Source: Acidobacteriaceae bacterium
GTDB taxonomy: Bacteria; Acidobacteriota; Terriglobia; Terriglobales; Acidobacteriaceae
Length of the DNA stretch: 64,000 bases
Assembly (NCBI GenBank): GCA_003134995.1
Contig: PLDC01000005.1
Span: 248,001-312,000 of the forward strand
Direction of reading: 5' to 3'
This document shows positions 1-64,000 of this stretch, in pieces (position 1 is the first letter of the stretch; each line of letters starts with the position of its first letter). Position numbers and translations under genes: made by a program. The notes under the pieces are model-generated. The model searched no databases. It saw only the letters and a program-made list of their open reading frames with translations, and was not told the DNA's origin.

Positions 1-326
1 GTGGCAAAGAGCGTGTTGTGGCGGGATTCGGGGCGGAACAGGGTACGGATAAAGCCGTTCGCCGGTTCGAGGGCGACAATGTGTCCCGAGATGAGATGGT
101 CGATATCGCGAACCGAATGCAGGAGCGGCGCGGAGAATGGTCGGCCATTGACTTCCTGTTTGACGATGACGGCCGCGTATCCGCGAACATCGTCCGCGCG
201 TCCGTCGAGCGACGGCAAGACCAGCGCGGCGTCCTTCCTTTCGGATGCTGGAATTGGCTCCGTCGTGATGCGCGCCACAATCGGTTTCCGGAAGCCGCGT
301 GCGCTGCCTGCGGTGTGCAGTCTCAT
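1..326 (-). CDS. hxsC: HxsC, His-Xaa-Ser system radical SAM maturase (N-terminal part, cut by window edge)
   Basis: An open frame on the minus strand starts with ATG at 326 and runs off the left edge (108 codons visible). The ATG overlaps the hxsB stop as ATGA, indicating translational coupling. The visible residues contain a run resembling the pre-cluster region of HxsC: a segment reading IVALEP, then GFIRTLFRP, then SRHNTLF. In the family this precedes the radical SAM cysteine cluster, which would lie outside the window. HxsC is the second radical SAM protein of the His-Xaa-Ser system and presumably acts with HxsB on HxsA. The family call is from recall of the motif and the operon context. 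The plus-strand frames covering this stretch are antisense shadows. Confidence 0.72.
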   Translation of the reverse strand, partial: MRLHTAGSARGFRKPIVARITTEPIPASERKDAALVLPSLDGRADDVRGYAAVIVKQEVNGRPFSAPLLHSVRDIDHLISGHIVALEPANGFIRTLFRPESRHNTLFA

Positions 327-1822
327 TGGGGAAGCCCCGCTCGGAGTTCGGCCAGATTGCGGTCGGTCACCCATGCCCACAGGATATCCTGAACGTCGCG
401 ATCTCCATCGTGCAAGAGTGACATGAGGTGTTCGATGACGCGCATATTCCGCTTGCAAAAGCCGCTCGTTGCTCGGTGGCCGAACATGTCGCGCTGCGTG
501 GCGTGATGATAGACGGGATCGGCTCCGCAGAACGGCTGGAAGGCGCAGTCTGAGCACCCCGGCAACGACTGGTTGCACGCCGCCTGGAGGAGACTCACGA
601 ATGTTGGACCCGTGAATATCTGGTCCCGCGAATGCGTGAGCACGTTGCCCAGCCTGAAGGTGTAATCTCCCATTTCGGCGAGCATCCGGGATTCGTCCGT
701 CGCATGCACGTCTCCGTCGTAGTTGTAGACGAGCACGTTCAGCCCCGCACCGGACGGAGACTGGAGATCAACATAACCGGTTCCGTCAGGTGTAAGGATT
801 TTCTGGAGCAGGATCTTCGTGTAAATCTCGACGAGGTTGTAACCCTTCTTATTCAGTTCAAGAATGTGCCGAAGGCCCGTCCGGTAGAATTCCAGGAACG
901 CATCCATCTGGTAGCCGGTCCGGTGACTGCTTTTGATCGCAAATCCGTATGGGCTGATCGGCCTCAGGAAAATCGTGTGGAATGACTGTCGCACGTATTC
1001 ATCGATGATCTCCGTAGGATGCTGGAGGGAGAGCTGCGTGGTCGTCATGAGGGCGGCGACTTGGCCGTAACCTAACGCACGGCGAGCCCGCTTTATCCCG
1101 TCGATGGCAACCCGGTAACTGTCTCCTTCCGGTCGCGGGCGATTTGCGTTGTGGATGAACTCCGGTCCATCCAGCGAAGTCGAAAGCTTGATCCGCTCCG
1201 TCTTGCAGTAGTCAAGGATGTCGTCGGTCAAGAACGCCAAATTTGAAGTGATGACGATGTCCAGTTCCTTATTGAGTCGGGCAGCGCCCGGCTTCGCGAT
1301 TGAAACGATGTACTTGATTGTGTCAAAGGCTAAGAGCGGCTCTCCTCCCTGGAGTTCGAGCGTGAGATGCGGGGAGGGAGATTGCAGCATCATATCGACC
1401 GCTGCGGCGGCCACGTCCTGCGGCATGTCGAATTCGCCCTTGTTGACCGTCTGTCGCGACACTTGGCAGTAGTGGCAGGAATGATCGCACCGCAGCGTCA
1501 CGACGAAAATGTGCAACTTGGTCGATCCATGTATGAACTCGAATTTGGTCCGGTACTTTGACGCGAGAACATCGAGTAGAGGCGAGGAGTAATCATCATA
1601 GAGGAAATGTTTCGCCTTGAGGGTGGTGTATATCTCGTCGGCGGGGCGCAACGCCCGTCTCACGATTTTCTCGGCGGTGCCGCGAGGCGCGAGCAGGAAT
1701 TCGCCGCATTCGTTGACGAGGATTTCAGTCTGCTTATTGAGGCGATGAAACCGGAACGGCAGGAGACGATAGCTGCCGTTGGAAGACGTGAAATCCGTTA
1801 CGGGTGAGAACGACCTCGCCAC
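323..1822 (-). CDS. hxsB: HxsB, His-Xaa-Ser system radical SAM maturase
   Basis: A 499-residue protein with a radical SAM [4Fe-4S] motif CX3CX2C at Cys112, Cys116 and Cys119 (within RCDHSCHYCQ). It also has a Cys-rich SPASM-like C-terminal region (about residues 413-455, with CNQSLPGCSDC and QPFCGADP). Such proteins use S-adenosylmethionine to generate a radical and modify ribosomal peptides in the cytoplasm. The likely substrate is the His-x-Ser repeat protein encoded two genes upstream. The start is GTG at 1822, preceded by GGGGAGA about 8 bases upstream and 14 bases after the hxsD stop. The length and the N-terminal region before the SAM domain match what I recall of HxsB. The chemistry performed by this family has not, to my knowledge, been established. 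Confidence 0.88.
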   Translation of the reverse strand: MARSFSPVTDFTSSNGSYRLLPFRFHRLNKQTEILVNECGEFLLAPRGTAEKIVRRALRPADEIYTTLKAKHFLYDDYSSPLLDVLASKYRTKFEFIHGSTKLHIFVVTLRCDHSCHYCQVSRQTVNKGEFDMPQDVAAAAVDMMLQSPSPHLTLELQGGEPLLAFDTIKYIVSIAKPGAARLNKELDIVITSNLAFLTDDILDYCKTERIKLSTSLDGPEFIHNANRPRPEGDSYRVAIDGIKRARRALGYGQVAALMTTTQLSLQHPTEIIDEYVRQSFHTIFLRPISPYGFAIKSSHRTGYQMDAFLEFYRTGLRHILELNKKGYNLVEIYTKILLQKILTPDGTGYVDLQSPSGAGLNVLVYNYDGDVHATDESRMLAEMGDYTFRLGNVLTHSRDQIFTGPTFVSLLQAACNQSLPGCSDCAFQPFCGADPVYHHATQRDMFGHRATSGFCKRNMRVIEHLMSLLHDGDRDVQDILWAWVTDRNLAELRAGLPQ

Positions 1823-1836
1823 TGCTTCTGTCTCCC

Positions 1837-2283
1837 CTATTCACCGGACTTATTAGTAGAGATGCTGATCAGATCCCCTGGTTTCGCGCCGCTCTGTGCA
1901 ACGGGGTCCTCGAACGTTCCGGGCGGTGGGTCTTCCAATACCCCGGACTCGGCGAACGCTTTTGCGATAATCAATTCCCGGACCCCGGCAGTTTCCGCTT
2001 GAATCTCTACGCGCAGTTGCGAATCGAGCAGGGCGTCGTAGATGTCGGGCAGCCATTCGTCGATTTTTCTCACGTTCGGTTGGTCGAGCGTCGGGGAAGA
2101 CACGCGCAGCCCAACCGTTACTGCCAGTAACTCGTCCGTCTCGTTCAAATGAAAGTAGAGGTCCCTGCCAAACCAGTAGCACGCTCGGAGAACGGCGGAT
2201 TTTGAATAGACCTTCTTGTCGATTGCAATGGTCGCGGCGGTGTGCTGATCGTTAAACTCGACGTGACCGAATTGCACACTCAT
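1837..2283 (-). CDS. hxsD: HxsD, His-Xaa-Ser system protein
   Basis: A 148-residue soluble protein with no signal peptide or membrane segment. Features of the N-terminal half (a KVYSKSAVLRACYWFGRD segment at about residues 24-41, followed by FHL and later LLDSQLRVEI) resemble HxsD, a small non-enzymatic component found in all His-Xaa-Ser loci. It may serve as a peptide-recognition or scaffold protein for the two radical SAM enzymes, but this is inference. Its ATG overlaps the hxsA stop as ATGA, and hxsB follows after 14 bases, so A, D and B are tightly co-transcribed. The C-terminal tail beyond about residue 105 looks less conserved and may be lineage-specific. Confidence 0.8.
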   Translation of the reverse strand: MSVQFGHVEFNDQHTAATIAIDKKVYSKSAVLRACYWFGRDLYFHLNETDELLAVTVGLRVSSPTLDQPNVRKIDEWLPDIYDALLDSQLRVEIQAETAGVRELIIAKAFAESGVLEDPPPGTFEDPVAQSGAKPGDLISISTNKSGE

Positions 2284-2627
2284 ATCGCCCGGGAAACGTG
2301 CGAAGAATGGGACGAGTGCGAGGAATGTGAAGAATGAGATGAGTGTGAGGCGTGGGACGCGTGCGAGGCGTGGGACGCATGCGAAGAATGGGACGAGTGC
2401 TGCGCGATCATCTTCAATCCATTCATCGTCTTTCTGAGCACCAGTTTCGATGGTAACCGATGTTCGCTGCCGGGCTGGACCACCCGAGAGGTGTTTTCCG
2501 GAGGAACCGGAAGCGTCGGGGAAGCGACTAACGGAGAAGAATTGCTGAAAGCAACGGTGCCGCCTAGCAAAAGCGCCAGCTTCGTGGAGATTCTTCGGAA
2601 AAACGCTCTTAACGTTTGCTCATCCAT
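2280..2627 (-). CDS. hxsA: HxsA, His-Xaa-Ser repeat peptide precursor
   Basis: A 115-residue protein (118 if the GTG at 2636 is used). The ATG at 2627 is preferred because GGGGTG lies a few bases upstream of it. The N-terminal third holds a hydrophobic segment (residues about 17-27) that could be a signal or membrane anchor. The C-terminus is 12 uninterrupted His-x-Ser triplets with x being Ser (7), Ala (4) or Val (1), followed by Arg-Ala-Ile and the stop. This is the hallmark of HxsA, the presumed substrate of HxsB and HxsC. As the first gene of the operon it is positioned to be made in excess over the enzymes. The mature product and its role are unknown. Confidence 0.9.
   Translation of the reverse strand: MDEQTLRAFFRRISTKLALLLGGTVAFSNSSPLVASPTLPVPPENTSRVVQPGSEHRLPSKLVLRKTMNGLKMIAQHSSHSSHASHASHASHASHSSHSSHSSHSSHSSHVSRAI
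2292..2399 (-). repeat. 12 x 9-bp tandem repeat encoding (His-x-Ser)12
   Basis: 108 bases made of twelve 9-bp units, each encoding one His-x-Ser triplet at the 3' end of hxsA. The units differ by a few bases, mainly at the x codon and at third positions. That leaves a near-microsatellite that could expand or contract in frame by slippage. Confidence 0.9.
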
Positions 2628-2636
2628 ATCTATCAC

Positions 2637-2951
2637 CCCGAATGGCCAAACGTTACATGCCTGATGGTCCGCCAGGTCAAGTATCAGGTGTGTTATTGGC
2701 TAGAATATCACCTAGTGCGGCTTATGGACTCCGTATCGATTATTGGTCCTCGGATTAGCACGCTTGCTTACCTTTGATAACGTTTGGATACCTCCAAGAC
2801 AAATAAAGTTGGCACTACACTTGCAGGACGGGAATGTTTGTTTAAGCCAATGTTTATGCTGAAATCAATGTGTAATCGGTCGGATTTACGGCCTGACAAT
2901 GCCGCATTGCCAGCCTTAGATTTATATATCATTGTGCAAATGTTTAAAATA
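2637..2951. other. AT-rich intergenic region between divergent hxsA and integrase genes
   Basis: About 315 bases with visibly lower GC than the flanks and no convincing gene. It must hold the promoters of both the hxs operon (leftward) and the integrase (rightward). The integrase frame stays open through much of it (from 2784), but that stretch has no recognisable domain and no ribosome binding site, so I treat it as non-coding. Confidence 0.5.
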
Positions 2952-4067
2952 ATGGGCACCTACAAACGCGGCAAAACCTACTGGTACAAATTTCAGTGGC
3001 AAGGGAAGAGTATCCGAAAGTCCACCAAGCAGCGCAACGACAAAGTTGCGCGCGATATGGAGAGTGCACACCGCACTTCTTTGGCAAAGGGTGAGGTAGG
3101 AATCAGAGAAAAGAAGCCCGCGCCTCTGCTGAAGGACTTCCTCAAGAATGATTTCCTGCCCTTCGCTCAAACTAGACACAAGTACAAGCCCATGACATTG
3201 CGCTATTATCGACAGGGGTGTGACCTGCTCACCAAGTCCAATCTCGGCGGCCTGCGTCTGGATGAATTTTCCGACCAGCAAGCGCAAGAATTCGCAAGAA
3301 AACACGCTGTGTTGTCGCCTTCTGGAATTAACCGTGGTCTGCGAACATTGCGCCGTTCCCTCAATCTGGCTTTTGAGTGGGCGAAGCTTGAACGGCCCGT
3401 GAAGATCACTCTGGCACCCGGCGAACACCAGCGTGATCGGGTTCTAACTGATACGGAGATCACGAAGTATCTAGACGCCTGTCCGCAACCGTGGAAGGAT
3501 TGTGCGACCTTGATCGTCGATGAGGGATTCCGCCCGTCTGAGGTCTTCGCCCTCGAATGGCAGCATATTCTCCTGCATGATGACGACTCCGGCTTTATTC
3601 AGATCGCAGAAGGCAAGTCCAAAGCCGCAAAGCGTACCCTGCCCATGACTCCTAGAGTGCATGGCGTCCTTTCGGCCCGGTGGGAATCTGCCGGTAAGCC
3701 CGTCGCAGGCTTCCTCTTTCCCAGCGCTGGCAAGAGTGGACACGTCAGTCAGGATGGAACGAAAGACCAGCATAAGAAGGCTCTAGAGAATTCCGGCGTA
3801 GTTGCCTTTGTGCCTTATGTCCTGCGCCACACTGCCTTGACGAACTTGGGAGAGCGGGCTGGGGGTGACGTGTTCGTGCTGGCCCGGATCGCCGGACACT
3901 CAACCATCGCTGTAACACAGCGGTACATCCATCCCCAAGCTGATGCTATTGGCCGCGTTTTCGCCGCTGCACTTCCCAAGGTGGGCACAAAATTGGGCAC
4001 AGCGAGAAAGCCGCGCAAAACGAGAGCGCCAAGAGCAAGCCAGCAAATGCTCCTGAAGTCCGCATAA
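2952..4067 (+). CDS. Tyrosine recombinase / phage-type integrase
   Basis: A 371-residue site-specific recombinase. An N-terminal SAM-like arm/core-binding region (about residues 60-145) precedes the catalytic domain. Catalytic residues are visible: Arg194 in GFRPSEV, a Lys-rich box around residues 222-228, Arg292 in YVLRHT, His316 in AGHST and the nucleophile Tyr325 in TQRYIHP. The first His of the usual HxLRHT box is Tyr here (Tyr289), a variant I associate with other acidobacterial integrases. The start at MGTYKRG was chosen because homologues usually begin this way; the frame is open upstream to 2784 and an ATG also lies at 2940. The gene abuts the 3' end of tRNA-Leu, its likely attachment site. 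Confidence 0.88.
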   Translation: MGTYKRGKTYWYKFQWQGKSIRKSTKQRNDKVARDMESAHRTSLAKGEVGIREKKPAPLLKDFLKNDFLPFAQTRHKYKPMTLRYYRQGCDLLTKSNLGGLRLDEFSDQQAQEFARKHAVLSPSGINRGLRTLRRSLNLAFEWAKLERPVKITLAPGEHQRDRVLTDTEITKYLDACPQPWKDCATLIVDEGFRPSEVFALEWQHILLHDDDSGFIQIAEGKSKAAKRTLPMTPRVHGVLSARWESAGKPVAGFLFPSAGKSGHVSQDGTKDQHKKALENSGVVAFVPYVLRHTALTNLGERAGGDVFVLARIAGHSTIAVTQRYIHPQADAIGRVFAAALPKVGTKLGTARKPRKTRAPRASQQMLLKSA

Positions 4068-4080
4068 ATATTGTGTTTAG

Positions 4081-4169
4081 TGGTGCCGGGAGGGGGAATC
4101 GAACCCCCACAGTCCTTTCGGACCTGCGGATTTTAAGTCCGCTGCGTCTGCCAATTTCGCCATCCCGGC
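4081..4169 (-). tRNA. tRNA-Leu, anticodon UAA
   Basis: An 89-base cloverleaf with an encoded CCA end at 4081. The acceptor arms are GCCGGGA and TCCCGGC, with discriminator A. The anticodon stem is GCGGA/TCCGC around the loop CTTAAAA, giving anticodon TAA (reads UUA). A long variable arm (GGTCC...GGACT region) marks it as a class II tRNA, and the T loop GTTCGATTC is canonical. The 3' end faces the integrase gene and is the presumed attachment core. Confidence 0.96.
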
Positions 4170-4271
4170 AACTCCAGCACGTGTTATCGTCCGAGTTGTT
4201 GCCAGTATTGCACAGCCGCAGAGCCTCTGCCAGTTGACGCCAAGCAGAAATTACACCTGAGAAATACGCGC

Positions 4272-4304
4272 AAAAAAGCCGCGAGGACTTGCGTCGCGGC
4301 CTTC
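4272..4304 (-). terminator. Rho-independent terminator after the DUF5818-like gene
   Basis: Read on the minus strand, GCCGCGA and TCGCGGC form a 7-bp GC stem around a 9-base loop, followed by a run of six T. It lies about 35 bases past the stop of the gene ending at 4336. Confidence 0.75.
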
Positions 4305-4335
4305 TTCACTTATTTTTGTTTCTTAGCCACCCGGC

Positions 4336-4746
4336 TTATTGCAAACGAATCAGCTTCCCACTCGCATCCAGCGTGCCATGCACCCTGACTTTCTTGTTTT
4401 CGTATTTCTGTAATTGATCCTGATGATCGAGGTCGTAGTTGTTTCCGGTGGTTGCATTCTGAAGCACATACTTGTCACCCGATTTCATGATCGTTCCTGT
4501 AAAGCTCTGGACATCCGCCGATTGTGCAGCCGGACCCTGAGAGTCGGGAGCCTGATGTCCCGCCTGATCGGGCGTTTGGCTCGGCGTCTGGTTCGGCTGC
4601 GCCTGGTCTGGAGTCGCGGGCGATTGCGCTTGCCGAGCCGTAGGCTCTGACTGCGGCGTCGTTTGCTGCGCGTTAAGCGCAATGCCCGCGCTCAAGAAAA
4701 GGATCACAGCGCTAATAAACCAGGAAGACCGAACTTGTTTCGTCAT
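4336..4746 (-). CDS. Secreted DUF5818-like protein
   Basis: A 136-residue exported protein. Residues 1-27 form a signal peptide (hydrophobic stretch WFISAVILFLSAGIALNAQ). A Gln/Pro/Ala/Thr-rich, probably disordered linker (about 28-80) follows. The small C-terminal domain contains FTGTIMKSGDKYVL and VRVHGTLDASGKL. The domain resembles DUF5818, a small beta domain common in acidobacterial secreted proteins; the function is unknown. The ATG at 4746 has GGAGG five bases upstream; an in-frame GTG four codons earlier lies inside that site and is unlikely. It stands alone, with its own terminator. Confidence 0.7.
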   Translation of the reverse strand: MTKQVRSSWFISAVILFLSAGIALNAQQTTPQSEPTARQAQSPATPDQAQPNQTPSQTPDQAGHQAPDSQGPAAQSADVQSFTGTIMKSGDKYVLQNATTGNNYDLDHQDQLQKYENKKVRVHGTLDASGKLIRLQ

Positions 4747-4914
4747 GAAAGCCTCCACAAGATTTTGAGACGGCAGCGCTGTTCGATCCGCTCACGCCGA
4801 CTTGCTCGTATCAGCGTCGTACGAAAGGCTCTTCGCGGACCATACAGCAAAGTACGTACCGCACCCGCAAATTCACTCCCAGTTGAGCGCGTTCGAGTGA
4901 GCGTATTCCGTTGC

Positions 4915-5373
4915 TTAAGTCGAGCGCTGCCTGCGCATGTGATAAATCAGATATATGATGATCGCAACATTGAGCACCAACACCCCTACTTTGACAAAAC
5001 TGAAATGCCGGTAGATTTCGTACACCTCAACCGGCACCAGAGAACTCGTGATAATAACGGTGAGCCACTCCCCCCAGCGCTTGCGCAACCACAAGCCCGT
5101 TCCCTCAGCCAGAAATAGCCCTGCATAGATGAAACTGCCTAACCCAAGTTTCTTGATCTGTTCGGGACTCACATGAGCGGATTTCTCCAGGGCCAAATTG
5201 ACATAATGGCTTCCCGAGTCAAGCCTCATCGCTTCACACCAGTGCTCAAGCACGTCCCCGACGTTTCTGTGAAGGAGCCGAAACAGTCCCACGCCAAGCG
5301 CGATCAGCAATGCGGCCTTGAGAAATTTGAATATGGCGATCAGCCGTAACAGCAGATCATCTGACGATTTCAT
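4915..5373 (-). CDS. DUF2127 family membrane protein
   Basis: A 152-residue integral membrane protein with three to four hydrophobic segments (about residues 10-32, 78-95, 103-118 and 125-145). The pattern of an N-terminal FKFLKAALLIALGVGLF segment, a central loop and LFLAEGTGLWLRKRWGEWLTVI fits the DUF2127 family, whose function is unknown. It ends in a basic MRRQR tail expected on the cytoplasmic side. No operon partner is evident. Confidence 0.75.
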   Translation of the reverse strand: MKSSDDLLLRLIAIFKFLKAALLIALGVGLFRLLHRNVGDVLEHWCEAMRLDSGSHYVNLALEKSAHVSPEQIKKLGLGSFIYAGLFLAEGTGLWLRKRWGEWLTVIITSSLVPVEVYEIYRHFSFVKVGVLVLNVAIIIYLIYHMRRQRST

Positions 5374-5657
5374 GCAGAGCCATTATGCCTGAAGCTGAAT
5401 CGACAACACCCTGCCCAGCCCTCTTATTTCGAGGACTGAGCAATTGTGAACAGTCTCAAATGTGCCTCGGCGGTAGAGGTTCACGTACGGTAGGAAAAGA
5501 TGTGAAGGGACTATGCGGCCTCCGTGGTCGTTTGTTCCTCTGATGGCGCAGCCGGGATCACACACCAACCAGTTATCGAACGCCGGCCTGCGCCATTTCT
5601 CTTTCTTGCGGTCGCACAGACCGTCGTTCGACGTCGGGCCGACACGTCTCCGGAGCG

Positions 5658-5960
5658 TCAAGCGGTGTGGCGTTCCTTAAACTCCTCAATCTTGACCTTT
5701 GCCTTTTCTTTCGTGTCGTCCACCGACTGGCTGACGCTCTCCCGTTTCCGGGCGGCCTTCTCGGAAGCCGCTTCCTTGTGCGATTCCTGGATCTGGTTCG
5801 CGGCGTCCTTCGCGTTGCCCCATGTCTCCTGCACCGCACCCTTGGTTTGGTTGACCACACCTTTGTCGGCAAGCTTTTCGTTGCCCACACCTTCACCAAC
5901 ACTGCGCTCTACTTTCCCCACGGCCTGCTTAACCTTGCCAGCGACCTGATCCTTATTCAT
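5658..5960 (-). CDS. CsbD family stress-response protein
   Basis: A 100-residue, highly charged, predicted helical protein. It begins MNKDQVAGKVKQAVGK and has the CsbD-type pattern KGxxxETxGNAKD in the middle (about residues 39-53). CsbD-like proteins are general-stress proteins of unknown biochemical role. The start is secure: GGAGGAACTC immediately precedes the ATG at 5960. The C-terminal third is Lys/Glu-rich and likely a long amphipathic helix. It is adjacent to a gene for a very basic protein on the same strand. Confidence 0.88.
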   Translation of the reverse strand: MNKDQVAGKVKQAVGKVERSVGEGVGNEKLADKGVVNQTKGAVQETWGNAKDAANQIQESHKEAASEKAARKRESVSQSVDDTKEKAKVKIEEFKERHTA

Positions 5961-6017
5961 GAGTTCCTCCGTTGAAACATTAGTTGCGTCATTTCTGAAT
6001 GCGGTTGGGGCCAGACA

Positions 6018-6326
6018 CTACCTCTTGCGGATTTTATTTTTCTTCTTTACGGCAGCGCGCGGCTTCTTCTTACCTGCGGCGGCAGCTTTTTTCTTCTGTT
6101 TCTTCTTAGCGGCGGCTTTGACTGGAGTCGGCAAGTCCTGCTTGGAAGATTTCGAAGTACGTTTCGCAGTGCGTTTCGAAGCATGTTTCGAGATGCTTTT
6201 CGAGGCGCGATGGTGCCCGTGCTGCAGCGGCTCGATGCGCGCAGCTTCTTCGTCCGTTCGCAACTGAGTATCCGCAGCTTTCTGCCGTTCTTCCTCAAGA
6301 TATTCCGGAATCGTTTGAGTAGTCAT
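6018..6326 (-). CDS. Lys-rich basic protein, histone H1-like tail
   Basis: A 102-residue protein beginning MTTQTIPEYLEEERQ (ATG at 6326). A short acidic helical N-terminus (about residues 1-35) is followed by a Lys/Ala/Ser-rich, strongly basic tail with runs of KKK. Such composition is typical of bacterial H1-like or nucleic-acid-binding tails. No conserved domain is recognised, so DNA or RNA binding is inferred from composition only. An upstream extension of ten codons exists but lacks support. It lies 57 bases upstream of the CsbD-like gene on the same strand and may share its promoter. Confidence 0.55.
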   Translation of the reverse strand: MTTQTIPEYLEEERQKAADTQLRTDEEAARIEPLQHGHHRASKSISKHASKRTAKRTSKSSKQDLPTPVKAAAKKKQKKKAAAAGKKKPRAAVKKKNKIRKR

Positions 6327-6427
6327 AACTGAGAGTGTGCCAGAACATCTCCGCACAATCTGTTCAATTTAGGCCACTCACACATAATTTATTGGCGCCA
6401 CACATAACGTAAAGCTCGCCACCGTCT

Positions 6428-7363
6428 CTACTGAGCCGTATACCAACGAACATAATCCACCTTCATCGGCTGCGGATTCTTGAGGCCGCCCGTCGATCCG
6501 CCGAGAGTGCCACCAATCGCCACATTCAAGATTGTGAAAAGATCGGCATTGAATGGCCAAATATCTCCCGCCGGCAGGCTGCTCGGAGTAACGGTGAAGA
6601 ACGGCGACGATGCGTTATCTACAAAGAACTGCATTTCATTCTCCGTCCAAATGATTCCGTAGGTGTGGTAGGCGGTGTCGTTCGCTTCTCCTCTGGGAAA
6701 GGTATAACGCGCTCCGATCCCGTCGCCCCCAGTCTTCTCCGTGTGAATCGTGGACTGATTTCCTCCAGTGCCCGGGCCACTATCCACCTGCGTACTCCAG
6801 ATCTCCATGATGTCGGCTTCGCCGCAAGTCGGCCAGCCGACGGTATTGATGTTGCTGCCCAGCGTCCAAAAAGCTGGCCACAGACCCTGAGACGCCGTAC
6901 TCGGCGCCTGAATACTCGCCTCGAAAACGCCGTACTCAAAATTCTGAATTCCTTCCGTAGTCATGCGGGCTGAAATCCAAGTTCCATCCACATTTCGCGG
7001 CTGAATAATCAGGTGCCCGCTGCCATCGATGTAAACCGGCGCGGTCGACGTGCTGAATGTTGTAGGACACTGCGACGGATTGCCCGAGTATCCCGGAGGT
7101 CCGCAGTAAACTTCAACCTCGTTGTTTCCCCAGCCGTCATTATTTCCAAGGTCGTAGTTCCACGCCGTTGTCGACGGAGGACCCGCCGCGCCAGTAAATT
7201 CCTGGCACCACGTCGGCGTGTACGTCGTCGACCCGATAGTAATATTCGAAACGCCGCTGCAGTTGCCGCTTCCGCCGCTTCCTGCGGCAAACGCGACACC
7301 GGCCAGACACATCAGAACCGCGGCACAGGTCGCGGCAAAGCTACCAATAGATTTTATTTTCAT
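6428..7363 (-). CDS. Secreted GH16 family beta-glucanase
   Basis: A 311-residue protein with a signal peptide (residues 1-26, ending in VAFA) and a glycoside hydrolase family 16 domain. The catalytic signature ExDxxE is intact: Glu182, Asp184 and Glu187 in GEADIMEIW. Upstream motifs typical of laminarinase-type GH16 are present, such as NNEVEVY (about 80-86) and LWPAFWTLG (about 161-169). The predicted reaction is endo-hydrolysis of beta-1,3 or mixed beta-1,3-1,4-glucans outside the cell. It is the last gene of a three-gene operon: its ATG overlaps the stop of the DsbA-like gene as ATGA, so translation is coupled. Substrate choice between laminarin and lichenan cannot be told from the sequence. 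Confidence 0.9.
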   Translation of the reverse strand: MKIKSIGSFAATCAAVLMCLAGVAFAAGSGGSGNCSGVSNITIGSTTYTPTWCQEFTGAAGPPSTTAWNYDLGNNDGWGNNEVEVYCGPPGYSGNPSQCPTTFSTSTAPVYIDGSGHLIIQPRNVDGTWISARMTTEGIQNFEYGVFEASIQAPSTASQGLWPAFWTLGSNINTVGWPTCGEADIMEIWSTQVDSGPGTGGNQSTIHTEKTGGDGIGARYTFPRGEANDTAYHTYGIIWTENEMQFFVDNASSPFFTVTPSSLPAGDIWPFNADLFTILNVAIGGTLGGSTGGLKNPQPMKVDYVRWYTAQ

Positions 7364-8331
7364 CGGAATCCTCCATTCTCTGACATTTTTGGTGATTGCT
7401 GTTTTTCTGAAGCACTATCTATCTTCTGGCCGGCGGGCCCAACCGCGGCCGGACCCACAGCAGTTGTCGCTGGCGTGAGCAGCTGATCGATCGCGGCTTT
7501 GAACGCGCCGAACGGTTGAGCGCCAACAATTGTTTTCTTCACGCTCACGATGTTTCCATTCGGGTCGATGGTTCCAATCACAAACGTCGGCGTACCTTCA
7601 ATGTTCATCTTTGCCGCCTCATCGGAACTGTGCTTGATAACATCGGCAAATCGCGTGCTGGCGATGCAAGCATCCAGCTTGTTCGTATCAAGGCCCAGCT
7701 TCGCGGCGCGTTCATCAATATCGCTCGTGGCCAGTCCAGAACTTCTGCCGTTCGGGCCCGGTACCGGGATCTTGTCAGTGAACAGGCTGTCGTGCATCTC
7801 CCAGAATTTTCCCTGTTCTCCGGCGCAATGCGCTGCGCGCGCCGCGGGCACAGCATGTTCGTGAAATGGCAAAGGCATGTCGCGGTAATAGAGTCGAGCC
7901 TTGCCCGTCTTGATGTAATCGTCGAACACTCGCGGATAAATGTCCCGCTCAAAGTGCCGGCAGAACGGGCACTCGATATCCGCGTACTCGATAATGGCTA
8001 CCTGCGCTGTCGCCTCACCTCGAAACAGTTCGCCATCCACGCCCATGGTGTCGGGCACCTTCAGCGCTGGCTGCGCATTTCCACCCCGAGTGTTCAAAAG
8101 TTTCTTCAACTCATCAAGCCGGTCAAGGATCAGTTGCTGCTGCGCCTTCAACTGCTGTATATCGTTCTTCAAGGCGGCAGGGTCTTCACCCTGCTGCTGC
8201 TGCTGTTGCTGTTGCGTTGACTGCTGCGCTGTCGCCCCTGCCATACCCAGACAAGCTGCCATTGTTCCGGCGAGCAGAGGCCGAATCATGTGCCTGGAAA
8301 AACCCTCGAAACCCGCAATGAAAATATGCAT
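7360..8331 (-). CDS. Periplasmic DsbA/BdbD-like thiol oxidoreductase
   Basis: A 323-residue protein with an N-terminal export signal (about residues 14-36). A poly-Gln segment (about 37-48) and a coiled-coil stretch (about 52-80) follow. The thioredoxin-fold DsbA-like domain has the active site CPFC at Cys121 and Cys124 and the cis-Pro loop GTPTF near residue 259. This predicts disulfide formation or isomerisation in exported proteins. The ATG at 8331 is preceded by GGGAGA; an upstream in-frame start at 8421 lacks a site. The gene sits between genes for a 16-Cys thaumatin-like protein and a GH16 enzyme, which suggests dedicated folding of the operon's exported products. The poly-Gln run is encoded by CAG/CAA repeats. 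Confidence 0.88.
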   Translation of the reverse strand: MHIFIAGFEGFSRHMIRPLLAGTMAACLGMAGATAQQSTQQQQQQQQGEDPAALKNDIQQLKAQQQLILDRLDELKKLLNTRGGNAQPALKVPDTMGVDGELFRGEATAQVAIIEYADIECPFCRHFERDIYPRVFDDYIKTGKARLYYRDMPLPFHEHAVPAARAAHCAGEQGKFWEMHDSLFTDKIPVPGPNGRSSGLATSDIDERAAKLGLDTNKLDACIASTRFADVIKHSSDEAAKMNIEGTPTFVIGTIDPNGNIVSVKKTIVGAQPFGAFKAAIDQLLTPATTAVGPAAVGPAGQKIDSASEKQQSPKMSENGGFR

Positions 8332-8432
8332 AAGTGTCTCCCGGCCAGATAATTTGACCGCCCGTATCCGATGACTTTTCAAAAGCGGGCCCAGAACGCT
8401 ACGTCCCGGACCCGTGAACAAACGATAAAATA

Positions 8433-9656
8433 CTAGTTAACGGTGAGCGCCCACTCCTGGCTGGTGGAGCCGCTGCTGCAGGTGTTTACTTCAGCGAGAG
8501 ATTCCGACGACGTCCCGCTGGCAGTAAGGCATAGGGCGGTGTTGTTGGCGGGATGGAAGATGTAGTTGCTGCCCGATGCCACTGCCTCCCAAGCCTGCGC
8601 CGTGGTGCCGGCGCACGGATCCAGAACCACTTTCGAACCGGTGGTAGTTCCCGAAGCTGTCACGCAATTCGAACCACCCGCAAGCGCCATGTTGTAATAG
8701 CCGGCGGGCGAAACGCCAGTATCATTGAGGACCCAGTTCTGCGCGCCGGTGCCGTTCGAGGTATAGACCCAGATCGTGTTTCCGGGCGCGGTGCTATCAC
8801 CCTCGTCGTCCAGCCGCAATCCAGTGGCGTTCTGCGGAGTCAATGTGTAAGTGTCGCCGTTTACAATGCCGCCACCGCCGCCGCTGCCGTTCGGGCAGAA
8901 CGTGATGGTGTAGTTGGCGCCCGTCGCACAAGTGTGCAAACCGTTCGCGTCATCGTACGCATAGGCATACTCCTTGGGGCAGTAATTGTGAATGTTGGTG
9001 ACGTACGACTGCTCTGGCTGCGGCCAGTTCCCGGTAATGCAAGTGGAACTGCTCCCATACGCGCCGGTGCAGCAATACTGCGCAGTGCCATACTCCGTGC
9101 AAGGACTCAGGCAATCGTAACCGCTATCCTGCAGCTCGCCGCTCGGGCAGTCGCTCACCGGAGCCGAAGTGCAAGTGTTCGGCGAAACGCAGCTTGAGTT
9201 CGAGACTTCGACGCCAATGGGATTGTCGAATCCATCCACATAGCTCACGTCGTAGTAGTCGGTGCCTGAGGCATCCAGATTGAATTCAGCCAGCGACGTG
9301 CCTGCCGTGCCGGTAGTGCCGGCGCATTGCAACCCAGTGCCTCCGCAAGATCCGGTATAGCAAACCGCCGGACTTGCGGAGTTGCAGCCGATGCGACCCC
9401 AAATGCGGCCATTCCATCCATTCGCAAGCGTGAAGCTAACGCTGCTGCCAGCAGTCATTTCCCAGCCGCCATTGTCATAACTGGCTGGGTAAATGCCCGG
9501 GTAGACCGTGTAACTGCAATTATTTTTTACGGTGACGTTGGCGGCAAACGCCAGTGCGGGCGACATTGCCAAAACCGTGATCACCGCCAGACTGACGGCA
9601 ATCACACTCTGCCAGTTGCGACGCTGCAAATGGCAACGCTTGAGATTCATCTTCAT
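8433..9656 (-). CDS. Secreted thaumatin-like protein fused to a ricin-B lectin domain
   Basis: A 407-residue exported protein (signal peptide about residues 15-39, ending ALAFAA). Residues about 40-257 form a thaumatin-like domain. It has exactly 16 Cys, the number in plant thaumatin-like proteins, and the conserved runs GRIWGRIGC, YTGSCGG, LAEF and DYYDVSYVDGF. The Asp of the usual TGDC signature is Ser. A Gly-rich linker leads to a C-terminal beta-trefoil (about 270-407) with repeated QxW-like ends (AQNWVL, AQAWEA, SQEWAL), typical of ricin-B/CBM13 carbohydrate binding. Plant relatives bind beta-1,3-glucan and inhibit fungi. It is the first gene of an operon with a DsbA-like protein and a GH16 glucanase. 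The domain call is strong; antifungal action is inference. Confidence 0.88.
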   Translation of the reverse strand: MKMNLKRCHLQRRNWQSVIAVSLAVITVLAMSPALAFAANVTVKNNCSYTVYPGIYPASYDNGGWEMTAGSSVSFTLANGWNGRIWGRIGCNSASPAVCYTGSCGGTGLQCAGTTGTAGTSLAEFNLDASGTDYYDVSYVDGFDNPIGVEVSNSSCVSPNTCTSAPVSDCPSGELQDSGYDCLSPCTEYGTAQYCCTGAYGSSSTCITGNWPQPEQSYVTNIHNYCPKEYAYAYDDANGLHTCATGANYTITFCPNGSGGGGGIVNGDTYTLTPQNATGLRLDDEGDSTAPGNTIWVYTSNGTGAQNWVLNDTGVSPAGYYNMALAGGSNCVTASGTTTGSKVVLDPCAGTTAQAWEAVASGSNYIFHPANNTALCLTASGTSSESLAEVNTCSSGSTSQEWALTVN

Positions 9657-10004
9657 TTTGAGCTTCCGTTTCCGGGGATTGAAACGGGGAGGCAGCCGCC
9701 TGATCCCCTGTTCAAAATCAGCAACGATTTTTAGAGTGGAGGAAGCGGCAAGAGTAACCGCGTCCGAAAATGTTGCAGTGGCTGCCTAATGAGTTAGGCT
9801 GCGGTTGCCATGTGTTGCTTGGCAGTTATCTTTTTTCCGACGACTACAACTGCGTGCAGCCAGCATGCCTCCCGACCGCACGCGACAACCATACGCCAGC
9901 CAGATCGACAGCCGCGCAACATTCCACATTTTGTTACGAATTCAGAACAATCTCATTGACAAAAGCCGCCGGGGGAACCGCCATCAACTAGACGATGTCA
10001 TTCC

Positions 10005-10145
10005 GAACCGGGCCCCAAGCCCGGTGAGGAACCTGCTTGGATTTTGCGTTGTCATCCTGAGGAAGCGGAGTCGCACGCAAAGCGGGCGACTCCCAACGAA
10101 CAGCCTACCCTGAGCCTGTCGAAGGGACCCACGCAACTCGCCCGC
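10005..10145 (-). repeat. Dispersed ~125-bp intergenic repeat, copy 1 (inverted orientation)
   Basis: Read on the minus strand it runs from a GGCGAGTTGC word through GTCGCCCGC, GCGTGCGACTCC, CTCAGGATGACAACGC and CAAGCAGGTTCCTCACCGG to CGGAATGACATCG. The same ordered words recur at 19436-19560, and partly at 19912-20005, both in the opposite orientation. This copy has an extra insertion containing the word TCGACAGGCTCAGG. It has no coding potential. Confidence 0.85.
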
Positions 10146-10232
10146 AGCGCCACTGCTGATCGTGATCTTGACTCTGACTCTGACCGGGCAGGCCCACTGC
10201 TCCAGCCGTGCCGAAATGCAGAGCTTTGAAGG

Positions 10233-10420
10233 GGCGCGGCTTGAAGCCGCGCCATACAAGCCGCGGCACAATCGTGGAAGAGCGGCGCTTCAGCGCCGCG
10301 TAAAGCTCCGAACAATTATAAGCGGGCTTCAGCCCCAGCAGCCTCTGCGCGAGCGCCGCATAACGCTGGACGATTCGCCACGACCGGGAAGGGCACGGCT
10401 TCAGCCGTGCCGAAAAGCAT
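10233..10420. repeat. Cluster of three REP-like palindromes with a central TTCA/TTGA
   Basis: Three GC-rich palindromes share a core. They are GGCGCGGC-TTGAA-GCCGCGCC at 10233, a CGGCGCT-TC-AGCGCCG unit near 10281, and GGCACGGC-TTCA-GCCGTGCC near 10393. Each would form a tight hairpin. Related GGCTTCAGCC-like words occur at 20028-20120. Confidence 0.75.
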
Positions 10421-10493
10421 CGCCAAATGGTTCCAACCCTTGCAACGGATGCAGATGATGGAAGGGGCCCTGGATGGCCTGATTCCGTACACT

Positions 10494-11549
10494 ATGGAGA
10501 TGAGACCGGAAGACCAGCACTATGTCCCCGCCGGATTTCTGCGGAGCTTTCGTCCCGACGGCGAGGATGCCTTGTTCGTGCGCAGGCGTCGGGGCAGCTC
10601 ATGGTTCCGGCAGGTGCCCGAAAATATCGCGACACGCAAGAATTTCTATTCCGTCTTGCGTGATGACGGGACATTCGACGACAGAGTCGAACACATCCTC
10701 GCACGTGGTATCGAGAGACCCGGTCTAGCCGCACTCTGGAAGCTGAATGAAGGCGAGGTCGTTCCCTCGCTTTACAGTCGAGAAGCAATCGCGCTGTTTC
10801 TTGCCGTGCAATACACTCGCGTGCCTCAAATCCGGGAGAACATGCATCGCCTCTTGAAGGTTGTAGCTGACGAGTTTACCAATGAAATCCTAGATGAAGA
10901 CTTCCTGCCGCAACGATTGCAAGAGACTGAATCCATAGATCGAAAGACGGCGGAACGAACGGCGCGTCAGTTGAAGACCCTCGTGAAGGCGGGGCATATT
11001 CGACCAGTTGTCAAAGAAGAAGCGAGCATGAAGATGCTGTTTATGGCGGTTGAAGACTCGGCCTACGGATTCATGGATATGGATTGGCTCGTTCTTGCGG
11101 CGGACAAGCCTTGTTTTTTTACGTCCGATATTCCCATCTATGTTTCACCCGCTGCGACGACACGAAAATATGTAGGCATCGCCGCCGAGGGAACCGTTGT
11201 GCACGCGCCATTGTCTTCCCGTCGCTTTTTGCTGATGGGAAGGCGAGGAGGGCTCCGAATCCATTTCGCAAAACTTCGGGAGATTGCGCCCCAGTATTTT
11301 GTTGACGAGTTAGAAAGGATCCCACCTGTCGTGAAATACAGGCGAGCGACTCCGGAACTTATCGAAACTCTGAACGAAGCGACCGCGATCAGTGCTGGCG
11401 ATCTGATATGTGGCCCGCATGAATCAGAACGCCTGGCCGCAGCGTTGCTGAAGCCGCGAGTTAAGAGTGATTATCATCTCCAGCGAGTCGGGGGAGCATT
11501 GAAGATTGACCACCGCCTGGTCCTTGAAGGCCCGGGCCTTGATCGCTGA
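10494..11549 (+). CDS. DUF4238 domain-containing protein
   Basis: About 351 residues. The start PEDQHYVPAGFLRSF near the N-terminus is the hallmark of DUF4238 (usually QHYVPxxxLRxF), and the following region (RKNFYSV, VEHILARGIERP) also fits. The family is of unknown function; members are often in variable genome regions. The protein is soluble, with no signal or membrane segment. The start is uncertain: ATGs at 10455, 10458, 10494 and 10500 are all possible. The DUF4238 core begins right after 10500, so the later starts are preferred. The upstream in-frame extension to 10407 lies within a REP-like repeat and is unlikely to be coding. Confidence 0.75.
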   Translation: MEMRPEDQHYVPAGFLRSFRPDGEDALFVRRRRGSSWFRQVPENIATRKNFYSVLRDDGTFDDRVEHILARGIERPGLAALWKLNEGEVVPSLYSREAIALFLAVQYTRVPQIRENMHRLLKVVADEFTNEILDEDFLPQRLQETESIDRKTAERTARQLKTLVKAGHIRPVVKEEASMKMLFMAVEDSAYGFMDMDWLVLAADKPCFFTSDIPIYVSPAATTRKYVGIAAEGTVVHAPLSSRRFLLMGRRGGLRIHFAKLREIAPQYFVDELERIPPVVKYRRATPELIETLNEATAISAGDLICGPHESERLAAALLKPRVKSDYHLQRVGGALKIDHRLVLEGPGLDR

Positions 11550-11568
11550 ATTGTAAGAATGCGACATG

Positions 11569-12389
11569 TCAATATGTCCGGAACGGCCTCGGTTGGGGCT
11601 GAGCTAATGGCTTACGTTGCAGCGTGCGAGGGTCACAAATTTCGAATTGCTCGTTATACCATTCGATCCTTGAGTTCGCCTCAGTGTCCCCAAGCTCCAT
11701 TCCTCCCAGAAATCGGCTTCCGTTCCACACCATGCCGAAGGCTCGGGCCGGCCCCTTGCGGAAGAGCCCTGCCAATTGTGGTGAACCCCCGCTCTTCGCG
11801 TCATCACCAGACTTCAGAAAGTCGGCGAACGAAGAGAAAACGGCACGACTGTTCCACCCACGTCGCTCTTTTCCCATCGATCAAGATGCCTGTCAAACGG
11901 GCCAGATCCCGAACCGAGTCTCGCAAGAATTCCAGATTTTTCCGGTACGGGGATCTCCTTCTCGGATACATTTTTCCCACCCGCATAATCCACTTGATAG
12001 AGATTGAACCTTCCTAGCATTCCCTCTGAGGTCCGCGTGGCATAGAGAAGCGTGAAATCTCGCGTCTCGGATCGTGGATAGCGTGCGGAACTCCGCTCCA
12101 GCGCTTCAATGATTAGCCGCAGCTTTTCTTCGGGAGTGGCGCCGCTTGGAAAGAAGACCCCGCAATCAATCAATTCGAAAATCTGACTCAGCGTCTGCGT
12201 CGGAAAGAGGACATCACCGCAGTAACCAACGATCTCAGGGCCACTGTGAGAAGCAAAAAGTTTCTTCCCAAAGTCCCATTTCTTCTGTTCTGATCCGCTT
12301 AGGCTCCAGGATATTCTGCTGTCTGCAGCAAGGCGGATCGACGCCGGTCCTCGTTGATCAGCCCCGACCCAAGAGATTAGGGTTGTCAT
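11569..12389 (-). pseudogene. Ntn-hydrolase (proteasome-like) protein, broken by a 1-base frameshift
   Basis: Two minus-strand frames join into one protein of about 272 residues. The first (start 12389) begins MTTLISWVG and contains RLAADSRISW, both like proteasome-type Ntn hydrolases in which a Thr or Ser after Met becomes the nucleophile. It ends out of frame after KSDVGG. The second frame continues with SRAVFSSFADF and SGDDAKSGG to a stop at 11569. Inserting a single C within GGAACAGTCG at about 11851-11854 would give GGAACCAGTCG and restore Gly-Thr-Ser-Arg-Ala-Val across the join. Either the gene is inactivated or the sequence has a one-base error. The relationship to proteasome-like proteins is from motif recall. 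Confidence 0.7.
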
Positions 12390-12552
12390 GTTCGCATCTC
12401 ACCTTCTGTTGATAAAATTGCGGGAGGCGAGTCCACGGCGGCTCACCGCGGGGCAACTCCCTGGCTCTCCACCAATAACCATTCTACGGGGAGGCCGAGG
12501 TGGCTAAGCTCCTCTTTGCATTTGCAGAGAGGAGCGACCGGGGTTTGGCACA

Positions 12553-12588
12553 ATAAAAAGGCCACGACTCGCGTCGCGGCCCTTTTTC
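12553..12588 (-). terminator. Rho-independent terminator after pnp
   Basis: On the minus strand GGGCCGCGAC pairs with GTCGTGGCC around a short GCGA loop and is followed by TTTTT. It lies about 40 bases beyond the pnp stop at 12627. Confidence 0.85.
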
Positions 12589-12619
12589 TATCCGTCTGAA
12601 TCCGCGAAAATCCGTGGCA
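12589..12619. repeat. Single arm of the ATCCGTG micro-repeat family
   Basis: Contains ATCCGTCTGAATCCGCGAAA followed by ATCCGTGGCAA. These are the same words that make up the right arm of the long inverted repeat at 57019-57112. It lies between the pnp stop and its terminator. Confidence 0.7.
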
Positions 12620-12626
12620 AGAGAAC

Positions 12627-15068
12627 CTAGTGTCGTCCCCCACCAGGCCCGCCGCGTCCACGATCACGCCCGCCGCCACCAGGCCGTCCACCACCGCGCC
12701 CGCCGCGTCCACGATCACGCCCGCCGCCGCCCGGCCGTCCGCCGCGCCCGCCACGATCTCCACTAGGAGGCCGATCCCCTCGAGGACGATCACTGCTCGC
12801 CACCGGCGCTCCATCGCGATTAAAGTTCGGCTCAGCCTCAGCTTCATCAGGAAAATCGCCGCCGCCTTCAATCACCATCGTGCCCGCAGGAACTGCCGCG
12901 GGAACATACTCGGCCTGAGCGCCGCCTTCCGCGGGTGCGCCCTCCGGAAGTGGAGCACCGCCCATCTTCGCGCGCTGCTCTTTCAGAATCGCCTTGCGCG
13001 ATAACCGGATCCGGTTGCCCTCAACCGCCAGCACCTTCACCAGCACCTGATCGCCTTCTTTCAACTCATCGCGAATATCGCCAATGCGATGCTCCGCCAC
13101 TTCGCTGATGTGCAGCAACCCGTCGGTGCCGGGAATAATCTCGACGAACGCGCCGAAATCCGCCAGCCGCGTCACCTTACCGAGATAAGTTTTTCCAACT
13201 TCTGCAGTAGCCGTCAGATCGCCAATAATCTGCAACGCCTTAGCCGCCGACTCTTGATTGCTCGACGCAACCTTCACGAGCCCAGAATCCTCTACATCGA
13301 TCTTCACTCCGGTCTGCTCGACGATCGAACGAATCATCTTTCCGCCCGGCCCAATCAGGTCGCGAATCTTGTCGACCGGAATCTGCACGGTATAGAACCG
13401 CGGAGCGAAATCAGAAATCTTCTCCCGTCCGATGGAAATCACTTCTTCCATCTTGCCGAGAATATGCAACCGCCCGCGCTTAGCCTGCGCCAGCGCCTCG
13501 CGCATGATCTGCGAGGTGATCCCGGCAACTTTAATATCCATCTGCAGCGCGGTGATTCCATCTTTCGTTCCGGCAACTTTGAAATCCATATCGCCGTAAT
13601 GATCTTCCGCGCCGGCAATGTCGGTGAGAATGGCATACTGCTCGCCCTCCTTCACCAATCCCATCGCCACGCCCGCAACCGGAGCCTTCAGCGGAACGCC
13701 AGCATCCATCAGCGAAAGCGAAGCTCCGCAAACGGTAGCCATCGACGAAGACCCATTCGATTCCAGAATGTCCGAGACCACGCGCATCGCGTAAGGCCAA
13801 GCCTCCTCCGAAGGCAGCACGCCAGAAATTGCGCGCTCAGCGAGCGCCCCATGCCCAATCTCACGCCGCCCCGCCCCACGCATGAATCCAACCTCACCCA
13901 CAGAAAACGGCGGAAAGTTGTAGTGCAGCATGAAGCGCTTTTTGGCTTCGCCTTCGAAGCCTTCTAGGCGCTGCATGTCGTCGCTGGTGCCTAACGTTGT
14001 GGTGACCAGGGCTTGGGTTTCGCCGCGGGTGAAGATGGCGCTGCCGTGGGTGCGGGGCAGGATGCCGGCTTCGATCCAGATGTCGCGGACTTCGTCGAAG
14101 GCGCGGGCGTCTGGGCGGCGTTTCTTTTCTAATACTTCTTCGCGGAAGATTCGTTCGCGCAGCGTCTCGTAATAGGTTTTCAGTTTCGCCAGCGCTTCTT
14201 CGTCGTCTTCTTTAATATCTGCCTGCAGCTTCTTCTTTATTTCTTTGACCAGCGCGTAGCTCTCGGCCTTGGGATGCTTCTTGGTGTCGAGAGCGTCGGA
14301 GACTTCGGCGCCTACTTTTTTCTTCAGCTGGTCGTAATATTTCTGATCGAATTCCGGAGGCGTTACTTCGCGCTTCTTCTTGCCGGCCTTCGATTGCAGG
14401 TCTTTGAGTGCGGCGCAGATCTTTTTGATTTCCGTGTGCCCGAACTCGATCGCGTCTACGACTACTTCTTCGCTGACTTCTTTCGCGCCGGATTCAATCA
14501 TCACAATGCCGTCGGCTGTGCCGACGACCATGATGTTCAGCAGGCTTTCGCGCATCTCGTCGTACGTGGGATTGATGATGAACTGTCCGCCAATCTGGCC
14601 GACGCGCACTGCGCCGATCGGTCCAAGAAACGGAATGTCCGACAAAGTGAGCGCCGCCGATGCGCCGTTGATGCCGAGCACGTCGGGATCATTGCTGGAA
14701 TCCGCCGACAACACGAAGGTGATGACCTGGGTCTCGCACTTGAATCCCTCGGCAAACATCGGCCGAACCGGGCGATCAATCTGGCGACTGGTGAGCACTT
14801 CGCGTTCGCTCATGCGGCCTTCGCGCTTGATGAAGCCGCCGGGAAAGCGTCCACCGGCGTAGGTATATTCGCGGTAATCCACGGTGAGGGGAAAGAAATC
14901 GATGCCTTCGCGCGGGTCGGGGTTGGCGGTTGCGGTGGAGAGCACGACGTTATCGCCCATGCGGACTACGGCTGCGCCGCCAGCCTGCTTGGCTAATTTT
15001 CCGGTTTCAAATGAGAGTTGTTTGCCGCCGGCGAGGTCGACTGTAACGCTGCTAACTTCTGGTTTCAT
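12627..15068 (-). CDS. pnp: Polyribonucleotide nucleotidyltransferase (PNPase)
   Basis: An 813-residue 3'-5' phosphorolytic exoribonuclease of the RNA degradosome. Two RNase PH-like domains are visible (N-terminal DPREGIDFFPLTVDYREYTYAGG; second domain with TRGETQALVTTTLG near residues 347-360 and the catalytic GAEDHYGDMDFK near 485). They are followed by a KH domain (IGPGGKMI near residue 565) and an S1 domain (about 625-700, GKVTRLADFGAFVE). The last 50 residues are an unusual Gly/Arg-rich tail with two copies of GGRPGGGGRDRGRGG. The ATG at 15068 follows AAAGGATG. rpsO lies 333 bases upstream on the same strand, the classic rpsO-pnp order. Confidence 0.98.
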   Translation of the reverse strand: MKPEVSSVTVDLAGGKQLSFETGKLAKQAGGAAVVRMGDNVVLSTATANPDPREGIDFFPLTVDYREYTYAGGRFPGGFIKREGRMSEREVLTSRQIDRPVRPMFAEGFKCETQVITFVLSADSSNDPDVLGINGASAALTLSDIPFLGPIGAVRVGQIGGQFIINPTYDEMRESLLNIMVVGTADGIVMIESGAKEVSEEVVVDAIEFGHTEIKKICAALKDLQSKAGKKKREVTPPEFDQKYYDQLKKKVGAEVSDALDTKKHPKAESYALVKEIKKKLQADIKEDDEEALAKLKTYYETLRERIFREEVLEKKRRPDARAFDEVRDIWIEAGILPRTHGSAIFTRGETQALVTTTLGTSDDMQRLEGFEGEAKKRFMLHYNFPPFSVGEVGFMRGAGRREIGHGALAERAISGVLPSEEAWPYAMRVVSDILESNGSSSMATVCGASLSLMDAGVPLKAPVAGVAMGLVKEGEQYAILTDIAGAEDHYGDMDFKVAGTKDGITALQMDIKVAGITSQIMREALAQAKRGRLHILGKMEEVISIGREKISDFAPRFYTVQIPVDKIRDLIGPGGKMIRSIVEQTGVKIDVEDSGLVKVASSNQESAAKALQIIGDLTATAEVGKTYLGKVTRLADFGAFVEIIPGTDGLLHISEVAEHRIGDIRDELKEGDQVLVKVLAVEGNRIRLSRKAILKEQRAKMGGAPLPEGAPAEGGAQAEYVPAAVPAGTMVIEGGGDFPDEAEAEPNFNRDGAPVASSDRPRGDRPPSGDRGGRGGRPGGGGRDRGRGGRGGGRPGGGGRDRGRGGPGGGRH

Positions 15069-15400
15069 GTTTCATCCTTTAGAACAGCTATCAGCTTTCA
15101 GCTATCAGCTGTCAGCTTTCGGCTCCAGGTTGATTTTCGAGAGTGAGACGCAGGTATGGTTACCCAATCGATCTCGGATCGAGATTGGCGGGGTGGGATG
15201 CGCTCAAAAGATGCACGTTGCAGAATAACCTCAATGCCCGGCCGGCTTCGAGAGGAAGGCGGCGTTCTCTCAGATACGTTGTGGAAAGATCTTCCTCGGA
15301 GATCACTCTGAAGAAAATCACAAGGGTATATTTCGTCGTATCCCACTTCTCGCAAAAGACGCGAGAAATGGGGCACCCCAGTTTCCCAGCTTTCCCGGAA
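15069..15400. other. rpsO-pnp intergenic region
   Basis: 332 bases without a convincing gene. In many bacteria this interval holds a pnp promoter and RNase III-sensitive leader structures; none is clear here. Its pnp-proximal end consists of an AGCTGATAGC-type micro-repeat. Confidence 0.5.
15086..15124. repeat. AGCT(A/T/G)TC micro-repeat in the pnp leader
   Basis: About five near-identical 7-9 base words (CAGCTATCAGCTTTCAGCTA and continuing) end 18 bases before the pnp start codon. On the pnp strand this reads as repeated AGCTGATAGCTGAAAGC. Confidence 0.8.
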
Positions 15401-15667
15401 TTACTTGCGGATGCCGAGCTTTCCAATGACCGTCTTATAGCGCTCGGAATCGTATCGTTTGAGGTAGTCGAGTAAACGACGCCGTTTACTGACTAGCATG
15501 AGCAGGCCGCGGCGTGAGCCGTGGTCCTTCTGGTGCGTCTTGAAGTGGTCCGTCAACTGGCCAATGCGTTCACTGATGATGGCGATCTGAACCTCGGGAC
15601 TCCCCGTGTCAGTCGCGTGCGTCTGATACTGGTCAATCACGGATTTCTTTTGCTCTCTGGCTAACAC
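15401..15667 (-). CDS. rpsO: 30S ribosomal protein S15
   Basis: An 88-residue protein, the normal S15 length, with family-defining segments [26 protein letters not shown] and [16 protein letters not shown]. It binds the central domain of 16S rRNA and helps bridge the subunits. The [11 protein letters not shown] start is typical for the family. It is followed on the same strand by pnp, a conserved order in bacteria. No anomaly is seen. Confidence 0.98.
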
Positions 15668-15792
15668 TAACCTGTCGCACTCCTGTTCTGATTTCGATTT
15701 ATCTTGGTGACAGTAGTGAGGTTATCATGCGGGGGAAGTGGTGTAAAGGCGGGGGCGCGACTGGTGATGAATCCTCTGCTTACTTGCGCGAC

Positions 15793-16518
15793 CTACCGGC
15801 CTGCCCTATCTAGCAGTTCTGCGAAGGGTTCCTCCAACCTGCCGGGCCCATGCAGGAAGTAGTCGGTGACGTCAGGCTGGAAGGGCTGCAAACGCCAACG
15901 ACTTATTCGTTCCCGAAGGTCTGCCGCACTGATCCGTCCGCTTGCGAGCAAATTAATTGCGTCTCTGGCCTTCTCCTTCAAATCTTCGAGTCGCAGCTGC
16001 CGGCTCTCCTGCAGAGCATCACGGTCTAGCGAAAAAATGGTGATTGTTATGTGCGCCCGCGGATCGATATCGTTCAGGTCGGGACGCCAGCGCTCGGTTA
16101 GGTTGCCGAACTGGTCTACGAAGAAGAAGTCCCATACATTTTCGTTTGTTGGATCGATTAACAATTCTCCGTCCTCGGTGTCGGGCGGGAATCGATCTCC
16201 CTTGCTTTGATTACAGATGCCGCAGATCCAGAGGAAGTTCGCCCATACCATCGCCATCAGCGGAAAGGCAGCCTTTGGTCGGAAGTGCTCGACTTGCGAC
16301 GATTCGCTTCCGCTGCAGATCATGCAGCGCTCCCCGGGCCCCGCCATTTGCTTCAACGCGTCGGTAACCGGCTTGAACCATTGCGCTTGCCGTGAAGACG
16401 CGTATATCCGCGCGGCCGCGCCCTTCTTGTCGGGGTCTCTTTCTATCAAGGCGGCCTTAGCGGCTAGGCGCCGCAAAAAGGCAGCCGAGAGTTCTGGACG
16501 CGCGAGCAAAGTCCGCAT
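15793..16518 (-). CDS. HNH nuclease, PtuB-like effector of a Septu-type module
   Basis: A 241-residue protein. A zinc-bound HNH motif is visible: CMIC (Cys65, Cys68), then EHFRPK with His78, then CGICNQSKG (Cys99, Cys102, Asn103). This pattern of two CxxC knuckles around HFRPK is typical of PtuB, the nuclease of Septu antiphage systems and of retron Ec78. The start ATG at 16518 overlaps the stop of the upstream ATPase gene as TGATG, indicating coupled translation. An in-frame extension to 16725 would overlap the ATPase gene by 200 bases and is rejected. Predicted role: DNA or tRNA cleavage controlled by the ATPase. The defence role is inferred from gene pairing. Confidence 0.8.
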   Translation of the reverse strand: MRTLLARPELSAAFLRRLAAKAALIERDPDKKGAAARIYASSRQAQWFKPVTDALKQMAGPGERCMICSGSESSQVEHFRPKAAFPLMAMVWANFLWICGICNQSKGDRFPPDTEDGELLIDPTNENVWDFFFVDQFGNLTERWRPDLNDIDPRAHITITIFSLDRDALQESRQLRLEDLKEKARDAINLLASGRISAADLRERISRWRLQPFQPDVTDYFLHGPGRLEEPFAELLDRAGR

Positions 16519-17942
16519 CAATTCGCCCGCGGGGCCGACACGACCGATGCGGCGTCGGATAGTGACGATCCGAGAGGCGTTGAGTCGGACAGCACGGGCT
16601 CGAACGCTATTTCCATCTGTTTTTCCAATCCCTTCAGTTCCGTCGCTTCGTCCCCGCTCAGAGAGGCCCCGGACTTGGCTTTTGCATTCAGGCGTTTGTA
16701 TTTCCCAATCTGCGCGTTGGCCCAACGTGAGCGAACCGATTTCAGACCGAAGGCTACGCCTAGCAGAGTCTTTTCCGCCCTCCCCAGCCTTAACCGTTCG
16801 ATTTCGTCGTCCTCCAGAGGTCGCGGCTCGGAGTTCAGGTCCGCTGGAGAGGGCAATAGGAACACTCCGTTCGGGTCAGCCGCCTGCGCGACCAGCGGGC
16901 TGTGAGTAGTCACGAAGAACTGCACCTTTGGAAAATGCAGCTTGAACCACTCTGGGATGTCGCGCTGCCACGCGGGATGGAGGTGCGCCTCGATCTCATC
17001 AATAAGGACAACGCCCGGCATGTTCACGATGGGTCGTCCGGAAGTGTCCTCTCCAAATAATCCCTCAATTCCGTAGACGCTGAACATGCCGTGCACCAGA
17101 TCCAGCACAGTCGCGTATATGCCGCGGCAGCCGTCGCTGATGTCCCTCATTGGAAGCTCCACATTCCTCGCGTCCTGTACGAAAACGTGGTCCACTGTCG
17201 TTTTGCTGATCCTCATCCCCTGCGGCAGCAGATTGTCGCTGAGCAGCGCAGTTACGCGGTCGAGGAGTTCCTTGAGTTCGGGCTTCTGGCTCTCTAGCCA
17301 TCGCGAGTGATTCGTCTTTAGCCAGGCTTCGCTTTCGCTCAGGGCGGCGTCTTCCCTGAAAAGCGTTACAAATCGGCTCACGCAACTCTGATCGAGGCTA
17401 AACCTCAGGGACTCAGAAGAGCTCCCAGTCAATCGGCGCATCGGGCCGTAGCCGGCCGAGAACCATCCCAGCGCATTCGGCTCCCAAGGGCCGCGAATAA
17501 CCGTCAACACGCGCGTTCCAGCGATGCGCTTTTCCACTGCGCGCAAGGTGGGGAGTTCGCCGCCCTGCCTGTCGCCATTGTCTCCCCCGTCTTTTCCCTC
17601 TAGTGCGAAGCGCACGCCTGCGTCAAAGAAAATCCCGGGAGATGCACCCTTGGTCTTGAACCTGTCGAAATGTGGATCCCACGTCAACGTGGCCTTTACC
17701 TCGGCCCTGCGGTCATCTGCATGCATCCACCCTCTCCAGCTCTCCGGGTTACCCAGGAGCAGGCGCCCCGCGTCCGGTCCAATGACCGCCAATGCGATAC
17801 TCCGGAGCAGCGTGGATTTCCCCGACGCGTTTCCGCCGAGAAAAACCGTCCAGCCGGCGTACGAATGGTCCGGACGCTGGAAATTGAATTCGAGCTTCTT
17901 GAATCCCCTAATTGAATCTAGCGTTATTGATTTTACGTACAT
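16518..17942 (-). CDS. AAA ATPase, PtuA-like, of a Septu-type module
   Basis: A 474-residue ABC/SMC-type ATPase resembling OLD and PtuA proteins. It opens with a strand leading to a Walker A GGNASGKS at residues 36-43. It has an ABC-signature-like DISDGCRG (about 267-274), a Walker B VVLIDEIE (311-318) followed by HLHPAWQ, and an H-loop TTHSPLV (345-351). The C-terminal about 110 residues are helical and probably contact the partner. The nuclease gene follows with a one-base overlap. In Septu systems the ATPase assembles with PtuB and restrains it until infection. No retron reverse transcriptase or ncRNA is evident next to it, so a two-gene module is the simplest reading. Confidence 0.8.
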   Translation of the reverse strand: MYVKSITLDSIRGFKKLEFNFQRPDHSYAGWTVFLGGNASGKSTLLRSIALAVIGPDAGRLLLGNPESWRGWMHADDRRAEVKATLTWDPHFDRFKTKGASPGIFFDAGVRFALEGKDGGDNGDRQGGELPTLRAVEKRIAGTRVLTVIRGPWEPNALGWFSAGYGPMRRLTGSSSESLRFSLDQSCVSRFVTLFREDAALSESEAWLKTNHSRWLESQKPELKELLDRVTALLSDNLLPQGMRISKTTVDHVFVQDARNVELPMRDISDGCRGIYATVLDLVHGMFSVYGIEGLFGEDTSGRPIVNMPGVVLIDEIEAHLHPAWQRDIPEWFKLHFPKVQFFVTTHSPLVAQAADPNGVFLLPSPADLNSEPRPLEDDEIERLRLGRAEKTLLGVAFGLKSVRSRWANAQIGKYKRLNAKAKSGASLSGDEATELKGLEKQMEIAFEPVLSDSTPLGSSLSDAASVVSAPRAN

Positions 17943-18705
17943 TTGGGTAGGCCACCTTCCCCTGCTCCGTCTTCCGCACTATCTTAACTTGAGGCCGCCC
18001 CGTCCGTCGCGGTTTTCGGCGGGCGGGTGGCGCACTAAAACCACTTGAAATCCACAGGCCAAAAGGAGTCAAATGAACATGGCATGTTTGCGCACCTCTC
18101 AAGCAGCGGGATTGACCTCGCGAAGAACGTCCTCTCTTTCGCGACGGCCCTTATTTCTTTCCTTGCCCTTTTTAAAAAAACGAAAAAAATCCGATATCGG
18201 CTGCTCAAAAAAAATGAACCGCTAGTGTCATAAGCGACACTTTACAGGCGCAAGGCTTTGTGGGTTCGCTCACCTTTCCGTGGGGGGCTGGCCCATCTTT
18301 GCACTACAACAGCCGAGGCTGCCCCACCCTTCGCGATTTTCGAAGGGTGGGTACCACGGACGACGGCATCGGGGATTTTAGGGCGGGTGGCCCGCCCTTC
18401 TGATGATGTTCGTGTGCGCAATCTATGCAGGGGGTGCCCCGTCCTTGCGTTTTTTGCAAGGGCGGGTAGTGATGCTGCCGGCACGACCTTTGCCCTTCTG
18501 CACAAACCCGGTTGCGCATGTGTTCGTGGTTCCCGCCCTTTGCAAACTGCGCAAAGGACGGGGCACCCTCTGTTTGTTTGTGTCAGCGAAATCAAAAGCC
18601 TGGGCCACCCGCCGGGTGGGGCTAGATATCAAGTGTTTAGCAGCGTGGCCGGTTGGTGTAGACTGGCTGGCGTATTCGCGGCGACCGCCGCTTGGGATCG
18701 ATGTT
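17943..18705. other. Repeat-rich intergenic region between the Septu-like pair and a membrane protein gene
   Basis: About 760 bases. It holds a direct-repeat copy (17977-18033) and an A/T-rich stretch with poly-A runs (18170-18215). Next is a small stem AGTGTC/GACACT near 18222-18239. From 18250 to 18640 there is a mosaic of degenerate words such as GGGTGGGTACCAC, GGGCGGGTGGCCCGCCC and CGGGGCACCC. No gene is credible here, although one plus-strand frame stays open through it. Confidence 0.55.
17977..18033 (+). repeat. ~57-bp direct repeat, copy A
   Basis: Shares the ordered words CACTATCTTAACTTGAGGC, CGCCCCGTC, GTCGCGGTTTTCGGCGGGCG and GGTGGCGC with 19830-19886 in the same orientation. The two copies differ by a handful of bases and flank 1.8 kb. 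Confidence 0.85.
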
Positions 18706-19362
18706 ATGTCGGACACGCCAGGTGATTATTACATCGGCATTGTCGATTTCTTTGGGGTCCTCGTCCCTGGTGCGGTGGCTGTGTGTTTACTGACGCTTCA
18801 GAATCACGCGCTCGCCACAAGAATCGAGACATCCCTGAATCTCGGGGGAAGCCAGGGGATTGTGGCGTTTACCGTAGTCTCGTACCTGGCCGGTTATCTC
18901 TTCCATGTGACCAGCTTGGCGTTGGACCGCCTGACCGCGCAAGTCCAGCACAGATGGTTTAAAAAATTCCACCAGCGCCTGCTTAGCCGAACCTCCGAAC
19001 TGATGAACCAGTGCTTGGAGGAGGGGGACCGGGGGTTGGTTCGACCATTGGCGTGGGCCCTCGCAAACATAAGAAATGACTTTCCGGCCTGGGCGGCTGA
19101 CGTTGAACGGTTGGACGCGCACTCGGCGCTGTTCTGCAGTATGTGTCTTGTACTCACCCTCACGGCGCTTCTCGAGTTTTATCACGGAGAGCGGATATGG
19201 GGACTCTGCTCTACAGGCGCGGCGGTAATTTCGCTTTTCATCTTTGGAATTTTGCGTTGGCAGCGTATTCACTCGGTCTTCGAGTGCTACATCGCGCTGC
19301 ATGCGATATCCCGTAAGGGCGTTAGTCTCGATAAACACCCCAAGAGGAGCCAGGCCGAATAG
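18706..19362 (+). CDS. Hypothetical membrane protein
   Basis: A 218-residue protein I do not recognise. The start at MSDTPGDYYIGIVDFFGVLVPG gives a hydrophobic segment at about residues 11-30. A second lies at about 44-68 (IVAFTVVSYLAGYLFHVTSLAL), and a pair at about 145-185 (FCSMCLVLTLTALLEF and STGAAVISLFIFGILRW). The middle is a charged, helical cytoplasmic-looking region, and the C-terminus is basic. The N-terminal pattern YYIGIVDFFGVLVPGAV recalls membrane proteins found next to defence genes, but I cannot name a family. The longer frame back to 18403 runs through intergenic repeats and is rejected. It is divergent from the Septu-like pair. Confidence 0.6.
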   Translation: MSDTPGDYYIGIVDFFGVLVPGAVAVCLLTLQNHALATRIETSLNLGGSQGIVAFTVVSYLAGYLFHVTSLALDRLTAQVQHRWFKKFHQRLLSRTSELMNQCLEEGDRGLVRPLAWALANIRNDFPAWAADVERLDAHSALFCSMCLVLTLTALLEFYHGERIWGLCSTGAAVISLFIFGILRWQRIHSVFECYIALHAISRKGVSLDKHPKRSQAE

Positions 19363-19659
19363 AGGGTGGTGGTGTCCGTGGTGCCCACCCTTCGAAAAGC
19401 GCGAAAAGGTCGGGCAGCCTGTTTCGTAGCGCCGCAGGCGAGTTGCACAGGTCCTTCGTCGGGACTCGCCCGCTTCGCGTGCGACTCCCCTTCCTCAGGA
19501 TGACAACGCAAGATCCAAGCAGGTTCCTCACCGGGCCTTCGGCCCGATTCGGAATGACATCCCTTGGTCGGAAATGAGCAATTTTGAACAGTCTGCGTTT
19601 GCGATGCAGCTTACTATCTCCGTCAACTAACCAGCCGTGGCTAACCATTGGAGGAAGTC
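19363..19659. other. Intergenic region with dispersed repeats
   Basis: About 297 bases. Begins with GGTGGTGTCCGTGGTGCCCA-type words (19370-19420) like those at 18300-18560, followed by copy 2 of the ~125-bp dispersed repeat. The last 30 bases carry the ribosome binding site of the next small gene. Confidence 0.6.
19436..19560 (+). repeat. Dispersed ~125-bp intergenic repeat, copy 2
   Basis: Same order of words as copy 1 (10005-10145), here on the plus strand: GCAGGCGAGTTGC, GACTCGCCCGC, GCGTGCGACTCCCC, CCTCAGGATGACAACGC, CAAGCAGGTTCCTCACCGGG and CGGAATGACATC. Confidence 0.85.
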
Positions 19660-19821
19660 ATGGAAGACTATGCCGATTTGATGCGAAGGCTGCTTGAAAT
19701 CCAAAGTGGCGAAAGACGAAGCCCGAAGCTGATCGCGGAAGATGAGCGATTGATGAGCAGTCTGCAGAAGAGACATCTGGCAGGAAAGCCCACACAAAGG
19801 TTAGAGCTTAGCGAGGAATAG
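19660..19821 (+). CDS. Small hypothetical protein (53 residues)
   Basis: A short gene with an excellent ribosome binding site: GGAGGA five bases before the ATG. The product is charged and predicted helical, beginning MEDYADLMRRLLEIQ and ending RLELSEE, with no Cys, no signal and no membrane segment. I recognise no family. The good initiation signal and the amphipathic helix favour a real gene over a chance frame. It stands alone between two dispersed repeats, and a direct-repeat copy starts nine bases after its stop. Confidence 0.5.
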   Translation: MEDYADLMRRLLEIQSGERRSPKLIAEDERLMSSLQKRHLAGKPTQRLELSEE

Positions 19822-19829
19822 CTTGTTGG

Positions 19830-19886
19830 CACTATCTTGACTTGAGGCTGCCCCGTCGGTCGCGGTTTCGGCGGGCGGGTGGCGCT
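19830..19886 (+). repeat. ~57-bp direct repeat, copy B
   Basis: Near-identical to 17977-18033: CACTATCTTGACTTGAGGC, TGCCCCGTC, GTCGCGGTTTCGGCGGGCG, GGTGGCGC. One T is missing from the TTTT run relative to copy A. Confidence 0.85.
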
Positions 19887-19911
19887 GGGCTCGGGCGTTC
19901 AGGTTCATCGG

Positions 19912-20005
19912 CGCAGGCGAATTGCATCAGTTCGCTGCAGGCGAGTTGCATGGGTCCCTTCGTTGGGAGTCGCCCGCTTCGCGTGCGACTCCGCTTTCTC
20001 AGGAT
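19912..20005 (+). repeat. Dispersed ~125-bp intergenic repeat, copy 3 (partial)
   Basis: Contains GCAGGCGAGTTGCATGGGTC, GGGAGTCGCCCGC, GCGTGCGACTCCGC and CTCAGGATGACGACGC in the same order as copies 1 and 2, but the right end is lost or diverged. Confidence 0.8.
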
Positions 20006-20270
20006 GACGACGCGAGGTCCGTTCCCTCGGCGGCTGAAGCCGGGTTGATTTCTTGGGACGTCCTACGCGGCGCTGAAGCGTCGCTCTTCCACGGTACTGC
20101 AGGCTTCAGTGGTCCGACCGAGTTCCGTCTCAGAATCAGAGTCAACAGCAACGGCAAGGGCGTCGGGCGGAGTGTCCGGCCCACATGGGCGGATTTAGCG
20201 CAGGCAGAAACCAAGATCCCTCGCGTTGCTCGGGATGACAAACTTCTCGGGATGACAAACTCTATTTAGG

Positions 20271-20846
20271 TCATGCGAACTCTAGGCCGTCGGGTTCGCG
20301 GAGGAGGTGCCAGGCTTCGCGGTAGGGGTTGTTGGGGTGGGGTTTGCGGCGGGTTTTGGGGCTTAGGAGGAGGCTGGTTAGTCCGAGGATGTGGGGGAGG
20401 GGGAAGATGAACCAGGAGTCTTCGGGGATCACGTAGGCGGCGATGAAATCGATTTCGGAGAGTTTGTAGGGGACGGCGCGTCCGTGGATGCGGCGGTGGG
20501 CGTTGACGCGGTAGAGGCCGTTGAGGAGTTGGCTTGTCGCTTTGACCTGGATGCGGATCAGGCGCGGGCGGGCTCGGTCGTTGAGGTAGGTGGCGTTGGG
20601 CGGCTCGGGGAAAAGTTGGCAGCGGTGGCAGTCGAGGATTACGTCGTAGCGCTCGCTGTCGCCATAGGGGTGGGAGAGTCCGAAGCGGAGACGGGCGGCT
20701 TTTAGGGCGAAGGCTAGTTGGGTGGTCTCTCCGCAGCGCTTGGTGGCGTCTTCGCGTTCGAAGGGAGTTTTGGGGTTGGGGCTGGCGGGCGGAGCTTGGG
20801 CCGGACGCTGGTTGCGTCTTGGGGTACGGCCGTTGCGTTTGGACAA
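20271..20846 (-). CDS. PD-(D/E)XK endonuclease, group I intron-associated type
   Basis: A 191-residue protein. The core shows Gly39-Glu40 at the start of a helix, YDVILD with Asp68 or Asp72, and the strand RIQVKAT (Gln100, Lys102), forming a PD-(D/E)XK-type nuclease site (Q-x-K variant). The pattern resembles the family annotated as group I intron-associated PD-(D/E)XK endonuclease. No group I intron is visible nearby. The frame has no ATG; TTG at 20846 is the earliest plausible start and follows a CGGTTCTCGGTTCTCGG micro-repeat, so the N-terminus may have been lost or altered. The Pro/Arg-rich start (residues 5-30) is probably disordered. Confidence 0.65.
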   Translation of the reverse strand: MSKRNGRTPRRNQRPAQAPPASPNPKTPFEREDATKRCGETTQLAFALKAARLRFGLSHPYGDSERYDVILDCHRCQLFPEPPNATYLNDRARPRLIRIQVKATSQLLNGLYRVNAHRRIHGRAVPYKLSEIDFIAAYVIPEDSWFIFPLPHILGLTSLLLSPKTRRKPHPNNPYREAWHLLREPDGLEFA

Positions 20847-20850
20847 GAAT

Positions 20851-20875
20851 CAGTTCTCGGTTCTCGGTTCTCGGG
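20851..20875. repeat. Triple TTCTCGG micro-repeat
   Basis: Three tandem copies of the 7-base word CGGTTCT/TTCTCGG, immediately upstream of the PD-(D/E)XK gene and next to a terminator-like hairpin. Confidence 0.75.
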
Positions 20876-20881
20876 AAAAAC

Positions 20882-20914
20882 AAAAGGCGCTCGCCCTAGG
20901 GCTGCGCCTTTTTT
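20882..20914 (-). terminator. Terminator hairpin after the zinc-ribbon gene
   Basis: AAAAGGCGC and GCGCCTTTTTT flank a loop that itself contains CCCTAGGG. The T run on either strand makes it potentially bidirectional. On the minus strand it would end the TPR/zinc-ribbon transcript. Confidence 0.7.
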
Positions 20915-21072
20915 CACTCTATATATTTAGAATAGCAGGTTTGAGGGGGTAAACCCGCCATGTTTCGGGAAACTATTTCTCCAATGTTGGCAATGAGTTG
21001 CGGGGAAATGGTCTCGTTTGGGGTCTTGACAAGATTTTTAGGTCGGAATGGGAGCAGGGGCCGAGGCTTCAC

Positions 21073-21273
21073 TTAGTGGCGGCGCAGGCGGCGGAGCCGG
21101 GGCGAGAGAACGACTTCTAAACATTTTGGGCAGGGACAGCGGAAGGCTTTATCGTCGGGAAAGATGATGTGGCCGCAGTTCTTGCAGATCATGCGCCCGT
21201 TGTCCAGGACGGTCATGGGGTGGAAGGTATGGCCGACGACGCAATAGGGACAACGAGGTTGTTTCTTGGTCAC
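21073..21273 (-). CDS. Small zinc-ribbon protein
   Basis: A 66-residue protein with four Cys pairs arranged as two zinc knuckles: CPYC (8-11) with CKNC (30-33), and CPCPKC (46-51). It ends in a basic RLRRLRRH tail. It may bind nucleic acid or act as a structural adaptor; no specific family is recognised. The start is GTG at 21273. It lies 90 bases downstream of the TPR gene on the same strand and is followed by a terminator, so it may be the second gene of that transcript. Confidence 0.6.
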   Translation of the reverse strand: MTKKQPRCPYCVVGHTFHPMTVLDNGRMICKNCGHIIFPDDKAFRCPCPKCLEVVLSPRLRRLRRH

Positions 21274-21363
21274 GGTTTCAGGGCGTCCGGCTGCGGGGTG
21301 GGCATGGCGGGACTATAAGGCCTTTTCGTCGCGAGGACCGTTCGACATCGAACGAAGGTCAGG

Positions 21364-23625
21364 TTACGGGTGTTGCGGGACCGCGTTTTCTTTTTCGCTG
21401 CGCGCGGGCGTGAGTTCGACTGCGTCGTGAGAGCCTGCGTAGGCTTGGTTGCCGGAATGGCTTCGCCGCTGCTCGGCCGCGGAATTTAAGCGAGCAAAAA
21501 TTGCGCGCTCCTGTTCGGCTTTCTCGGGCTGTCTGACTTTGGCATAGGCCTTTGCCAGATTGAAGTGAACTTCGGGGCTGCCGGGAGCGAGATTGCTGGC
21601 TAGTTCGAGTTCGTGCACAGCCTGCTCGTTGTGATTGAGTTCGAGGTTGGCGCGTCCTAGGACGTAGTGCGATTCGGCTGAATCTGGGGCGAGTTGCACC
21701 GCCTGCTCAGCTGAGGCTAATGCCTCTGTAGCACGATATTGTTTTAATTGAAGCGACGCGAGGCTGATGTAAGGCAGTTCGCTCCGGGGAGAGATTTGAA
21801 GTTCTGCGCGCAGTTGGGTTTCGGCGTCGTCGAACTGGGAAAGCGCCGAGAGAGCCGTTCCGTAGGCATAGTGGAGAAATGGGACGGAGGGATGCTGCTG
21901 CAAGAGAGCCTGAAGTTTTGGGAAAGCCTGATCGTATTTGCTGTTCTGCAGCAGCGCGGCGATTTCTCCCGCGGACTCGGCGAGAGCGGTTTGAGACGGA
22001 TCCAGTTGGTCGGGCAGCGCAGGCATATGGAGCAGCGCCATGCCAAGAGCGATTTGAATTTCTTTTGCGATCTTTCCGGAACGCGTTCCGGGAATTAGAG
22101 TCTCCATCGCGCTGTCGAACTGGCCGATTTGATTCTCGAGCATGGCCAAGTGATATCTGGCGAGGCCGTCGGCTTGGGGATTTCCACCGAGTCCCAGTTG
22201 CTCGCCGCGTTGCAAATGGACGAGAGCGTTTTTGTAATCCTTAGTTTCAAATTCACAAAGGCCCATGACTGCCCACGCGGGTCCAAAGTTGGGATGGCGC
22301 TCGACCCAGAGCTTGAGCTCGATAATGGCTTCTGGATAGTGGCCGGCGGAATATAAGAGCATGGCGAGACTCCAGCGGCCGTCATCCCATTCGGGCCGGA
22401 GTTGCAAGGCGCGCTGATAGTTCTGAATTGCCTGGTCGGAATTGCCCGCAGCTTGGGCCGTGGCCGCGCGGCTCGATAGGACGGAGAAGTTGCTCGATGC
22501 GGGATCGCTCGCAGAGCGCTCGGCTGCTTGGATATTTGCGTGGGAGCTTGCGCCAGCGTGATTCGAATAAAGTTGGGCGAGTCTTTCTTCCGGCTGGTTT
22601 TTTTCTGGCGCCAGCTTTTCTGCGAGGGCAAGTTCGGTCGCAGCTTTTTCTTTTTTGCCGAGTGCTTGCAGAGTGTCAGCTAATGTTTTGTGGGCGGCTG
22701 CGGACTCTGGCGCTCGCTGTACTGCTTCTTCCGCCGCGTGCATGGCTTCCTGTGGACGTTGGAGATGCAGTTCCAGTTGGCTGATCTCAATCCATGGCGA
22801 CGAACTGTTGGGCGAGATGTTCGTCTCTTCGCGTTGCTGCTTCAGGGCTTCTTCATCGCGCCCGGCGGACGCAAGTGCTTTCCCGTAGGCATAGTGCAAG
22901 TACGGAATCGCGGGGTAATCCTTCAATAACGAGGGAAACGCTGCTAACGCTTTCGCGGAATTATTCTCCGCGATCGCAGCCGCAGCCTCGCCGGCGGCGG
23001 CAATCAGTGCATCTTGAGAAGGATCGATCTCTTTGGGTAAGAGGGGCACGCGAAGCATCGACAACGCCAGAGCATTTTTTATTTGCGCTGGCATTTCACT
23101 GTGTCCGACTGCGGCAGAGAGTTGGGCAGATGCTTCATCGAACGCGCCGGTGCGAATCAGAAGCAGAGCGAGGTGATAGTTCGCAACCCGCGCAGTGTCG
23201 GGATCGTCGGCATCGCCGAGAGCTCGTCCTTTTTTCAGATGCTCCAGAGCATTAGCGTAATCTTTGGTTTCAAATTCGCAGAGCCCGAGAAACTCCCAAG
23301 CTGGCCCCGCAGTTGGTACGAGCTCCACCAGCTTTTGGAACGCTGGAATCGCTTCGGAATAGCGGTCTGTGTCGTAGAACATCGTCCCCAGGTACCACCA
23401 GCCTTCTTCCCATCTCGGATTCAGCTCCAGGGCGCGAACATAGTCTTGAATTGCTTCAGCGCGGCCTGCTTCACGCGCCGAGGTGGCCGATTTCGCTGCG
23501 GCTTCAAAATCTGACGCCGATTGAGGAGCGAAGTTGTTTTGTCCCAGAGCCGAAATGGTCAAGAACGCGAGAATCATTGTCAGGAATGATCGCGAGAGGG
23601 ACGGGTTTGTTGACCGGAAATGCAT
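21364..23625 (-). CDS. Exported TPR-repeat protein with an internal duplication
   Basis: A 753-residue protein with a signal peptide (about residues 12-29, ending SALGQ) and more than ten tetratricopeptide-type helical repeats. The two halves are paralogous: WWYLGTMFYDTDRYSEAIPA followed by GPAWEFLGLCEFETKDYANA in the first half corresponds to RWSLAMLLYSAGHYPEAIIE followed by GPAWAVMGLCEFETKDYKNA in the second. The matches DPSQ and PYLHYAYG/PFLHYAYG recur too. TPR scaffolds mediate protein-protein contacts; the partner is unknown. It is divergent from two CRTAC1-type genes, a neighbourhood typical of Acidobacteriota. The ATG at 23625 directly precedes the signal peptide; an earlier start at 23673 is less likely. 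Confidence 0.85.
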   Translation of the reverse strand: MHFRSTNPSLSRSFLTMILAFLTISALGQNNFAPQSASDFEAAAKSATSAREAGRAEAIQDYVRALELNPRWEEGWWYLGTMFYDTDRYSEAIPAFQKLVELVPTAGPAWEFLGLCEFETKDYANALEHLKKGRALGDADDPDTARVANYHLALLLIRTGAFDEASAQLSAAVGHSEMPAQIKNALALSMLRVPLLPKEIDPSQDALIAAAGEAAAAIAENNSAKALAAFPSLLKDYPAIPYLHYAYGKALASAGRDEEALKQQREETNISPNSSSPWIEISQLELHLQRPQEAMHAAEEAVQRAPESAAAHKTLADTLQALGKKEKAATELALAEKLAPEKNQPEERLAQLYSNHAGASSHANIQAAERSASDPASSNFSVLSSRAATAQAAGNSDQAIQNYQRALQLRPEWDDGRWSLAMLLYSAGHYPEAIIELKLWVERHPNFGPAWAVMGLCEFETKDYKNALVHLQRGEQLGLGGNPQADGLARYHLAMLENQIGQFDSAMETLIPGTRSGKIAKEIQIALGMALLHMPALPDQLDPSQTALAESAGEIAALLQNSKYDQAFPKLQALLQQHPSVPFLHYAYGTALSALSQFDDAETQLRAELQISPRSELPYISLASLQLKQYRATEALASAEQAVQLAPDSAESHYVLGRANLELNHNEQAVHELELASNLAPGSPEVHFNLAKAYAKVRQPEKAEQERAIFARLNSAAEQRRSHSGNQAYAGSHDAVELTPARSEKENAVPQHP

Positions 23626-23784
23626 GAAGTATCTCTCGCTAACGCGGGGTTTTACAGTTTTTGACAATAACATACAGACTCTTTACAGAAAACAAACAGC
23701 CCACGTGGGAATATTTACGAACGAGTTTGTAGAGAAATAGCATCCGAGAGCGCTAGATTAAGACCGAGCGAGGAGCTTTGGAAA

Positions 23785-25746
23785 GTGCAGATATTAAGGT
23801 TCCGTGTTCACCTGCTCATTAATTTGCTTTTTTGTTTGGCCTGTTTTCTCCTGCACGCGACGCCCGGTTTCGCACAGGAAACAGCGGTGGGCGAATATTC
23901 AGTTCCTGCACCGGATTTCGGCGCCGACACGCTGGCCTTGCGCAAAGAAGCGCAGATAGCAACAGAGAATCAATTCAAGGTTTTCTATGGTTTTCATTTT
24001 ACCGACGAGTTAAAGGAGAGCGGCATCACCTTTCGCCACCACGCGGTCGCTGATGAGTTACAGGCGTGGAAACCTACACACTACGATCACGGCAACGCAG
24101 TGGCAGTCGCCGATGTCGACGGCGATGGGCTGTACGACATCCTGTTTGTGAACCAGATCGGCGGGAATGAACTTTGGAAGAATCTGGGCAACGGCAAGTT
24201 CAAGAATATTACCGCTGAAGCCGGCATCGCTCTGCCTAATCAGGTCAGCGTGGGCGCGGCTTTTGGAGATATTGAAAATGACGGCACGCAGGATCTGGTG
24301 ATCACGACGGTGCTCGGCGGAGTGTTTCTGTTTAAGAACGACGGACAGGGACACTTCAAAGACATCACGGCGGAAGCTGGGATCAACGTGGTCGCGCACT
24401 CTTCCGGCGTTTTGTTTTTTGATTACGACAATGACGGGTTGATCGATCTGTTGATCTGCAACGTCGGAGTTTACACCACAGACGAGAAGTGGCCGGACGG
24501 TTCCTATGTTGGGCTGCAGGATGCTTTCTCCGGCCACCTTCATCCCGAGCGATTTGAACACGCCGTGCTCTACAAAAATCTGGGACATGGGAAATTCAAG
24601 GACGTGACCGCTGACGTAGGGCTGGAGATGAATAGTTGGTCCGGCGATGCGACCATTGTCGATCTGAAAGGCGATGGTTACCCGTCTCTCTACTTTCCAA
24701 ACATGCAGGGGAACAACCATTTCTTCGAGAACGAAGGCGGCAAAAAGTTCGTCGACAAGACTGATGAGTATTTTCCCAAAACGCCCTGGGGAGCAATGGG
24801 CGTGAAGTTTTTTGATTTTGACAACGATGGATTGATGGACTTGTTCGTCACGGACATGCATTCGGATATGAGCCAGGAAGTCGGTCCCGATCGGGAAAAG
24901 ATGAAATCCGACATGAGGTACCCGGGGGCATTTCTGCAGGGAGGCATGGCGCAGGACAAGTATGTCGCGGGCGGGGAGAAGAGCATTTTCGGAAACGCTT
25001 TTTATCACAATCTGGGGAAGGGGAAGTTTGAAGAGATCTCCGATCGCCTGGGACTGGAGACTTACTGGCCGTGGGGCTTCAGCGTCGGGGATGTAAACGC
25101 GGATGGCTGGGACGATGTTTTCGTCACCGCGGGTATGGGATTTCCCTTCCGCTACGGAATCAATTCGATGTTGCTAAATAATCGCGGACAGGGCTTTCTG
25201 GATGCTGAGTTCATTCTTGGGATTGAACCGCGCCGGGATCACCGCACCCATACTTACTGGTTTTCCATCGACTGCGCGCAGGCTCCTGGTGGGCAGGGAG
25301 TGGAAGCCTGCGCGGGACGCACTTCTGGAACGGTCAATATTTTGGGCGCCTTGTCGACCCGTTCGTCGGTGATGTTTGATCTCGACAATGACGGAGACCT
25401 CGATATTGTTACCAATGACTTCAACTCGGAGCCGATGGTTTTGATCAGCAACCTGACCGAGGTGAAGCAGATTCATTGGCTGAAAGTTGTGCTCAATGGA
25501 ACGCAGTCCAATCGCAATGGGGTTGGAGCCACGGTTCGAGTGAAGGCGGGAAACCGGACTTTCACGAAATACAACGACGGCAAATCAGGATATTTGGCTC
25601 AGAGCGTTCTGCCGCTTTACTTCGGGCTGGGAGATGCTACCAAGGTCGATCGCATTGAAGTCGATTGGCCTTCAGGCCGAAAACAGGTTGTAACCAAGGA
25701 TCTTCGCATCAATCAAACGCTGAAAATCGCCGAGACGGCGCAGTAG
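23785..25746 (+). CDS. Secreted CRTAC1 family FG-GAP/VCBS and ASPIC/UnbV protein
   Basis: A 653-residue exported protein (signal peptide about residues 10-30). It has repeated FG-GAP/VCBS blades, each with a calcium-binding-type loop: [36 protein letters not shown] and DLDNDGDLD. The C-terminal ASPIC/UnbV domain (about 570-645) includes [11 protein letters not shown] and [11 protein letters not shown]. The fold should be a beta-propeller that binds ligands or carbohydrate outside the cell. The start is GTG at 23785 with GGAGCTTTGGAAA upstream. A second family member follows after 37 bases, so the two are likely co-transcribed. The specific ligand is unknown. Confidence 0.9.
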
Positions 25747-25783
25747 CCCCCGGGTAATTTTGTGTCATGGTATTGTGCTGAGT

Positions 25784-27535
25784 ATGAGGCGGCGGGCACT
25801 TTCCAAACCTTTGAAGGGAGAGCCTGCACTTTTTTCCCGCCGCCGGTTTCTTCAGGGTTTGTCTCTTTTAGCTTTGCCTCAAATACCTGCGCCGCAGATT
25901 TTTTCTTCGCGGCTATTTCCGCGTGCACAGTCGTCTTCTGCCGCACCCTATGCGTTTGAAGAAATCCCCGCCGCTAAGAGCGGCATTAGTTGGGTGCATA
26001 CGGCGGGGAAATCCCCTCAGAAGCATTTGCCGGAAACCAGCGGCGCGGGCTGCGCGTTCCTTGATTATGACAACGACGGATGGATGGACATCTATCTGGT
26101 GAACAGCGGCAAGTCAGATTTCTACAATCCTCCGCGGCCGCTGCGCAACGCGCTCTATCGCAATAACCGCGATGGCACGTTCACCGATGTGACTGAAAGA
26201 GCCGGTGTGACGGGCGGCGGTTACGGCATGGGATGCGCCGTGGGCGATTACGACGGCGATGGCTTCCCCGATCTGTTCGTCACGCAATTTGGCCGCAGCA
26301 TTCTCTATCACAACAATGGTGATGGAACTTTTACCGATGTCACGGAGAAAGCTGGGGTCGCCGCTCCGGGATGGAGTTCGAGCGCGGTCTGGTTCGACTT
26401 CGACAACGACGGCCGGCTTGATCTTTTTGTGTGCCAGTTCGCGGAGTTCGACAAAACGATGCCCTGCGGCGTGGACGCGGACGGTACGCATCACTATTGC
26501 ATCCCGCGCATTTTTAATCCGCGGCCTAGTTGGCTTTTTCATAACAATGGGGATGGGACTTTTTCGGATGTCAGCAAAGAGACGGGCATCTCCTCGCATC
26601 TTGGCAAAGCGTGGGGAGTGGTGGCTACCGATATAAACAATGACGGGCGGATGGATCTTTTTGTCGCCAACGACACGGTGGCAAATTTTCTTTTCATGAA
26701 CCGTGGCGGGCGCTTCGAAGAGATCGGTCTCGCCGCAGACGTTGCTTACAGTGCTGATGGGCGGGCGCGCTCGGGTATGGGCGTGGATTCGGCGGACTTC
26801 GACGAAGATGGATGGATGGATCTTTTCGTTGCGAACATCGATCAGGAGATTTTTTCGCTCTATCGGAATAATCACGATGAGACGTTCGAGGATCTCTCGA
26901 TGCCGCGTGGCATTGGCATGTCGACGCGCTGGATGAGCGGATGGGGGCTGAAGTTTTTCGATTACGACAATGACGGGAATCCGGATCTAATAGTTGCCAA
27001 CGGGTTCCCTGACGACCTGGTCGAAGAACTTTCTCACCGGGTTACTTACAAAGAGCCGCTGTTACTTTTCCGGAATGAGGGAAAGACCTTCAAAGATGTG
27101 AGCGGTGAGAGCGGGCCGGTATTTTCGAAATCGTTTCCGGCGCGTGGTCTGGCGATTGGTGATTTCAACAATGACGGCGGCGTGGATGTGGTGATTTCTA
27201 ATAATGATGCCGCGCCGATTTTGTTGCGCAACAATATTGGCAAGAATAATCATTGGCTGGGCGTTCGCCTCGTCGGACGGAAGTGCAACCCGGATGCCAT
27301 CGGCGCGCGCGTCACTTTTCAGGCTGGCGACCTCAAGCGCAGCCGCATGAAAGTTGGCGGCGGCAGTTTTTTGTCGGCGCATGATCCGCGGATGGTGCTG
27401 GGAATCGGAGGACGCACAAAATTTGATTTTGTGGAAGTGAGGTGGCCACAGCCGAGTGGGATCGTCCAGCGCTTTACGGATTTGCCGCTGGATCGATATA
27501 TCACGATCGTCGAAGGCAATAGCAAGTGGGAGTAG
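25784..27535 (+). CDS. Secreted (Tat) CRTAC1 family FG-GAP/VCBS and ASPIC/UnbV protein
   Basis: A 583-residue paralogue of the preceding gene product. It differs in having a twin-arginine signal, [14 protein letters not shown] at about residues 18-31, implying export in a folded state. FG-GAP-type loops [45 protein letters not shown] and DFNNDGGVD are visible. The C-terminal ASPIC/UnbV domain contains [11 protein letters not shown] and [10 protein letters not shown]. The start MRRRALSKP at 25784 was chosen because it gives a proper Tat signal; an ATG-like start eight codons upstream adds nothing. The pairing with an Sec-type paralogue suggests division of labour, but the ligand is unknown. 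Confidence 0.88.
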
Positions 27536-27547
27536 CGGCGGCGCGTC

Positions 27548-27970
27548 TTACTGCTGATCCAGGAAGCGGGCGCGATCTTCCTCGCGGGGCAGTGCGCACA
27601 CTTCGGAGCGGCCGAAGATGCGGTAGCGGTTGCGGGCCACTGCGTTGTAGGCTGCGTCGCTCAGAAATTTTGGCATGAGTTGCAGGAGGAATGCGGCGGA
27701 GCGTCCGAGGCCTGGGAGTTGCTTCAGGACAAAGATTGCGGCGGCCGAGCGGGAAAGCAAATACTCTTCGGGGAGTTCGTAGTTGACTACGACGTAGACC
27801 GTGTCTATAGCGTTAGGGTTCGCGCCATGTCGGGCGAGGATGGAGGCGGCGATGGCACTTTGCAGCGATGCAAAACGGAAGACTGCGTTGCGATCGCGGT
27901 GGAGAATGAACTGGACGAAGCGGTTGCAGAGTCCGCAGACGCCGTCGTAGAGCAGGATGGGATGGGACAT
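27548..27970 (-). CDS. DCC1-like thiol-disulfide oxidoreductase family protein (DUF393)
   Basis: A 140-residue protein beginning with the hallmark LLYDGVCGLCNRFVQF. It carries the CGLC motif (Cys12, Cys15) of the DCC family, a thioredoxin-like group. Further family features are FRFASLQS and RYRIFGR near the C-terminus. The substrate is unknown. It lies 17 bases downstream of the VWA gene ending at 27988 on the same strand, so the two may share a transcript. Confidence 0.88.
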   Translation of the reverse strand: MSHPILLYDGVCGLCNRFVQFILHRDRNAVFRFASLQSAIAASILARHGANPNAIDTVYVVVNYELPEEYLLSRSAAAIFVLKQLPGLGRSAAFLLQLMPKFLSDAAYNAVARNRYRIFGRSEVCALPREEDRARFLDQQ

Positions 27971-27987
27971 ACGTGCGCGCGAATCGC

Positions 27988-29013
27988 CTACTTCGCGCCG
28001 GGCGCGGCTGGCTGCACTCCGGCGTAGTAGCCGCTCTTGGTGCGCACCAGGAGTTTGCGGCCTTTGACCTTGGCCTCGACGCGAATGGTGCGGAAGCCGC
28101 CGCTGGCCCTGGGATTCGTGGGCTTGTAACCGATGGTGTACTGATTCTTGATATCGTGCGCGACCTGGCGGCTGATGTCATCCACTTCGTCGAGAGTTTT
28201 TGGGAAGAACGCGAGACCGCCGGTGCGTTGCGCAATGATCTCGAGCGCGTGGCGGGCTCGCTTGGGATGTTCTTCATCGCCAAGGATTCCGATGGCATAG
28301 ACCGATGGACCGTTTTCCTGTTGCAATTGCTTCACCGCGTCTTCGAGACTTTCGCGGCTGGCGTTGTCGTCTCCGTCGGTGACCACGAATAACACTTTGC
28401 GCTCGAGTTTGGCGTCTTGCTTGAGGTGCTCCGCCGAAGCTACCAGCGCGTCGCGAAGCGCGGTTCCGCCGCGGGCGTCGATTTTTTCGAGTGCCTCTTT
28501 CAGCTTGAGCAGGTCGTTAGTGAAATCCTGGTCGAGATAGTATTCGTCGTTGAAATTCACGACGAAGACCTCATCTTGAGGATTGCTGGCTCGCACCAGA
28601 TTCAGCGCCGCCGCGTTTACCTTCGAACGCTTCTCGCGCATGGAACCGGAATTGTCGATCACGATTCCCATGGACACCGGAATGTCTTCGTTATGGAACG
28701 AAATTATTTTCTGGGGTTTGCCATCCTCGAAGACAGTGAATGCATTCTGGTCGAGGTTGGTAACGATGTGCTGCTTGTCGTCGATGACGGTCGCGTGAAG
28801 GAGGACTTCATCCACATTTTTGTGGATGACGTAGGTTCCGTTGTCGTCAGGTTGCTGCGGAGTCGGATTTGCAGGAGTCGCGCCGGATTGGGATTGCGGA
28901 GGTTGCGATGGGGCAGATGCCGATTGAAGGTGAGGAGGGTTCCACTCCGCGTATCCTGAGAAAGGCTGCGCCAGCAGCGCGACCGCGGCTCCGAGCCAGA
29001 TCGCGTACCTCAT
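27988..29013 (-). CDS. VWA domain protein, acidobacterial VWFA-related family (second of a pair)
   Basis: A 341-residue exported protein with a signal peptide (MRYAIWLGAAVALLAQ). A Pro/Gln-rich linker follows, then a beta domain (FTVFEDGKPQKIISFH) and a von Willebrand factor A domain. The metal-dependent adhesion site motif DNSGS is present in VIDNSGSMREK, with a later TDGDDN loop. The C-terminal domain (YTIGYKPTNP, GYYAGV) is typical of this acidobacterial family. Presumed role: protein-protein contacts at the cell surface or periplasm. The start at 29013 gives a clean signal peptide; an in-frame start at 29073 would overlap the upstream gene. A paralogue lies directly upstream. Confidence 0.87.
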   Translation of the reverse strand: MRYAIWLGAAVALLAQPFSGYAEWNPPHLQSASAPSQPPQSQSGATPANPTPQQPDDNGTYVIHKNVDEVLLHATVIDDKQHIVTNLDQNAFTVFEDGKPQKIISFHNEDIPVSMGIVIDNSGSMREKRSKVNAAALNLVRASNPQDEVFVVNFNDEYYLDQDFTNDLLKLKEALEKIDARGGTALRDALVASAEHLKQDAKLERKVLFVVTDGDDNASRESLEDAVKQLQQENGPSVYAIGILGDEEHPKRARHALEIIAQRTGGLAFFPKTLDEVDDISRQVAHDIKNQYTIGYKPTNPRASGGFRTIRVEAKVKGRKLLVRTKSGYYAGVQPAAPGAK

Positions 29014-29038
29014 AAAAGATAGGAAGGTCGCAGGCGAA

Positions 29039-30169
29039 TCACTCTTCGGGCGCGTAATATCCGGTCCTGGCATACACTCGGAGTGGCGGCAATCCTTTCG
29101 GCGGAAGTAGTTTCACTTTTATCTTACGCCATTTGCCGTCGTGCACTCCTTTGCTTGGACGATACCCGAGCACGTATTGATTGCGCAGTTCGATGCCGAT
29201 CTTCGTGGCTACGTCGGAGAGGTCGTTCGGATTTTCCACGGTAAACGCGCGCCCGCCCGTCAGTTCTGATATCTCGCCCAGCAGTTGCGGCCCCAATTTT
29301 TCTTCCTCGCTCTGGAAGTAATGGTCGTAAAGACCGATGGCGTAGACCATGATGTCGGCTTCCTTCACCAGAGCTTTGATCTCATTCTCGGTGTAGCGGC
29401 TGTGATTATCGCCTCCGTCGGAAATGATGAGGAGCGCCTTTTTGGGATACTTGGCCTGCCTCATTTTGCTGACGCCCATGTAGATCGCATCCAGCAGCGC
29501 CGTGCGCTTTTGCGGGATTGTATAGATGAGCTTGTCGGTGATTTCGTCGACGGAACTGGTGAAACCGGCGACCATCTCGGGCTCGTCCGAGAAAGTGACC
29601 ATGAAGAATTCATCCTGCGGATTGGCGCTCTTGAAAAACTCCGTGACCGCATCTTTGGCGCGATCCATCTTGCTGTTCATGCTTCCGCTGGAATCGAAGA
29701 TCACGCCGAGCGACACGGGCGCGTCCTCACTCGAAAAAGATTTGATCTCTTCCTTCGAACTGCCCTCGAAGAGCTGGAAGTTATCTTTATCCAAGCCGGT
29801 GACCAGACGGTTGAGGGGGTCAGTGATGGTGACGGGAACGAGCACGAGATCTACCGCGACCTTGAGCGGGCGTATGTGCGTATTCAGGGACGCCGGGACG
29901 ACGGTGTCTTTGGCGATTTCCTCTGTCTTGGCTTTGTCGGCATCGTGAGGCGTGGCTTCGCGAGGCGTGACGTGGACGTCGTTCACGTCGGCCTGCGCCA
30001 CGGCAGGCATGGGCGAGGTACAGACCACGGCGAGCGCGAATAATGCCATGCAAAGAAAGGGCGGGGAGAGGATTTCGCGCAGCCGGATAAAACTTGGGTT
30101 CCAGGGTAGAACCAAGCTCGAACAAACCGGGCCGGACTTCCGGATTAGTGTCTTAAGACAGAGGGCCAT
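29039..30169 (-). CDS. VWA domain protein, acidobacterial VWFA-related family (first of a pair)
   Basis: A 376-residue exported protein. The signal region lies at about residues 35-58 (PFLCMALFALAVVCTSPMPAVAQ). A DKDNFQLFEGSSKEEI domain follows, then a VWA domain with FDSSGSMNSK as the metal-site motif and SDGGDNHSRY. The C-terminus has NQYVLGYRPSK and ARTGYYAPEE, both family signatures. The ATG at 30169 is preceded by GAGGTG; a longer frame to 30298 has no support. It lies 25 bases upstream of its paralogue, clearly an operon and probably a tandem duplication. The function of the family has not been established. Confidence 0.87.
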   Translation of the reverse strand: MALCLKTLIRKSGPVCSSLVLPWNPSFIRLREILSPPFLCMALFALAVVCTSPMPAVAQADVNDVHVTPREATPHDADKAKTEEIAKDTVVPASLNTHIRPLKVAVDLVLVPVTITDPLNRLVTGLDKDNFQLFEGSSKEEIKSFSSEDAPVSLGVIFDSSGSMNSKMDRAKDAVTEFFKSANPQDEFFMVTFSDEPEMVAGFTSSVDEITDKLIYTIPQKRTALLDAIYMGVSKMRQAKYPKKALLIISDGGDNHSRYTENEIKALVKEADIMVYAIGLYDHYFQSEEEKLGPQLLGEISELTGGRAFTVENPNDLSDVATKIGIELRNQYVLGYRPSKGVHDGKWRKIKVKLLPPKGLPPLRVYARTGYYAPEE

Positions 30170-30335
30170 ACGCACCTCGAATTGGCGCGATAGTATCACA
30201 GCTTTGCTCAATCGACTGCAGTATTTTTTCCAATCTGGTTGACAATCCCGAATCGACAACCCACTTTCTGCGCATCGTCCCGAATCTGGTATACGCAAAA
30301 CAGGAGATGCGTCGCCTTGCTACAATCAGGTTTCC

Positions 30336-31655
30336 ATGGCTGACATCCATCCGTTTCGCGCATTTCGCTTTGATCCGCTGCAAGTGACTCTGTCGCAGGT
30401 CGTCACCCAGCCTTACGACAAGATCACTCCCGCCTTGCAGGAACGCTATTATGCGGCCAGCCCGAATAATCTGGTCCGGATCATACTTGGCCGGCGCAGG
30501 GAAAATGACAATCCAGCAAACAATGTATATACGCGCGCGGCCGGGCACTTTCGCGACTGGCGGCAGCAGGGACTGCTGCGTGAGGATTCGGCGCCCTCCA
30601 TTTACTTATACTCACAGCGTTTTACCAGGCCGGGTTCAACCACGGAACTCGAGCGCCGAGGCTTTATCGCCCTGGGCCGCATTGAGGACTACGCGGCTGG
30701 CGTTGTCTTTCGCCACGAGCAGACGCTGGCCAAACCCAAGGCCGACCGGCTTGACCTGCTTCGGGCTACCCGCGCCCATTTCGGCCAGATTTTCATGCTG
30801 TATGAGGATTCGGGACAGGTTGAATCGCTGCTGACTACCGATGACGATCCGGACATCTCAGTTACGGACGAATACGGCGTGGTTCATCGCGTTTGGGAGA
30901 TTACCGATCCAAAATTGATTGAAGCGGTTCAGGCCGCGATGCGCGACAAGAAACTGATCATCGCCGACGGACATCATCGTTATGAAACGGCTTTGAATTA
31001 TCGCAACGAGCGCCGTGCGGCGGATGGTTCCTCGGCAGAAGGGCGCGGCGACGCGGCGGCGCCTTACGAATTTGTGATGATGACGTTCGTCAACATCAAC
31101 AGCCCGGGTCTTGTGATTCTGCCGACGCATCGGCTGGTGCATAGCCTGAACTCCTTTTCGGAAAACGATTTTCGCAATGCAGCGCGCGCTTTCTTCGATG
31201 TGGACGAGATCGACTCCGATCTCGATGCGCCTCGGGCCACGGCGATCCTGCGCGAATCGGGCCGTTGCGGGACGACCATCCTCGCAGTCACGGCGAACCG
31301 CGCCTTCTTGCTGCACCATCCAAATCCTAATATTCCGGAAGTCTTCGAAGGGCTGTCGATCAGCCAGCAAGCGCTGGATGTCGTGCAACTGCATAAGTGT
31401 CTGCTGGAAAGAGTGCTGGGGCTGTCGGAAGAATCGATCCGCAACCAGCAGAACATTTCTTACGTTCGCGACGCTGGCGAGGCTTTGTCGCAGGTGCGCG
31501 GCCCAGGCGCTCGCGGTAATATTGCTTTCCTGATGAACCCTTGCCGCATTGCGCAAGTTCGGGACATCGCCTTCGCGGGCGAGGTCATGCCGCAGAAATC
31601 CACCGACTTCTATCCCAAGCTGCTCAGCGGATTGACCGTCTATGCGCTCGATTAG
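30336..31655 (+). CDS. DUF1015 family protein
   Basis: A 439-residue cytoplasmic protein. The opening IHPFRAFRFDP, followed by QPYDKI and later FIADGHHRYETAL-type residues (LIIADGHHRYETALNYR), is diagnostic for DUF1015 (also called SerC-associated). No catalytic role has been established; the HHR motif suggests a nucleotide- or phosphate-related enzyme. The gene overlaps the amidase gene downstream by 14 bases, so the two are co-translated. Confidence 0.88.
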   Translation: MADIHPFRAFRFDPLQVTLSQVVTQPYDKITPALQERYYAASPNNLVRIILGRRRENDNPANNVYTRAAGHFRDWRQQGLLREDSAPSIYLYSQRFTRPGSTTELERRGFIALGRIEDYAAGVVFRHEQTLAKPKADRLDLLRATRAHFGQIFMLYEDSGQVESLLTTDDDPDISVTDEYGVVHRVWEITDPKLIEAVQAAMRDKKLIIADGHHRYETALNYRNERRAADGSSAEGRGDAAAPYEFVMMTFVNINSPGLVILPTHRLVHSLNSFSENDFRNAARAFFDVDEIDSDLDAPRATAILRESGRCGTTILAVTANRAFLLHHPNPNIPEVFEGLSISQQALDVVQLHKCLLERVLGLSEESIRNQQNISYVRDAGEALSQVRGPGARGNIAFLMNPCRIAQVRDIAFAGEVMPQKSTDFYPKLLSGLTVYALD

Positions 31656-33126
31656 AAACCGAATTCGCGGATGGTCGATCGGTAGGCATTCGATTGCTGC
31701 AACTGGAGTTGGCGTAGGGGCGCTCTTGTTCGTGGCTCTGCTGGTTTCTGGAGCGGCGCCGGAAAAACATCTCTCCATCTATTCTTCTGCGGCCAACTAT
31801 TCCCTGCCGATCGTGCAGCACCAAGGCCGCGACTATATTGGATTGCTTGAGTTACTCGATCCCCTGGGCACGGTCAGCGCAAAATCCGACCAGGCAAAGT
31901 GGCACCTGCACTACAACACTGTGCTTGGAGAATTTGTTGTGGGCAAGAGCCATGCTCGCGTGCAAGGACGCGACGCCGACCTCTCGGGAAATTTTCTCAT
32001 GGAAAATGGGCGCGGCCTTGTGCCGGTAGCGTGCCTCGGTTCCCTGCTGCCGCGCTTTCTAGGAGGCCCTGCAACTTTGCATGAGGAGTCTGGGCGTCTC
32101 TTTATCGGCAGCGTCGCGACTCACTTTACCGCGACGATTTCTCGCGACGATCCATCGCGGCTGGTGTTTCAGTTTACCGGGCCGGTGAATCCGACAGTGG
32201 CTGCGGAACCCGGCAAAGTTCGAATGACTTTCAACCACGAACCGGTCACTGCGCCCGCATCTTCGACACTTACGTTCGGAAGCAAGGTGATTCCGTCGGC
32301 AACTTATTCAGAAAATAACGGCGCTGCCGAGATCACCGTTAGCACGACTATGCCGCTCATGGCCAGCTTTGGTGTGGATGGAAGAACCATTACTCTCGCG
32401 CCAGCGAAATCCCAAGCTGCGGCTACAGCAAATGGCGGGACAGGGGTCAGCGCGGGCGGCGTGGCGGCGGCTTCGGGACAAAATGCCGCCGCGGGGCAGT
32501 CTGTCGCAGCAAGTCCATCGACGTCCGTTCCACGCCGTTATTTTGCGATCGTAGATGCGAGCCACGGAGGCGCTGACCGTGGCGAAGCGTTGAGTTCCAC
32601 GCTCGCTGAGAAAGATGTGACCGTAGCATTCGCCCGATGCCTGCGGCAGGAACTGGAGAGTCGCGGAATCTCGACGCTAGTGCTGCGCGATTCCGACGCC
32701 AACCTCACGCTCGAGGAGCGGGCCTTTTTCGCCAATACCACGCACGCCGCGGTTTATGTTGCGTTGCATGCCGCGTCGAACGGACACGGCGTTCGCCTTT
32801 ACACCGCGCTGCTGCCTTACGGCGGCGAGGAAGACCGCGGTCCGTTCCGCTCATGGATCACCGCTCAGCAGTCTTCGATCCCTCTCAGCCAGGCGGCGGC
32901 TGCGAGCGTCGCCGCGGAACTGAGAAAGCAGCAAGTTTCAGTTCGTACGCTTACAGCGCCGCTGCGCCCGCTGAATAATATTGTCACGGCGGCCATCGCG
33001 GTTGAAGTTGCGCCGGCCGCAACTGACGTATCGCAACTCAGTTCGCCGGAATATCAGCAGCTGATCGCGAGCGGCGTAGCGAACGGAATCGCCGCCATTC
33101 GGGCGCAACTCGGAGCCGCGCCATGA
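31642..33126 (+). CDS. N-acetylmuramoyl-L-alanine amidase (Amidase_3)
   Basis: A 494-residue cell-wall hydrolase that cuts the bond between N-acetylmuramic acid and the stem peptide. A membrane/signal segment (about residues 15-36) is followed by a copper-amine-oxidase-N-like domain (about 38-160) and an AMIN-like beta domain with a Ser/Ala/Gly-rich linker. The C-terminal Amidase_3 domain starts near residue 300. Zinc ligands are recognisable: His in ASHGG, Glu in LAEKD and His in VALHAAS, with the catalytic Glu in AVEVAP near residue 455. Its start overlaps the DUF1015 gene. The GerMN-domain gene follows after a 100-base gap on the same strand. Confidence 0.85.
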   Translation: MRSIRNRIRGWSIGRHSIAATGVGVGALLFVALLVSGAAPEKHLSIYSSAANYSLPIVQHQGRDYIGLLELLDPLGTVSAKSDQAKWHLHYNTVLGEFVVGKSHARVQGRDADLSGNFLMENGRGLVPVACLGSLLPRFLGGPATLHEESGRLFIGSVATHFTATISRDDPSRLVFQFTGPVNPTVAAEPGKVRMTFNHEPVTAPASSTLTFGSKVIPSATYSENNGAAEITVSTTMPLMASFGVDGRTITLAPAKSQAAATANGGTGVSAGGVAAASGQNAAAGQSVAASPSTSVPRRYFAIVDASHGGADRGEALSSTLAEKDVTVAFARCLRQELESRGISTLVLRDSDANLTLEERAFFANTTHAAVYVALHAASNGHGVRLYTALLPYGGEEDRGPFRSWITAQQSSIPLSQAAAASVAAELRKQQVSVRTLTAPLRPLNNIVTAAIAVEVAPAATDVSQLSSPEYQQLIASGVANGIAAIRAQLGAAP

Positions 33127-33142
33127 CATTGAGCTATTGTGC

Positions 33143-33209
33143 GATCGGGTCATTGGGCGATTTAACTACACGGCTTACTTAAGACTTTCAGTCACAAAAT
33201 GACCCGATC
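33143..33209. repeat. 12-bp perfect inverted repeat in an intergenic micro-repeat
   Basis: GATCGGGTCATT (33143-33154) and AATGACCCGATC (33198-33209) are perfect complements 43 bases apart, between the amidase and GerMN genes. The surrounding CATTGGGCGATT and AATCACTCAAT words look like degenerate repeats of the same unit. Confidence 0.7.
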
Positions 33210-33227
33210 ACGAAATCACTCAATACG

Positions 33228-33827
33228 ATGATTCCACGCCAACTTCTTATCGGGGTCGCAGTGCTGTTGATCGCCGTGCTCGGCATGAGCGTCTACGTCT
33301 GGAATATGCGCGGACGGGCCGCGTCCAGCCCAACGGCATCGAGCGACAAACGCCCGGTTGTGCCGCCATCTGCCGGGCCTACCGAGAAAGTCACTCTGTT
33401 CGTTGCCTATGACGACGTTGGCGTGTTGCATGCGCAGGACGCGCAGATTCCGTTGCCTTCGGTCCGCCAGCAACGCGCGGAAGAATTGCTGCGGGCGCTG
33501 ATCGCGCTATATCTGGACAAGTCTTCGCCGCATCCGCTGCCGCAGGGCGCCGACATTCGCAGCGTTTACCTGGTCGACCCGGGATTGGCCGTGATCGACA
33601 TTAACGCGGCTTTCGCGGATGGCCACCGCTCCGGCGTTTTGTCGGAAGAACTTACGGTCGCGTCTCTTATCCAGACGCTCTCGGCAAACATTCCGGGGAT
33701 TCTTAAGGTGAAGATTCTGGTGGAAGGTAAGGATCGCGAGACGCTCGCGGGTCACGCCGACCTGTCAGATTTTTTCGACGTCTCCGCGGTTAATCAGCTA
33801 ACGGCGCAATTGCAGGCGGCACAATAG
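33228..33827 (+). CDS. GerMN domain lipid-anchored or membrane protein
   Basis: A 199-residue protein with one N-terminal membrane segment (residues 5-26), a short Ser/Pro-rich linker and a GerMN domain. The signatures are the AEELLRALI segment, then VYLVDPGLAVIDINAAFA, then EELTVASLIQTL. GerMN domains occur in spore germination protein GerM but also widely in non-sporulating bacteria beside cell-wall amidases. Here it follows an amidase gene, which supports a peptidoglycan-related role. Confidence 0.85.
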   Translation: MIPRQLLIGVAVLLIAVLGMSVYVWNMRGRAASSPTASSDKRPVVPPSAGPTEKVTLFVAYDDVGVLHAQDAQIPLPSVRQQRAEELLRALIALYLDKSSPHPLPQGADIRSVYLVDPGLAVIDINAAFADGHRSGVLSEELTVASLIQTLSANIPGILKVKILVEGKDRETLAGHADLSDFFDVSAVNQLTAQLQAAQ

Positions 33828-33873
33828 CTGTTACTTTCTGTAGCGGCTGCGTTTCCGGCGAGATCAAATATCG

Positions 33874-34668
33874 CTATTCAACTTTCTCTGCGACCCAGCG
33901 GGAAAGCGCTGTCACTAATTTTCGCGAAGCAAAGCGCACCGACTCGGCCACCAGCCAATTTTTTACTCCCGAGATTACGACGGTGCGGCCAGCCATCAAG
34001 CCGCGATAGCCATCGCGCGCGACGGCTTCCGCAGTCATCGGCCGGAATTTCTTGAACAGCCGCGAGTTTTCCATGTTGGCGCGCTTTTGAAAATCTGTAT
34101 CGGTGGCTCCGGGACAGAAACAGTTCACGACCACACCCGATCGACCCACTTCGTTGGCGAGCGCCTGCGAGAACGAAAGCACGTAAGCCTTGGTCGCGTA
34201 GTAGACGGCCATCAACGGTCCCGGCTGAAAAGCCGCGGTAGAGGCCACGTTCATGATTTTGCCACTGCGCCGGGCCAGCATCTGCGGCAGAAACAGCCGG
34301 GTCAGATCTGTGAGCGCTGCGATGTTGAGATGAATCTGGCCTAGAATTTCTTCTTCTGAAGTTGAAGCGAACTCGCCGAAGACACCAAAGCCCGCGTTGT
34401 TCACGAGGATATCGATTGCAACTCCCTCGCGCTGCAATTGGTCGAAGAGCAGCTTCGGAGCCTGCCCCGCGGCGAGATCGAGCGCCACGACCTTCACCGT
34501 GACTCCGAAGTGGCTTTGCAGTTCGGCGGCGACTTGACTTAGCTTGTCCGCGCTGCGAGCGACCAGCACGAGGTTATAGTGATCGCGCGCAAACAGCTTG
34601 GCCAGTTCATATCCGATGCCGCCGGAGGCTCCGGTGATGAGGGCGGTTTGAGTCTTTTGCTGCGTCAC
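33874..34668 (-). CDS. Short-chain dehydrogenase/reductase (SDR)
   Basis: A 264-residue NAD(P)-dependent oxidoreductase with a classical SDR layout. It has the dinucleotide-binding TGASGGIG at residues 12-19, NNAG at 90-93, catalytic Ser143, and YxxxK at Tyr156 and Lys160. The substrate cannot be told. The start ATG at 34668 overlaps the stop of the upstream secreted protein gene by four bases, so they form an operon. Confidence 0.92.
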   Translation of the reverse strand: MTQQKTQTALITGASGGIGYELAKLFARDHYNLVLVARSADKLSQVAAELQSHFGVTVKVVALDLAAGQAPKLLFDQLQREGVAIDILVNNAGFGVFGEFASTSEEEILGQIHLNIAALTDLTRLFLPQMLARRSGKIMNVASTAAFQPGPLMAVYYATKAYVLSFSQALANEVGRSGVVVNCFCPGATDTDFQKRANMENSRLFKKFRPMTAEAVARDGYRGLMAGRTVVISGVKNWLVAESVRFASRKLVTALSRWVAEKVE

Positions 34669-35432
34669 TGTCCAGTTTTTGGTGAAGGCGAGTAGTCTGC
34701 CGGAATCTCAAACAAAGATTCATCCAGAGATCTCTCGGAGATTTCCAGCATCTCGAGCTTGTTAACGAACACTCGTCCGTCCTCGCGTTTTGTGGTGGTC
34801 TCTTCGGTGGCGAAACCTCGAGGCGCTGTGCCAAGCCGCTTGAATACGAAGCGGTCAATGCGGCCAGCCCCTCCGGTAACCCAGCCCATTCCTTGCGTCT
34901 TGTTGTCTCGACAGTACAGTCTGGGCAAATCGAGGTACCATCCGTCAATTTCAGTTTTGCTTTCATGACTGACGGCGTCCGGACCCGGCTCGGCGGTGAT
35001 CGTGGTTTTGACATGGCGAGCCTGGTAACTGCCAACCTGTCGCCGTTCGCCGGTATCGATTGAGGCGGTGGTAACGGTAACCTCGCCTCCGCTTTGCCGG
35101 ATTTCAGGGGCCTCATGCTCCGCGCGGCGAATCTGTGTCACATCGGCGGGGACGGAATAGTAAGTTTTCGAAATTTCGTGGAGGATGATTCTCGATCCCT
35201 GATCGCATTGGAAGATGCTGGTGTTCGCCGTAGAACCGGCAGAGTCGGAATCTCGCATCTCGGAGCGCATCCGCGAACCCTTGAAATACCAAGTCATCAC
35301 CGGGCTGTGACGACTATCCATGGTCAGGCGAGTTTTTATGGTGAGATCGGGGAAGTCGGGAACTGCGTCTGTCGGTCTGGCTGGAAAAACGGCTAGCAAG
35401 TTGAGCAAGATGAGCAGAGAAGCAGGAAGCAT
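34665..35432 (-). CDS. Secreted protein of unknown function
   Basis: A 255-residue exported protein (signal peptide about residues 1-20, MLPASLLILLNLLAVFPAR). The mature part is beta-rich, with segments such as SPVMTWYFKGSRMRSEM and YYSVPADVTQI. This pattern resembles DUF4412-like or outer-membrane-lipoprotein-sorting-like proteins, but I cannot assign it with certainty. The start at 35432 is supported by AGGAGG just upstream; a much longer frame to 35690 overlaps the neighbouring aldolase gene and is rejected. It is coupled to the SDR gene by ATGA. Confidence 0.65.
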   Translation of the reverse strand: MLPASLLILLNLLAVFPARPTDAVPDFPDLTIKTRLTMDSRHSPVMTWYFKGSRMRSEMRDSDSAGSTANTSIFQCDQGSRIILHEISKTYYSVPADVTQIRRAEHEAPEIRQSGGEVTVTTASIDTGERRQVGSYQARHVKTTITAEPGPDAVSHESKTEIDGWYLDLPRLYCRDNKTQGMGWVTGGAGRIDRFVFKRLGTAPRGFATEETTTKREDGRVFVNKLEMLEISERSLDESLFEIPADYSPSPKTGQ

Positions 35433-35524
35433 CGATCCTCCTAGTTTCGGACCGCCCGAGAACGTTACTACTGGTTTTAAGAAGCGCGGGCGAAGCGCCC
35501 GCGCCACACAGACTAATTCACGAC

Positions 35525-36532
35525 CTACGCGCCCGCCAGCACCGGCTCGACTCCGTAGATCGAGAACCATGACGTTGCGGCCTTCAGTTTGCTGTTCACG
35601 TTGTTGATGTTCTTCACGCCTTCGGTCTCGAGCCACGAACGGAACGCCGCCGCACCTTGCTTGGCGTAGATCGGAATGCCGTCTTTCCAAGTCGCGCGAC
35701 CGCAGAGCACTCCGTTGAACTTCACTTTAGACTCGCCGGCCAATTCCAGCGTCTCGCTGAACTCTGCATTGCTCACGCCGGCCGAAAGATAAATGAACGG
35801 CTTGGTGGCGACATTCGCGGCCTGGTGGAACAGGTCGATCGCCTCTTGCTTCGTATATGCTTTCTGCCCACCGAACGACTTCGTGCCTTCCACGAACTTC
35901 ATGTTCACCGGCACTTCTACCTTCAGCACATCCACGCCGTAGCGGTCTTTGCCGAATTCGCGCATGCTCTCTGTGACGATCTGCGGCTTTTTCTTCGCGT
36001 ATTCCAATCCCTTTTCATCCGCACCCTCTTCGTAGCCAACAAATTCCAGAAAATATGGGATGTCATTGGCGCGGCATTCGTCGCCGATGCGCTCCACCCA
36101 CGCGTGCTTTTTGTCGTTTGTTTCCTTGGGATCGAACGGCGAGTAGTACAGCAGAATCTTCACGCAGTCCGCGCCAGCTTCTTTCAAACGCCGCGCCGAC
36201 CAATGATCCAGCAGATCGCCCAACCGGCCGGGGCCCGTCTTGTCGTATCCCGTCTTCTCATAGGCCAGCAGTAAACCGGCGTTCTTGGCGCGGCGCTTCG
36301 AGGCCGGCAGTCCCCATTCGGGGTCGAGCAGGATGGCGCTGGCATGGGGCGTCAGAACTTCCGTGACCAGCGTTTTGAATTCTTCCATCATGGCGTCACT
36401 GACTTCGCCGCCTTTTTCTTTGGCCAGCGATTTCTGCAAAGAGCCGCGCTGATCCATCGCAGCGGCCGCGATCACGCCATGTTCGTTCGAGACTTTTCTG
36501 AGACCAGCGAGTTTGCCGGGGGTGAGCTTCAT
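35525..36532 (-). CDS. lacD: Tagatose 1,6-diphosphate aldolase
   Basis: A 335-residue class I aldolase cleaving tagatose-1,6-bisphosphate into dihydroxyacetone phosphate and glyceraldehyde 3-phosphate. Segments diagnostic of LacD are visible: AAAMDQRGSL at the start, SAILLDPEWGL, and CVKILLYYSP with the central Lys. The others are EVPVNMKFVEG and YLSAGVSN. The start at 36532 has GGAGG six bases upstream; thirteen extra codons upstream are unsupported. No other tagatose-pathway genes are near, so broader sugar-phosphate specificity is possible. Confidence 0.92.
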   Translation of the reverse strand: MKLTPGKLAGLRKVSNEHGVIAAAAMDQRGSLQKSLAKEKGGEVSDAMMEEFKTLVTEVLTPHASAILLDPEWGLPASKRRAKNAGLLLAYEKTGYDKTGPGRLGDLLDHWSARRLKEAGADCVKILLYYSPFDPKETNDKKHAWVERIGDECRANDIPYFLEFVGYEEGADEKGLEYAKKKPQIVTESMREFGKDRYGVDVLKVEVPVNMKFVEGTKSFGGQKAYTKQEAIDLFHQAANVATKPFIYLSAGVSNAEFSETLELAGESKVKFNGVLCGRATWKDGIPIYAKQGAAAFRSWLETEGVKNINNVNSKLKAATSWFSIYGVEPVLAGA

Positions 36533-36694
36533 AGATCCTCCAAGACTGCACAAGATGAGTGCCCGAAACAATCAATTGTAAACCAACGCGCTCCTGGTGA
36601 GGCTTGCGATTAGATAGTTCACATCTGGTCGGGTTCGACCAAACAAAATCCTTGATGTCGATCTTGGCTTGAGCAAAGTTGACCGCATTTCATA

Positions 36695-36715
36695 AAGTAG
36701 GTAATATAACTACTT
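36695..36715. promoter_or_regulatory. Palindromic operator candidate of the phd-type TA module
   Basis: AAGTAG (36695-36700) and CTACTT (36710-36715) are inverted around a 9-base A/T-rich spacer, 11 bases before the antitoxin start. Such a site fits autoregulation by the Phd/YefM antitoxin and also overlaps a possible -10 region. Confidence 0.5.
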
Positions 36716-36726
36716 AGAGGCTGAAG

Positions 36727-36963
36727 ATGGAGAAGGCAATTTCGGCGGCCGACGCCAACCGAAAGTTTTCCCAGGTATTGCGGGATGTCCGGGAAGGACA
36801 AAGTTACGTGGTGACCAGCCACGGCAAAGCTGTGGCCCGTATCGCGCCGCTTAAAGACGAGGGCGCTGCCACCGCCAGCGCCCGTGATTCCCTGCTGAAT
36901 CGTTTAAGAGCTGAACGCGTGGTCAAAATTGGGCGCTGGAAACGAGAGGAACTCTACGACTAG
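36727..36963 (+). CDS. Phd/YefM family antitoxin
   Basis: A 78-residue antitoxin. The N-terminal DNA-binding fold begins ISAADANRKFSQVLRDVREG and continues YVVTSHGKAVARIAPL, the standard Phd/YefM pattern. The C-terminal 25 residues should wrap the toxin. The stop is directly followed by the start of the PIN-domain toxin gene. An inverted repeat upstream is a candidate operator. Confidence 0.9.
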   Translation: MEKAISAADANRKFSQVLRDVREGQSYVVTSHGKAVARIAPLKDEGAATASARDSLLNRLRAERVVKIGRWKREELYD

Positions 36964-37419
36964 GTGGCTCCCGTGAGGCTTGCGCTCGATACTAATATTC
37001 TGGCCTATGCCGAGGGGGTAAACGGCGCAGCACGAAAGAAGACTGCTCTTGAAATCGTTGCCCGGCTACCCACGAGTTCTTGCTTCCTGCCGGTTCAGGT
37101 GTTGGGGGAGCTTTTTCACGTCCTGGTGAGAAAAGCCGGACGACCACCGGAACGGGCGCGGACCGCAATTCTAAGCTCGCAGGATGCTTTTCCTCTGATC
37201 GAAACATCACCCGCGATTCTTGTCTCTGGAACCGATTTGGCCTCGCGGCACGGCCTGAGCATCTGGGACGCAGTAATCTTCGCCGCCGCGGCAGCTGCGG
37301 GATGTCGTCTGCTCTTGTCCGAGGACCTTCAGCCGGGCTTCACGTGGAATGGAGTAACGGTGGCCAATCCATTTTCCCCAGTCAAACATCCGCTCCTCGA
37401 GGGCTTGCTGAAGCCCTGA
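36964..37419 (+). CDS. PIN-domain ribonuclease toxin (VapC-like)
   Basis: A 151-residue PIN-domain protein. Acidic metal-binding residues are visible: Asp9 in ALDTNIL, Glu49 in GELFHVL, an Asp in IWDAVIFAAA and a Glu/Asp pair in LLSEDLQPG. It is predicted to cleave RNA and to be neutralised by the upstream antitoxin. The start is GTG, immediately after the antitoxin stop; another GTG nine bases later (MRLALDTN) is an alternative. Confidence 0.9.
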   Translation: MAPVRLALDTNILAYAEGVNGAARKKTALEIVARLPTSSCFLPVQVLGELFHVLVRKAGRPPERARTAILSSQDAFPLIETSPAILVSGTDLASRHGLSIWDAVIFAAAAAAGCRLLLSEDLQPGFTWNGVTVANPFSPVKHPLLEGLLKP

Positions 37420-37830
37420 CTATTCGGCCCAGTTCTGGACCTTCAATCCCCTCACCCTCCGGAACTCTTTTTCGTTATTCGTAACGAGCGTTAGCTTCGC
37501 CGCCAGCGCGTGCGCGGCAATCCAAAGGTCATTGTTACCGATCATCTCGCCCTTCGACTCCAGTTCGGCGCGAATCGTTCCGTACTTTTCCGCTGCGCTC
37601 TCGGGCAAGGCCAGCGCAGGCAGCAAACGGATTAGCTCCCGGAGGCGTTCCAGCGCCGCTGTCTGCTGTGCGCTCTTGGCTGCCCCATAGAGCAGTTCGC
37701 CGAATGTGATCACGGAAAGCGCTGCTTCCCCGGGTTGGAGCCTGCGGAATCGACGCAAGACCTGCTCCGGCTTGTTTTGCCGGATATAGATGCAGATGTT
37801 CGTGTCCAGCAGGAAGCGAGGCTCCATCAA
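37420..37830 (-). CDS. vapC: VapC family PIN-domain toxin
   Basis: A 136-residue RNase toxin. PIN-domain acidic residues are present: Asp9 in LLDTNICIY, Glu in FGELLYGAAKS, Asp in NNDLWIAAHA and the later VTNNEKEF. The pattern is the classic VapC of the tRNA(fMet)-cleaving type, though the target is not known here. The ATG overlaps the vapB stop as ATGA. It converges with the preceding TA module, the stops of the two toxin genes being adjacent. Confidence 0.95.
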   Translation of the reverse strand: MMEPRFLLDTNICIYIRQNKPEQVLRRFRRLQPGEAALSVITFGELLYGAAKSAQQTAALERLRELIRLLPALALPESAAEKYGTIRAELESKGEMIGNNDLWIAAHALAAKLTLVTNNEKEFRRVRGLKVQNWAE

Positions 37831-38057
37831 AGTCCCTTGCGCTTCTGCGGACGATCTTTCTCTTGCCTTGGAAGCGACACATCGTCGGGTAGTCCAGCCA
37901 GCAGATCGAAAGCGCGAACCATGTTCCCATCTTTCTCGCGCAGGACGATCTCCTTGCCTCGCCGGAAGATCTCAACTTCCTCGCTCTTCAGTCGAAACTG
38001 CTTGGGTAAACGAACCGCCTGGCTGTTTCCGGATCGGAATACGCGCGCCGTGCCCAT
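37827..38057 (-). CDS. vapB: VapB family antitoxin (AbrB/SpoVT fold)
   Basis: A 76-residue antitoxin with the swapped-hairpin AbrB pattern FRSGNSQAVRLPKQF near the N-terminus and a toxin-binding C-terminal tail. The ATG at 38057 has AGGAGG upstream; a longer frame to 38174 lacks support. It is the first gene of the vapBC operon and probably represses it through the paired GTATATAC sites upstream. Confidence 0.95.
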   Translation of the reverse strand: MGTARVFRSGNSQAVRLPKQFRLKSEEVEIFRRGKEIVLREKDGNMVRAFDLLAGLPDDVSLPRQEKDRPQKRKGL

Positions 38058-38071
38058 GCCCCGCCTCCTAC

Positions 38072-38092
38072 GTATATACGTCAAGTATATAC
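38072..38092. promoter_or_regulatory. vapBC operator: two GTATATAC sites
   Basis: GTATATAC occurs at 38072-38079 and 38085-38092. Each is itself palindromic, and the start-to-start spacing is 13 bases. They lie 15 bases upstream of vapB and overlap a probable promoter. Confidence 0.65.
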
Positions 38093-38246
38093 ATTCTACC
38101 GCTGTCCGGCGACTTCCGCCAGCCGAGTAGCGGGAAGGAGATAGTTCACATCCCGCCAGGTTCCAGTTCGGCAAATTTTCGATGACTGCGACTCGGCAAC
38201 GTGCTTAAATTGCAACCCAGTCTCAGGCTGCACCTGGAGGTCGAAG

Positions 38247-39101
38247 GTGGAAGCGGATCATTCCAACGCGAGTCGCATTCTAAGGCTAATCGGTTTCGGT
38301 TTGCTGGCATTTGCGATCACCACTGTCGCCGGCGGTATCTGGAGCGTCCTGCTTATCGTCAACCTTCGCACCGCCCCCGCCATACCCTGGTCCGTTCCCG
38401 CGATGGCAGTTCTGCTTTGGCTGGCATGGAGATATCTTGGCGGCAAAGGGCCGCCGCGCAGCACTTCGGAAGCACGCCGCCGCTACCTGCGCGCCAACCA
38501 AAATCCTGCCGGCATTTATTTGTGGGCCTGGACTGCCGGTGGCCTGTCACTGTTTGCCTTTGCTGGATACTGGATCGTGCTCTTCCAATTAGGCAGGATG
38601 CCGCCCAACACGTTCTCCGATATGTCGGTCTACCCGCAGCTTACCGTCGCATTGATGATTGTGATGGGGGCGTTGGTCGCCCCCTTCATGGAAGAAGCCG
38701 GATTTCGCGGATACTTTCAGGTCGCCCTCGAACGGGAATTTCGTGCGCCTGCTGCCGTCGCGATCTCCTCTGTGGTGTTCGCGCTGGCGCACGGCCCTAC
38801 GCAGGGTTTTCTGTGGCCCAAGCTCCTATTTTACTTTCTAGTTGGGGTCGCGTTCGGTACCACAGCCTACCTGACCAATTCGATTCTGCCAGCCATCCCG
38901 ATTCACTTCGTGGGGTTGCTGATCTTCTTCACCTTAATCTGGCCGCACGATGCCACGAGAAGGATGGTCTGGGATGCGAAGGCGGACAACTGGTTTTGGA
39001 TCCACTTGGCGCAGGCGATCGCATTCACGGTGCTTGCCATCTTCGCTTTCCAGCGGCTGGCACGGGCGAACCCTCACGATAAGGCGCGAGCGGAGAACTG
39101 A
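38247..39101 (+). CDS. CPBP family intramembrane metalloprotease
   Basis: A 284-residue polytopic membrane protein of the CAAX-protease and bacteriocin-processing (CPBP/Abi) family. The motifs are EEAGFRG (Glu149, Glu150, Arg154), FALAHG (His182) and IPIHFVG (His220). Eight or so hydrophobic segments are apparent. These proteins cleave membrane substrates or protect against bacteriocins. The start is GTG at 38247 with GGAGGTCGAAG upstream. No operon partner is apparent. Confidence 0.93.
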   Translation: MEADHSNASRILRLIGFGLLAFAITTVAGGIWSVLLIVNLRTAPAIPWSVPAMAVLLWLAWRYLGGKGPPRSTSEARRRYLRANQNPAGIYLWAWTAGGLSLFAFAGYWIVLFQLGRMPPNTFSDMSVYPQLTVALMIVMGALVAPFMEEAGFRGYFQVALEREFRAPAAVAISSVVFALAHGPTQGFLWPKLLFYFLVGVAFGTTAYLTNSILPAIPIHFVGLLIFFTLIWPHDATRRMVWDAKADNWFWIHLAQAIAFTVLAIFAFQRLARANPHDKARAEN

Positions 39102-39126
39102 CTTCGACGAGTACTCGGTACCAGTA

Positions 39127-40512
39127 CTATTTCACCGCTACACCCGAAGGATAATCTAGCGCGCTAACTGGCCCCACCGGACTCAGAATTCCACTCGTCA
39201 GGCTGATCGCATACTGCGACACGGTTCCGGGGTAGCCGGTGTTGGCCACGAACACCCAACTGTCGTCGCTCCGGATCGCAATCGAGTTCGGCAGCACACC
39301 CGCGGCCACGGGCGCTCCGCTAAATGGCAGCAAGGCGCCGGTATTTGAGTTGATCTCGTACCCCGAGATATTGCTCGATCCCTTATTCACGACATACAAA
39401 AACTTGCCGTAGGCATCCACAGACATAGGACCGGGCACATCGCCAGCAGGATAAGGCGAAGCGATTGTGTGCAAGCTGAAATCCGCGTTCGGGCATGGCG
39501 GCTGCGAAAGTAAATTAATCGCGCTACAGATCGTAAAGGCGCTGACGGTGTTCTGATTGCTGCCGGGACCTGCATTTGCCACGTAGACGAAACGGTTGCA
39601 AGGATCGACGGCCACTCCAGAGGGAATGCTGCCCGTGGGAATTCCTGGCTCGGAGCTTGAGTAAGGCATCGGCGAGAGCGTTCCCGTCGACGGATCCACA
39701 GAGTAATTCAGAAGCGTGTAGTTGACGGAATCCGTTACGTACAGATTTTCAGTCGTCGGAGCCGCGTGCCCTGAGCAATAAGAATACTGAACGGGGAACG
39801 ATGTGCGGGTCACAGCCAGCGCCGATGCACTCGCGGTGCTGCCACCTGGCTCGGCTGGCAAGGGAAATGGCGAACCCGCGACGGTGGGATTTTGGCACGA
39901 GGTGGGGTTTACTTCCGTTAAGCTCCCACCAGTACCGATTGCAAGCACTGAAACCGAACCCGTCACTGCGTTGCTGGAAGAGTCGCTCGTAGCGCTGTCA
40001 GCCACGAAGAGAAATGCACCCGCAGAATCCATCGCCAGGGCAACCGGGGCCACGGGCACCGATTCACAAACTCCGTTAACGGTGGCAGCGATGTTGTTAA
40101 GCGTCGTAAGTGTTCCCGTCCCCAACTTGCCGTCGGAGCCGATCGGAAACGCAGTGATGCCTGTTTGGCTGGGAAATTCCGGAGTCGTGGTGACGATTAC
40201 AAACGCGTACGTGCCCGCGGGATTAATAATGACGGACGAAGGCAGTCCCTGAGTGGGCGGGCCGTTCACATTATTGATCTGCGACATGCCGCCATTGGTC
40301 AGATCGAGACTGAAGGTCTCCATGACCGCCGTGCTTTGCGGAGACTCAATCGTGCCCTGGGTGGGCACGATCACCAAACCATTCGAGGACGATGAATATT
40401 TGCTGCTGCACGACATCAGGAAGGCAATCGCAACCAGAGTCAAGACCGCTGCAATCAAGGTAAGCCGTATCCGCATTCTTCGCTTTATCTCCATGTGAAC
40501 GTGCTTAGGCAT
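39127..40512 (-). CDS. Lipoprotein with lactonase-like beta-propeller
   Basis: A 461-residue protein with a lipoprotein signal: hydrophobic segment followed by LMSCSS, the Cys being the lipidation site. The rest is a repeated propeller with blades such as NRFVYVANAG, GKFLYVVNKGSSNISGYEIN and SWVFVANTGYPGTVSQYAI. These resemble the 6-phosphogluconolactonase-like YncE/lactonase family that is expanded in Acidobacteriota. An enzymatic function is not implied. Possible starts at 40530, 40512 and 40494 cannot be separated; none has a strong ribosome binding site. Confidence 0.82.
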   Translation of the reverse strand: MPKHVHMEIKRRMRIRLTLIAAVLTLVAIAFLMSCSSKYSSSSNGLVIVPTQGTIESPQSTAVMETFSLDLTNGGMSQINNVNGPPTQGLPSSVIINPAGTYAFVIVTTTPEFPSQTGITAFPIGSDGKLGTGTLTTLNNIAATVNGVCESVPVAPVALAMDSAGAFLFVADSATSDSSSNAVTGSVSVLAIGTGGSLTEVNPTSCQNPTVAGSPFPLPAEPGGSTASASALAVTRTSFPVQYSYCSGHAAPTTENLYVTDSVNYTLLNYSVDPSTGTLSPMPYSSSEPGIPTGSIPSGVAVDPCNRFVYVANAGPGSNQNTVSAFTICSAINLLSQPPCPNADFSLHTIASPYPAGDVPGPMSVDAYGKFLYVVNKGSSNISGYEINSNTGALLPFSGAPVAAGVLPNSIAIRSDDSWVFVANTGYPGTVSQYAISLTSGILSPVGPVSALDYPSGVAVK

Positions 40513-40683
40513 TTTCCGGCTGTCGATCACCGGCTAGAACCTAATTTGAAGGGCGTGGATTGCCATCCATTTATGTATCAGGAATGCGCGGGAAGAGCAA
40601 ACGTCACCCGGCTATTGGAACCGCAGAGAGGGCCGGGAGTTGCCTGAAGGCAGTGGTCGGCTCAATGACGAACACAGATCGGT

Positions 40684-40709
40684 GGTCAGTGGTCAGTGGT
40701 CAGTGGAAC
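40684..40709. repeat. GGTCAGT micro-repeat, encoding the last codons of the kinase gene
   Basis: Three to four tandem GGTCAGT words. The stop codon and the final LTTDH codons of the histidine kinase gene lie inside this repeat. A similar phrase is found in other intergenic repeats of this genome type. Confidence 0.75.
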
Positions 40710-42122
40710 CTCACTCGAGGCAGGCCATTGATTGCTGGACACTTGAGTCAAGCTCTCCGGCATCAGAGGCAGGTGGATCTCGACCATCAGTCCGCCTTCG
40801 GCGCGGTTCACAGCTAGAACGCGTCCGCCGTGAAAACGCACCGCGCGCTCGGTAATGGCGAGCCCCAGACCAACGCCGCCGGTCTGCCGCCCGCGAGCAT
40901 CGTCGAGACGGTAAAAGGGCTGGAACAGCTTCTGCAGCGCTTCTTCAGGGACGCCGGAACCGCAATCGGTAACTCTAACTACTGCCTCCTCGCCTGTGGA
41001 GGCGCTTTTTGTCTTTTCCAAACGGATCTCAACCGTAGTGCCCTCGCGCGTGTAACGGATGGCATTGCGGACCACATTTTCGATCGCGCTGTGCAGCAAA
41101 GACACGTCGCCGCGCACTCCCCAAATACCAGCGGGAATCTCGCTGCGCACGTGGCAATGCCGTGCCTGCGCTTCGAACTCAGCATCTTCGGTTACGTTCA
41201 GCACAACCTCATCCAACAAGACCGGCGTGGAAGCCACGCTCTGCTCCCCATCTTCGAGCCGGGCCAAGGTGAGCAAGCGTCCTATGAGTTCGTTGAGGCG
41301 ACCGGCTTCGAGTTCGATGCGCTCAAGCATTGCTGCACTTTCGGGGCCGGAGCGCTGTCGAGCCAGGCCCAGAGCCACATTCAGACGCGCCAGCGGAGAG
41401 CGCAATTCATGAGAAATATCATTCAGCAGGCGCGATTGCGCTTTGACCAGAGTCTCCAACCGGGCGGCCATGGAATCAAAATCGCGAACCAAACCGGCGA
41501 TCTCGTCGCGCCTTTTGCTGTTTGGGTCGCCGGCCCGGGCTGTGAGGTCGCCCGCGGCCAGTTGCTGAGTCGCAGCCCGCAGGCGAGCAACGGGCTTGGT
41601 CATATACCAGGCCAGGAAATAGCAGACTAAGCCAGAAGATAGAACGGCGATAATCAGACCCGGCACCGGCACATGCCAAGGCGGTCCCAGAAAGACGCGC
41701 GGGCCGGGCGGTAACTCCAGGGCGATGGTGTAGAGGTGTTGCCCATCGCTCGAGGCCCTTGATTCAGTGAGAATTTGTGGGCGTGGGAAGAGCATTCCGG
41801 GACGCTGCGGCAGGGGTCGCCCTGCGGCGACGCGCTCAGCCCATCCCGTGCTCGAACGCCCGGAAATTTCGTTTCCCTGATCATCGAACACATAGACACG
41901 CACGTGCTGCTTTGTCTGTAGATTCTCGAGGTACTCGTGCGCCTCTTTTGCCCCACCATGTTCATAGGCCTCAATGGCTTCAGTCAGCGCAGTGGATCGC
42001 AGCGCCTCCCAAGAGGCGTTGCGTTGCGGCCTGAGGGCGAGCATAACGAGTAGCGCGATTACAAGAAACAGCGCCTGCGCCACCCAGAAGGATAGGAAAA
42101 TCTTGAGGAAGAGGCTCTTCAT
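40686..42122 (-). CDS. Sensor histidine kinase, CpxA-like
   Basis: A 478-residue membrane kinase. Transmembrane segments lie at about residues 10-30 and 152-174 around a periplasmic sensor domain. A HAMP domain (about 174-226), a dimerisation/phosphoacceptor domain with His238 in NDISHELRSP and a HATPase domain follow (N-box NVVRNAIRY, DCGSGVP, GGVGLGLAI). It should phosphorylate the response regulator encoded directly upstream on the same strand. The pattern and the divergent Spy/CpxP gene point to an envelope-stress system of the Cpx type. The C-terminal codons derive from an intergenic micro-repeat and are not functional sequence. Confidence 0.92.
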   Translation of the reverse strand: MKSLFLKIFLSFWVAQALFLVIALLVMLALRPQRNASWEALRSTALTEAIEAYEHGGAKEAHEYLENLQTKQHVRVYVFDDQGNEISGRSSTGWAERVAAGRPLPQRPGMLFPRPQILTESRASSDGQHLYTIALELPPGPRVFLGPPWHVPVPGLIIAVLSSGLVCYFLAWYMTKPVARLRAATQQLAAGDLTARAGDPNSKRRDEIAGLVRDFDSMAARLETLVKAQSRLLNDISHELRSPLARLNVALGLARQRSGPESAAMLERIELEAGRLNELIGRLLTLARLEDGEQSVASTPVLLDEVVLNVTEDAEFEAQARHCHVRSEIPAGIWGVRGDVSLLHSAIENVVRNAIRYTREGTTVEIRLEKTKSASTGEEAVVRVTDCGSGVPEEALQKLFQPFYRLDDARGRQTGGVGLGLAITERAVRFHGGRVLAVNRAEGGLMVEIHLPLMPESLTQVSSNQWPASSEVPLTTDH

Positions 42123-42124
42123 TA

Positions 42125-42868
42125 CTATACCTTCACCTTTTCCCCAGCTTTTTCCGCGGCCTTTTCCCGCGGACGCGCAAAGATGTAACCGACGCCGCGA
42201 ATCGTTTTAATGTGCTCGTCGGCATCGGTATCGCCGAGTTTCTTGCGGACCTTGCTTACGTGCATGTCGATGCTGCGGTCGAACGGCGAGAACTTGCGGC
42301 TGAGCACGGCATTCACTAAGCGCTCGCGCGGAACAACGCGGCCAGCTTCCCGCAGAAGCACTTCCAACAGATTAAACTCCACCGAGGTAAGCTCGACCGG
42401 CTGGCCGTCGCGACGGACACTGCGCGTCGCCGGGTCGAGTTCTATCTCTCCTACGCGAACAATATCGGGTGTAGACGGAACCGACTTATCGCTGTGGGTT
42501 CGGCGCAGGATAGCACGAATGCGCGCCACCAGTTCCCGCGGATTGAAAGGCTTGGGCAAATAATCGTCGGCGCCTATTTCCAAACCAACAATGCGGTCGA
42601 CATCTTCTCCGCGCGCAGTAAGCAAAAGTACCGGCAGACGCGAGGTCGCGCGGATTCGGCGCAGCACCTCGAAACCGTTGATGCCGGGCAACATTACATC
42701 AAGCACAACGAGCAGATATTCGCCGCCGGTGGCGCGTTGCAATCCGCTCTCGCCGTCGTGCACAGACTCTACCGTGAATCCCTCGGCTTGCAAATACTCG
42801 CCGACCAGGGTACAGAGTTCAACGTCATCATCGATGATAAGAATGCGTTCCATCTTTGCAGTTTTCAT
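42125..42868 (-). CDS. Response regulator transcription factor, OmpR/CpxR type
   Basis: A 247-residue two-domain regulator. The receiver domain has an acidic pair DDD (13-15), phosphoacceptor Asp57 in VVLDVMLPG, Thr in LLLTARG and Lys in YLPKPF. The winged-helix domain (about 135-235) includes LTSVEFNLLEVLL, SIDMHVSKVRKKLGD and IKTIRGVGYIF. The first gene of a two-gene operon, it is followed two bases later by the kinase gene. It likely controls the divergent Spy/CpxP-like gene. MERILIIDDD (five codons in) is an alternative start. Confidence 0.95.
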   Translation of the reverse strand: MKTAKMERILIIDDDVELCTLVGEYLQAEGFTVESVHDGESGLQRATGGEYLLVVLDVMLPGINGFEVLRRIRATSRLPVLLLTARGEDVDRIVGLEIGADDYLPKPFNPRELVARIRAILRRTHSDKSVPSTPDIVRVGEIELDPATRSVRRDGQPVELTSVEFNLLEVLLREAGRVVPRERLVNAVLSRKFSPFDRSIDMHVSKVRKKLGDTDADEHIKTIRGVGYIFARPREKAAEKAGEKVKV

Positions 42869-42950
42869 TGTGCACCAGGCCGCGGCTTGCGGTAGTAAAG
42901 AATTGTCACCACAGTTATCAGACCCAATAGTCGGAAAAACGATTGCCCCT

Positions 42951-43017
42951 TTGACAAAACTTTACTCGTATTGACTGACTTTTTACCACATTTCTGCAGG
43001 AACCGTGTTCTTATAAG
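42951..43017 (+). promoter_or_regulatory. Candidate promoter and regulator site for the Spy/CpxP-like gene
   Basis: The interval between the divergent regulator and chaperone genes holds a TTGACA (42951-42956), a TATAAG (43012-43017), and two TTTAC words at 42961 and 42982. On the other strand these are GTAAA half-sites 21 bases apart, two helical turns. GTAAA direct repeats are the known CpxR recognition words, normally closer together. The assignment is tentative. Confidence 0.35.
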
Positions 43018-43075
43018 TGTACGAAAAATGGCCCAGGTTCCGGGAGGAACCGGCCTTCAGGGAGTCAAAGAGTTT

Positions 43076-43567
43076 ATGAAATCGATTCGTTTTCGCCTTC
43101 TCGTAGCAGCGCTGGCAGTGACATTAGGTGGAGCAATTGCCAAGTCGCAAACAGCGGACGCAACCACGCCTCAACCCACGCATGGCCATGCCTGGGGAAT
43201 GCACGGCCACATGATGGGCTTCCCTTTCAAACAACTGGATCTTACCGATGCTCAGCGCGCGCAGGTAAAAGAAGTCATGCAGAAAGAGCATGCCACCATG
43301 AAGCCGCTGATGCAGCAGATGCACACCATGCAGCAGCAGCTTAAGCAGTATTCCGAAGGCACCTACGACGAAGCCAAGGTTCAGGCTCTAGTCACGCAGC
43401 AATCGCAAACCCTGGTGCAACTGAAGGTGCAAGAGACGCGGATTCACAACGAAGTCTACCAATTGCTCACTTCTGATCAGCAGGCCAAGTTGAAAGAGAT
43501 CGAAGCCAATCATGAGGCGCGCATGCAGCAGCACATGCAGAGCGCCCCGCCCGCCGCACAGGAGTAA
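43076..43567 (+). CDS. Spy/CpxP family periplasmic chaperone
   Basis: A 163-residue exported protein (signal peptide about residues 1-23). A His/Met-rich stretch (HGHAWGMHGHMMG) precedes a helical domain with two LTxxQ-type motifs, LTDAQ and LTSDQQ, as in Spy and CpxP. Such proteins act as ATP-independent chaperones and feedback inhibitors of CpxA. The His/Met run could bind metal. It is divergent from the CpxR/CpxA-like genes, the standard arrangement. The start MKSIRFRLLV at 43076 directly precedes the signal peptide; upstream open frame is non-coding. Confidence 0.88.
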   Translation: MKSIRFRLLVAALAVTLGGAIAKSQTADATTPQPTHGHAWGMHGHMMGFPFKQLDLTDAQRAQVKEVMQKEHATMKPLMQQMHTMQQQLKQYSEGTYDEAKVQALVTQQSQTLVQLKVQETRIHNEVYQLLTSDQQAKLKEIEANHEARMQQHMQSAPPAAQE

Positions 43568-43678
43568 TCGTACGCGGCAGCTTCCATCGCTTTGCTAGGC
43601 GAGTTGGTCGTAGCGCGGGGTCGGCACAATGCCTGACCCCGCGCCATTTCTGTCGGCATTCCCCCGAGAAACGATGCC

Positions 43679-43828
43679 ATGGACATGGTTCAAGTAGTAA
43701 TCTTCGATGTTGGATGGATCTTCTTCGCTGCGTGGAGTATGGCTCTGGCGGCATTCGGCGTCATCGCATTCGGCCGCGATATTCTTCGCAGCGAACAGCC
43801 CACAGCAGTAATGAAAGAACGGTCTTAG
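43679..43828 (+). CDS. Small single-pass membrane protein (49 residues)
   Basis: A short frame starting MDMVQVVIFDVGWIFF and containing a hydrophobic segment (about residues 5-32) and a charged tail ending MKERS. The initiation region is weak. It lies between the Spy/CpxP-like gene and an ABC transporter gene and may accompany either. Its stop codon falls in a GGTCTTAGG micro-repeat. I recognise no family. Confidence 0.4.
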   Translation: MDMVQVVIFDVGWIFFAAWSMALAAFGVIAFGRDILRSEQPTAVMKERS

Positions 43829-43890
43829 GTCTTAGGTGTTCGGATTTATGTGACTAAAGATCTATTTCCTAAGACCTATCACCCAAGACC
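43821..43890. repeat. GGTCTTA micro-repeat, imperfect inverted pair
   Basis: GGTCTTAGGTCTTAGGTG (43821-43838) faces CCTAAGACCTATCACCCAAG and ACC (43868-43890), with a third AACCTGCC-type word following. The arms could pair into a long hairpin upstream of the ABC transporter gene. Confidence 0.75.
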
Positions 43891-43950
43891 TGCGTTCTAA
43901 AACCTGCCTCCCGCATCCTCGCCTGCTAGAATTTCATCTACACAACCTGC

Positions 43951-45690
43951 ATGATTCCGAAGAGTATGCGTCCGCTGCTGCCTTACCTCAAGCGCTACCG
44001 CTGGGGCTTTGTGGCGGGCGCCGTGTGCATCGTTTTGAGCAATGGCGCTCAAGCAGGATTGCCGCGGGTAATCGGCAACGCCGCCCAAAGTCTTGAAGGC
44101 GGCGTGAATCGGCACAAGCTGTTGATTTTCGCGCTACAGGTGCTCGCTCTGGCGGCGGTTCGCAGCATTTTCCTGTTTCTGACGAGATGGGTTGTAATCG
44201 GCATCTCGCGCGACATTGAGTTCGACCTGCGCAACGATCTGTTCGCCCACTTGGAAAAGCTTTCCAACTCCTACTACCAGCGCATGCGCACGGGCGACAT
44301 CATGGCAAGGGTTACGAACGACTTGAACGCGGTGCGAATGTTGATGGGGCCGGCCGTCATGTACTCGGCGAATACGCTGGTATTCACCGCGCTGGCGTTG
44401 TGGTTCATGGTCAGCAGAAGCCCCAAGCTGACGTTCTATGCGTTTCTGCCGCTGCCTGTGGTCAGCGTGGTCATTCAATACTTTGGACGACGTATTCACG
44501 AGCGCTTCGAGCGCATTCAGGCCATGTTCTCTGATATTTCGGCGCGGGCGCAGGAGAACTTCTCCGGCGCTCGGCTTATCCGGGCTTATGTGCAGGAGGA
44601 AGCCGAGATCGCATCGTTCGAAAGCGCGAACCAGGAGTACATCAAGCGTAGTTTGAAATTAGTGCGGCTGATGGGCATGCTGTGGCCAACGCTCGAACTG
44701 ATGCTAGGTCTGGCGATGGTTCTCGTGATATGGATCGGAGGACGAGAGGTTCTCGCTGGACGGATGCAGATTGGCGTGTTCACATCCTTCAACATTTACA
44801 TGATGCAACTTACTTTCCCCGTGATCGCACTGGGGTGGGTCGTCAACATTTTTCAGCGGGGCACGGCGTCGCTGATTCGCTTGAATGAAATTATGAATGA
44901 GCAGCCTGAGATCAAAGACGAACCGGCGGCGCGCGACCGGGAAGTGGAAGGCGAAATCGAATTCCGCGGCTTGAATTTTTCATACGAAGGCAAGCCTGTG
45001 CTGCACGACTTGGACCTGCGAATCCCTGCCGGCACGAGCATGGCAATCGTGGGTCCGACAGGCTCAGGAAAAACCACGCTGGTCAATCTGATTCCGCGCA
45101 TTTACGATGCGGCACCGGGCATGGTTCTGATTGATGGCCGGCCCATTCGCGAATTTTCTGTGGCGTCGCTGCGCAAGAATATTGGCTTTGTGCCGCAGGA
45201 AACATTTCTGTTCAGCGATCGCATCCGCGACAATATCGCACTCGGAGTGGAGTCGGCTACCAATCAGGAAATTCAAGAGGCCGCCGAAGCTGCCAACATC
45301 GCGTCCGACATAGAAAACTTTCCCGAGCAATATCAAACCATGGTAGGCGAGCGCGGCATCACGCTTTCCGGAGGCCAGAAGCAGCGCACCGCAATTGCGC
45401 GGGCACTGATTCGCAATCCGCGTATGCTCATTCTCGACGACGCTCTCTCCAGCGTCGACACGCATACGGAAGACAAAATTCTCAATCACCTGCGCGAAGT
45501 GATGCGGGGACGCACGACTATTTTCATCTCCCACCGCGTCTCGACGGTGCGCAATGCTGACCGCATCGCCGTGCTGCACGATGGACGCATCGTCGAATCC
45601 GGCACGCACGACGAACTGCTCGCCTTGAATGGCTACTACAGCGACCTGTATAACAAGCAGTTGCTGGAAGAAGAGCTCGCCGAAGTTTGA
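43951..45690 (+). CDS. ABC exporter, fused permease and ATPase (MsbA/YheI type)
   Basis: A 579-residue half-transporter working as a dimer. The N-terminal six-helix membrane domain (about residues 18-300) is followed by the nucleotide-binding domain: Walker A GPTGSGKTT near residue 370, Q-loop GFVPQETFLF, signature LSGGQKQR near residue 472, Walker B MLILDDALSSVD near 492 and H-loop ISHR. It belongs to the broad lipid/drug exporter family, resembling YheI/BmrC-type proteins. A SAM-methyltransferase gene follows after 35 bases on the same strand and may be in the same transcript. The substrate is unknown. Confidence 0.95.
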   Translation: MIPKSMRPLLPYLKRYRWGFVAGAVCIVLSNGAQAGLPRVIGNAAQSLEGGVNRHKLLIFALQVLALAAVRSIFLFLTRWVVIGISRDIEFDLRNDLFAHLEKLSNSYYQRMRTGDIMARVTNDLNAVRMLMGPAVMYSANTLVFTALALWFMVSRSPKLTFYAFLPLPVVSVVIQYFGRRIHERFERIQAMFSDISARAQENFSGARLIRAYVQEEAEIASFESANQEYIKRSLKLVRLMGMLWPTLELMLGLAMVLVIWIGGREVLAGRMQIGVFTSFNIYMMQLTFPVIALGWVVNIFQRGTASLIRLNEIMNEQPEIKDEPAARDREVEGEIEFRGLNFSYEGKPVLHDLDLRIPAGTSMAIVGPTGSGKTTLVNLIPRIYDAAPGMVLIDGRPIREFSVASLRKNIGFVPQETFLFSDRIRDNIALGVESATNQEIQEAAEAANIASDIENFPEQYQTMVGERGITLSGGQKQRTAIARALIRNPRMLILDDALSSVDTHTEDKILNHLREVMRGRTTIFISHRVSTVRNADRIAVLHDGRIVESGTHDELLALNGYYSDLYNKQLLEEELAEV

Positions 45691-45725
45691 ACTCGTGAAC
45701 GCGGCGTAACCAGCAAATCCTTACC

Positions 45726-46421
45726 ATGCAGCGAGTCGACGCACCCGAGATTCTCGATTCCGACGCCTGCTCTCCCGCTGAAGTGCAGGCGACGCTGCAG
45801 GATATCGGCCGCGTCAACCGCTGGTTCGGTGGAGTTGCTACTACGCAGAAAATGGTGGAACGCGTGGCTCGCGCGTCGGCAATCAGTCATTTTTCCATGT
45901 TAGAAGTTGCCGCTGGCTCAGGAGAACTTGCAGAGATAGTGCGGCAAAGACTGGCGCGGCGTGGGATCACACTGGATGTGACCCTGCTCGATCGGGCGCG
46001 GTCGCACCTTCCGCGTGATCACGGTGTCGTGGCGGATGCACTGGCTTTACCTTTCGACGACAACGCCTTCGATCTTATAGGTTGCAATCTTTTCGTGCAC
46101 CATCTGCAGCCGGAACAAGTGGGTGAGTTTGTGCGCGAAGCTTTGCGCGTGTGCCGGCGGGCGGTGCTGATCAATGACCTCATTCGTCATCCGCTGCATC
46201 TGGCTTTGGCATATGCCGGCTATCCCATCATGCGCAGCCGTGTAGCGTGGCTGGACGGATTGACCTCTGTGCGCCGCTCCTATGTTCCGGACGAAGTTCG
46301 AAGCCTACTGGCGTCCGTGTCGCCGCAAACCGCAGCACAGGTTGAGATCTCGCGCAATTATCTGTTCCGCATGGGGGTGATCGTGTGGAAGGGACCGGTA
46401 GCGAAGACGCACACTGCATAG
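45726..46421 (+). CDS. Class I SAM-dependent methyltransferase
   Basis: A 231-residue methyltransferase. The SAM-binding loop is MLEVAAGSGELAE near residues 58-70; post-motifs VTLLDRAR, VVADALALPFDDNAFDLI and RHPLHLALA follow. The residues NRWFGG and IND-LIRHP resemble methyltransferases linked to lipid or polyketide pathways, but no partner enzyme is near. It follows the ABC exporter gene on the same strand. Confidence 0.85.
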   Translation: MQRVDAPEILDSDACSPAEVQATLQDIGRVNRWFGGVATTQKMVERVARASAISHFSMLEVAAGSGELAEIVRQRLARRGITLDVTLLDRARSHLPRDHGVVADALALPFDDNAFDLIGCNLFVHHLQPEQVGEFVREALRVCRRAVLINDLIRHPLHLALAYAGYPIMRSRVAWLDGLTSVRRSYVPDEVRSLLASVSPQTAAQVEISRNYLFRMGVIVWKGPVAKTHTA

Positions 46422-46451
46422 CGGTCACCAGCCCGCAGAGTTTCAGCCGCC

Positions 46452-46961
46452 TCAGAAAACCCAGGTGCCCGTTGCTTCCCAAAGCACCATCAACAGGACA
46501 CTGCTTGTCACGAGCGCGATTCGCGCGCGACCGCGTGCCAGGAATGAGCAAATGACGCTCCCCAACACAAAAGCGTATCCCCAGTGTACCCAGGGCTTTG
46601 CGTATAGCGAGAACCACGAGTGCAAGGGGTGTCGCACGAACCATTTCCATGGAGACAACCCGAAGAGGAAAACGGGCAGGGATGCCACGAGATAGACCGA
46701 CGTGATCCGCGTTATCAGTGCTCGCCAAGCAGTCCTCGGCCCGCGATCCTTCAATAGCAGAAACCAGCCAGCCAGGATGGCCACGCCAGCCAGGAGAAGT
46801 ACCGCCTGTTCCAGTATGCGAGACCCCGCGACCACCTTCGGAAGGATTAGGATAGCTACGACCGTCGCGCAGCCCGCAAGGAAATTCGGGCGGACGCGGA
46901 ACTGGTTTTCCCGGCCGACAACTTGGCTCGGCGCATTCATTTGTCTACCCGTCCCCGCCAT
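46452..46961 (-). CDS. Hypothetical multipass membrane protein
   Basis: A 169-residue membrane protein with about five hydrophobic segments (LAGCATVVAILILPKVVAG, ILEQAVLLLAGVAILAGWFLLL, VYLVASLPVFLFGL, WGYAFVLGSVICSFL, ALVTSSVLLMVLW). No family is recognised. The ATG at 46961 has GGGGGGAG five bases upstream, better than the ATG at 46997. It converges with the preceding methyltransferase gene. Confidence 0.55.
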   Translation of the reverse strand: MAGTGRQMNAPSQVVGRENQFRVRPNFLAGCATVVAILILPKVVAGSRILEQAVLLLAGVAILAGWFLLLKDRGPRTAWRALITRITSVYLVASLPVFLFGLSPWKWFVRHPLHSWFSLYAKPWVHWGYAFVLGSVICSFLARGRARIALVTSSVLLMVLWEATGTWVF

Positions 46962-47063
46962 TGTGCTCCCCCCGGCAGTTCCCGGCAAGGAAAACATTCG
47001 TCTTGCGACGGGTCGCGAGGCTGACTCCGATTGGAAAAAACAGACTGAAAAGACTCGAACTGG

Positions 47064-47786
47064 TTATCGAACGACCAGCACTTCTCTGATATTGTCACGC
47101 GCCAAGAAGAACTTGATGGAAGCAAAGTCGCGAAAAAGATTTTCGATGTGACGGTTGTTGAACACGCGCTGCAACTGGAATCCATCCGAAGTAGAAGTCA
47201 CGCCGTGCGCCGTTCCCGTGGGAGGACGCCGAGCCTCCTGGCGCAGCACAATCCGTTTCATCTCAAGAGTGTCACCGCCGATAATGTGGAAGCGGTGACA
47301 GGGCGAATCGGGGCCGGCATCGCGCGTATGAAAAAACGCCAGCAGCATGCCACCGGGTTTCAGAACCGACCACAGACGGCCGACCACCGGCTTCACCAGG
47401 CTTTCATCCAGGTAATCCGGCAGGTTCCAGCACAGAACAACATCGAAGTGAGCGGCGGGATAAACCAAGTTATCGGCAAGGAACTTGCGGCTGTCGAGCG
47501 CGGCGACCCCGTTCTCGTCCTTGGTGAGAAGTTCCGGCTCGGTCGATGCCGTGAGCAGATCTTCGCTGTAAATTCTGTGGCCGCGTTCGGTAAAGTGGCG
47601 GATGTTCGTAGCGGAGGTCGATCCCAAATCCAGCACGCACAGTGCTTCCGCCGACTCCCATGTGCGAGACAACTCTCCCAGGCCGCTGGAGCGGCGCGTC
47701 AACTTCTGTGAGCCCTGCTCCGCTATGGCTTCCGGTCCGGATGAACCCCGAAAAAGTTTCATGAAATTCTGTGAGACTGACGACAT
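47064..47786 (-). CDS. SAM-dependent methyltransferase-like protein
   Basis: A 240-residue protein with a Rossmann-type methyltransferase core. LCVLDLGSTSATN (about 49-61) occupies the SAM-loop position, followed by RIYSEDLLTA, VVLCWNLPDYL and a KPGGMLLAFFHT motif. The usual GxGxG is degenerate (DLGSTSATN), so binding may differ. The region after 150 probably covers the substrate. It is followed upstream in the transcript direction by the bactofilin gene on the same strand (24-base gap), which might imply a joint role at the cell envelope. Confidence 0.75.
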   Translation of the reverse strand: MSSVSQNFMKLFRGSSGPEAIAEQGSQKLTRRSSGLGELSRTWESAEALCVLDLGSTSATNIRHFTERGHRIYSEDLLTASTEPELLTKDENGVAALDSRKFLADNLVYPAAHFDVVLCWNLPDYLDESLVKPVVGRLWSVLKPGGMLLAFFHTRDAGPDSPCHRFHIIGGDTLEMKRIVLRQEARRPPTGTAHGVTSTSDGFQLQRVFNNRHIENLFRDFASIKFFLARDNIREVLVVR

Positions 47787-47809
47787 CTTAGCTTTCTGAA
47801 CTCCTGAAC

Positions 47810-48166
47810 TTACTTTACATCCGCCCGATGAATATCAACTTTACCCTTTAAATACGCGCCTTCTTCAATCGAGATGCGCTGGGTAGAAATGTCGCCAGTC
47901 ACGATTGCCGACTTACGCAATTCGACGCGATCGCTGGCCTGAATGTTGCCCTCGAGCTTGCCCAGCACGATCACGCCCTTGGCTTCGACGCTGGCTTTGA
48001 CCTGTCCGTTGGGGCCAACGGTCAGGCTGTTGGACTTGAGCGCGATGCTGCCTTCGACTTGACCGTCCACATATAGATCTTCGCTGCCTGAAAGTTCGCC
48101 CTTGACGAAGACGGACTTGCCGATTTGTGCCAACCCACTGGCAGGTGCCGCCGTTGGTGCGCTCAT
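47810..48166 (-). CDS. Bactofilin (polymer-forming cytoskeletal protein)
   Basis: A 118-residue protein with a right-handed beta-helix pattern of short repeated strands: GKSVFVKGELSGSEDLYVDG, QVEGSI, KASVEAKGVIVLGKLEGNI and SAIVTGDI. This is the bactofilin fold. Bactofilins self-assemble into membrane-associated filaments and recruit cell-wall enzymes. The ATG at 48166 has GGAGAG upstream. The methyltransferase-like gene follows on the same strand. Confidence 0.95.
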   Translation of the reverse strand: MSAPTAAPASGLAQIGKSVFVKGELSGSEDLYVDGQVEGSIALKSNSLTVGPNGQVKASVEAKGVIVLGKLEGNIQASDRVELRKSAIVTGDISTQRISIEEGAYLKGKVDIHRADVK

Positions 48167-48416
48167 TGGACGCTCTCCTGATACAACCTATGCAAGTTCA
48201 ACTCCAGCAAATTTGACCTGAACAATTACACCTAACCGTTACAAGCGCACAAGTTTAACGGGGATCGCTCCGGCTGGTGGTGAATCTCAATTTCTGCGGC
48301 AATGCCGGAAGAACCGCTCCCTTCAACGACTATACGCAAGGCACGGAGGTCGCGGCAAGTTCTCATACCGGAATTCCCTGAGTTAATGGTTACGAGCCAA
48401 TTGTTACACTAAGAGT

Positions 48417-49379
48417 GTGCCCCATAGGACGAGACAGGCGAAGTTCGCTCGCGTCGCTATCGCTGTTTTAATGTGGTCCCTGCTCGCGGGCAATCTTGCG
48501 GAACTGAGCGCGAATTCCCTTGCCGATGCGTCGCTGTCGAGTTCATCTCAAGACTCACCCTCTCCCATCGAACTGGTGCGCGCCGCAGTCGCAAATGAGA
48601 TTGCAGCCGCCAACGACACTTCAATCAAACACATGTTCCGCTCCCGCAAACAGACCCCACAGGGATCTCAGACCAAGCTCTACGTGGAAACGCGAGACGC
48701 AATTGCCGGCATGACCATTGCTTACGACGACAAGCCGCTCACGCCGGAACAGCAGCAAGGCGAGGAAGGCCACCTGGCGGGACTGGTCGGCAATCCCGAA
48801 CAACTTCGCCGCAAGCATGCGCAGGAACAGGACGCCGCCGCCCGCACCTTGCGCATCGTCAAGGCTTTGCCGGATGCTTTTCTCTATGACTTCGACGGCG
48901 AGGAGTCGGGCACGGCGGACTTGGGCAAAGATGGGGCACGGATGGTGCGGCTGAAGTTCCGGCCGAATCCAGCCTACGAAGCGCCTTCTCATGTCGAAGA
49001 CGTCCTCGCCGGCATGCAGGGAGTAGTTCTGATTGATGCCGCGGCGCGCAGGCTCGCGCGAATCGACGGAACTCTGTTCAAAGAGGTCAGCTTCGGCTGG
49101 GGAATTCTGGGGCACCTCGACAAGGGCGGCCACTTTTTGATCGAACAGCGCGACGTTGGCGATGGCTCATGGAATGTCTCGCGGATGACGTTAAGCTTTA
49201 ACGGAAGGATTCTTCTGTTCAAAAGTATTGCGGTCAAGTCGGATGAGGTGTTCAGCGACTTCCGGCGTGTGCCCGCCGAAACCACATTCGCCCAGGGAGT
49301 GGAGCTGTTGAAACTGGAACAGGCGAAGCTGGCTGGGAATCAGAAACCAGACGCACCGGCGGCTACGGAACCGAAGTAG
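48417..49379 (+). CDS. Exported hypothetical protein
   Basis: A 320-residue protein with an N-terminal signal-like segment (about residues 12-32) and a helix-rich middle (TPEQQQGEEGHLAGLVG, QEQDAAARTLRIVKALP). The beta-rich C-terminal half (VVLIDAAARRLARIDGTLF, FLIEQRDVGDGSWNVSRMTL) recalls outer-membrane lipoprotein-sorting-like folds. I do not recognise a named family. GTG at 48417 is the assumed start; the ribosome binding site is weak. It stands alone. Confidence 0.65.
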   Translation: MPHRTRQAKFARVAIAVLMWSLLAGNLAELSANSLADASLSSSSQDSPSPIELVRAAVANEIAAANDTSIKHMFRSRKQTPQGSQTKLYVETRDAIAGMTIAYDDKPLTPEQQQGEEGHLAGLVGNPEQLRRKHAQEQDAAARTLRIVKALPDAFLYDFDGEESGTADLGKDGARMVRLKFRPNPAYEAPSHVEDVLAGMQGVVLIDAAARRLARIDGTLFKEVSFGWGILGHLDKGGHFLIEQRDVGDGSWNVSRMTLSFNGRILLFKSIAVKSDEVFSDFRRVPAETTFAQGVELLKLEQAKLAGNQKPDAPAATEPK

Positions 49380-49562
49380 CGTGGCAAGCGAGCCGTCCCC
49401 AAGTGTTCTACACGCTGCAGTCCGCTAGTTCATCTCACAGCCCCATCTGCGCGATCGACTGAGTGCGATTTCTTGTGAGACAAAGTTCTCCAATGCAAAT
49501 TCCTTCATCTTGACGTTCGATTCGACCGTGTATAAGCTCCGCACCTTGAGAGGCAAATACAG

Positions 49563-50960
49563 ATGGCTAGCGGCCGCAGATCGAGTCAACGCTTCATAAG
49601 GCAATTCCTCATTCGTTCATCGAGAGCGGCGGCCGTTACGGCTCTTACTATCTCAGTTTGGATCGCGAGCGCATCGGCAGCCCCGACGGAAAAGCTGCTT
49701 CATGCTTTTCATGCCACGGACGGCGCCGGGCCCGGGGCACTCGTTTCCGATTCCGCGGGGAATTTATATGGCGTTGCGGGCATCGCGGGAGACGCCTCCA
49801 ATTCGAGCTGCACGTACTCCGTGGGCACCGGCTGCGGCACTGTATTTGAACTGTCGCCGACATCGAGTGGCACCTGGCAGACCACAGTGCTCTACCGGTT
49901 CACCGGAGGAACTGATGGTTCGGGCCCGGCGGACCTGGCCATCGACGCCACCGGCAACCTGTACGGCGTCGCGGAACAAGGCGGCGAGGCCGAGGGATGC
50001 GTACTTCCTCACGGCTGTGGAACCATTTTCAACCTCACTCACGGCTCGGCGGGCTGGAAGTTTGAGGTATTGCACACCTTCACTGGCGGCACCGACGGCA
50101 GCGCGCCAGGCGCCCTAACGTTAGACTCCGCTGGAAACCTCTACATCACGGCTCAGTCCGGAGGAAAGACCACACCATTCTGCGGTATCGGATGCGGCAC
50201 AATCTTCGAACTGAGTCCATCCGGAACTGGCTGGAGCAGCCGCACTCTGCGCATTTTCGATTGGTCCTTCACCTATTACGGCGCGGAAAATCCCGTCGGA
50301 CGCGTAACCCTCGACTCCGCCGGAAATCTTTACGGAGCGGCCGGCGGTGGCGTTTACAACGATGTTTGGAGCGCAACGTTCGGCGTGATCTATGAACTCA
50401 CTCCGACGGCCAGCGGCCAGTGGGATCAAGTTATTGTGCACGACTTCTGCCCGCAATCTTTTGTCTGTACCGACGGAGCCGTCCCGGAAGCTGGGCTGAC
50501 ATTTGACTCGAATGGCAATCTCTTCGGAACCACGGCTGCAGGGGGCTTCCTCAGCATCGGCACTGTTTTCGAACTAACGCCCGCTTCCGATTCTACTTGG
50601 ACCGAGAACACCGTCTACACATTTAGCGGCGGCAGTACCGGAGGTATTCCGGTCTCTTCGTTGATCTTCGATGGCAACGGCAATCTGTTCGGCACGACTG
50701 CGATCGGCGGAAACGAAAACTGCTCCTGCGGAGTGGTCTTTGAGCTTACCCCCGGTTCTGGTGGTAGGACCCTGAGTGTTCTGCACAGCTTCAGCGGAGC
50801 CATCGACGGTGCAAATCCTTCCGGCTTGCTGCTTGACTCGCTCGGTAACCTTTACGGAACGACAGTCTATGGGGGCATCAATACAACCACGTGTCCAGAG
50901 CTATGCGGCGTAGTTTATGAATTGCCGGGCGTCGATGAGCAGGTGCACAGAAATCTTTAG
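49563..50960 (+). CDS. Secreted GloVer tandem-repeat protein
   Basis: A 465-residue exported protein (signal region about residues 20-40). The rest is six to eight repeats of about 55 residues, each containing a core like DSAGNLYG, then CGTVFEL (or CGTIFEL) and VLYRFTGG-type ends (VLHTFTGGTDGS, TVYTFSGGSTGG, VLHSFSGAIDGA). This matches the GloVer-containing choice-of-anchor repeat proteins common in Acidobacteriota. It should form a beta-propeller-like adhesin or enzyme-like scaffold; the function is unknown. Paired Cys in each repeat suggest disulfides. Confidence 0.9.
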   Translation: MASGRRSSQRFIRQFLIRSSRAAAVTALTISVWIASASAAPTEKLLHAFHATDGAGPGALVSDSAGNLYGVAGIAGDASNSSCTYSVGTGCGTVFELSPTSSGTWQTTVLYRFTGGTDGSGPADLAIDATGNLYGVAEQGGEAEGCVLPHGCGTIFNLTHGSAGWKFEVLHTFTGGTDGSAPGALTLDSAGNLYITAQSGGKTTPFCGIGCGTIFELSPSGTGWSSRTLRIFDWSFTYYGAENPVGRVTLDSAGNLYGAAGGGVYNDVWSATFGVIYELTPTASGQWDQVIVHDFCPQSFVCTDGAVPEAGLTFDSNGNLFGTTAAGGFLSIGTVFELTPASDSTWTENTVYTFSGGSTGGIPVSSLIFDGNGNLFGTTAIGGNENCSCGVVFELTPGSGGRTLSVLHSFSGAIDGANPSGLLLDSLGNLYGTTVYGGINTTTCPELCGVVYELPGVDEQVHRNL

Positions 50961-51076
50961 TCTGGCTTCGGCCAATGCTGTCCCTAGTGCCCGAACCCGC
51001 ACCTGATTGAGCGCAACCGCCATTTTGCCTAGAATGAGACGAGGCATTTCCGGCGCAAATCGCAGAAGGAGCGGAC

Positions 51077-51484
51077 ATGGCGTGCGGCCCTAGATTTACT
51101 CCTCACCCGAAATCCGTGCCCGGAGACTTCTATGTGGAGAAGGGGCAATGCCCGGCTTGCGGGATTCCCCATGTCATCGCGCCTGACCTGATCGGCTGGA
51201 CAAATGAGAAGGCTCAGCACTGCTTCTGGAAGAAACAGCCGGAGAACCCGGCAGAGCTCGAACAAGCGATTGCAGTTCTAGAAGCCCAAGAAGCAGGTTG
51301 CCACCGATATGCGGGAACCGACCCTTTAATCCTTAATCGAGTACTGTCTACGAACTGTGATTATCCGCAATCGACGAGCAACTTAGCCGAGGCCGCGCCG
51401 AACGTGCCTCATTTTGCGCTCCTTGACGATGGGCCTAGCCTGCTCGCTAAAGTATGGAGGACGATCACCGGGCGTAGCAGCTAG
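51077..51484 (+). CDS. Ferredoxin-like small protein
   Basis: A 135-residue soluble protein. The N-terminal region SVPGDFYVEKGQCPACGIPH, then AP...LIGW and QHCFWKKQP resembles a family of ferredoxin-like proteins in which a CxxC and nearby Cys/His bind metal. Only Cys3, Cys25, Cys28 and Cys49 lie in the N-terminal half, fewer than two [4Fe-4S] clusters need. The ATG at 51077 has AGAAGGAG upstream. It converges with the menC-like gene, overlapping by four bases. Confidence 0.55.
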   Translation: MACGPRFTPHPKSVPGDFYVEKGQCPACGIPHVIAPDLIGWTNEKAQHCFWKKQPENPAELEQAIAVLEAQEAGCHRYAGTDPLILNRVLSTNCDYPQSTSNLAEAAPNVPHFALLDDGPSLLAKVWRTITGRSS

Positions 51485-52599
51485 ACAGCAGAGGCGCGAA
51501 GCGTTTCTTTCCTTACCGTCAATTTCTCGATGAGATCCTCTTTGACGCAATAACCCGTTCCCGGCTGCTCACTAATGACAATCATCCCTTGCGGTGAAAC
51601 CTGCACCTCGGGATCGATGATGTCTTCCTTCCAATAGCGCTTGGAAGCAGAAACGTCGCCGGGCAGGCTGAAATTCTCTAGCGTGGAGAGCGCGATGTTG
51701 TGAGCGCGCCCAATGCCCGATTCAAGCATGCCGCCACACCAGACCGGAATTTTTTGCGCGTGGCAAATGTCGTGAATCTTCTTCGCTTCGGTGAATCCGC
51801 CGACGCGACCAACTTTGATATTGATGATGCGGCATGCGCCGGTTTCGAGCGCAATGGCTGCGGTGCGCGCGCTGACAATCGACTCGTCGAGGCAGATCGC
51901 CGTGCGCAGCTCTTTCTGCAGGCGGGCGTGGTAGAAAATGTCGTCGTCCCAAAGCGGCTGCTCGATCATCAGCAAATGGAACTGATCGAAGCTTCGCAGA
52001 TGTTCGACCTGATCGAGCGTATAGGCGGAGTTCGCGTCGCAGCTCAGCGTGATATCAGCCCAGCGTGCGCGGATTTTTTCGAGCACGTTCACATCCCATC
52101 CCGGTTTTACTTTGACTTTGATGCGGCGGTAGCCCGCAGCCAACTCGGTCTCGATCTTGTTAAGTAACTGTTCGACCGAATCCTGAATGCCGATAGAAAC
52201 CCCGCAAGCGATCTCAGTGCGCGAGCCGCCCAATAATTTCCAGAGAGGAACGTTTTTCTGCTTAGCCTCGGCATCCCACAGCGCATTTTCCAGCGCGGCC
52301 TTTGCCATGCGATGACCGCGCACCCGCGAGAAAAGCGCTCCGCAGTCGCGAGCCGATTCGAGGCTGCGTCCCAGCACAGCGGGAGCGAGATAGCGAGTGA
52401 TGGTGAGCCACGCGCTCTCGGTCCACTCGCTGCAATAGTAGGGATCTTCGCCGGCCACGCACTCAGCCCAGCCGTCGCCCCCATCGCAGTGGGCAGTAAG
52501 CAGCAGGATGCGGCGACCGGACGTACGCCCGAAACTCGTCTCAAAAAAATGGACGAGTGGCATGTGAATCTCGCGGAGCGTGATGGCTTCAATCTTCAT
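51481..52599 (-). CDS. menC: Enolase-superfamily enzyme, o-succinylbenzoate synthase type
   Basis: A 372-residue enzyme of the mandelate racemase/enolase superfamily. Catalytic residues are apparent: KVKVK (general base Lys in RIKVKVKPG), metal ligands Asp in SCDANSAY, Glu in MIEQPL and Asp in CLDESI, and the second Lys in NIKVGRVGG. This arrangement fits o-succinylbenzoate synthase (menaquinone synthesis) or N-acylamino-acid racemase. The start at MKIEAITLRE is preferred since the eight upstream codons lie in a 23-bp inverted repeat. No other men genes are nearby; a GNAT-type gene upstream on the same strand is often found beside such enzymes. Confidence 0.88.
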   Translation of the reverse strand: MKIEAITLREIHMPLVHFFETSFGRTSGRRILLLTAHCDGGDGWAECVAGEDPYYCSEWTESAWLTITRYLAPAVLGRSLESARDCGALFSRVRGHRMAKAALENALWDAEAKQKNVPLWKLLGGSRTEIACGVSIGIQDSVEQLLNKIETELAAGYRRIKVKVKPGWDVNVLEKIRARWADITLSCDANSAYTLDQVEHLRSFDQFHLLMIEQPLWDDDIFYHARLQKELRTAICLDESIVSARTAAIALETGACRIINIKVGRVGGFTEAKKIHDICHAQKIPVWCGGMLESGIGRAHNIALSTLENFSLPGDVSASKRYWKEDIIDPEVQVSPQGMIVISEQPGTGYCVKEDLIEKLTVRKETLRASAV

Positions 52600-52615
52600 A
52601 GGAAACGAAAAACAG

Positions 52616-52703
52616 TTCACCACAGAGACACAGAGGCACAGAGCAGTTCTTTAGAAAATCCGAAGATTCGTTTTTCTCTATGCCTCTGTGTCTCTGTGGT
52701 GAA
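52616..52703. repeat. Perfect 23-bp inverted repeat of the CACAGAG micro-repeat
   Basis: TTCACCACAGAGACACAGAG plus GCA at 52616-52638 pairs perfectly with its complement at 52681-52703, with a 42-base loop that itself contains AGAAAA facing TTTTTCTCT. The arms are built from a CACAGAGA-type unit. It lies between the GNAT and menC genes. Confidence 0.95.
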
Positions 52704-52704
52704 A

Positions 52705-53478
52705 TCATTCCTTTGTCGCATACGACCAGTTCTCATCCCACGCACCCAGCAGAAACTTGCCGTTGCCTGCAGAATCGCGTTCGTAGCCCAGCACAGTGAG
52801 TCCGCCTTCGAACGCCTCAAGAAATTGCCCGCGATTGCCTTCCTGTACTTGCTGCGCGTTGCTTCGTGTTTCAGGCGCCGCTTTCCATTCATAAATCTGC
52901 GCCGGCACTTCGATCGCAGTCTGTTTGGTGAAGGCCGGGTTCTTTCCCGTTGCCAGCAAAGTCTCCACACGCCTCGATTTCAGCCACCACTCGGCGATCA
53001 GCCGATCGCTTGGAAGCCCGCCCTGCAACGGCGACGACGTAATTCCATACTGGTTAATGTTGTATCGCCGCGAAATCGCGCCCAGCTTTTCAATATTAAG
53101 ATACGAGTTCTTGATCTCAAGCGGATCAAAAGTCCACTCGATGAGTTCGATGCCGCGCGCGAGCGCGTCTTCGCGCTGCAGAAGCTTCAGGCGCCGGCCC
53201 AATCCGCTATCGCGGTACTGTTTGCGCACTGCCAGCATGTGGGAGTGAAGATAGATTCGCCCAGAGCGCGTACCTGGCACCGACATCGCGAAGCCCACCA
53301 TCTCGCTGCCGTCGAATGCTCCCATCACCTGCCCGCCAACTTTTTCGGCGACCACGAACATGCGCAGCGGGATCAACTCGGAATCGCTGAAGTTCCAGAT
53401 TTCTTTTTGCAACGCGACGCAAGCTCGCAACTCGTCAAGTCCCTGACAGTTGCGAATCACAAAAGCATCCGCGCTCAC
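52705..53478 (-). CDS. GNAT superfamily acetyltransferase (COG3375-like)
   Basis: A 257-residue protein with a GNAT fold in its first half: HSHMLAVRKQYRDSGLGRRLK includes the acetyl-CoA-binding Q/RxxGxG/A motif. The following IEWTFDPLEIKNSYLNIEKLGA is typical of the COG3375 type, often found near enolase-superfamily genes. The acceptor is unknown. Its start overlaps the stop of mazG by four bases, so mazG, this gene and probably menC form a transcript. Confidence 0.88.
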   Translation of the reverse strand: MSADAFVIRNCQGLDELRACVALQKEIWNFSDSELIPLRMFVVAEKVGGQVMGAFDGSEMVGFAMSVPGTRSGRIYLHSHMLAVRKQYRDSGLGRRLKLLQREDALARGIELIEWTFDPLEIKNSYLNIEKLGAISRRYNINQYGITSSPLQGGLPSDRLIAEWWLKSRRVETLLATGKNPAFTKQTAIEVPAQIYEWKAAPETRSNAQQVQEGNRGQFLEAFEGGLTVLGYERDSAGNGKFLLGAWDENWSYATKE

Positions 53479-54389
53479 GCTTGCTTCTCCTGCTGCTTGG
53501 CCTGCTGCCAGAGGGATTCGAGTTCATGCATCGAAACACTTTCGGGAGTGCTGCCGCGTTCGTGCAACCGCTGCTCCATCCACTGAAAGCGGCGCCGGAA
53601 CTTGCGATTGGTTTTGCGCAGCGCGGATTCGGGATCGATCGCAAGGTAGCGCGCCATATTCACCAGCACAAAGAAAAGATCGCCAACTTCTTCTTCGAGC
53701 CGCGAGCGTAAATCGTCAGGAATAGTCTGGCGTCCGGAACCCGCGACGCCGCGCCCTTCGGGGCGCGGGCCGGGAGCGGGAAATTCCTGCAACTGCTGGC
53801 GCAACTCTGCAGTCTCCTCGCCAAGTTTCTCGAACAGCCCCTCCATGTCGGGCCAATCGAAACCAATCTGCGCCGCGCGCGAACTGAGCTTGTGGGCTTC
53901 GAGCAACGACGGCATCGATGAAGAGATCCCAGCCAGAATCGATGGCGCGGTCTTCCCTGCCGCATTGTCGGCGTTTGTGTTCGCGGCCCCCGTCTGCTCT
54001 TGCCGCTTCTTGCGCTCCTCGACTTTCAGAGCTTCCCAATTGCGCTTTACGTCCGCCGAAGTCTCGGCGGTCGCATCGCCAAATACATGCGGATGCCGGT
54101 CCACCAACTTGCGCGAGAGCCGGTCGAGCACATCATCAATTGAAAAACTTCCCTGCTCTTTCGCCATCTCCGAGTAGAAAAGAACTTGCAGCAACAAGTC
54201 TCCAAGTTCGCCGGGGAGTTCCTCCCAATCGCGATTATCGATGGCCTCAAGCACTTCATAAGTCTCTTCGAGCGTGTAAGGCTTGATGGAATCGAAAGTC
54301 TGCTCACGATCCCAGGGGCAGCCCCCAGGAGCCCGCAGGCGCTCCATGATCGCAACTGCGCGTTCGAAACGTTCGCCGGTCGTAGACAT
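53475..54389 (-). CDS. mazG: Nucleoside triphosphate pyrophosphohydrolase MazG
   Basis: A 304-residue house-cleaning enzyme converting NTPs to NMP and pyrophosphate. Two MazG-type helical domains are present: the first with CPWDREQTF, LEETYEVLEAI and ELGDLLLQVLFYSEMA, the second with KLGEETAELR and EEEVGDLFFVLVNMARYL. A Lys/Arg-rich and Ala/Asn-rich linker (about 130-160) joins them. The start at MSTTGERFE (54389) is preferred over an in-frame extension to 54446. Downstream it overlaps the GNAT gene by four bases. Confidence 0.95.
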   Translation of the reverse strand: MSTTGERFERAVAIMERLRAPGGCPWDREQTFDSIKPYTLEETYEVLEAIDNRDWEELPGELGDLLLQVLFYSEMAKEQGSFSIDDVLDRLSRKLVDRHPHVFGDATAETSADVKRNWEALKVEERKKRQEQTGAANTNADNAAGKTAPSILAGISSSMPSLLEAHKLSSRAAQIGFDWPDMEGLFEKLGEETAELRQQLQEFPAPGPRPEGRGVAGSGRQTIPDDLRSRLEEEVGDLFFVLVNMARYLAIDPESALRKTNRKFRRRFQWMEQRLHERGSTPESVSMHELESLWQQAKQQEKQA

Positions 54390-54542
54390 TGGCAACCACT
54401 CTAAATGAGCCGGCGGAGTACGGGCAATGCTACTGGCAATATGCAACCATTCGGCGATTCACGAAAACCGCCACGCGGAACGTGGCATCGAACTGATATC
54501 AGAAACACAATTTGCAGCACGAATAATAGAGGAGAAAATATC

Positions 54543-55133
54543 ATGCCGAATAATCTTGTAGGAAAGACTGTAGCAATCCTCGCGACCGATGGCTTCGAGC
54601 AGTCTGAACTCATAAAACCGAAACAGGCTCTCGAAGAGGCCGGCGCTCGCACGCAAGTTGTTTCCCCCACTGAGAAGAAGATAAAAGGTTGGGATCACAA
54701 AGATTGGGGCAAGGAGGTTTCGGTCGATGTTCCACTCAAGTCCGCTGATCCATCAGAATACGACGCACTGCTGCTGCCCGGCGGAGTCATGAATCCTGAC
54801 CAGTTGCGCATGAATCCGGATGCGGTGAAGTTTGTGAAAAGCTTCATCGACCATGGAAAACCGGTGGCCGCGATCTGCCACGGCCCGTGGATGCTGGTGG
54901 AAACCGGAGCGGTACGCGGGCGCACAGTCACATCCTGGCCTTCGCTGAAGACCGACATCCAGAACGCCGGTGGCACATGGGTTGATGAAGAAGTGATTGA
55001 GAGCAACGGCATAGTCACCAGCCGCAAGCCGGACGACATTCCAGCTTTCAATCGGGAGATGATCGCATTATTCTCGAAGGGTGCGGCCAAGGCTGCTTCC
55101 GGGAGCGAGAAGTCCGAGCGCAAGATCGCGTAG
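54543..55133 (+). CDS. DJ-1/PfpI family protein
   Basis: A 196-residue protein of the type 1 glutamine amidotransferase-like superfamily. The nucleophile elbow is AICHGPW with Cys112 and His113; the N-terminal VAILATDGFEQSEL carries the conserved Glu. The pattern matches the PfpI subfamily (deglycase or general-stress function, protease activity in some members). The ATG at 54543 has AGAGGAG upstream; longer frames to 54405 lack support. It is followed by a strong terminator. Confidence 0.93.
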   Translation: MPNNLVGKTVAILATDGFEQSELIKPKQALEEAGARTQVVSPTEKKIKGWDHKDWGKEVSVDVPLKSADPSEYDALLLPGGVMNPDQLRMNPDAVKFVKSFIDHGKPVAAICHGPWMLVETGAVRGRTVTSWPSLKTDIQNAGGTWVDEEVIESNGIVTSRKPDDIPAFNREMIALFSKGAAKAASGSEKSERKIA

Positions 55134-55153
55134 TGCAAGCGCTAACATAACAG

Positions 55154-55188
55154 CTGGCCCGGCTGCAGCACGCCGGGCCAGTTTTTTT
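55154..55188 (+). terminator. Rho-independent terminator after the PfpI-type gene
   Basis: CTGGCCCGGC (55154-55163) and GCCGGGCCAG (55172-55181) form a perfect 10-bp stem with an 8-base loop, followed by seven T. Confidence 0.97.
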
Positions 55189-55369
55189 GAAAATTGCTTC
55201 TGGACATTCGAGTACCATGGCCCTACTTTGGGCCAGCTATTTGGCGGTACCAACGTGACCTTTCCGGGCAGTGAAGCGCAGTGCAGACTTTAGAACACCG
55301 CAGTGTGTGCGAACATGCGATGCGGCTCGACCGTTACCTGAAGAACAACATGTATCTAATTGATAAAAC

Positions 55370-57010
55370 ATGGTATTAGCAGCCAATCCAAGAGCGCCAT
55401 TGAACGACCAGCACTTCCAGGTGGTGGTGATAGGCGGGGGCATTAATGGCGTAGCCGTGGCGCGGCAGTGCGCTCGCGCTGGCAAGCACACGCTGTTGGT
55501 TGAGCAGAATGATTTTGCCTCCGGAGTGACCAGCCGTTCCACGCGCATCATTCACGGCGGATTGCGCTACCTCGAACACGGCGAACTGAGCTTGGTACGG
55601 GAATCGTTGCACGAGCGGGAAACTCTGCTCCGGGAGCGATCGCACCTCGTGCATCCCATGCAGTTTCTGCTGCTCTTGAATGAGACGAGCAAGCGCAGCG
55701 CCCTGAAGGTGCGCACCGGATTGTGGCTCTACCAGCGCATGGCAGGAAAACCGCGCGGCGAAGACGCAAGCGAGATGGAAGTGAAGCGGTTCGAACGCGC
55801 TCTCGACGCCGGCCATCGCTGGTCGTTTTTCAATTACGAAGATGCGCAATGCGAATTTCCTGAGCGACTGGTTGCGGAATGGTTAATGGAAGCGGTCGAC
55901 GCGGGAGCAGTCGTCCGCAATCACATGGAAGCGCTCGCAGTTGACGTCGCGCATGGCCGAACGCGAGGCGTGCTGCTCCGCGATCAGATCACAGGCCGTG
56001 ACGCGCGCGTAGACGCCGGCTGGGTGATCAACTGCAGTGGCCCGTGGGCCGACCGCGTGTGCCAGCGCTCTGCCATTCGTATGGCCAAGCCAATGCTAGG
56101 AGGCGTGCGCGGCTCACACATTGTTCTGCCCCGGTTTCCCGGTTCGCCGAGTACGGCCCTTTACACCGAAGCCATCGACGGACGCCCCATTTTTATTCTT
56201 CCCTGGAACGATCAGATCCTGGCGGGAACAACCGAAGTTGCCGACAACGGCGACCCGGCAAGAACCGTTCCATCGCCAGAGGAAATCAGTTATCTGCTGC
56301 GCTCGCTAACGCAACTCTTTCCGAAAGCAAAGCTATCGGCGCAAAGCGTGAAGCACGCCTTTGCAGGAATCCGTCCCTTGCCCTATTCGCCGGACAATCG
56401 TCCGTCGGCAGTCACTCGGCGTCACATCCTGCATGACCACGCGGACGATGGCGCGTCGCACATGATTTCGGTGATCGGCGGCAAGCTGACCACTGCAGCC
56501 TCACTGGCCCGCGAGTGCGCGCGCAAGATTGGCCTGAGTGCGACAGAGCCGAATACGATTGCGATAGGACCTGGGCCCGCACTCGATCCCCTGCTGGATG
56601 ACGCTGTGCTTGAAATCGCCCGCATCGGTGCGATCAGCGAGGAGTCAGCGCGCGGAATTATGGAATGGCACGGTAAACGCGCTGCCGACATCGCCCGCAT
56701 GGCTTTGGTGAGCGCCGAATTGCGCGCGCCGATTTGTCCGCACACTTCGCACGTGGTCGCCGAGGTAGTCGAAGCCTATCGCAAGGAGTGCGCCATCACC
56801 TTGGGCGATGTGCTGCTACGCCGGGTGCCGGTGGCGCTCGGCGCGTGCTGGTCGGAATCATGCAGCCGTGAAGCAGCGTTGCGCATCGGCGCCGTCCTCG
56901 GCTGGAATGAACAGACCATGGGAGCCAACCTGGAAGCATTTGAAACGGAGCGTGCTGCTTTTCTCCGACCGGTGGGACGGGCCGCCGCATTCGAAGCCGC
57001 CGCAGACTAA
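55370..57010 (+). CDS. glpD: Glycerol-3-phosphate dehydrogenase/oxidase (FAD)
   Basis: A 546-residue flavoprotein oxidising glycerol 3-phosphate to dihydroxyacetone phosphate at the membrane and passing electrons to quinone. The FAD-binding VVVIGGGINGVAVARQ lies at residues 18-33; SRSTRIIHGGLRYLEHGE (about 54-71) is the GlpD signature. RPLPY, VIGGKLTTA and a C-terminal helical domain complete it. Residues 1-15 are a short extension. The next gene on the strand is a rhomboid-type protein; a glycerophosphodiesterase follows on the other strand, so glycerophospholipid breakdown is a common theme. Confidence 0.97.
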   Translation: MVLAANPRAPLNDQHFQVVVIGGGINGVAVARQCARAGKHTLLVEQNDFASGVTSRSTRIIHGGLRYLEHGELSLVRESLHERETLLRERSHLVHPMQFLLLLNETSKRSALKVRTGLWLYQRMAGKPRGEDASEMEVKRFERALDAGHRWSFFNYEDAQCEFPERLVAEWLMEAVDAGAVVRNHMEALAVDVAHGRTRGVLLRDQITGRDARVDAGWVINCSGPWADRVCQRSAIRMAKPMLGGVRGSHIVLPRFPGSPSTALYTEAIDGRPIFILPWNDQILAGTTEVADNGDPARTVPSPEEISYLLRSLTQLFPKAKLSAQSVKHAFAGIRPLPYSPDNRPSAVTRRHILHDHADDGASHMISVIGGKLTTAASLARECARKIGLSATEPNTIAIGPGPALDPLLDDAVLEIARIGAISEESARGIMEWHGKRAADIARMALVSAELRAPICPHTSHVVAEVVEAYRKECAITLGDVLLRRVPVALGACWSESCSREAALRIGAVLGWNEQTMGANLEAFETERAAFLRPVGRAAAFEAAAD

Positions 57011-57018
57011 ATTCCTTG

Positions 57019-57112
57019 CCACGGATCTGCACGGATTCACACGGATAAAACCTTAAGCCAGCAAAACAAATATCTAGAAGAAGTATCCGTGAAAATCCGT
57101 GCGAATCCGTGG
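57019..57112. repeat. 28-bp imperfect inverted repeat of the ATCCGTG micro-repeat
   Basis: Left arm CCACGGATCTGCACGGATTC then ACACGGAT (57019-57046); right arm ATCCGTGAAAATCCGTGCGA then ATCCGTGG (57085-57112). The arms are complementary except for a few bases and are built of a CACGGAT unit repeated three times. It lies between glpD and the rhomboid gene; 12589-12619 is a single-arm relative. Confidence 0.9.
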
Positions 57113-57243
57113 CCAAGTTTTTTTCACACGGTTACCAAAGATTAGTTCAACCTCGTTGTCATCTGGGAATCCGCCAAAAATAAACCTAAACTAACCAAAG
57201 CTTTTTGTGTTGCAAGTCGTTGGCTCGGCAGGGGCGATTTCAG

Positions 57244-58746
57244 ATGCTTGTTCCGATCGGACACGAAAACATGACGGCCCGGCGCTGGCCGGTAATCACG
57301 ATTGGATTAATCGTGATCAACGTCGTGGTTTTCCTGTTCACGATTAGCTCCATCGACGAGCAAGCTCCGGCGCTGGGGCAAGCGAAAGCGCACATTTTAA
57401 TTCTTGCCGCCTTGCATCCTGAATTGAAGCTGCAGCCCGAGGCGCAGAACCTCGTCGACAATTTCAAGCAAAGCCATCCTGCCCAGTGGACGCAGATTCA
57501 GAATCCCTATCGCGACATCATCGACGCGTACGACGCTAAAGTCAGGCTGATGGATGATCCGGAACAACTGCAAAAAGAAATGGACGCGCAGTCCGCAGAG
57601 TATGTGAAGGTTTCATCGGCGTCAATAGCCGAGAAATACGCGTTCGTTCCCGCCAAGCCGAATCCCATCAGCTATCTCACGGCCAACTTTCTGCACGGCG
57701 GATGGCTGCACCTGATCGGCAATATGTGGTTCCTGTGGCTGGCGGGATTTGTGCTCGAGGATGCCTGGGGCCGCTGGCTGTACAGCGCTTTTTATCTCGT
57801 GGCAGGCGCGGCCGCGTTGCAATTTTATGCCTGGTCGAATCCCGGCAGCATCACGCCTACGTTGGGCGCGTCCGGCGCAGTAGCAGCTTTGATGGGAGCG
57901 TTCCTGGTGCGCTTTCCGAATATGAAGATCGAAATGGCGTGGCTGTTCTTGTTCCGCCTTTTTCGCTTCAAGGCGGCGGCGTATTGGCTGCTGCCGCTAT
58001 GGCTGCTGATGGAAATGTTTTACGGATCGCTCTTCGGCTCGGCCAGCGGAGTGGCGCATTGGGCACACGTAGGCGGATTCATGTTTGGCGCGCTCGCCGC
58101 CTTCGGACTGCAGCACACGAACCTGGAGCAGAAACACAACAAGGCCATCGAAGAAAAGCTCGCGTGGACGGCCGACACGGAAATTGAGCAAGCCAGCAGC
58201 CTGATGGATCGCGGCCAACTCGAGGCGGCCGCAGCCACGCTGACCAAGCACGTAGCCGCGACACCCGATTCCCTCGACGCGTGGAACCTGCTCAAACAGA
58301 TCCACTGGAAGACGCAGGACACAGCGGCTTTTCATGCGGCGAACATGAAAACATGCGCCCTGCATCTGAAGGCGCGCAATCCGAAAGCGGCGTGGAAAGA
58401 TTACGAAGAGTTTCTGCAGACAGGCGGCGAGGCCGCGCCCGCTCAAGTGTGGCTCGATCTATGCAAGGCTGCCGACGACGCGCAGAGTTATGACCGCGCC
58501 CTGTACGAGTATGAACGGCTGGCAGAAGCCCACCCCAACGAGCGCCAGGCGTTAATGGCGCAACTCGGTGCGGCCAAGATTTGCTTAAAGCGGCTGAACC
58601 GGTTTCAGGAAGCGCTGGCCTTTTATCAGTCGGCCGCTGCATCAACAATTCCGCATCTTGACTGGGAACCCACTATTCAGGCGGGGATCAAAGAAGCCAA
58701 AGCCGCGCTCGCCGGTGGAACAAGTTTGTCCGCATCCGCCCACTAA
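57244..58746 (+). CDS. Rhomboid-family intramembrane serine protease with a TPR-like tail
   Basis: A 500-residue membrane protein. A first membrane helix (about residues 17-34) is followed by a roughly 100-residue soluble insert, then the rhomboid core: HGGWLHLIGNMWFLWLAG (about 152-169), the catalytic Ser in GASGAVAALMG near residue 210 and the catalytic His in AHWAHVGGF near 275. The C-terminal about 200 residues are helical and TPR-like. The start MLVPIGHENMT at 57244 is preferred over 57205. Substrates are unknown. The combination of an insert and a TPR tail suggests recruitment of a partner. Confidence 0.88.
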   Translation: MLVPIGHENMTARRWPVITIGLIVINVVVFLFTISSIDEQAPALGQAKAHILILAALHPELKLQPEAQNLVDNFKQSHPAQWTQIQNPYRDIIDAYDAKVRLMDDPEQLQKEMDAQSAEYVKVSSASIAEKYAFVPAKPNPISYLTANFLHGGWLHLIGNMWFLWLAGFVLEDAWGRWLYSAFYLVAGAAALQFYAWSNPGSITPTLGASGAVAALMGAFLVRFPNMKIEMAWLFLFRLFRFKAAAYWLLPLWLLMEMFYGSLFGSASGVAHWAHVGGFMFGALAAFGLQHTNLEQKHNKAIEEKLAWTADTEIEQASSLMDRGQLEAAAATLTKHVAATPDSLDAWNLLKQIHWKTQDTAAFHAANMKTCALHLKARNPKAAWKDYEEFLQTGGEAAPAQVWLDLCKAADDAQSYDRALYEYERLAEAHPNERQALMAQLGAAKICLKRLNRFQEALAFYQSAAASTIPHLDWEPTIQAGIKEAKAALAGGTSLSASAH

Positions 58747-58750
58747 ACGC

Positions 58751-59428
58751 TCAAGTTCCAGCAATCTGTTTCCGCGATGGAGATGCCAGGGTGTTTGCCA
58801 GGAGTTTAGGGTCGTCAGAAATAATGCCGTCCACACCCCACTTCGAAAAGCGCTTCATATCGGCGGGAAGATTCACCGTCCAAACGAAGACCTTTTTGCC
58901 GGCGCCTTTAATCTCTGAGATAAGACTCTGACGAGCAAGCGCGTGGTGCGGAATCACATACTCGACGGGCAACTGCGGCCAATGTTCGAGTTGCGCCCTA
59001 GTTTCACAGATCAATCCAAGTGGGATGGTTGCGTCGAATCCGTGCATAGAGCGCAACACTTCGGGAAGAAAAGAAGAAACCACGAAGCCGCGCGCCGGAC
59101 GAAACTTCCTCAGCAACTCCGCCGTGATCGTTTCCAAGCCCGCGACCTTCAGTTCGATATCGAAGAATGCAGTTTCTTGATAGCGAGTGAGCACCTCGCG
59201 CAACACCGGCAAGGCAAGTTTTTCGCCCGAGGTCTCTGCAATCTTCAGCCCGCGGATTTCCGCATCGTGACAGATAACCGCTTGCCCGTCCTCCGCAAGC
59301 CGCACGTCAAATTCAAAACCATCGCAGCCTTGAGCCAGCGCAAGATCGAACGAAGCCAGCGTATTTTCCGGAATGGACTTCTCGGCCCGAGCGCCCCGGT
59401 GACCAAGAAGCAATGGGTGAATGTGCAT
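58751..59428 (-). CDS. ugpQ: Glycerophosphodiester phosphodiesterase
   Basis: A 225-residue cytoplasmic TIM-barrel enzyme hydrolysing glycerophosphodiesters to glycerol 3-phosphate and an alcohol. The family motifs are LLLGHRGARAEKSIPENTLASF (His9, Arg10, Glu and metal-site residues), FEFDVRLAEDG and ICHDAEI. No signal peptide is seen. With glpD on the opposite strand a few kb away, it could feed glycerol 3-phosphate to it. It converges with the rhomboid gene. Confidence 0.93.
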   Translation of the reverse strand: MHIHPLLLGHRGARAEKSIPENTLASFDLALAQGCDGFEFDVRLAEDGQAVICHDAEIRGLKIAETSGEKLALPVLREVLTRYQETAFFDIELKVAGLETITAELLRKFRPARGFVVSSFLPEVLRSMHGFDATIPLGLICETRAQLEHWPQLPVEYVIPHHALARQSLISEIKGAGKKVFVWTVNLPADMKRFSKWGVDGIISDDPKLLANTLASPSRKQIAGT

Positions 59429-59437
59429 AGGAACAGT

Positions 59438-59500
59438 GGTCAGGGACCAGGGGATAGGGGTTAGCAGTAAGTGTCGGTCCCTGACCCCTATCCCCTAAGC
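59438..59500. repeat. GGGATAGGGG micro-repeat, imperfect inverted pair
   Basis: GGTCAGGGACCAGGGGATAG and GGGTTAG (59438-59464) face GTCCCTGACCCCTATCCCCT and AAGC (59477-59500). The order of the words is partly exchanged between the arms. It lies just upstream of the glycerophosphodiesterase gene. Confidence 0.75.
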
Positions 59501-59507
59501 CCTGCCC

Positions 59508-59822
59508 TCAATCCAGATCGAAATCGCGAATAGGCTTGCCGGTGTCAGGAGTTTCCTTTGCCTTCTTCACCGCCTCCTGAAACTTCTTTTCCAGCAACTC
59601 GGAAGCATGTTTCTGCGCTTCCACCGATTGCCGGAAGATGGATTCGCGGCGGCTATCCTGCTCCTTCATCGCGCGGGCCGCGTCTTCCATGTCGGCGAAC
59701 ATCCTTGGCTTGACTGCAGCAGTGTGAGCGATCACCTCAGCGGTGCCCGTGTCAACCTTAAGCAGCGCATTGCAGCAGGGACAAGTAACCTCAATCGTGG
59801 CCGGATTTTTCGTCTTTGCCAT
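59508..59822 (-). CDS. Small zinc-knuckle protein with a coiled coil
   Basis: A 104-residue protein. Residues 12-22 (VTCPCCNALLKV) hold a CxxC zinc-ribbon half, followed by a helical, charged region (residues 45-90) likely forming a coiled coil, and an acidic end FDLD. Only one Cys pair is present, so zinc binding may require dimerisation. I recognise no named family. An ATG four codons upstream (59834) is an alternative start. The longer frame to 60329 overlaps the next gene and is rejected. Confidence 0.6.
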   Translation of the reverse strand: MAKTKNPATIEVTCPCCNALLKVDTGTAEVIAHTAAVKPRMFADMEDAARAMKEQDSRRESIFRQSVEAQKHASELLEKKFQEAVKKAKETPDTGKPIRDFDLD

Positions 59823-59850
59823 TTTGCGAATCATACCGCAAACGGTTTGT

Positions 59851-59902
59851 CCTCGCGAACTTTGCGGCCATTGTCCGCGCTCTTTGCGGCTAAGGGCTCT
59901 TA
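59851..59902. repeat. CTTTGCGG micro-repeat, copy 1
   Basis: Contains CTCGCGAACTTTGCGG, CCGCGCTCTTTGCGG and TAAGGGCTCTT in the same order as the copies at 60391-60453 and 61181-61244. Confidence 0.75.
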
Positions 59903-59965
59903 ATGGTCGCCCCCGAAAAGACAGCGAGTTGCTGAGTCGTCGGACCTGGATTTTCCCGCGACCGT

Positions 59966-60313
59966 TCACCGCTGAATCTTGATTGGAAAGATGTGAAACA
60001 CACTCAGCAGTTCCCAACCCAGCAGGAAAACCGAGATCAGAACTACCATCACCGCCAGTAACTCTCCGAACGTGAGACCGCGACGATTCGGTTCGAATCG
60101 CCTCGCCGCCAGGCTGAGAATATTCAGTGTGGCGAACCCGAAGACAACTGCCCAAAGAATGTTGTAAACGCCATCGCGTCGACTGGAATGGCGCGTGGCA
60201 AATATGAGGCCAGCCGCGATCGCGGATTGAGCGCGCAACAGGCTGTGTAGCGAAAGCGCGGCGCGCGTGGTGCGCGCGAAGCCCGAGATCAACGTTGTCG
60301 AAGATAAAGCCAT
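59966..60313 (-). CDS. Small hypothetical membrane protein
   Basis: A 115-residue protein with two clear hydrophobic segments (about residues 48-64, YNILWAVVFGFATLNIL, and 82-104, FGELLAVMVVLISVFLLGWELL), joined by a basic loop (AARRFEPNRR). No family is recognised. The N-terminus is basic. It is on the same strand as the zinc-knuckle gene 144 bases downstream, and may share its transcript. Confidence 0.5.
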   Translation of the reverse strand: MALSSTTLISGFARTTRAALSLHSLLRAQSAIAAGLIFATRHSSRRDGVYNILWAVVFGFATLNILSLAARRFEPNRRGLTFGELLAVMVVLISVFLLGWELLSVFHIFPIKIQR

Positions 60314-60390
60314 AGCGCGGCGAAATCACAGAAGAAAGCTTACCCGCCCAAGTGATTGCATATTACAATTTTTCCGCGCGCTGGTCACGC

Positions 60391-60453
60391 CGCCCTATGC
60401 TTTTCTTCGCGCCCTTCGCGGCCGTTCTTCGCGAACTTTGCGGTTAAAGGCTT
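60391..60453. repeat. CTTTGCGG micro-repeat, copy 2 (left flank of the HAD gene)
   Basis: Contains GCCCTATGCTTTTCTTCGCG, CCCTTCGCGG, TTCTTCGCGAACTTTGCGG and TTAAAGGCTT. It is a direct repeat of 61181-61244. Confidence 0.9.
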
Positions 60454-60518
60454 CAGGCCGTGAAGTAGCCAGAGAATCTCAAGCGCGCCGCCACTGTCGC
60501 CTTCAGTAAAATAAACAG

Positions 60519-61181
60519 ATGCCAGCGCGGCGAGTGATTTTCTTCGATGTCGGCAACACTCTTCTCTTTCCCAACAGAGCAAAGATGCTCGCTCCAATCT
60601 CAAGCGATCGTCATCCCACGATCGAACAATGGCAAGCCCTTGAGCGCAAAACAAAGAATGAATTCGACCAGGGCATGCAGAGTGGCAGTGTCGATCACGG
60701 CTTCTGGTGGACCTTTCACACGTACCTCCTCGCGGAACTAGGAGAGGACACCAGCCTCCGCAGTGCGCTGATAGAGAACACGCAGAACTCGGCGAACTGG
60801 GATCAGATTCTCCCCGGAACGCGCGAAGCACTCGACCGAATCCGCCAGAACTTTCGCATCGCCGTAATTTCCAACGCCGATGGCGGCATCGAGCGCGTGC
60901 TCTCCCGTTGCGGCATTGCCGACCGCTTCGAAAGCATCACCGATTCAGGAATTGTTGGAGTTGAAAAACCGCGCCCGGAAATTTTTGCAGCCGCGCTCAA
61001 ATCCATGCAAGCGCGTGCCGACGAAAGTCTGTACGTTGGAGACGTGTATTCGGTCGACTACATAGGAGCCCGCAACGCCGGAATGGAAGCGATATTACTG
61101 GATGTAGCTGGGGCCTACCGCGATCGCGAACTGCCGCGGATAGAATCGCTGGGACAACTCGAAATCTGGTTAAAGCGCTAG
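60519..61181 (+). CDS. HAD-family hydrolase
   Basis: A 220-residue haloacid dehalogenase-like enzyme. Motif I is FFDVGNTLL (Asp10), motif II VISNADG, motif III around EKPRPEIF and motif IV YVGDVYSVDY. The second Asp of the usual DxD is Gly here, as in dehalogenase-like members, so phosphatase activity is not assured. The substrate is unknown. The gene is bracketed by near-identical 62-bp repeats in the same orientation (60391-60453 and 61181-61244). Confidence 0.9.
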   Translation: MPARRVIFFDVGNTLLFPNRAKMLAPISSDRHPTIEQWQALERKTKNEFDQGMQSGSVDHGFWWTFHTYLLAELGEDTSLRSALIENTQNSANWDQILPGTREALDRIRQNFRIAVISNADGGIERVLSRCGIADRFESITDSGIVGVEKPRPEIFAAALKSMQARADESLYVGDVYSVDYIGARNAGMEAILLDVAGAYRDRELPRIESLGQLEIWLKR

Positions 61182-61244
61182 CCCTATGCTCTTCTTCGCG
61201 TCCTTCGCGGATTTTCTTAGCGGACTTCGCGGTTAAAGGCTCTT
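61181..61244. repeat. CTTTGCGG micro-repeat, copy 3 (right flank of the HAD gene)
   Basis: Contains GCCCTATGCTCTTCTTCGCG, TCCTTCGCGG, TTTTCTTAGCGGACTTCGCGG and TTAAAGGCTCTT. It begins at the stop codon of the HAD gene. Confidence 0.9.
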
Positions 61245-61310
61245 GTCGTTGATTCTGACTCGCGCCAAAGGCCGGCCCACGAGAGCGGATCGCCGCTCAA
61301 TGTCGCTGGT

Positions 61311-62969
61311 CTACAACTCCAGAATCTGATGGTCGTGGCACTCCGTGCGCAGAGTGTCATGCAAGCTTTGCAGCAGTTCGGTCCCGTGCTTCGCGACGAA
61401 ATAGATGCCCGCCACACCACGCTCCTGCAAAGCGTTTTCAGGATAGAGCGCCTGACTGAGCGCTTCGGCGTGACGGCGCACTACTTCACTGCGTCGTAAC
61501 TCGGCAGCCATGGCGCGCTCGTGCAGCCGGTCGAGCTGGTAATGTACTTTTGAAGCGCCCGTCTGGCAGGCTTCCACCAGGGTCGGATCGAGCTTTGTCA
61601 GCGCTTCCTTTAATCCAGAAAAGGATTCTTCCACAGACTTGTTCGCGCGCTCGAAAGCCTCCTGCAAACCTGGCGGCAGACTATGCGAGGCCAGCTTCTG
61701 CCCAAGAGCCTCGGTCCCTTGGAATGTATCTGGCACCGTGATGTCATATTTCTGCAACCAGCGCTGAACCTTGGGCTCAACCAGAGTTGCCGAAAAACGC
61801 GGTACGATCGGCGTCACCCGGCCCAGAATCTTTTCATAGACAGCGCCCGCCTGCGCAAAGTATGCCGCCTCCGCGGCGCCGCCGGTATAGGCAAGCGTAG
61901 GCAGAAGATAATCCTGCACGACCGGACGCAACAGCACATTCGGACTGAAATTTTCCGGAGCGGATGCGATACGATCCAGTAACTCAACGGACGAAAGTTT
62001 CTCCGCTCCTGGTTCGCCACCGATCACAAACTCCGCCGCCGTTCCCGACCCACCCCCGCTGACTCGGCGATGAATCGCCGTCCGAGCGCCGTCACGCATT
62101 GCAAAAAGCAGCACTGACGAGGCCGTCACTTTCACCTGCTGGGAATATCCAGCCTTCTCCAGCGCTTGACCACGATTCAGTAACGCGGCATTCAATTCCT
62201 CCGCGCGCTCAATAGCCGTTCTATAAATCGGCGCGGCAACTCGATGCAGCTCCGCATCCGATGCATCGAGCAGAATCACGCCCCACGGGCCGAACAGCCG
62301 CGCAAACAGCCGCGCAAAAGCCGTGCCCAGCGTCTCCCCCGGACGATACGACTCGCGCAACCATTGCGAAGCCTCAGAATCTCCCAACAGAGATGCGGCT
62401 TCTTCCACGATCGGCACGATCTCATCGCCCAAAAGCACATTGCTCACCGGCGCGCCCGGAACGCTGCGGCTCGAAGTCGTGAGCGTGCGCAGAAGGCCGT
62501 CAGGGCCGGGCAGCGAAACATGATTCACTTCGGCGAGATCATGGTCCGACGTGGCCAGCCAGAAAACAGGAACAGAATCGACGCCCGCCGCCGTCGCCTC
62601 TTCCGCTAATTTCACCGCCGTAAGAGCCTTGTAGATCGTGAACATTGGGCCGCCGAACAATCCCACTTGCTGCCCGGTCACAACGGCCGCCGCTCCCTGC
62701 CGCAGCCGATTGAGGTTTGCGAAAGTTTGCGCCGAAGCGCCCCAGGATTTGTTCTGTCGCTCAAGAATCGCGCTGACTCGCTCCCGGCGAGCCGGATCGT
62801 ATTGAATTGCCGAGACCTCGGGCTTAGCCCATTCGTTGAAGTTTGAAGAATGCGGATAGAAAGGCTGGACGCTCGGGGAGTATGCGAGATAATCGACGAA
62901 CAGCGGGCTCGTGTGCGGGACTTGAGTAAAGGGCAAACACTGCGCTTTCACCGCCGTCCCTCCTGACAT
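61311..62969 (-). CDS. bshC: Bacillithiol biosynthesis cysteine-adding enzyme BshC
   Basis: A 552-residue protein, a normal BshC length. The family markers are FVTGQQVGLFGGPMFTIYKA-type residues (VVTGQQVGLFGGPMFTIYK, near 97-115) and VFWLATSDHDLAEVNHV. It adds cysteine to glucosaminyl-malate in the last step of bacillithiol synthesis. The C-terminal third includes a coiled-coil dimerisation region. No bshA or bshB lies in the window. Confidence 0.93.
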   Translation of the reverse strand: MSGGTAVKAQCLPFTQVPHTSPLFVDYLAYSPSVQPFYPHSSNFNEWAKPEVSAIQYDPARRERVSAILERQNKSWGASAQTFANLNRLRQGAAAVVTGQQVGLFGGPMFTIYKALTAVKLAEEATAAGVDSVPVFWLATSDHDLAEVNHVSLPGPDGLLRTLTTSSRSVPGAPVSNVLLGDEIVPIVEEAASLLGDSEASQWLRESYRPGETLGTAFARLFARLFGPWGVILLDASDAELHRVAAPIYRTAIERAEELNAALLNRGQALEKAGYSQQVKVTASSVLLFAMRDGARTAIHRRVSGGGSGTAAEFVIGGEPGAEKLSSVELLDRIASAPENFSPNVLLRPVVQDYLLPTLAYTGGAAEAAYFAQAGAVYEKILGRVTPIVPRFSATLVEPKVQRWLQKYDITVPDTFQGTEALGQKLASHSLPPGLQEAFERANKSVEESFSGLKEALTKLDPTLVEACQTGASKVHYQLDRLHERAMAAELRRSEVVRRHAEALSQALYPENALQERGVAGIYFVAKHGTELLQSLHDTLRTECHDHQILEL

Positions 62970-63162
62970 CGCCGGCTAGTACAGTTCTTGCTTCTACACA
63001 ATTGGACGGCTGAGATCATCGCAAGTCAACGCCCTTTTATTCCGCAGATCTGATTCTACAGACCCGATTTCACAAATCATTCTACAAACCCGGCGCCGTA
63101 GTAGAGATGCCGCAAACAGACGCAAGATGCAAGATAATAGGCATGCCCAGGAAGGAATGCCA

Positions 63163-63798
63163 ATGAGCACCGTCGCAGTTCCGCTGAATATCGAAACGCC
63201 AATCACGCTGGAGGGCTCTGTCGTCCGCCTCGAACCGCTCCGCCGCGACCATGCTGGAGATTTCTGGAATGTCGCCAAAGATGCACTCGACGATATTTTC
63301 GAATGGATTCCTTACCGCTTGAAAACGCGCGGGGACTTTGAGCGGCTCGTACAGAAGGCTTTCGATGAGCAAAAACGCGGCGAATCGGTTGTGTTTGCGA
63401 CCGTTGAACGGAACGCCGGCCGCGTGATCGGCAGCACCCGCTTCATGAACATCGATCGCCTCAATCGTCGCGTGGAGATCGGTTCCACCTGGATCGCGCC
63501 GCTGTGGCAACGCACCGCCGTCAATACCGAAGCAAAATACCTGATGCTGCGCCACGCCTTCGAAGTCTGGAAATGCTTTCGTGTCGAACTGAAGACCGAC
63601 GTGCTCAATCGGAAATCGCGAAACGCAATCCTGCGCATCGGCGCAAAAGAAGAAGGCACACTACGCCGCCACGTGCTCACCTGGACCGGCCGTGTTCGCG
63701 ACTCGGTCTACTTCAGCATTCTGGACAACGAGTGGCCTCAGGTGAAAGTAAAGCTGGAAGCGATGACGGCGCCGAAGTCCACATCAAAGAATGTTTGA
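63163..63798 (+). CDS. GNAT family N-acetyltransferase (RimJ/RimL-like)
   Basis: A 211-residue acetyltransferase. Family features are VRLEPLRRDHAGDFW near the start, VIGSTRFMNID, VEIGSTWIAPLWQRTAVNTEAKYLMLRHAFE and the late VELKTDVLNRKSRNAI-LRIGAKEEG. The ATG at 63163 follows AGGAAGGA; two earlier in-frame ATGs are weaker. Members acetylate ribosomal proteins or small molecules; the target here is unknown. It converges with the PIN-domain gene, overlapping by 15 bases. Confidence 0.92.
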   Translation: MSTVAVPLNIETPITLEGSVVRLEPLRRDHAGDFWNVAKDALDDIFEWIPYRLKTRGDFERLVQKAFDEQKRGESVVFATVERNAGRVIGSTRFMNIDRLNRRVEIGSTWIAPLWQRTAVNTEAKYLMLRHAFEVWKCFRVELKTDVLNRKSRNAILRIGAKEEGTLRRHVLTWTGRVRDSVYFSILDNEWPQVKVKLEAMTAPKSTSKNV

Positions 63799-64000
63799 AT
63801 CCAGCCCTGCGATGAACTGAATTCCAGGTATCACTTTGCCGATCAACTTTTCATCGTTAGTTAAGAACAAGTCAGTACCGGCAACGGCAGCGCAGGCCAG
63901 ATGGATGGCATCCGGCGAAGCGATATTCGTGCTCCCACGAATCCGGGCATAAGCATCTGCAGTTTCGAGAGTGAACGGGATTACCTCTGACACTACGCTT
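63784..64000 (-). CDS. PIN-domain protein, VapC-like (C-terminal part, cut by window edge)
   Basis: The frame is open from the right edge to a stop at 63784 (72 codons seen). The visible part holds the PIN-domain second half: IASPDAIHLACAAV with an acidic metal ligand, DLFLTNDEKLIG and a C-terminal tail. The N-terminal Asp-containing part and any antitoxin gene lie outside the window. A GTG at 63993 is an internal codon, not the real start. Confidence 0.75.
   Translation of the reverse strand, partial: SVVSEVIPFTLETADAYARIRGSTNIASPDAIHLACAAVAGTDLFLTNDEKLIGKVIPGIQFIAGLDSNIL

Follow-up and report, generated by a model that had tools for sequence, protein, structure and literature searches.

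In this work a complete hxs operon, with its genes in the order A, D, B, C on the minus strand, was identified as cargo of an 18.8-kb element integrated at a tRNA-Leu gene. The window, by which we mean the whole 64,000-nucleotide stretch of DNA analysed, has its left edge inside hxsC. That the operon belongs to the Hxs system is practically certain, and we are nearly as sure that it is borne by a mobile element. Our best reading, to which we assign a probability of about 0.5, is that HxsA would be cross-linked in the cytoplasm and then exported as an envelope protein, the system being cargo of the element. The features that bear on this reading are the following.

1..326, minus strand, continuing to window position -834 (L002:9166): start of hxsC (386 aa in all), assigned by TIGR03977 and its cysteines.
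323..1822, minus strand: hxsB (499 aa), with an RRE-like N-terminus, a radical SAM domain and a SPASM-like tail, assigned by TIGR03978, structure model and fold matches.
1837..2283, minus strand: hxsD (148 aa), assigned by TIGR03976 (63.6 bits) and structure model.
2280..2627, minus strand: hxsA, repeat precursor protein (115 aa), assigned by profile scores and homologues.
2292..2399, minus strand: 12 tandem His-Xaa-Ser codon triplets, Xaa being Ser, Ala or Val, read from the sequence.
2400..2456, minus strand: leader motif LPSKLVLRKTMNGLKMIAQ directly ahead of the repeats, of a type present in 91 of 120 listed homologues.
2547..2579, minus strand: hydrophobic N-terminal segment of HxsA (residues 17-27, after FFRRISTK), signal-peptide-like, with no AxA.
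2784..4067, plus strand: tyrosine recombinase (integrase) of the element, PF00589 at 65 bits.
4081..4169, minus strand: tRNA-Leu (taa) gene, the insertion site.
4081..4138: 58-bp direct repeat forming the right end of the element and the 3' part of the tRNA, with an exact second copy at window positions -14766 to -14709.

The genes are tightly packed: hxsA and hxsD overlap in the sequence ATGA, 14 bases separate hxsD from hxsB, and hxsC begins at window position 326, overlapping the 3' end of hxsB. A preliminary description of this DNA had listed all four components in the order A-D-B-C with hxsC truncated by the window edge, and both points hold, as four minus-strand frames were found and an intact 386-aa hxsC was recovered once the contig was extended leftwards. 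Against the NCBIfam profile models with their curated cut-offs, HxsB scored 600.2 bits (TIGR03978, cut-off 370), HxsC, its sequence taken from the genome left of the window, 369.1 bits (TIGR03977, cut-off 267.9), and HxsD 63.6 bits (TIGR03976, cut-off 50). The same description had expected the four proteins to match Hxs profiles; this is true of these three and not of HxsA, whose best matches were HxsA models though below every cut-off (bits/cut-off: HxsA 25.2/121.65, HxsA2 33.4/48, HxsA3 21.2/65, HxsA4 39.9/55). The start of hxsA, formerly placed at GTG 2636, is more likely the ATG at 2627, which has GGTGA five bases upstream and is also the start in P0121, P0122, P0124 and the L014 copy.

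The 115 residues of HxsA comprise a basic and hydrophobic N-terminus, a linker, the leader motif (pattern KLVLRK..NGLKMIAQ) and then 12 His-Xaa-Ser units. The longest run of such units in 20,000 shuffles of the protein was 4, seen once, so that the twelve triplets noted earlier are a real feature. Two His codons and four third-position Ser codons are used across the 12 units, which suggests that the amino acids, and not a DNA satellite, are kept. A protein search with HxsA returned at least 300 relatives at E 0.001 (7,990 candidates), while its 79-aa part gave chance-level matches only when searched against plasmids. Among the 120 homologues listed the motif type of KLVLRK..NGLKMIAQ recurs in 91, the number of units ranges from 4 to 17, and of 898 intervals between His residues three positions apart, 897 have Ser as the third residue, the middle one being variable. 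The sub-cut-off scores and the relatives with a common leader motif therefore point to a clade of short precursors that is not covered by the four HxsA models, and of this clade the window HxsA is, judged by its sequence, a member.

Both enzymes carry conserved cysteines in two groups. In HxsB, C111/115/118 and C422/425/431/455 are invariant and C415 nearly so across 43 sequences, bearing out the earlier view of a radical SAM enzyme with CX3CX2C and a SPASM-like tail. The cluster expected in the remainder of the hxsC frame is there: CX3CX2C begins just left of window base 1, and C112/116/119 together with C329/354/357/363 occur in all 15 HxsC of the alignment, which includes near-copies. A Pfam scan of the enzymes matched Radical_SAM and Fer4_12 and no SPASM model. 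How many auxiliary clusters HxsB and HxsC hold is inferred from these residues; having CX3CX2C and putative auxiliary-cluster cysteines, both enzymes are, by the usual sequence signs, radical SAM/SPASM maturases. The modelled body of HxsB has a radical SAM/SPASM fold resembling CteB and TigE. Residues 22-97 of the model run strand-strand-strand-helix-helix-helix, and the N-terminus is thus predicted to be RRE-like (PqqD-like); CteB aligns from HxsB residue 21 and TigE from 13, alignments in which the region before residue 91 is barely tested. HxsD is modelled as a small protein of alpha/beta type, one long helix of which is conserved. It was considered as an RRE and set aside, its model having a different strand/helix order with no RRE named among the fold matches shown, although a distant relation is possible; the sole chain matched in a sequence search of structures was a ribosomal protein at E 0.26.

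The exact 58-base repeat recurs 18,847 bases leftwards (contig C13:233234-233291), and its presence at both ends marks out an integrated element, with the operon lying inside it close to one end. Other genes of the element encode an ankyrin-repeat protein, a protein with a weak mannosyltransferase-like match, and several proteins without a Pfam match. In two other genomes of the genus (L047 and L046) the same tRNA is found in split copies 11.7 and 16.4 kb apart, so the tRNA-Leu site looks like a recurrent target; tblastn with the window integrase gave no match at either of these sites. Across ten stretches compared, the right-flank gene order was kept in one (L039, G398) and the left-flank genes lay next to the tRNA in none. 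Base composition gives no sign either way (G+C 53.7% in the island, 56-57% outside it and 56.4% in the hxs genes). A tyrosine recombinase lies within 2 kb of hxsB in two of the eight genomes with an HxsB match, and the chance of at least two genomes with a recombinase within 5 kb of hxsB is about 0.012, a weak statistic because one of the two is the window itself. A known defence system was also looked for, with PADLOC run on HxsC, HxsD and eight island proteins (HxsA and HxsB left out), and was rejected: HxsC had weak viperin matches, made over the radical SAM core common to both; the repeats of the ankyrin protein matched the candidate PDC-M72A (240.7 bits) along with other ankyrin models; a marginal PDC-S06 match came from one island protein; and HxsD and the other six island proteins gave none.

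Relatives of hxs are found on plasmids, phages and islands. At E 1e-60 the HxsB model matched 8 of 396 genomes in the phylum sample, six of them over the cut-off, and 339 of 72,556 plasmid records, of which 315 were Klebsiella; two of 50,697 phages matched, one being a Leptospira phage with hxsADBC in a row. Four hxs loci each came from the IMG/VR scan and from a single-sequence scan of genome contigs, and in L014 an HxsB fragment is 88% identical to the window HxsB. When the Klebsiella plasmid operon was searched against 5,426 complete E. coli genomes, 153 matched, all chromosomally, and 138 of the matches spanned at least 80% of that operon. Five E. coli loci were examined, two taken from the head of the list and three spaced evenly along it. 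In L067 and L069 hxs adjoins ssrA and an integrase is present; L066 has a gene with an integrase domain together with remnants of a relaxase; in L068 the surroundings are prophage genes, with ihfA nearby; and L070 has a recombinase and a relaxase. In a tree of 30 HxsB proteins, of which some deeper forks are poorly supported, the hypothesis that the six proteins of the window's phylum form one clade was rejected (p-AU 2e-139; 3e-91 once the long-branched G017 was left out), the Leptospira phage protein falls among Bacteroidota and G075 among Pseudomonadota, a pattern that indicates transfer of hxs between phyla.

Evidence on the fate of HxsA comes from the N-termini of 28 HxsA in the fetched loci, near-copies included. 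In 25 of 28 the 11-mer of highest hydrophobicity begins no later than residue 41, against 10.1 expected from position alone; a net positive charge precedes the N-terminal hydrophobic peak in 26, and 23 have both features. In the window HxsA this 11-mer is at residue 17 and the preceding net charge is +2. An A-x-A follows the hydrophobic part in 17 of the 28 and is absent in 11, the window's included. When hydrophobicity alone was compared with shuffles (at most 2 of 200 as high), 8 of 27 HxsA and 62 of the 120 listed homologues passed; for the window protein 3 of 200 shuffles were as high. Tat export was discarded as a route, the (R/K)R-x-F/L/I/V-L/I motif being present in only 3 of 28 HxsA and absent from the window's. 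PG_binding_1 is over the Pfam gathering score in 14 of 18 long HxsA of at least 190 aa (L011, L013, L023, L028, L049, L052, L057, L060, L062, L066, L069, L070, L073 and L074), or in 10 of 13 when the Klebsiella/E. coli set and L073/L074 each count once; L068 is just under the threshold (22.4 vs 23), and L019, L020 and L063 have no Pfam match. His-Xaa-Ser repeats are seen in long HxsA with a wall-binding domain. We consider it likely that HxsA is exported, both export and an envelope role leaning here on relatives because the window protein has neither the AxA motif nor a wall-binding domain. No open-licence paper was found that treats His-Xaa-Ser together with peptidoglycan, a link that may be known to the model curators.

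A recurring companion gene was sought by clustering ORFs of at least 80 aa from 39 stretches (38 loci and the element), a procedure by which shorter ORFs and divergent genes would be missed. HxsB was grouped in 39 of 39, HxsC in 35, and HxsD in 25 with a separate E. coli group of 5. The four stretches without a grouped HxsC are L024, L025, L014, whose contig ends there, and L060, which does have an annotated HxsC. The HxsB-like proteins of L023, L024 and L025 are only 29% identical to the window HxsB, and those of L024 and L025 are below the HxsB cut-off, with no HxsC found there. The wall-binding group occurs in 12 loci and is HxsA in 11 of these, the L025 protein having no His-Xaa-Ser unit and being dropped. 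No non-Hxs family was found in more than 4 of the 39 loci, groups of 4 being all E. coli, and families spanning genera reached at most 3 (e.g., transposases and ABC ATPases of different kinds). DUF6119/TIGR04141, which follows hxsA in four of the five E. coli loci, was dismissed as a companion for want of wider recurrence. Peptidase or ABC genes lie near hxs in single loci (L059, which has an S8 peptidase, L049 and L012), and the ABC proteins near L012, L024 and L028 differ in kind. Endonuclease_NS and MauG-type proteins occur in two loci each of 39: a non-specific endonuclease is encoded in L062 and in L011, there 12 bases past hxsC, and in L023 and L073 hxsA is followed by the gene of a MauG-type di-haem protein. 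In L051 a staphylococcal-nuclease homologue lies 15 bases after hxsC.

For the preferred reading we infer five steps, given here in falling order of confidence (modification, export, HxsD, cyclophane and envelope role). In the cytoplasm HxsB, with the leader bound probably via its RRE-like N-terminus, and HxsC would modify HxsA at its His and Ser residues; the signal-like N-terminus of HxsA would take the modified protein through the general export route of the host, a route proposed because no exporter or peptidase family was found to recur with the operon; HxsD would be an accessory docking subunit; each His-Xaa-Ser would be closed by a bond from the His ring to a Ser carbon, a three-residue cyclophane, giving a rigid rod; and the product would act in the cell envelope for the benefit of the mobile element, wall-anchored in the long relatives. 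A bond between a His ring carbon and the Ser beta carbon is thought the most likely, with a chance just under even, by analogy with the Phe-Xaa-Ser motif on which FxsB acts and with the cyclophanes reportedly formed on His-containing motifs (Sugiyama 2022). Other chemistry on the same residues, such as epimerisation, dehydrogenation, ether bonds or a different step for each enzyme, is a real possibility if some way short of even odds: it would suit the difference between the enzymes in conserved cysteines beyond the SAM cluster, four in HxsC and five in HxsB, and the fact that PapB is the nearest to HxsB outside Hxs (95 bits); the conservation of His speaks against it, indicating the ring as the bonding partner. 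The reaction cannot be chosen by relatedness, since PapB, and also anSME and CteB, which are among the best fold matches of HxsB, do other chemistry; and with no cysteine in the window HxsA, a thioether of the PapB or CteB type is excluded. The mobile setting suggests, as a guess, a benefit to the element such as exclusion. We hold an exclusion-like role to be improbable, and likewise the full picture of a stiffened poly-His-Ser rod that is exported, wall-fixed and serves the element, e.g., by excluding phages or rival elements.

What becomes of the modified HxsA could also be read differently. One such reading is a classical peptide natural product, the leader being removed and the modified repeat set free to act as a bacteriocin or signal. 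It would suit the short precursors, about 77-120 aa long, in which a leader-like portion is combined with a core of repeats, and the RRE-like N-terminus predicted for HxsB; it is unlikely, as no recurring peptidase or dedicated exporter family was found in the 39 loci and 14 of the 18 long HxsA end in wall-binding domains. Alternatively, the enzymes might tune the imidazoles of a metal-binding His-rich protein to hold copper, nickel or zinc in the envelope. The 12 regularly spaced His, the MauG-type genes mentioned above and the example of noursin, described in a passage of PMC10206099 as a crosslinked His peptide that binds copper, speak for such a protein, but we doubt it: no metal transporter, sensor or chaperone family recurred next to hxs in the 39 loci, and a pair of radical SAM enzymes would be an expensive route to metal binding, of which His repeats are capable without any modification. 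Lastly, HxsA might stay inside, its hydrophobic stretch being only a recognition leader for HxsB. The AxA-less N-termini, the window's among them, would agree with this, yet the peptidoglycan-binding domains of the long forms and the A-x-A of the majority argue against it and make retention a poor prospect beside export of a cross-linked envelope protein.

The family is known and curated, and the precursor clade is, as far as profile scores tell, outside the curated models. No characterisation of an Hxs product, modification or biological role was found in the open-licence literature searched, which does not contradict the initial statement that modification and role are undescribed. What is added here is the mobile setting, the exported-looking and often wall-binding substrates and the finding of no recurring exporter beside the operon. 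Hxs is patchy yet far-flung, and with these additions its open annotation yields a few direct tests; the short precursor with its simple Ser/Ala repeat would be a convenient substrate for solving the chemistry. Were the wall-fixed rod to prove true, peptide modification would here yield a structural surface protein and not a released small molecule.

Several known systems invite comparison. TigE, which we take to be a repeat-peptide cyclopropyl synthase, and TvgB are radical SAM enzymes acting on a short repeated motif, as HxsB would; residues 13-472 of the HxsB model can be aligned with the TigE structure (8vpo). We know of no HxsC or HxsD partner in their systems. A passage of PMC9062424 describes TvgB as a repeat-peptide cyclopropyl synthase. 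TvgA differs from HxsA in its repeat, TVGG, and in being modified on Val. The triceptide maturases FxsB, GrrM and YhhB share the radical SAM/SPASM architecture and are labelled cyclophane-forming in NCBIfam, but match HxsB weakly in sequence (44-73 bits) and have, to our knowledge, no paired HxsC-type enzyme. CteB, the SCIFF thioether maturase (5wgg), is radical SAM/SPASM like HxsB and its top Foldseek match (E 1.2e-15); it bears an RRE and acts on cysteines, whereas the window HxsA has none. The Hxs system itself is represented by NCBIfam TIGR03976/03977/03978/03979 (Haft and Basu, as cited in a passage of PMC9062424), and the same source states of His-Xaa-Ser precursors that, for their maturation, they "putatively rely on" HxsB and HxsC. 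The operon described here agrees with it in having HxsB, HxsC and HxsD over cut-off in one operon with a His-Xaa-Ser repeat protein, and differs in its short precursor, under all four HxsA cut-offs, and in the tRNA-Leu element as its carrier.

The tRNA-Leu gene in which the 18.8-kb element resides is likely to be an insertion hot spot, since two other genomes of the genus carry split copies of the same tRNA-Leu, whose parts lie 16.4 and 11.7 kb apart (L046 and L047, respectively). Close to the left end of the element there are three ORFs on the minus strand (L018:12067-14022), one of which gives a borderline match to sigma-70 region 4.

The hxsC gene of L021 (genome G352; L021:11252-11887) ends shortly past the GGE motif and is followed by unrelated sequence; it is a decaying copy. 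At a single locus, two HxsA-type genes stand in tandem (L020:7755-9044), and one of the two encoded proteins continues into a long C-terminal region that matches no Pfam family.

Genes of two unrelated nuclease families, Endonuclease_NS and SNase, adjoin hxs genes at three loci. Two loci, unrelated to each other, have toxin-antitoxin genes of the AbiE type upstream of hxs. Two distant loci share their gene order after hxsA, where a gene for a MauG-type di-haem peroxidase and a small gene are found.

Genes neighbouring hxs in database loci
L011:7067-8173, nuclease gene adjoining hxs
L062:5820-6773, nuclease gene adjoining hxs
L051:10639-11355, nuclease gene adjoining hxs
L014:1853-2776, AbiEii, upstream of hxs
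L049:2962-4873, AbiEi and AbiEii, upstream of hxs
L023:7334-8942, MauG-type peroxidase gene and small gene after hxsA
L073:11203-12962, MauG-type peroxidase gene and small gene after hxsA

A different gene, of the DUF6119 / TIGR04141 type, is found about 20-70 bases 3' of hxsA in four of the five E. coli loci examined (L066, L067, L069, and L070), the copy in L066 being broken. MauG-type enzymes are located in the periplasm, and the HxsA substrate encoded next to the MauG-type genes of L023 and L073 is probably exported.
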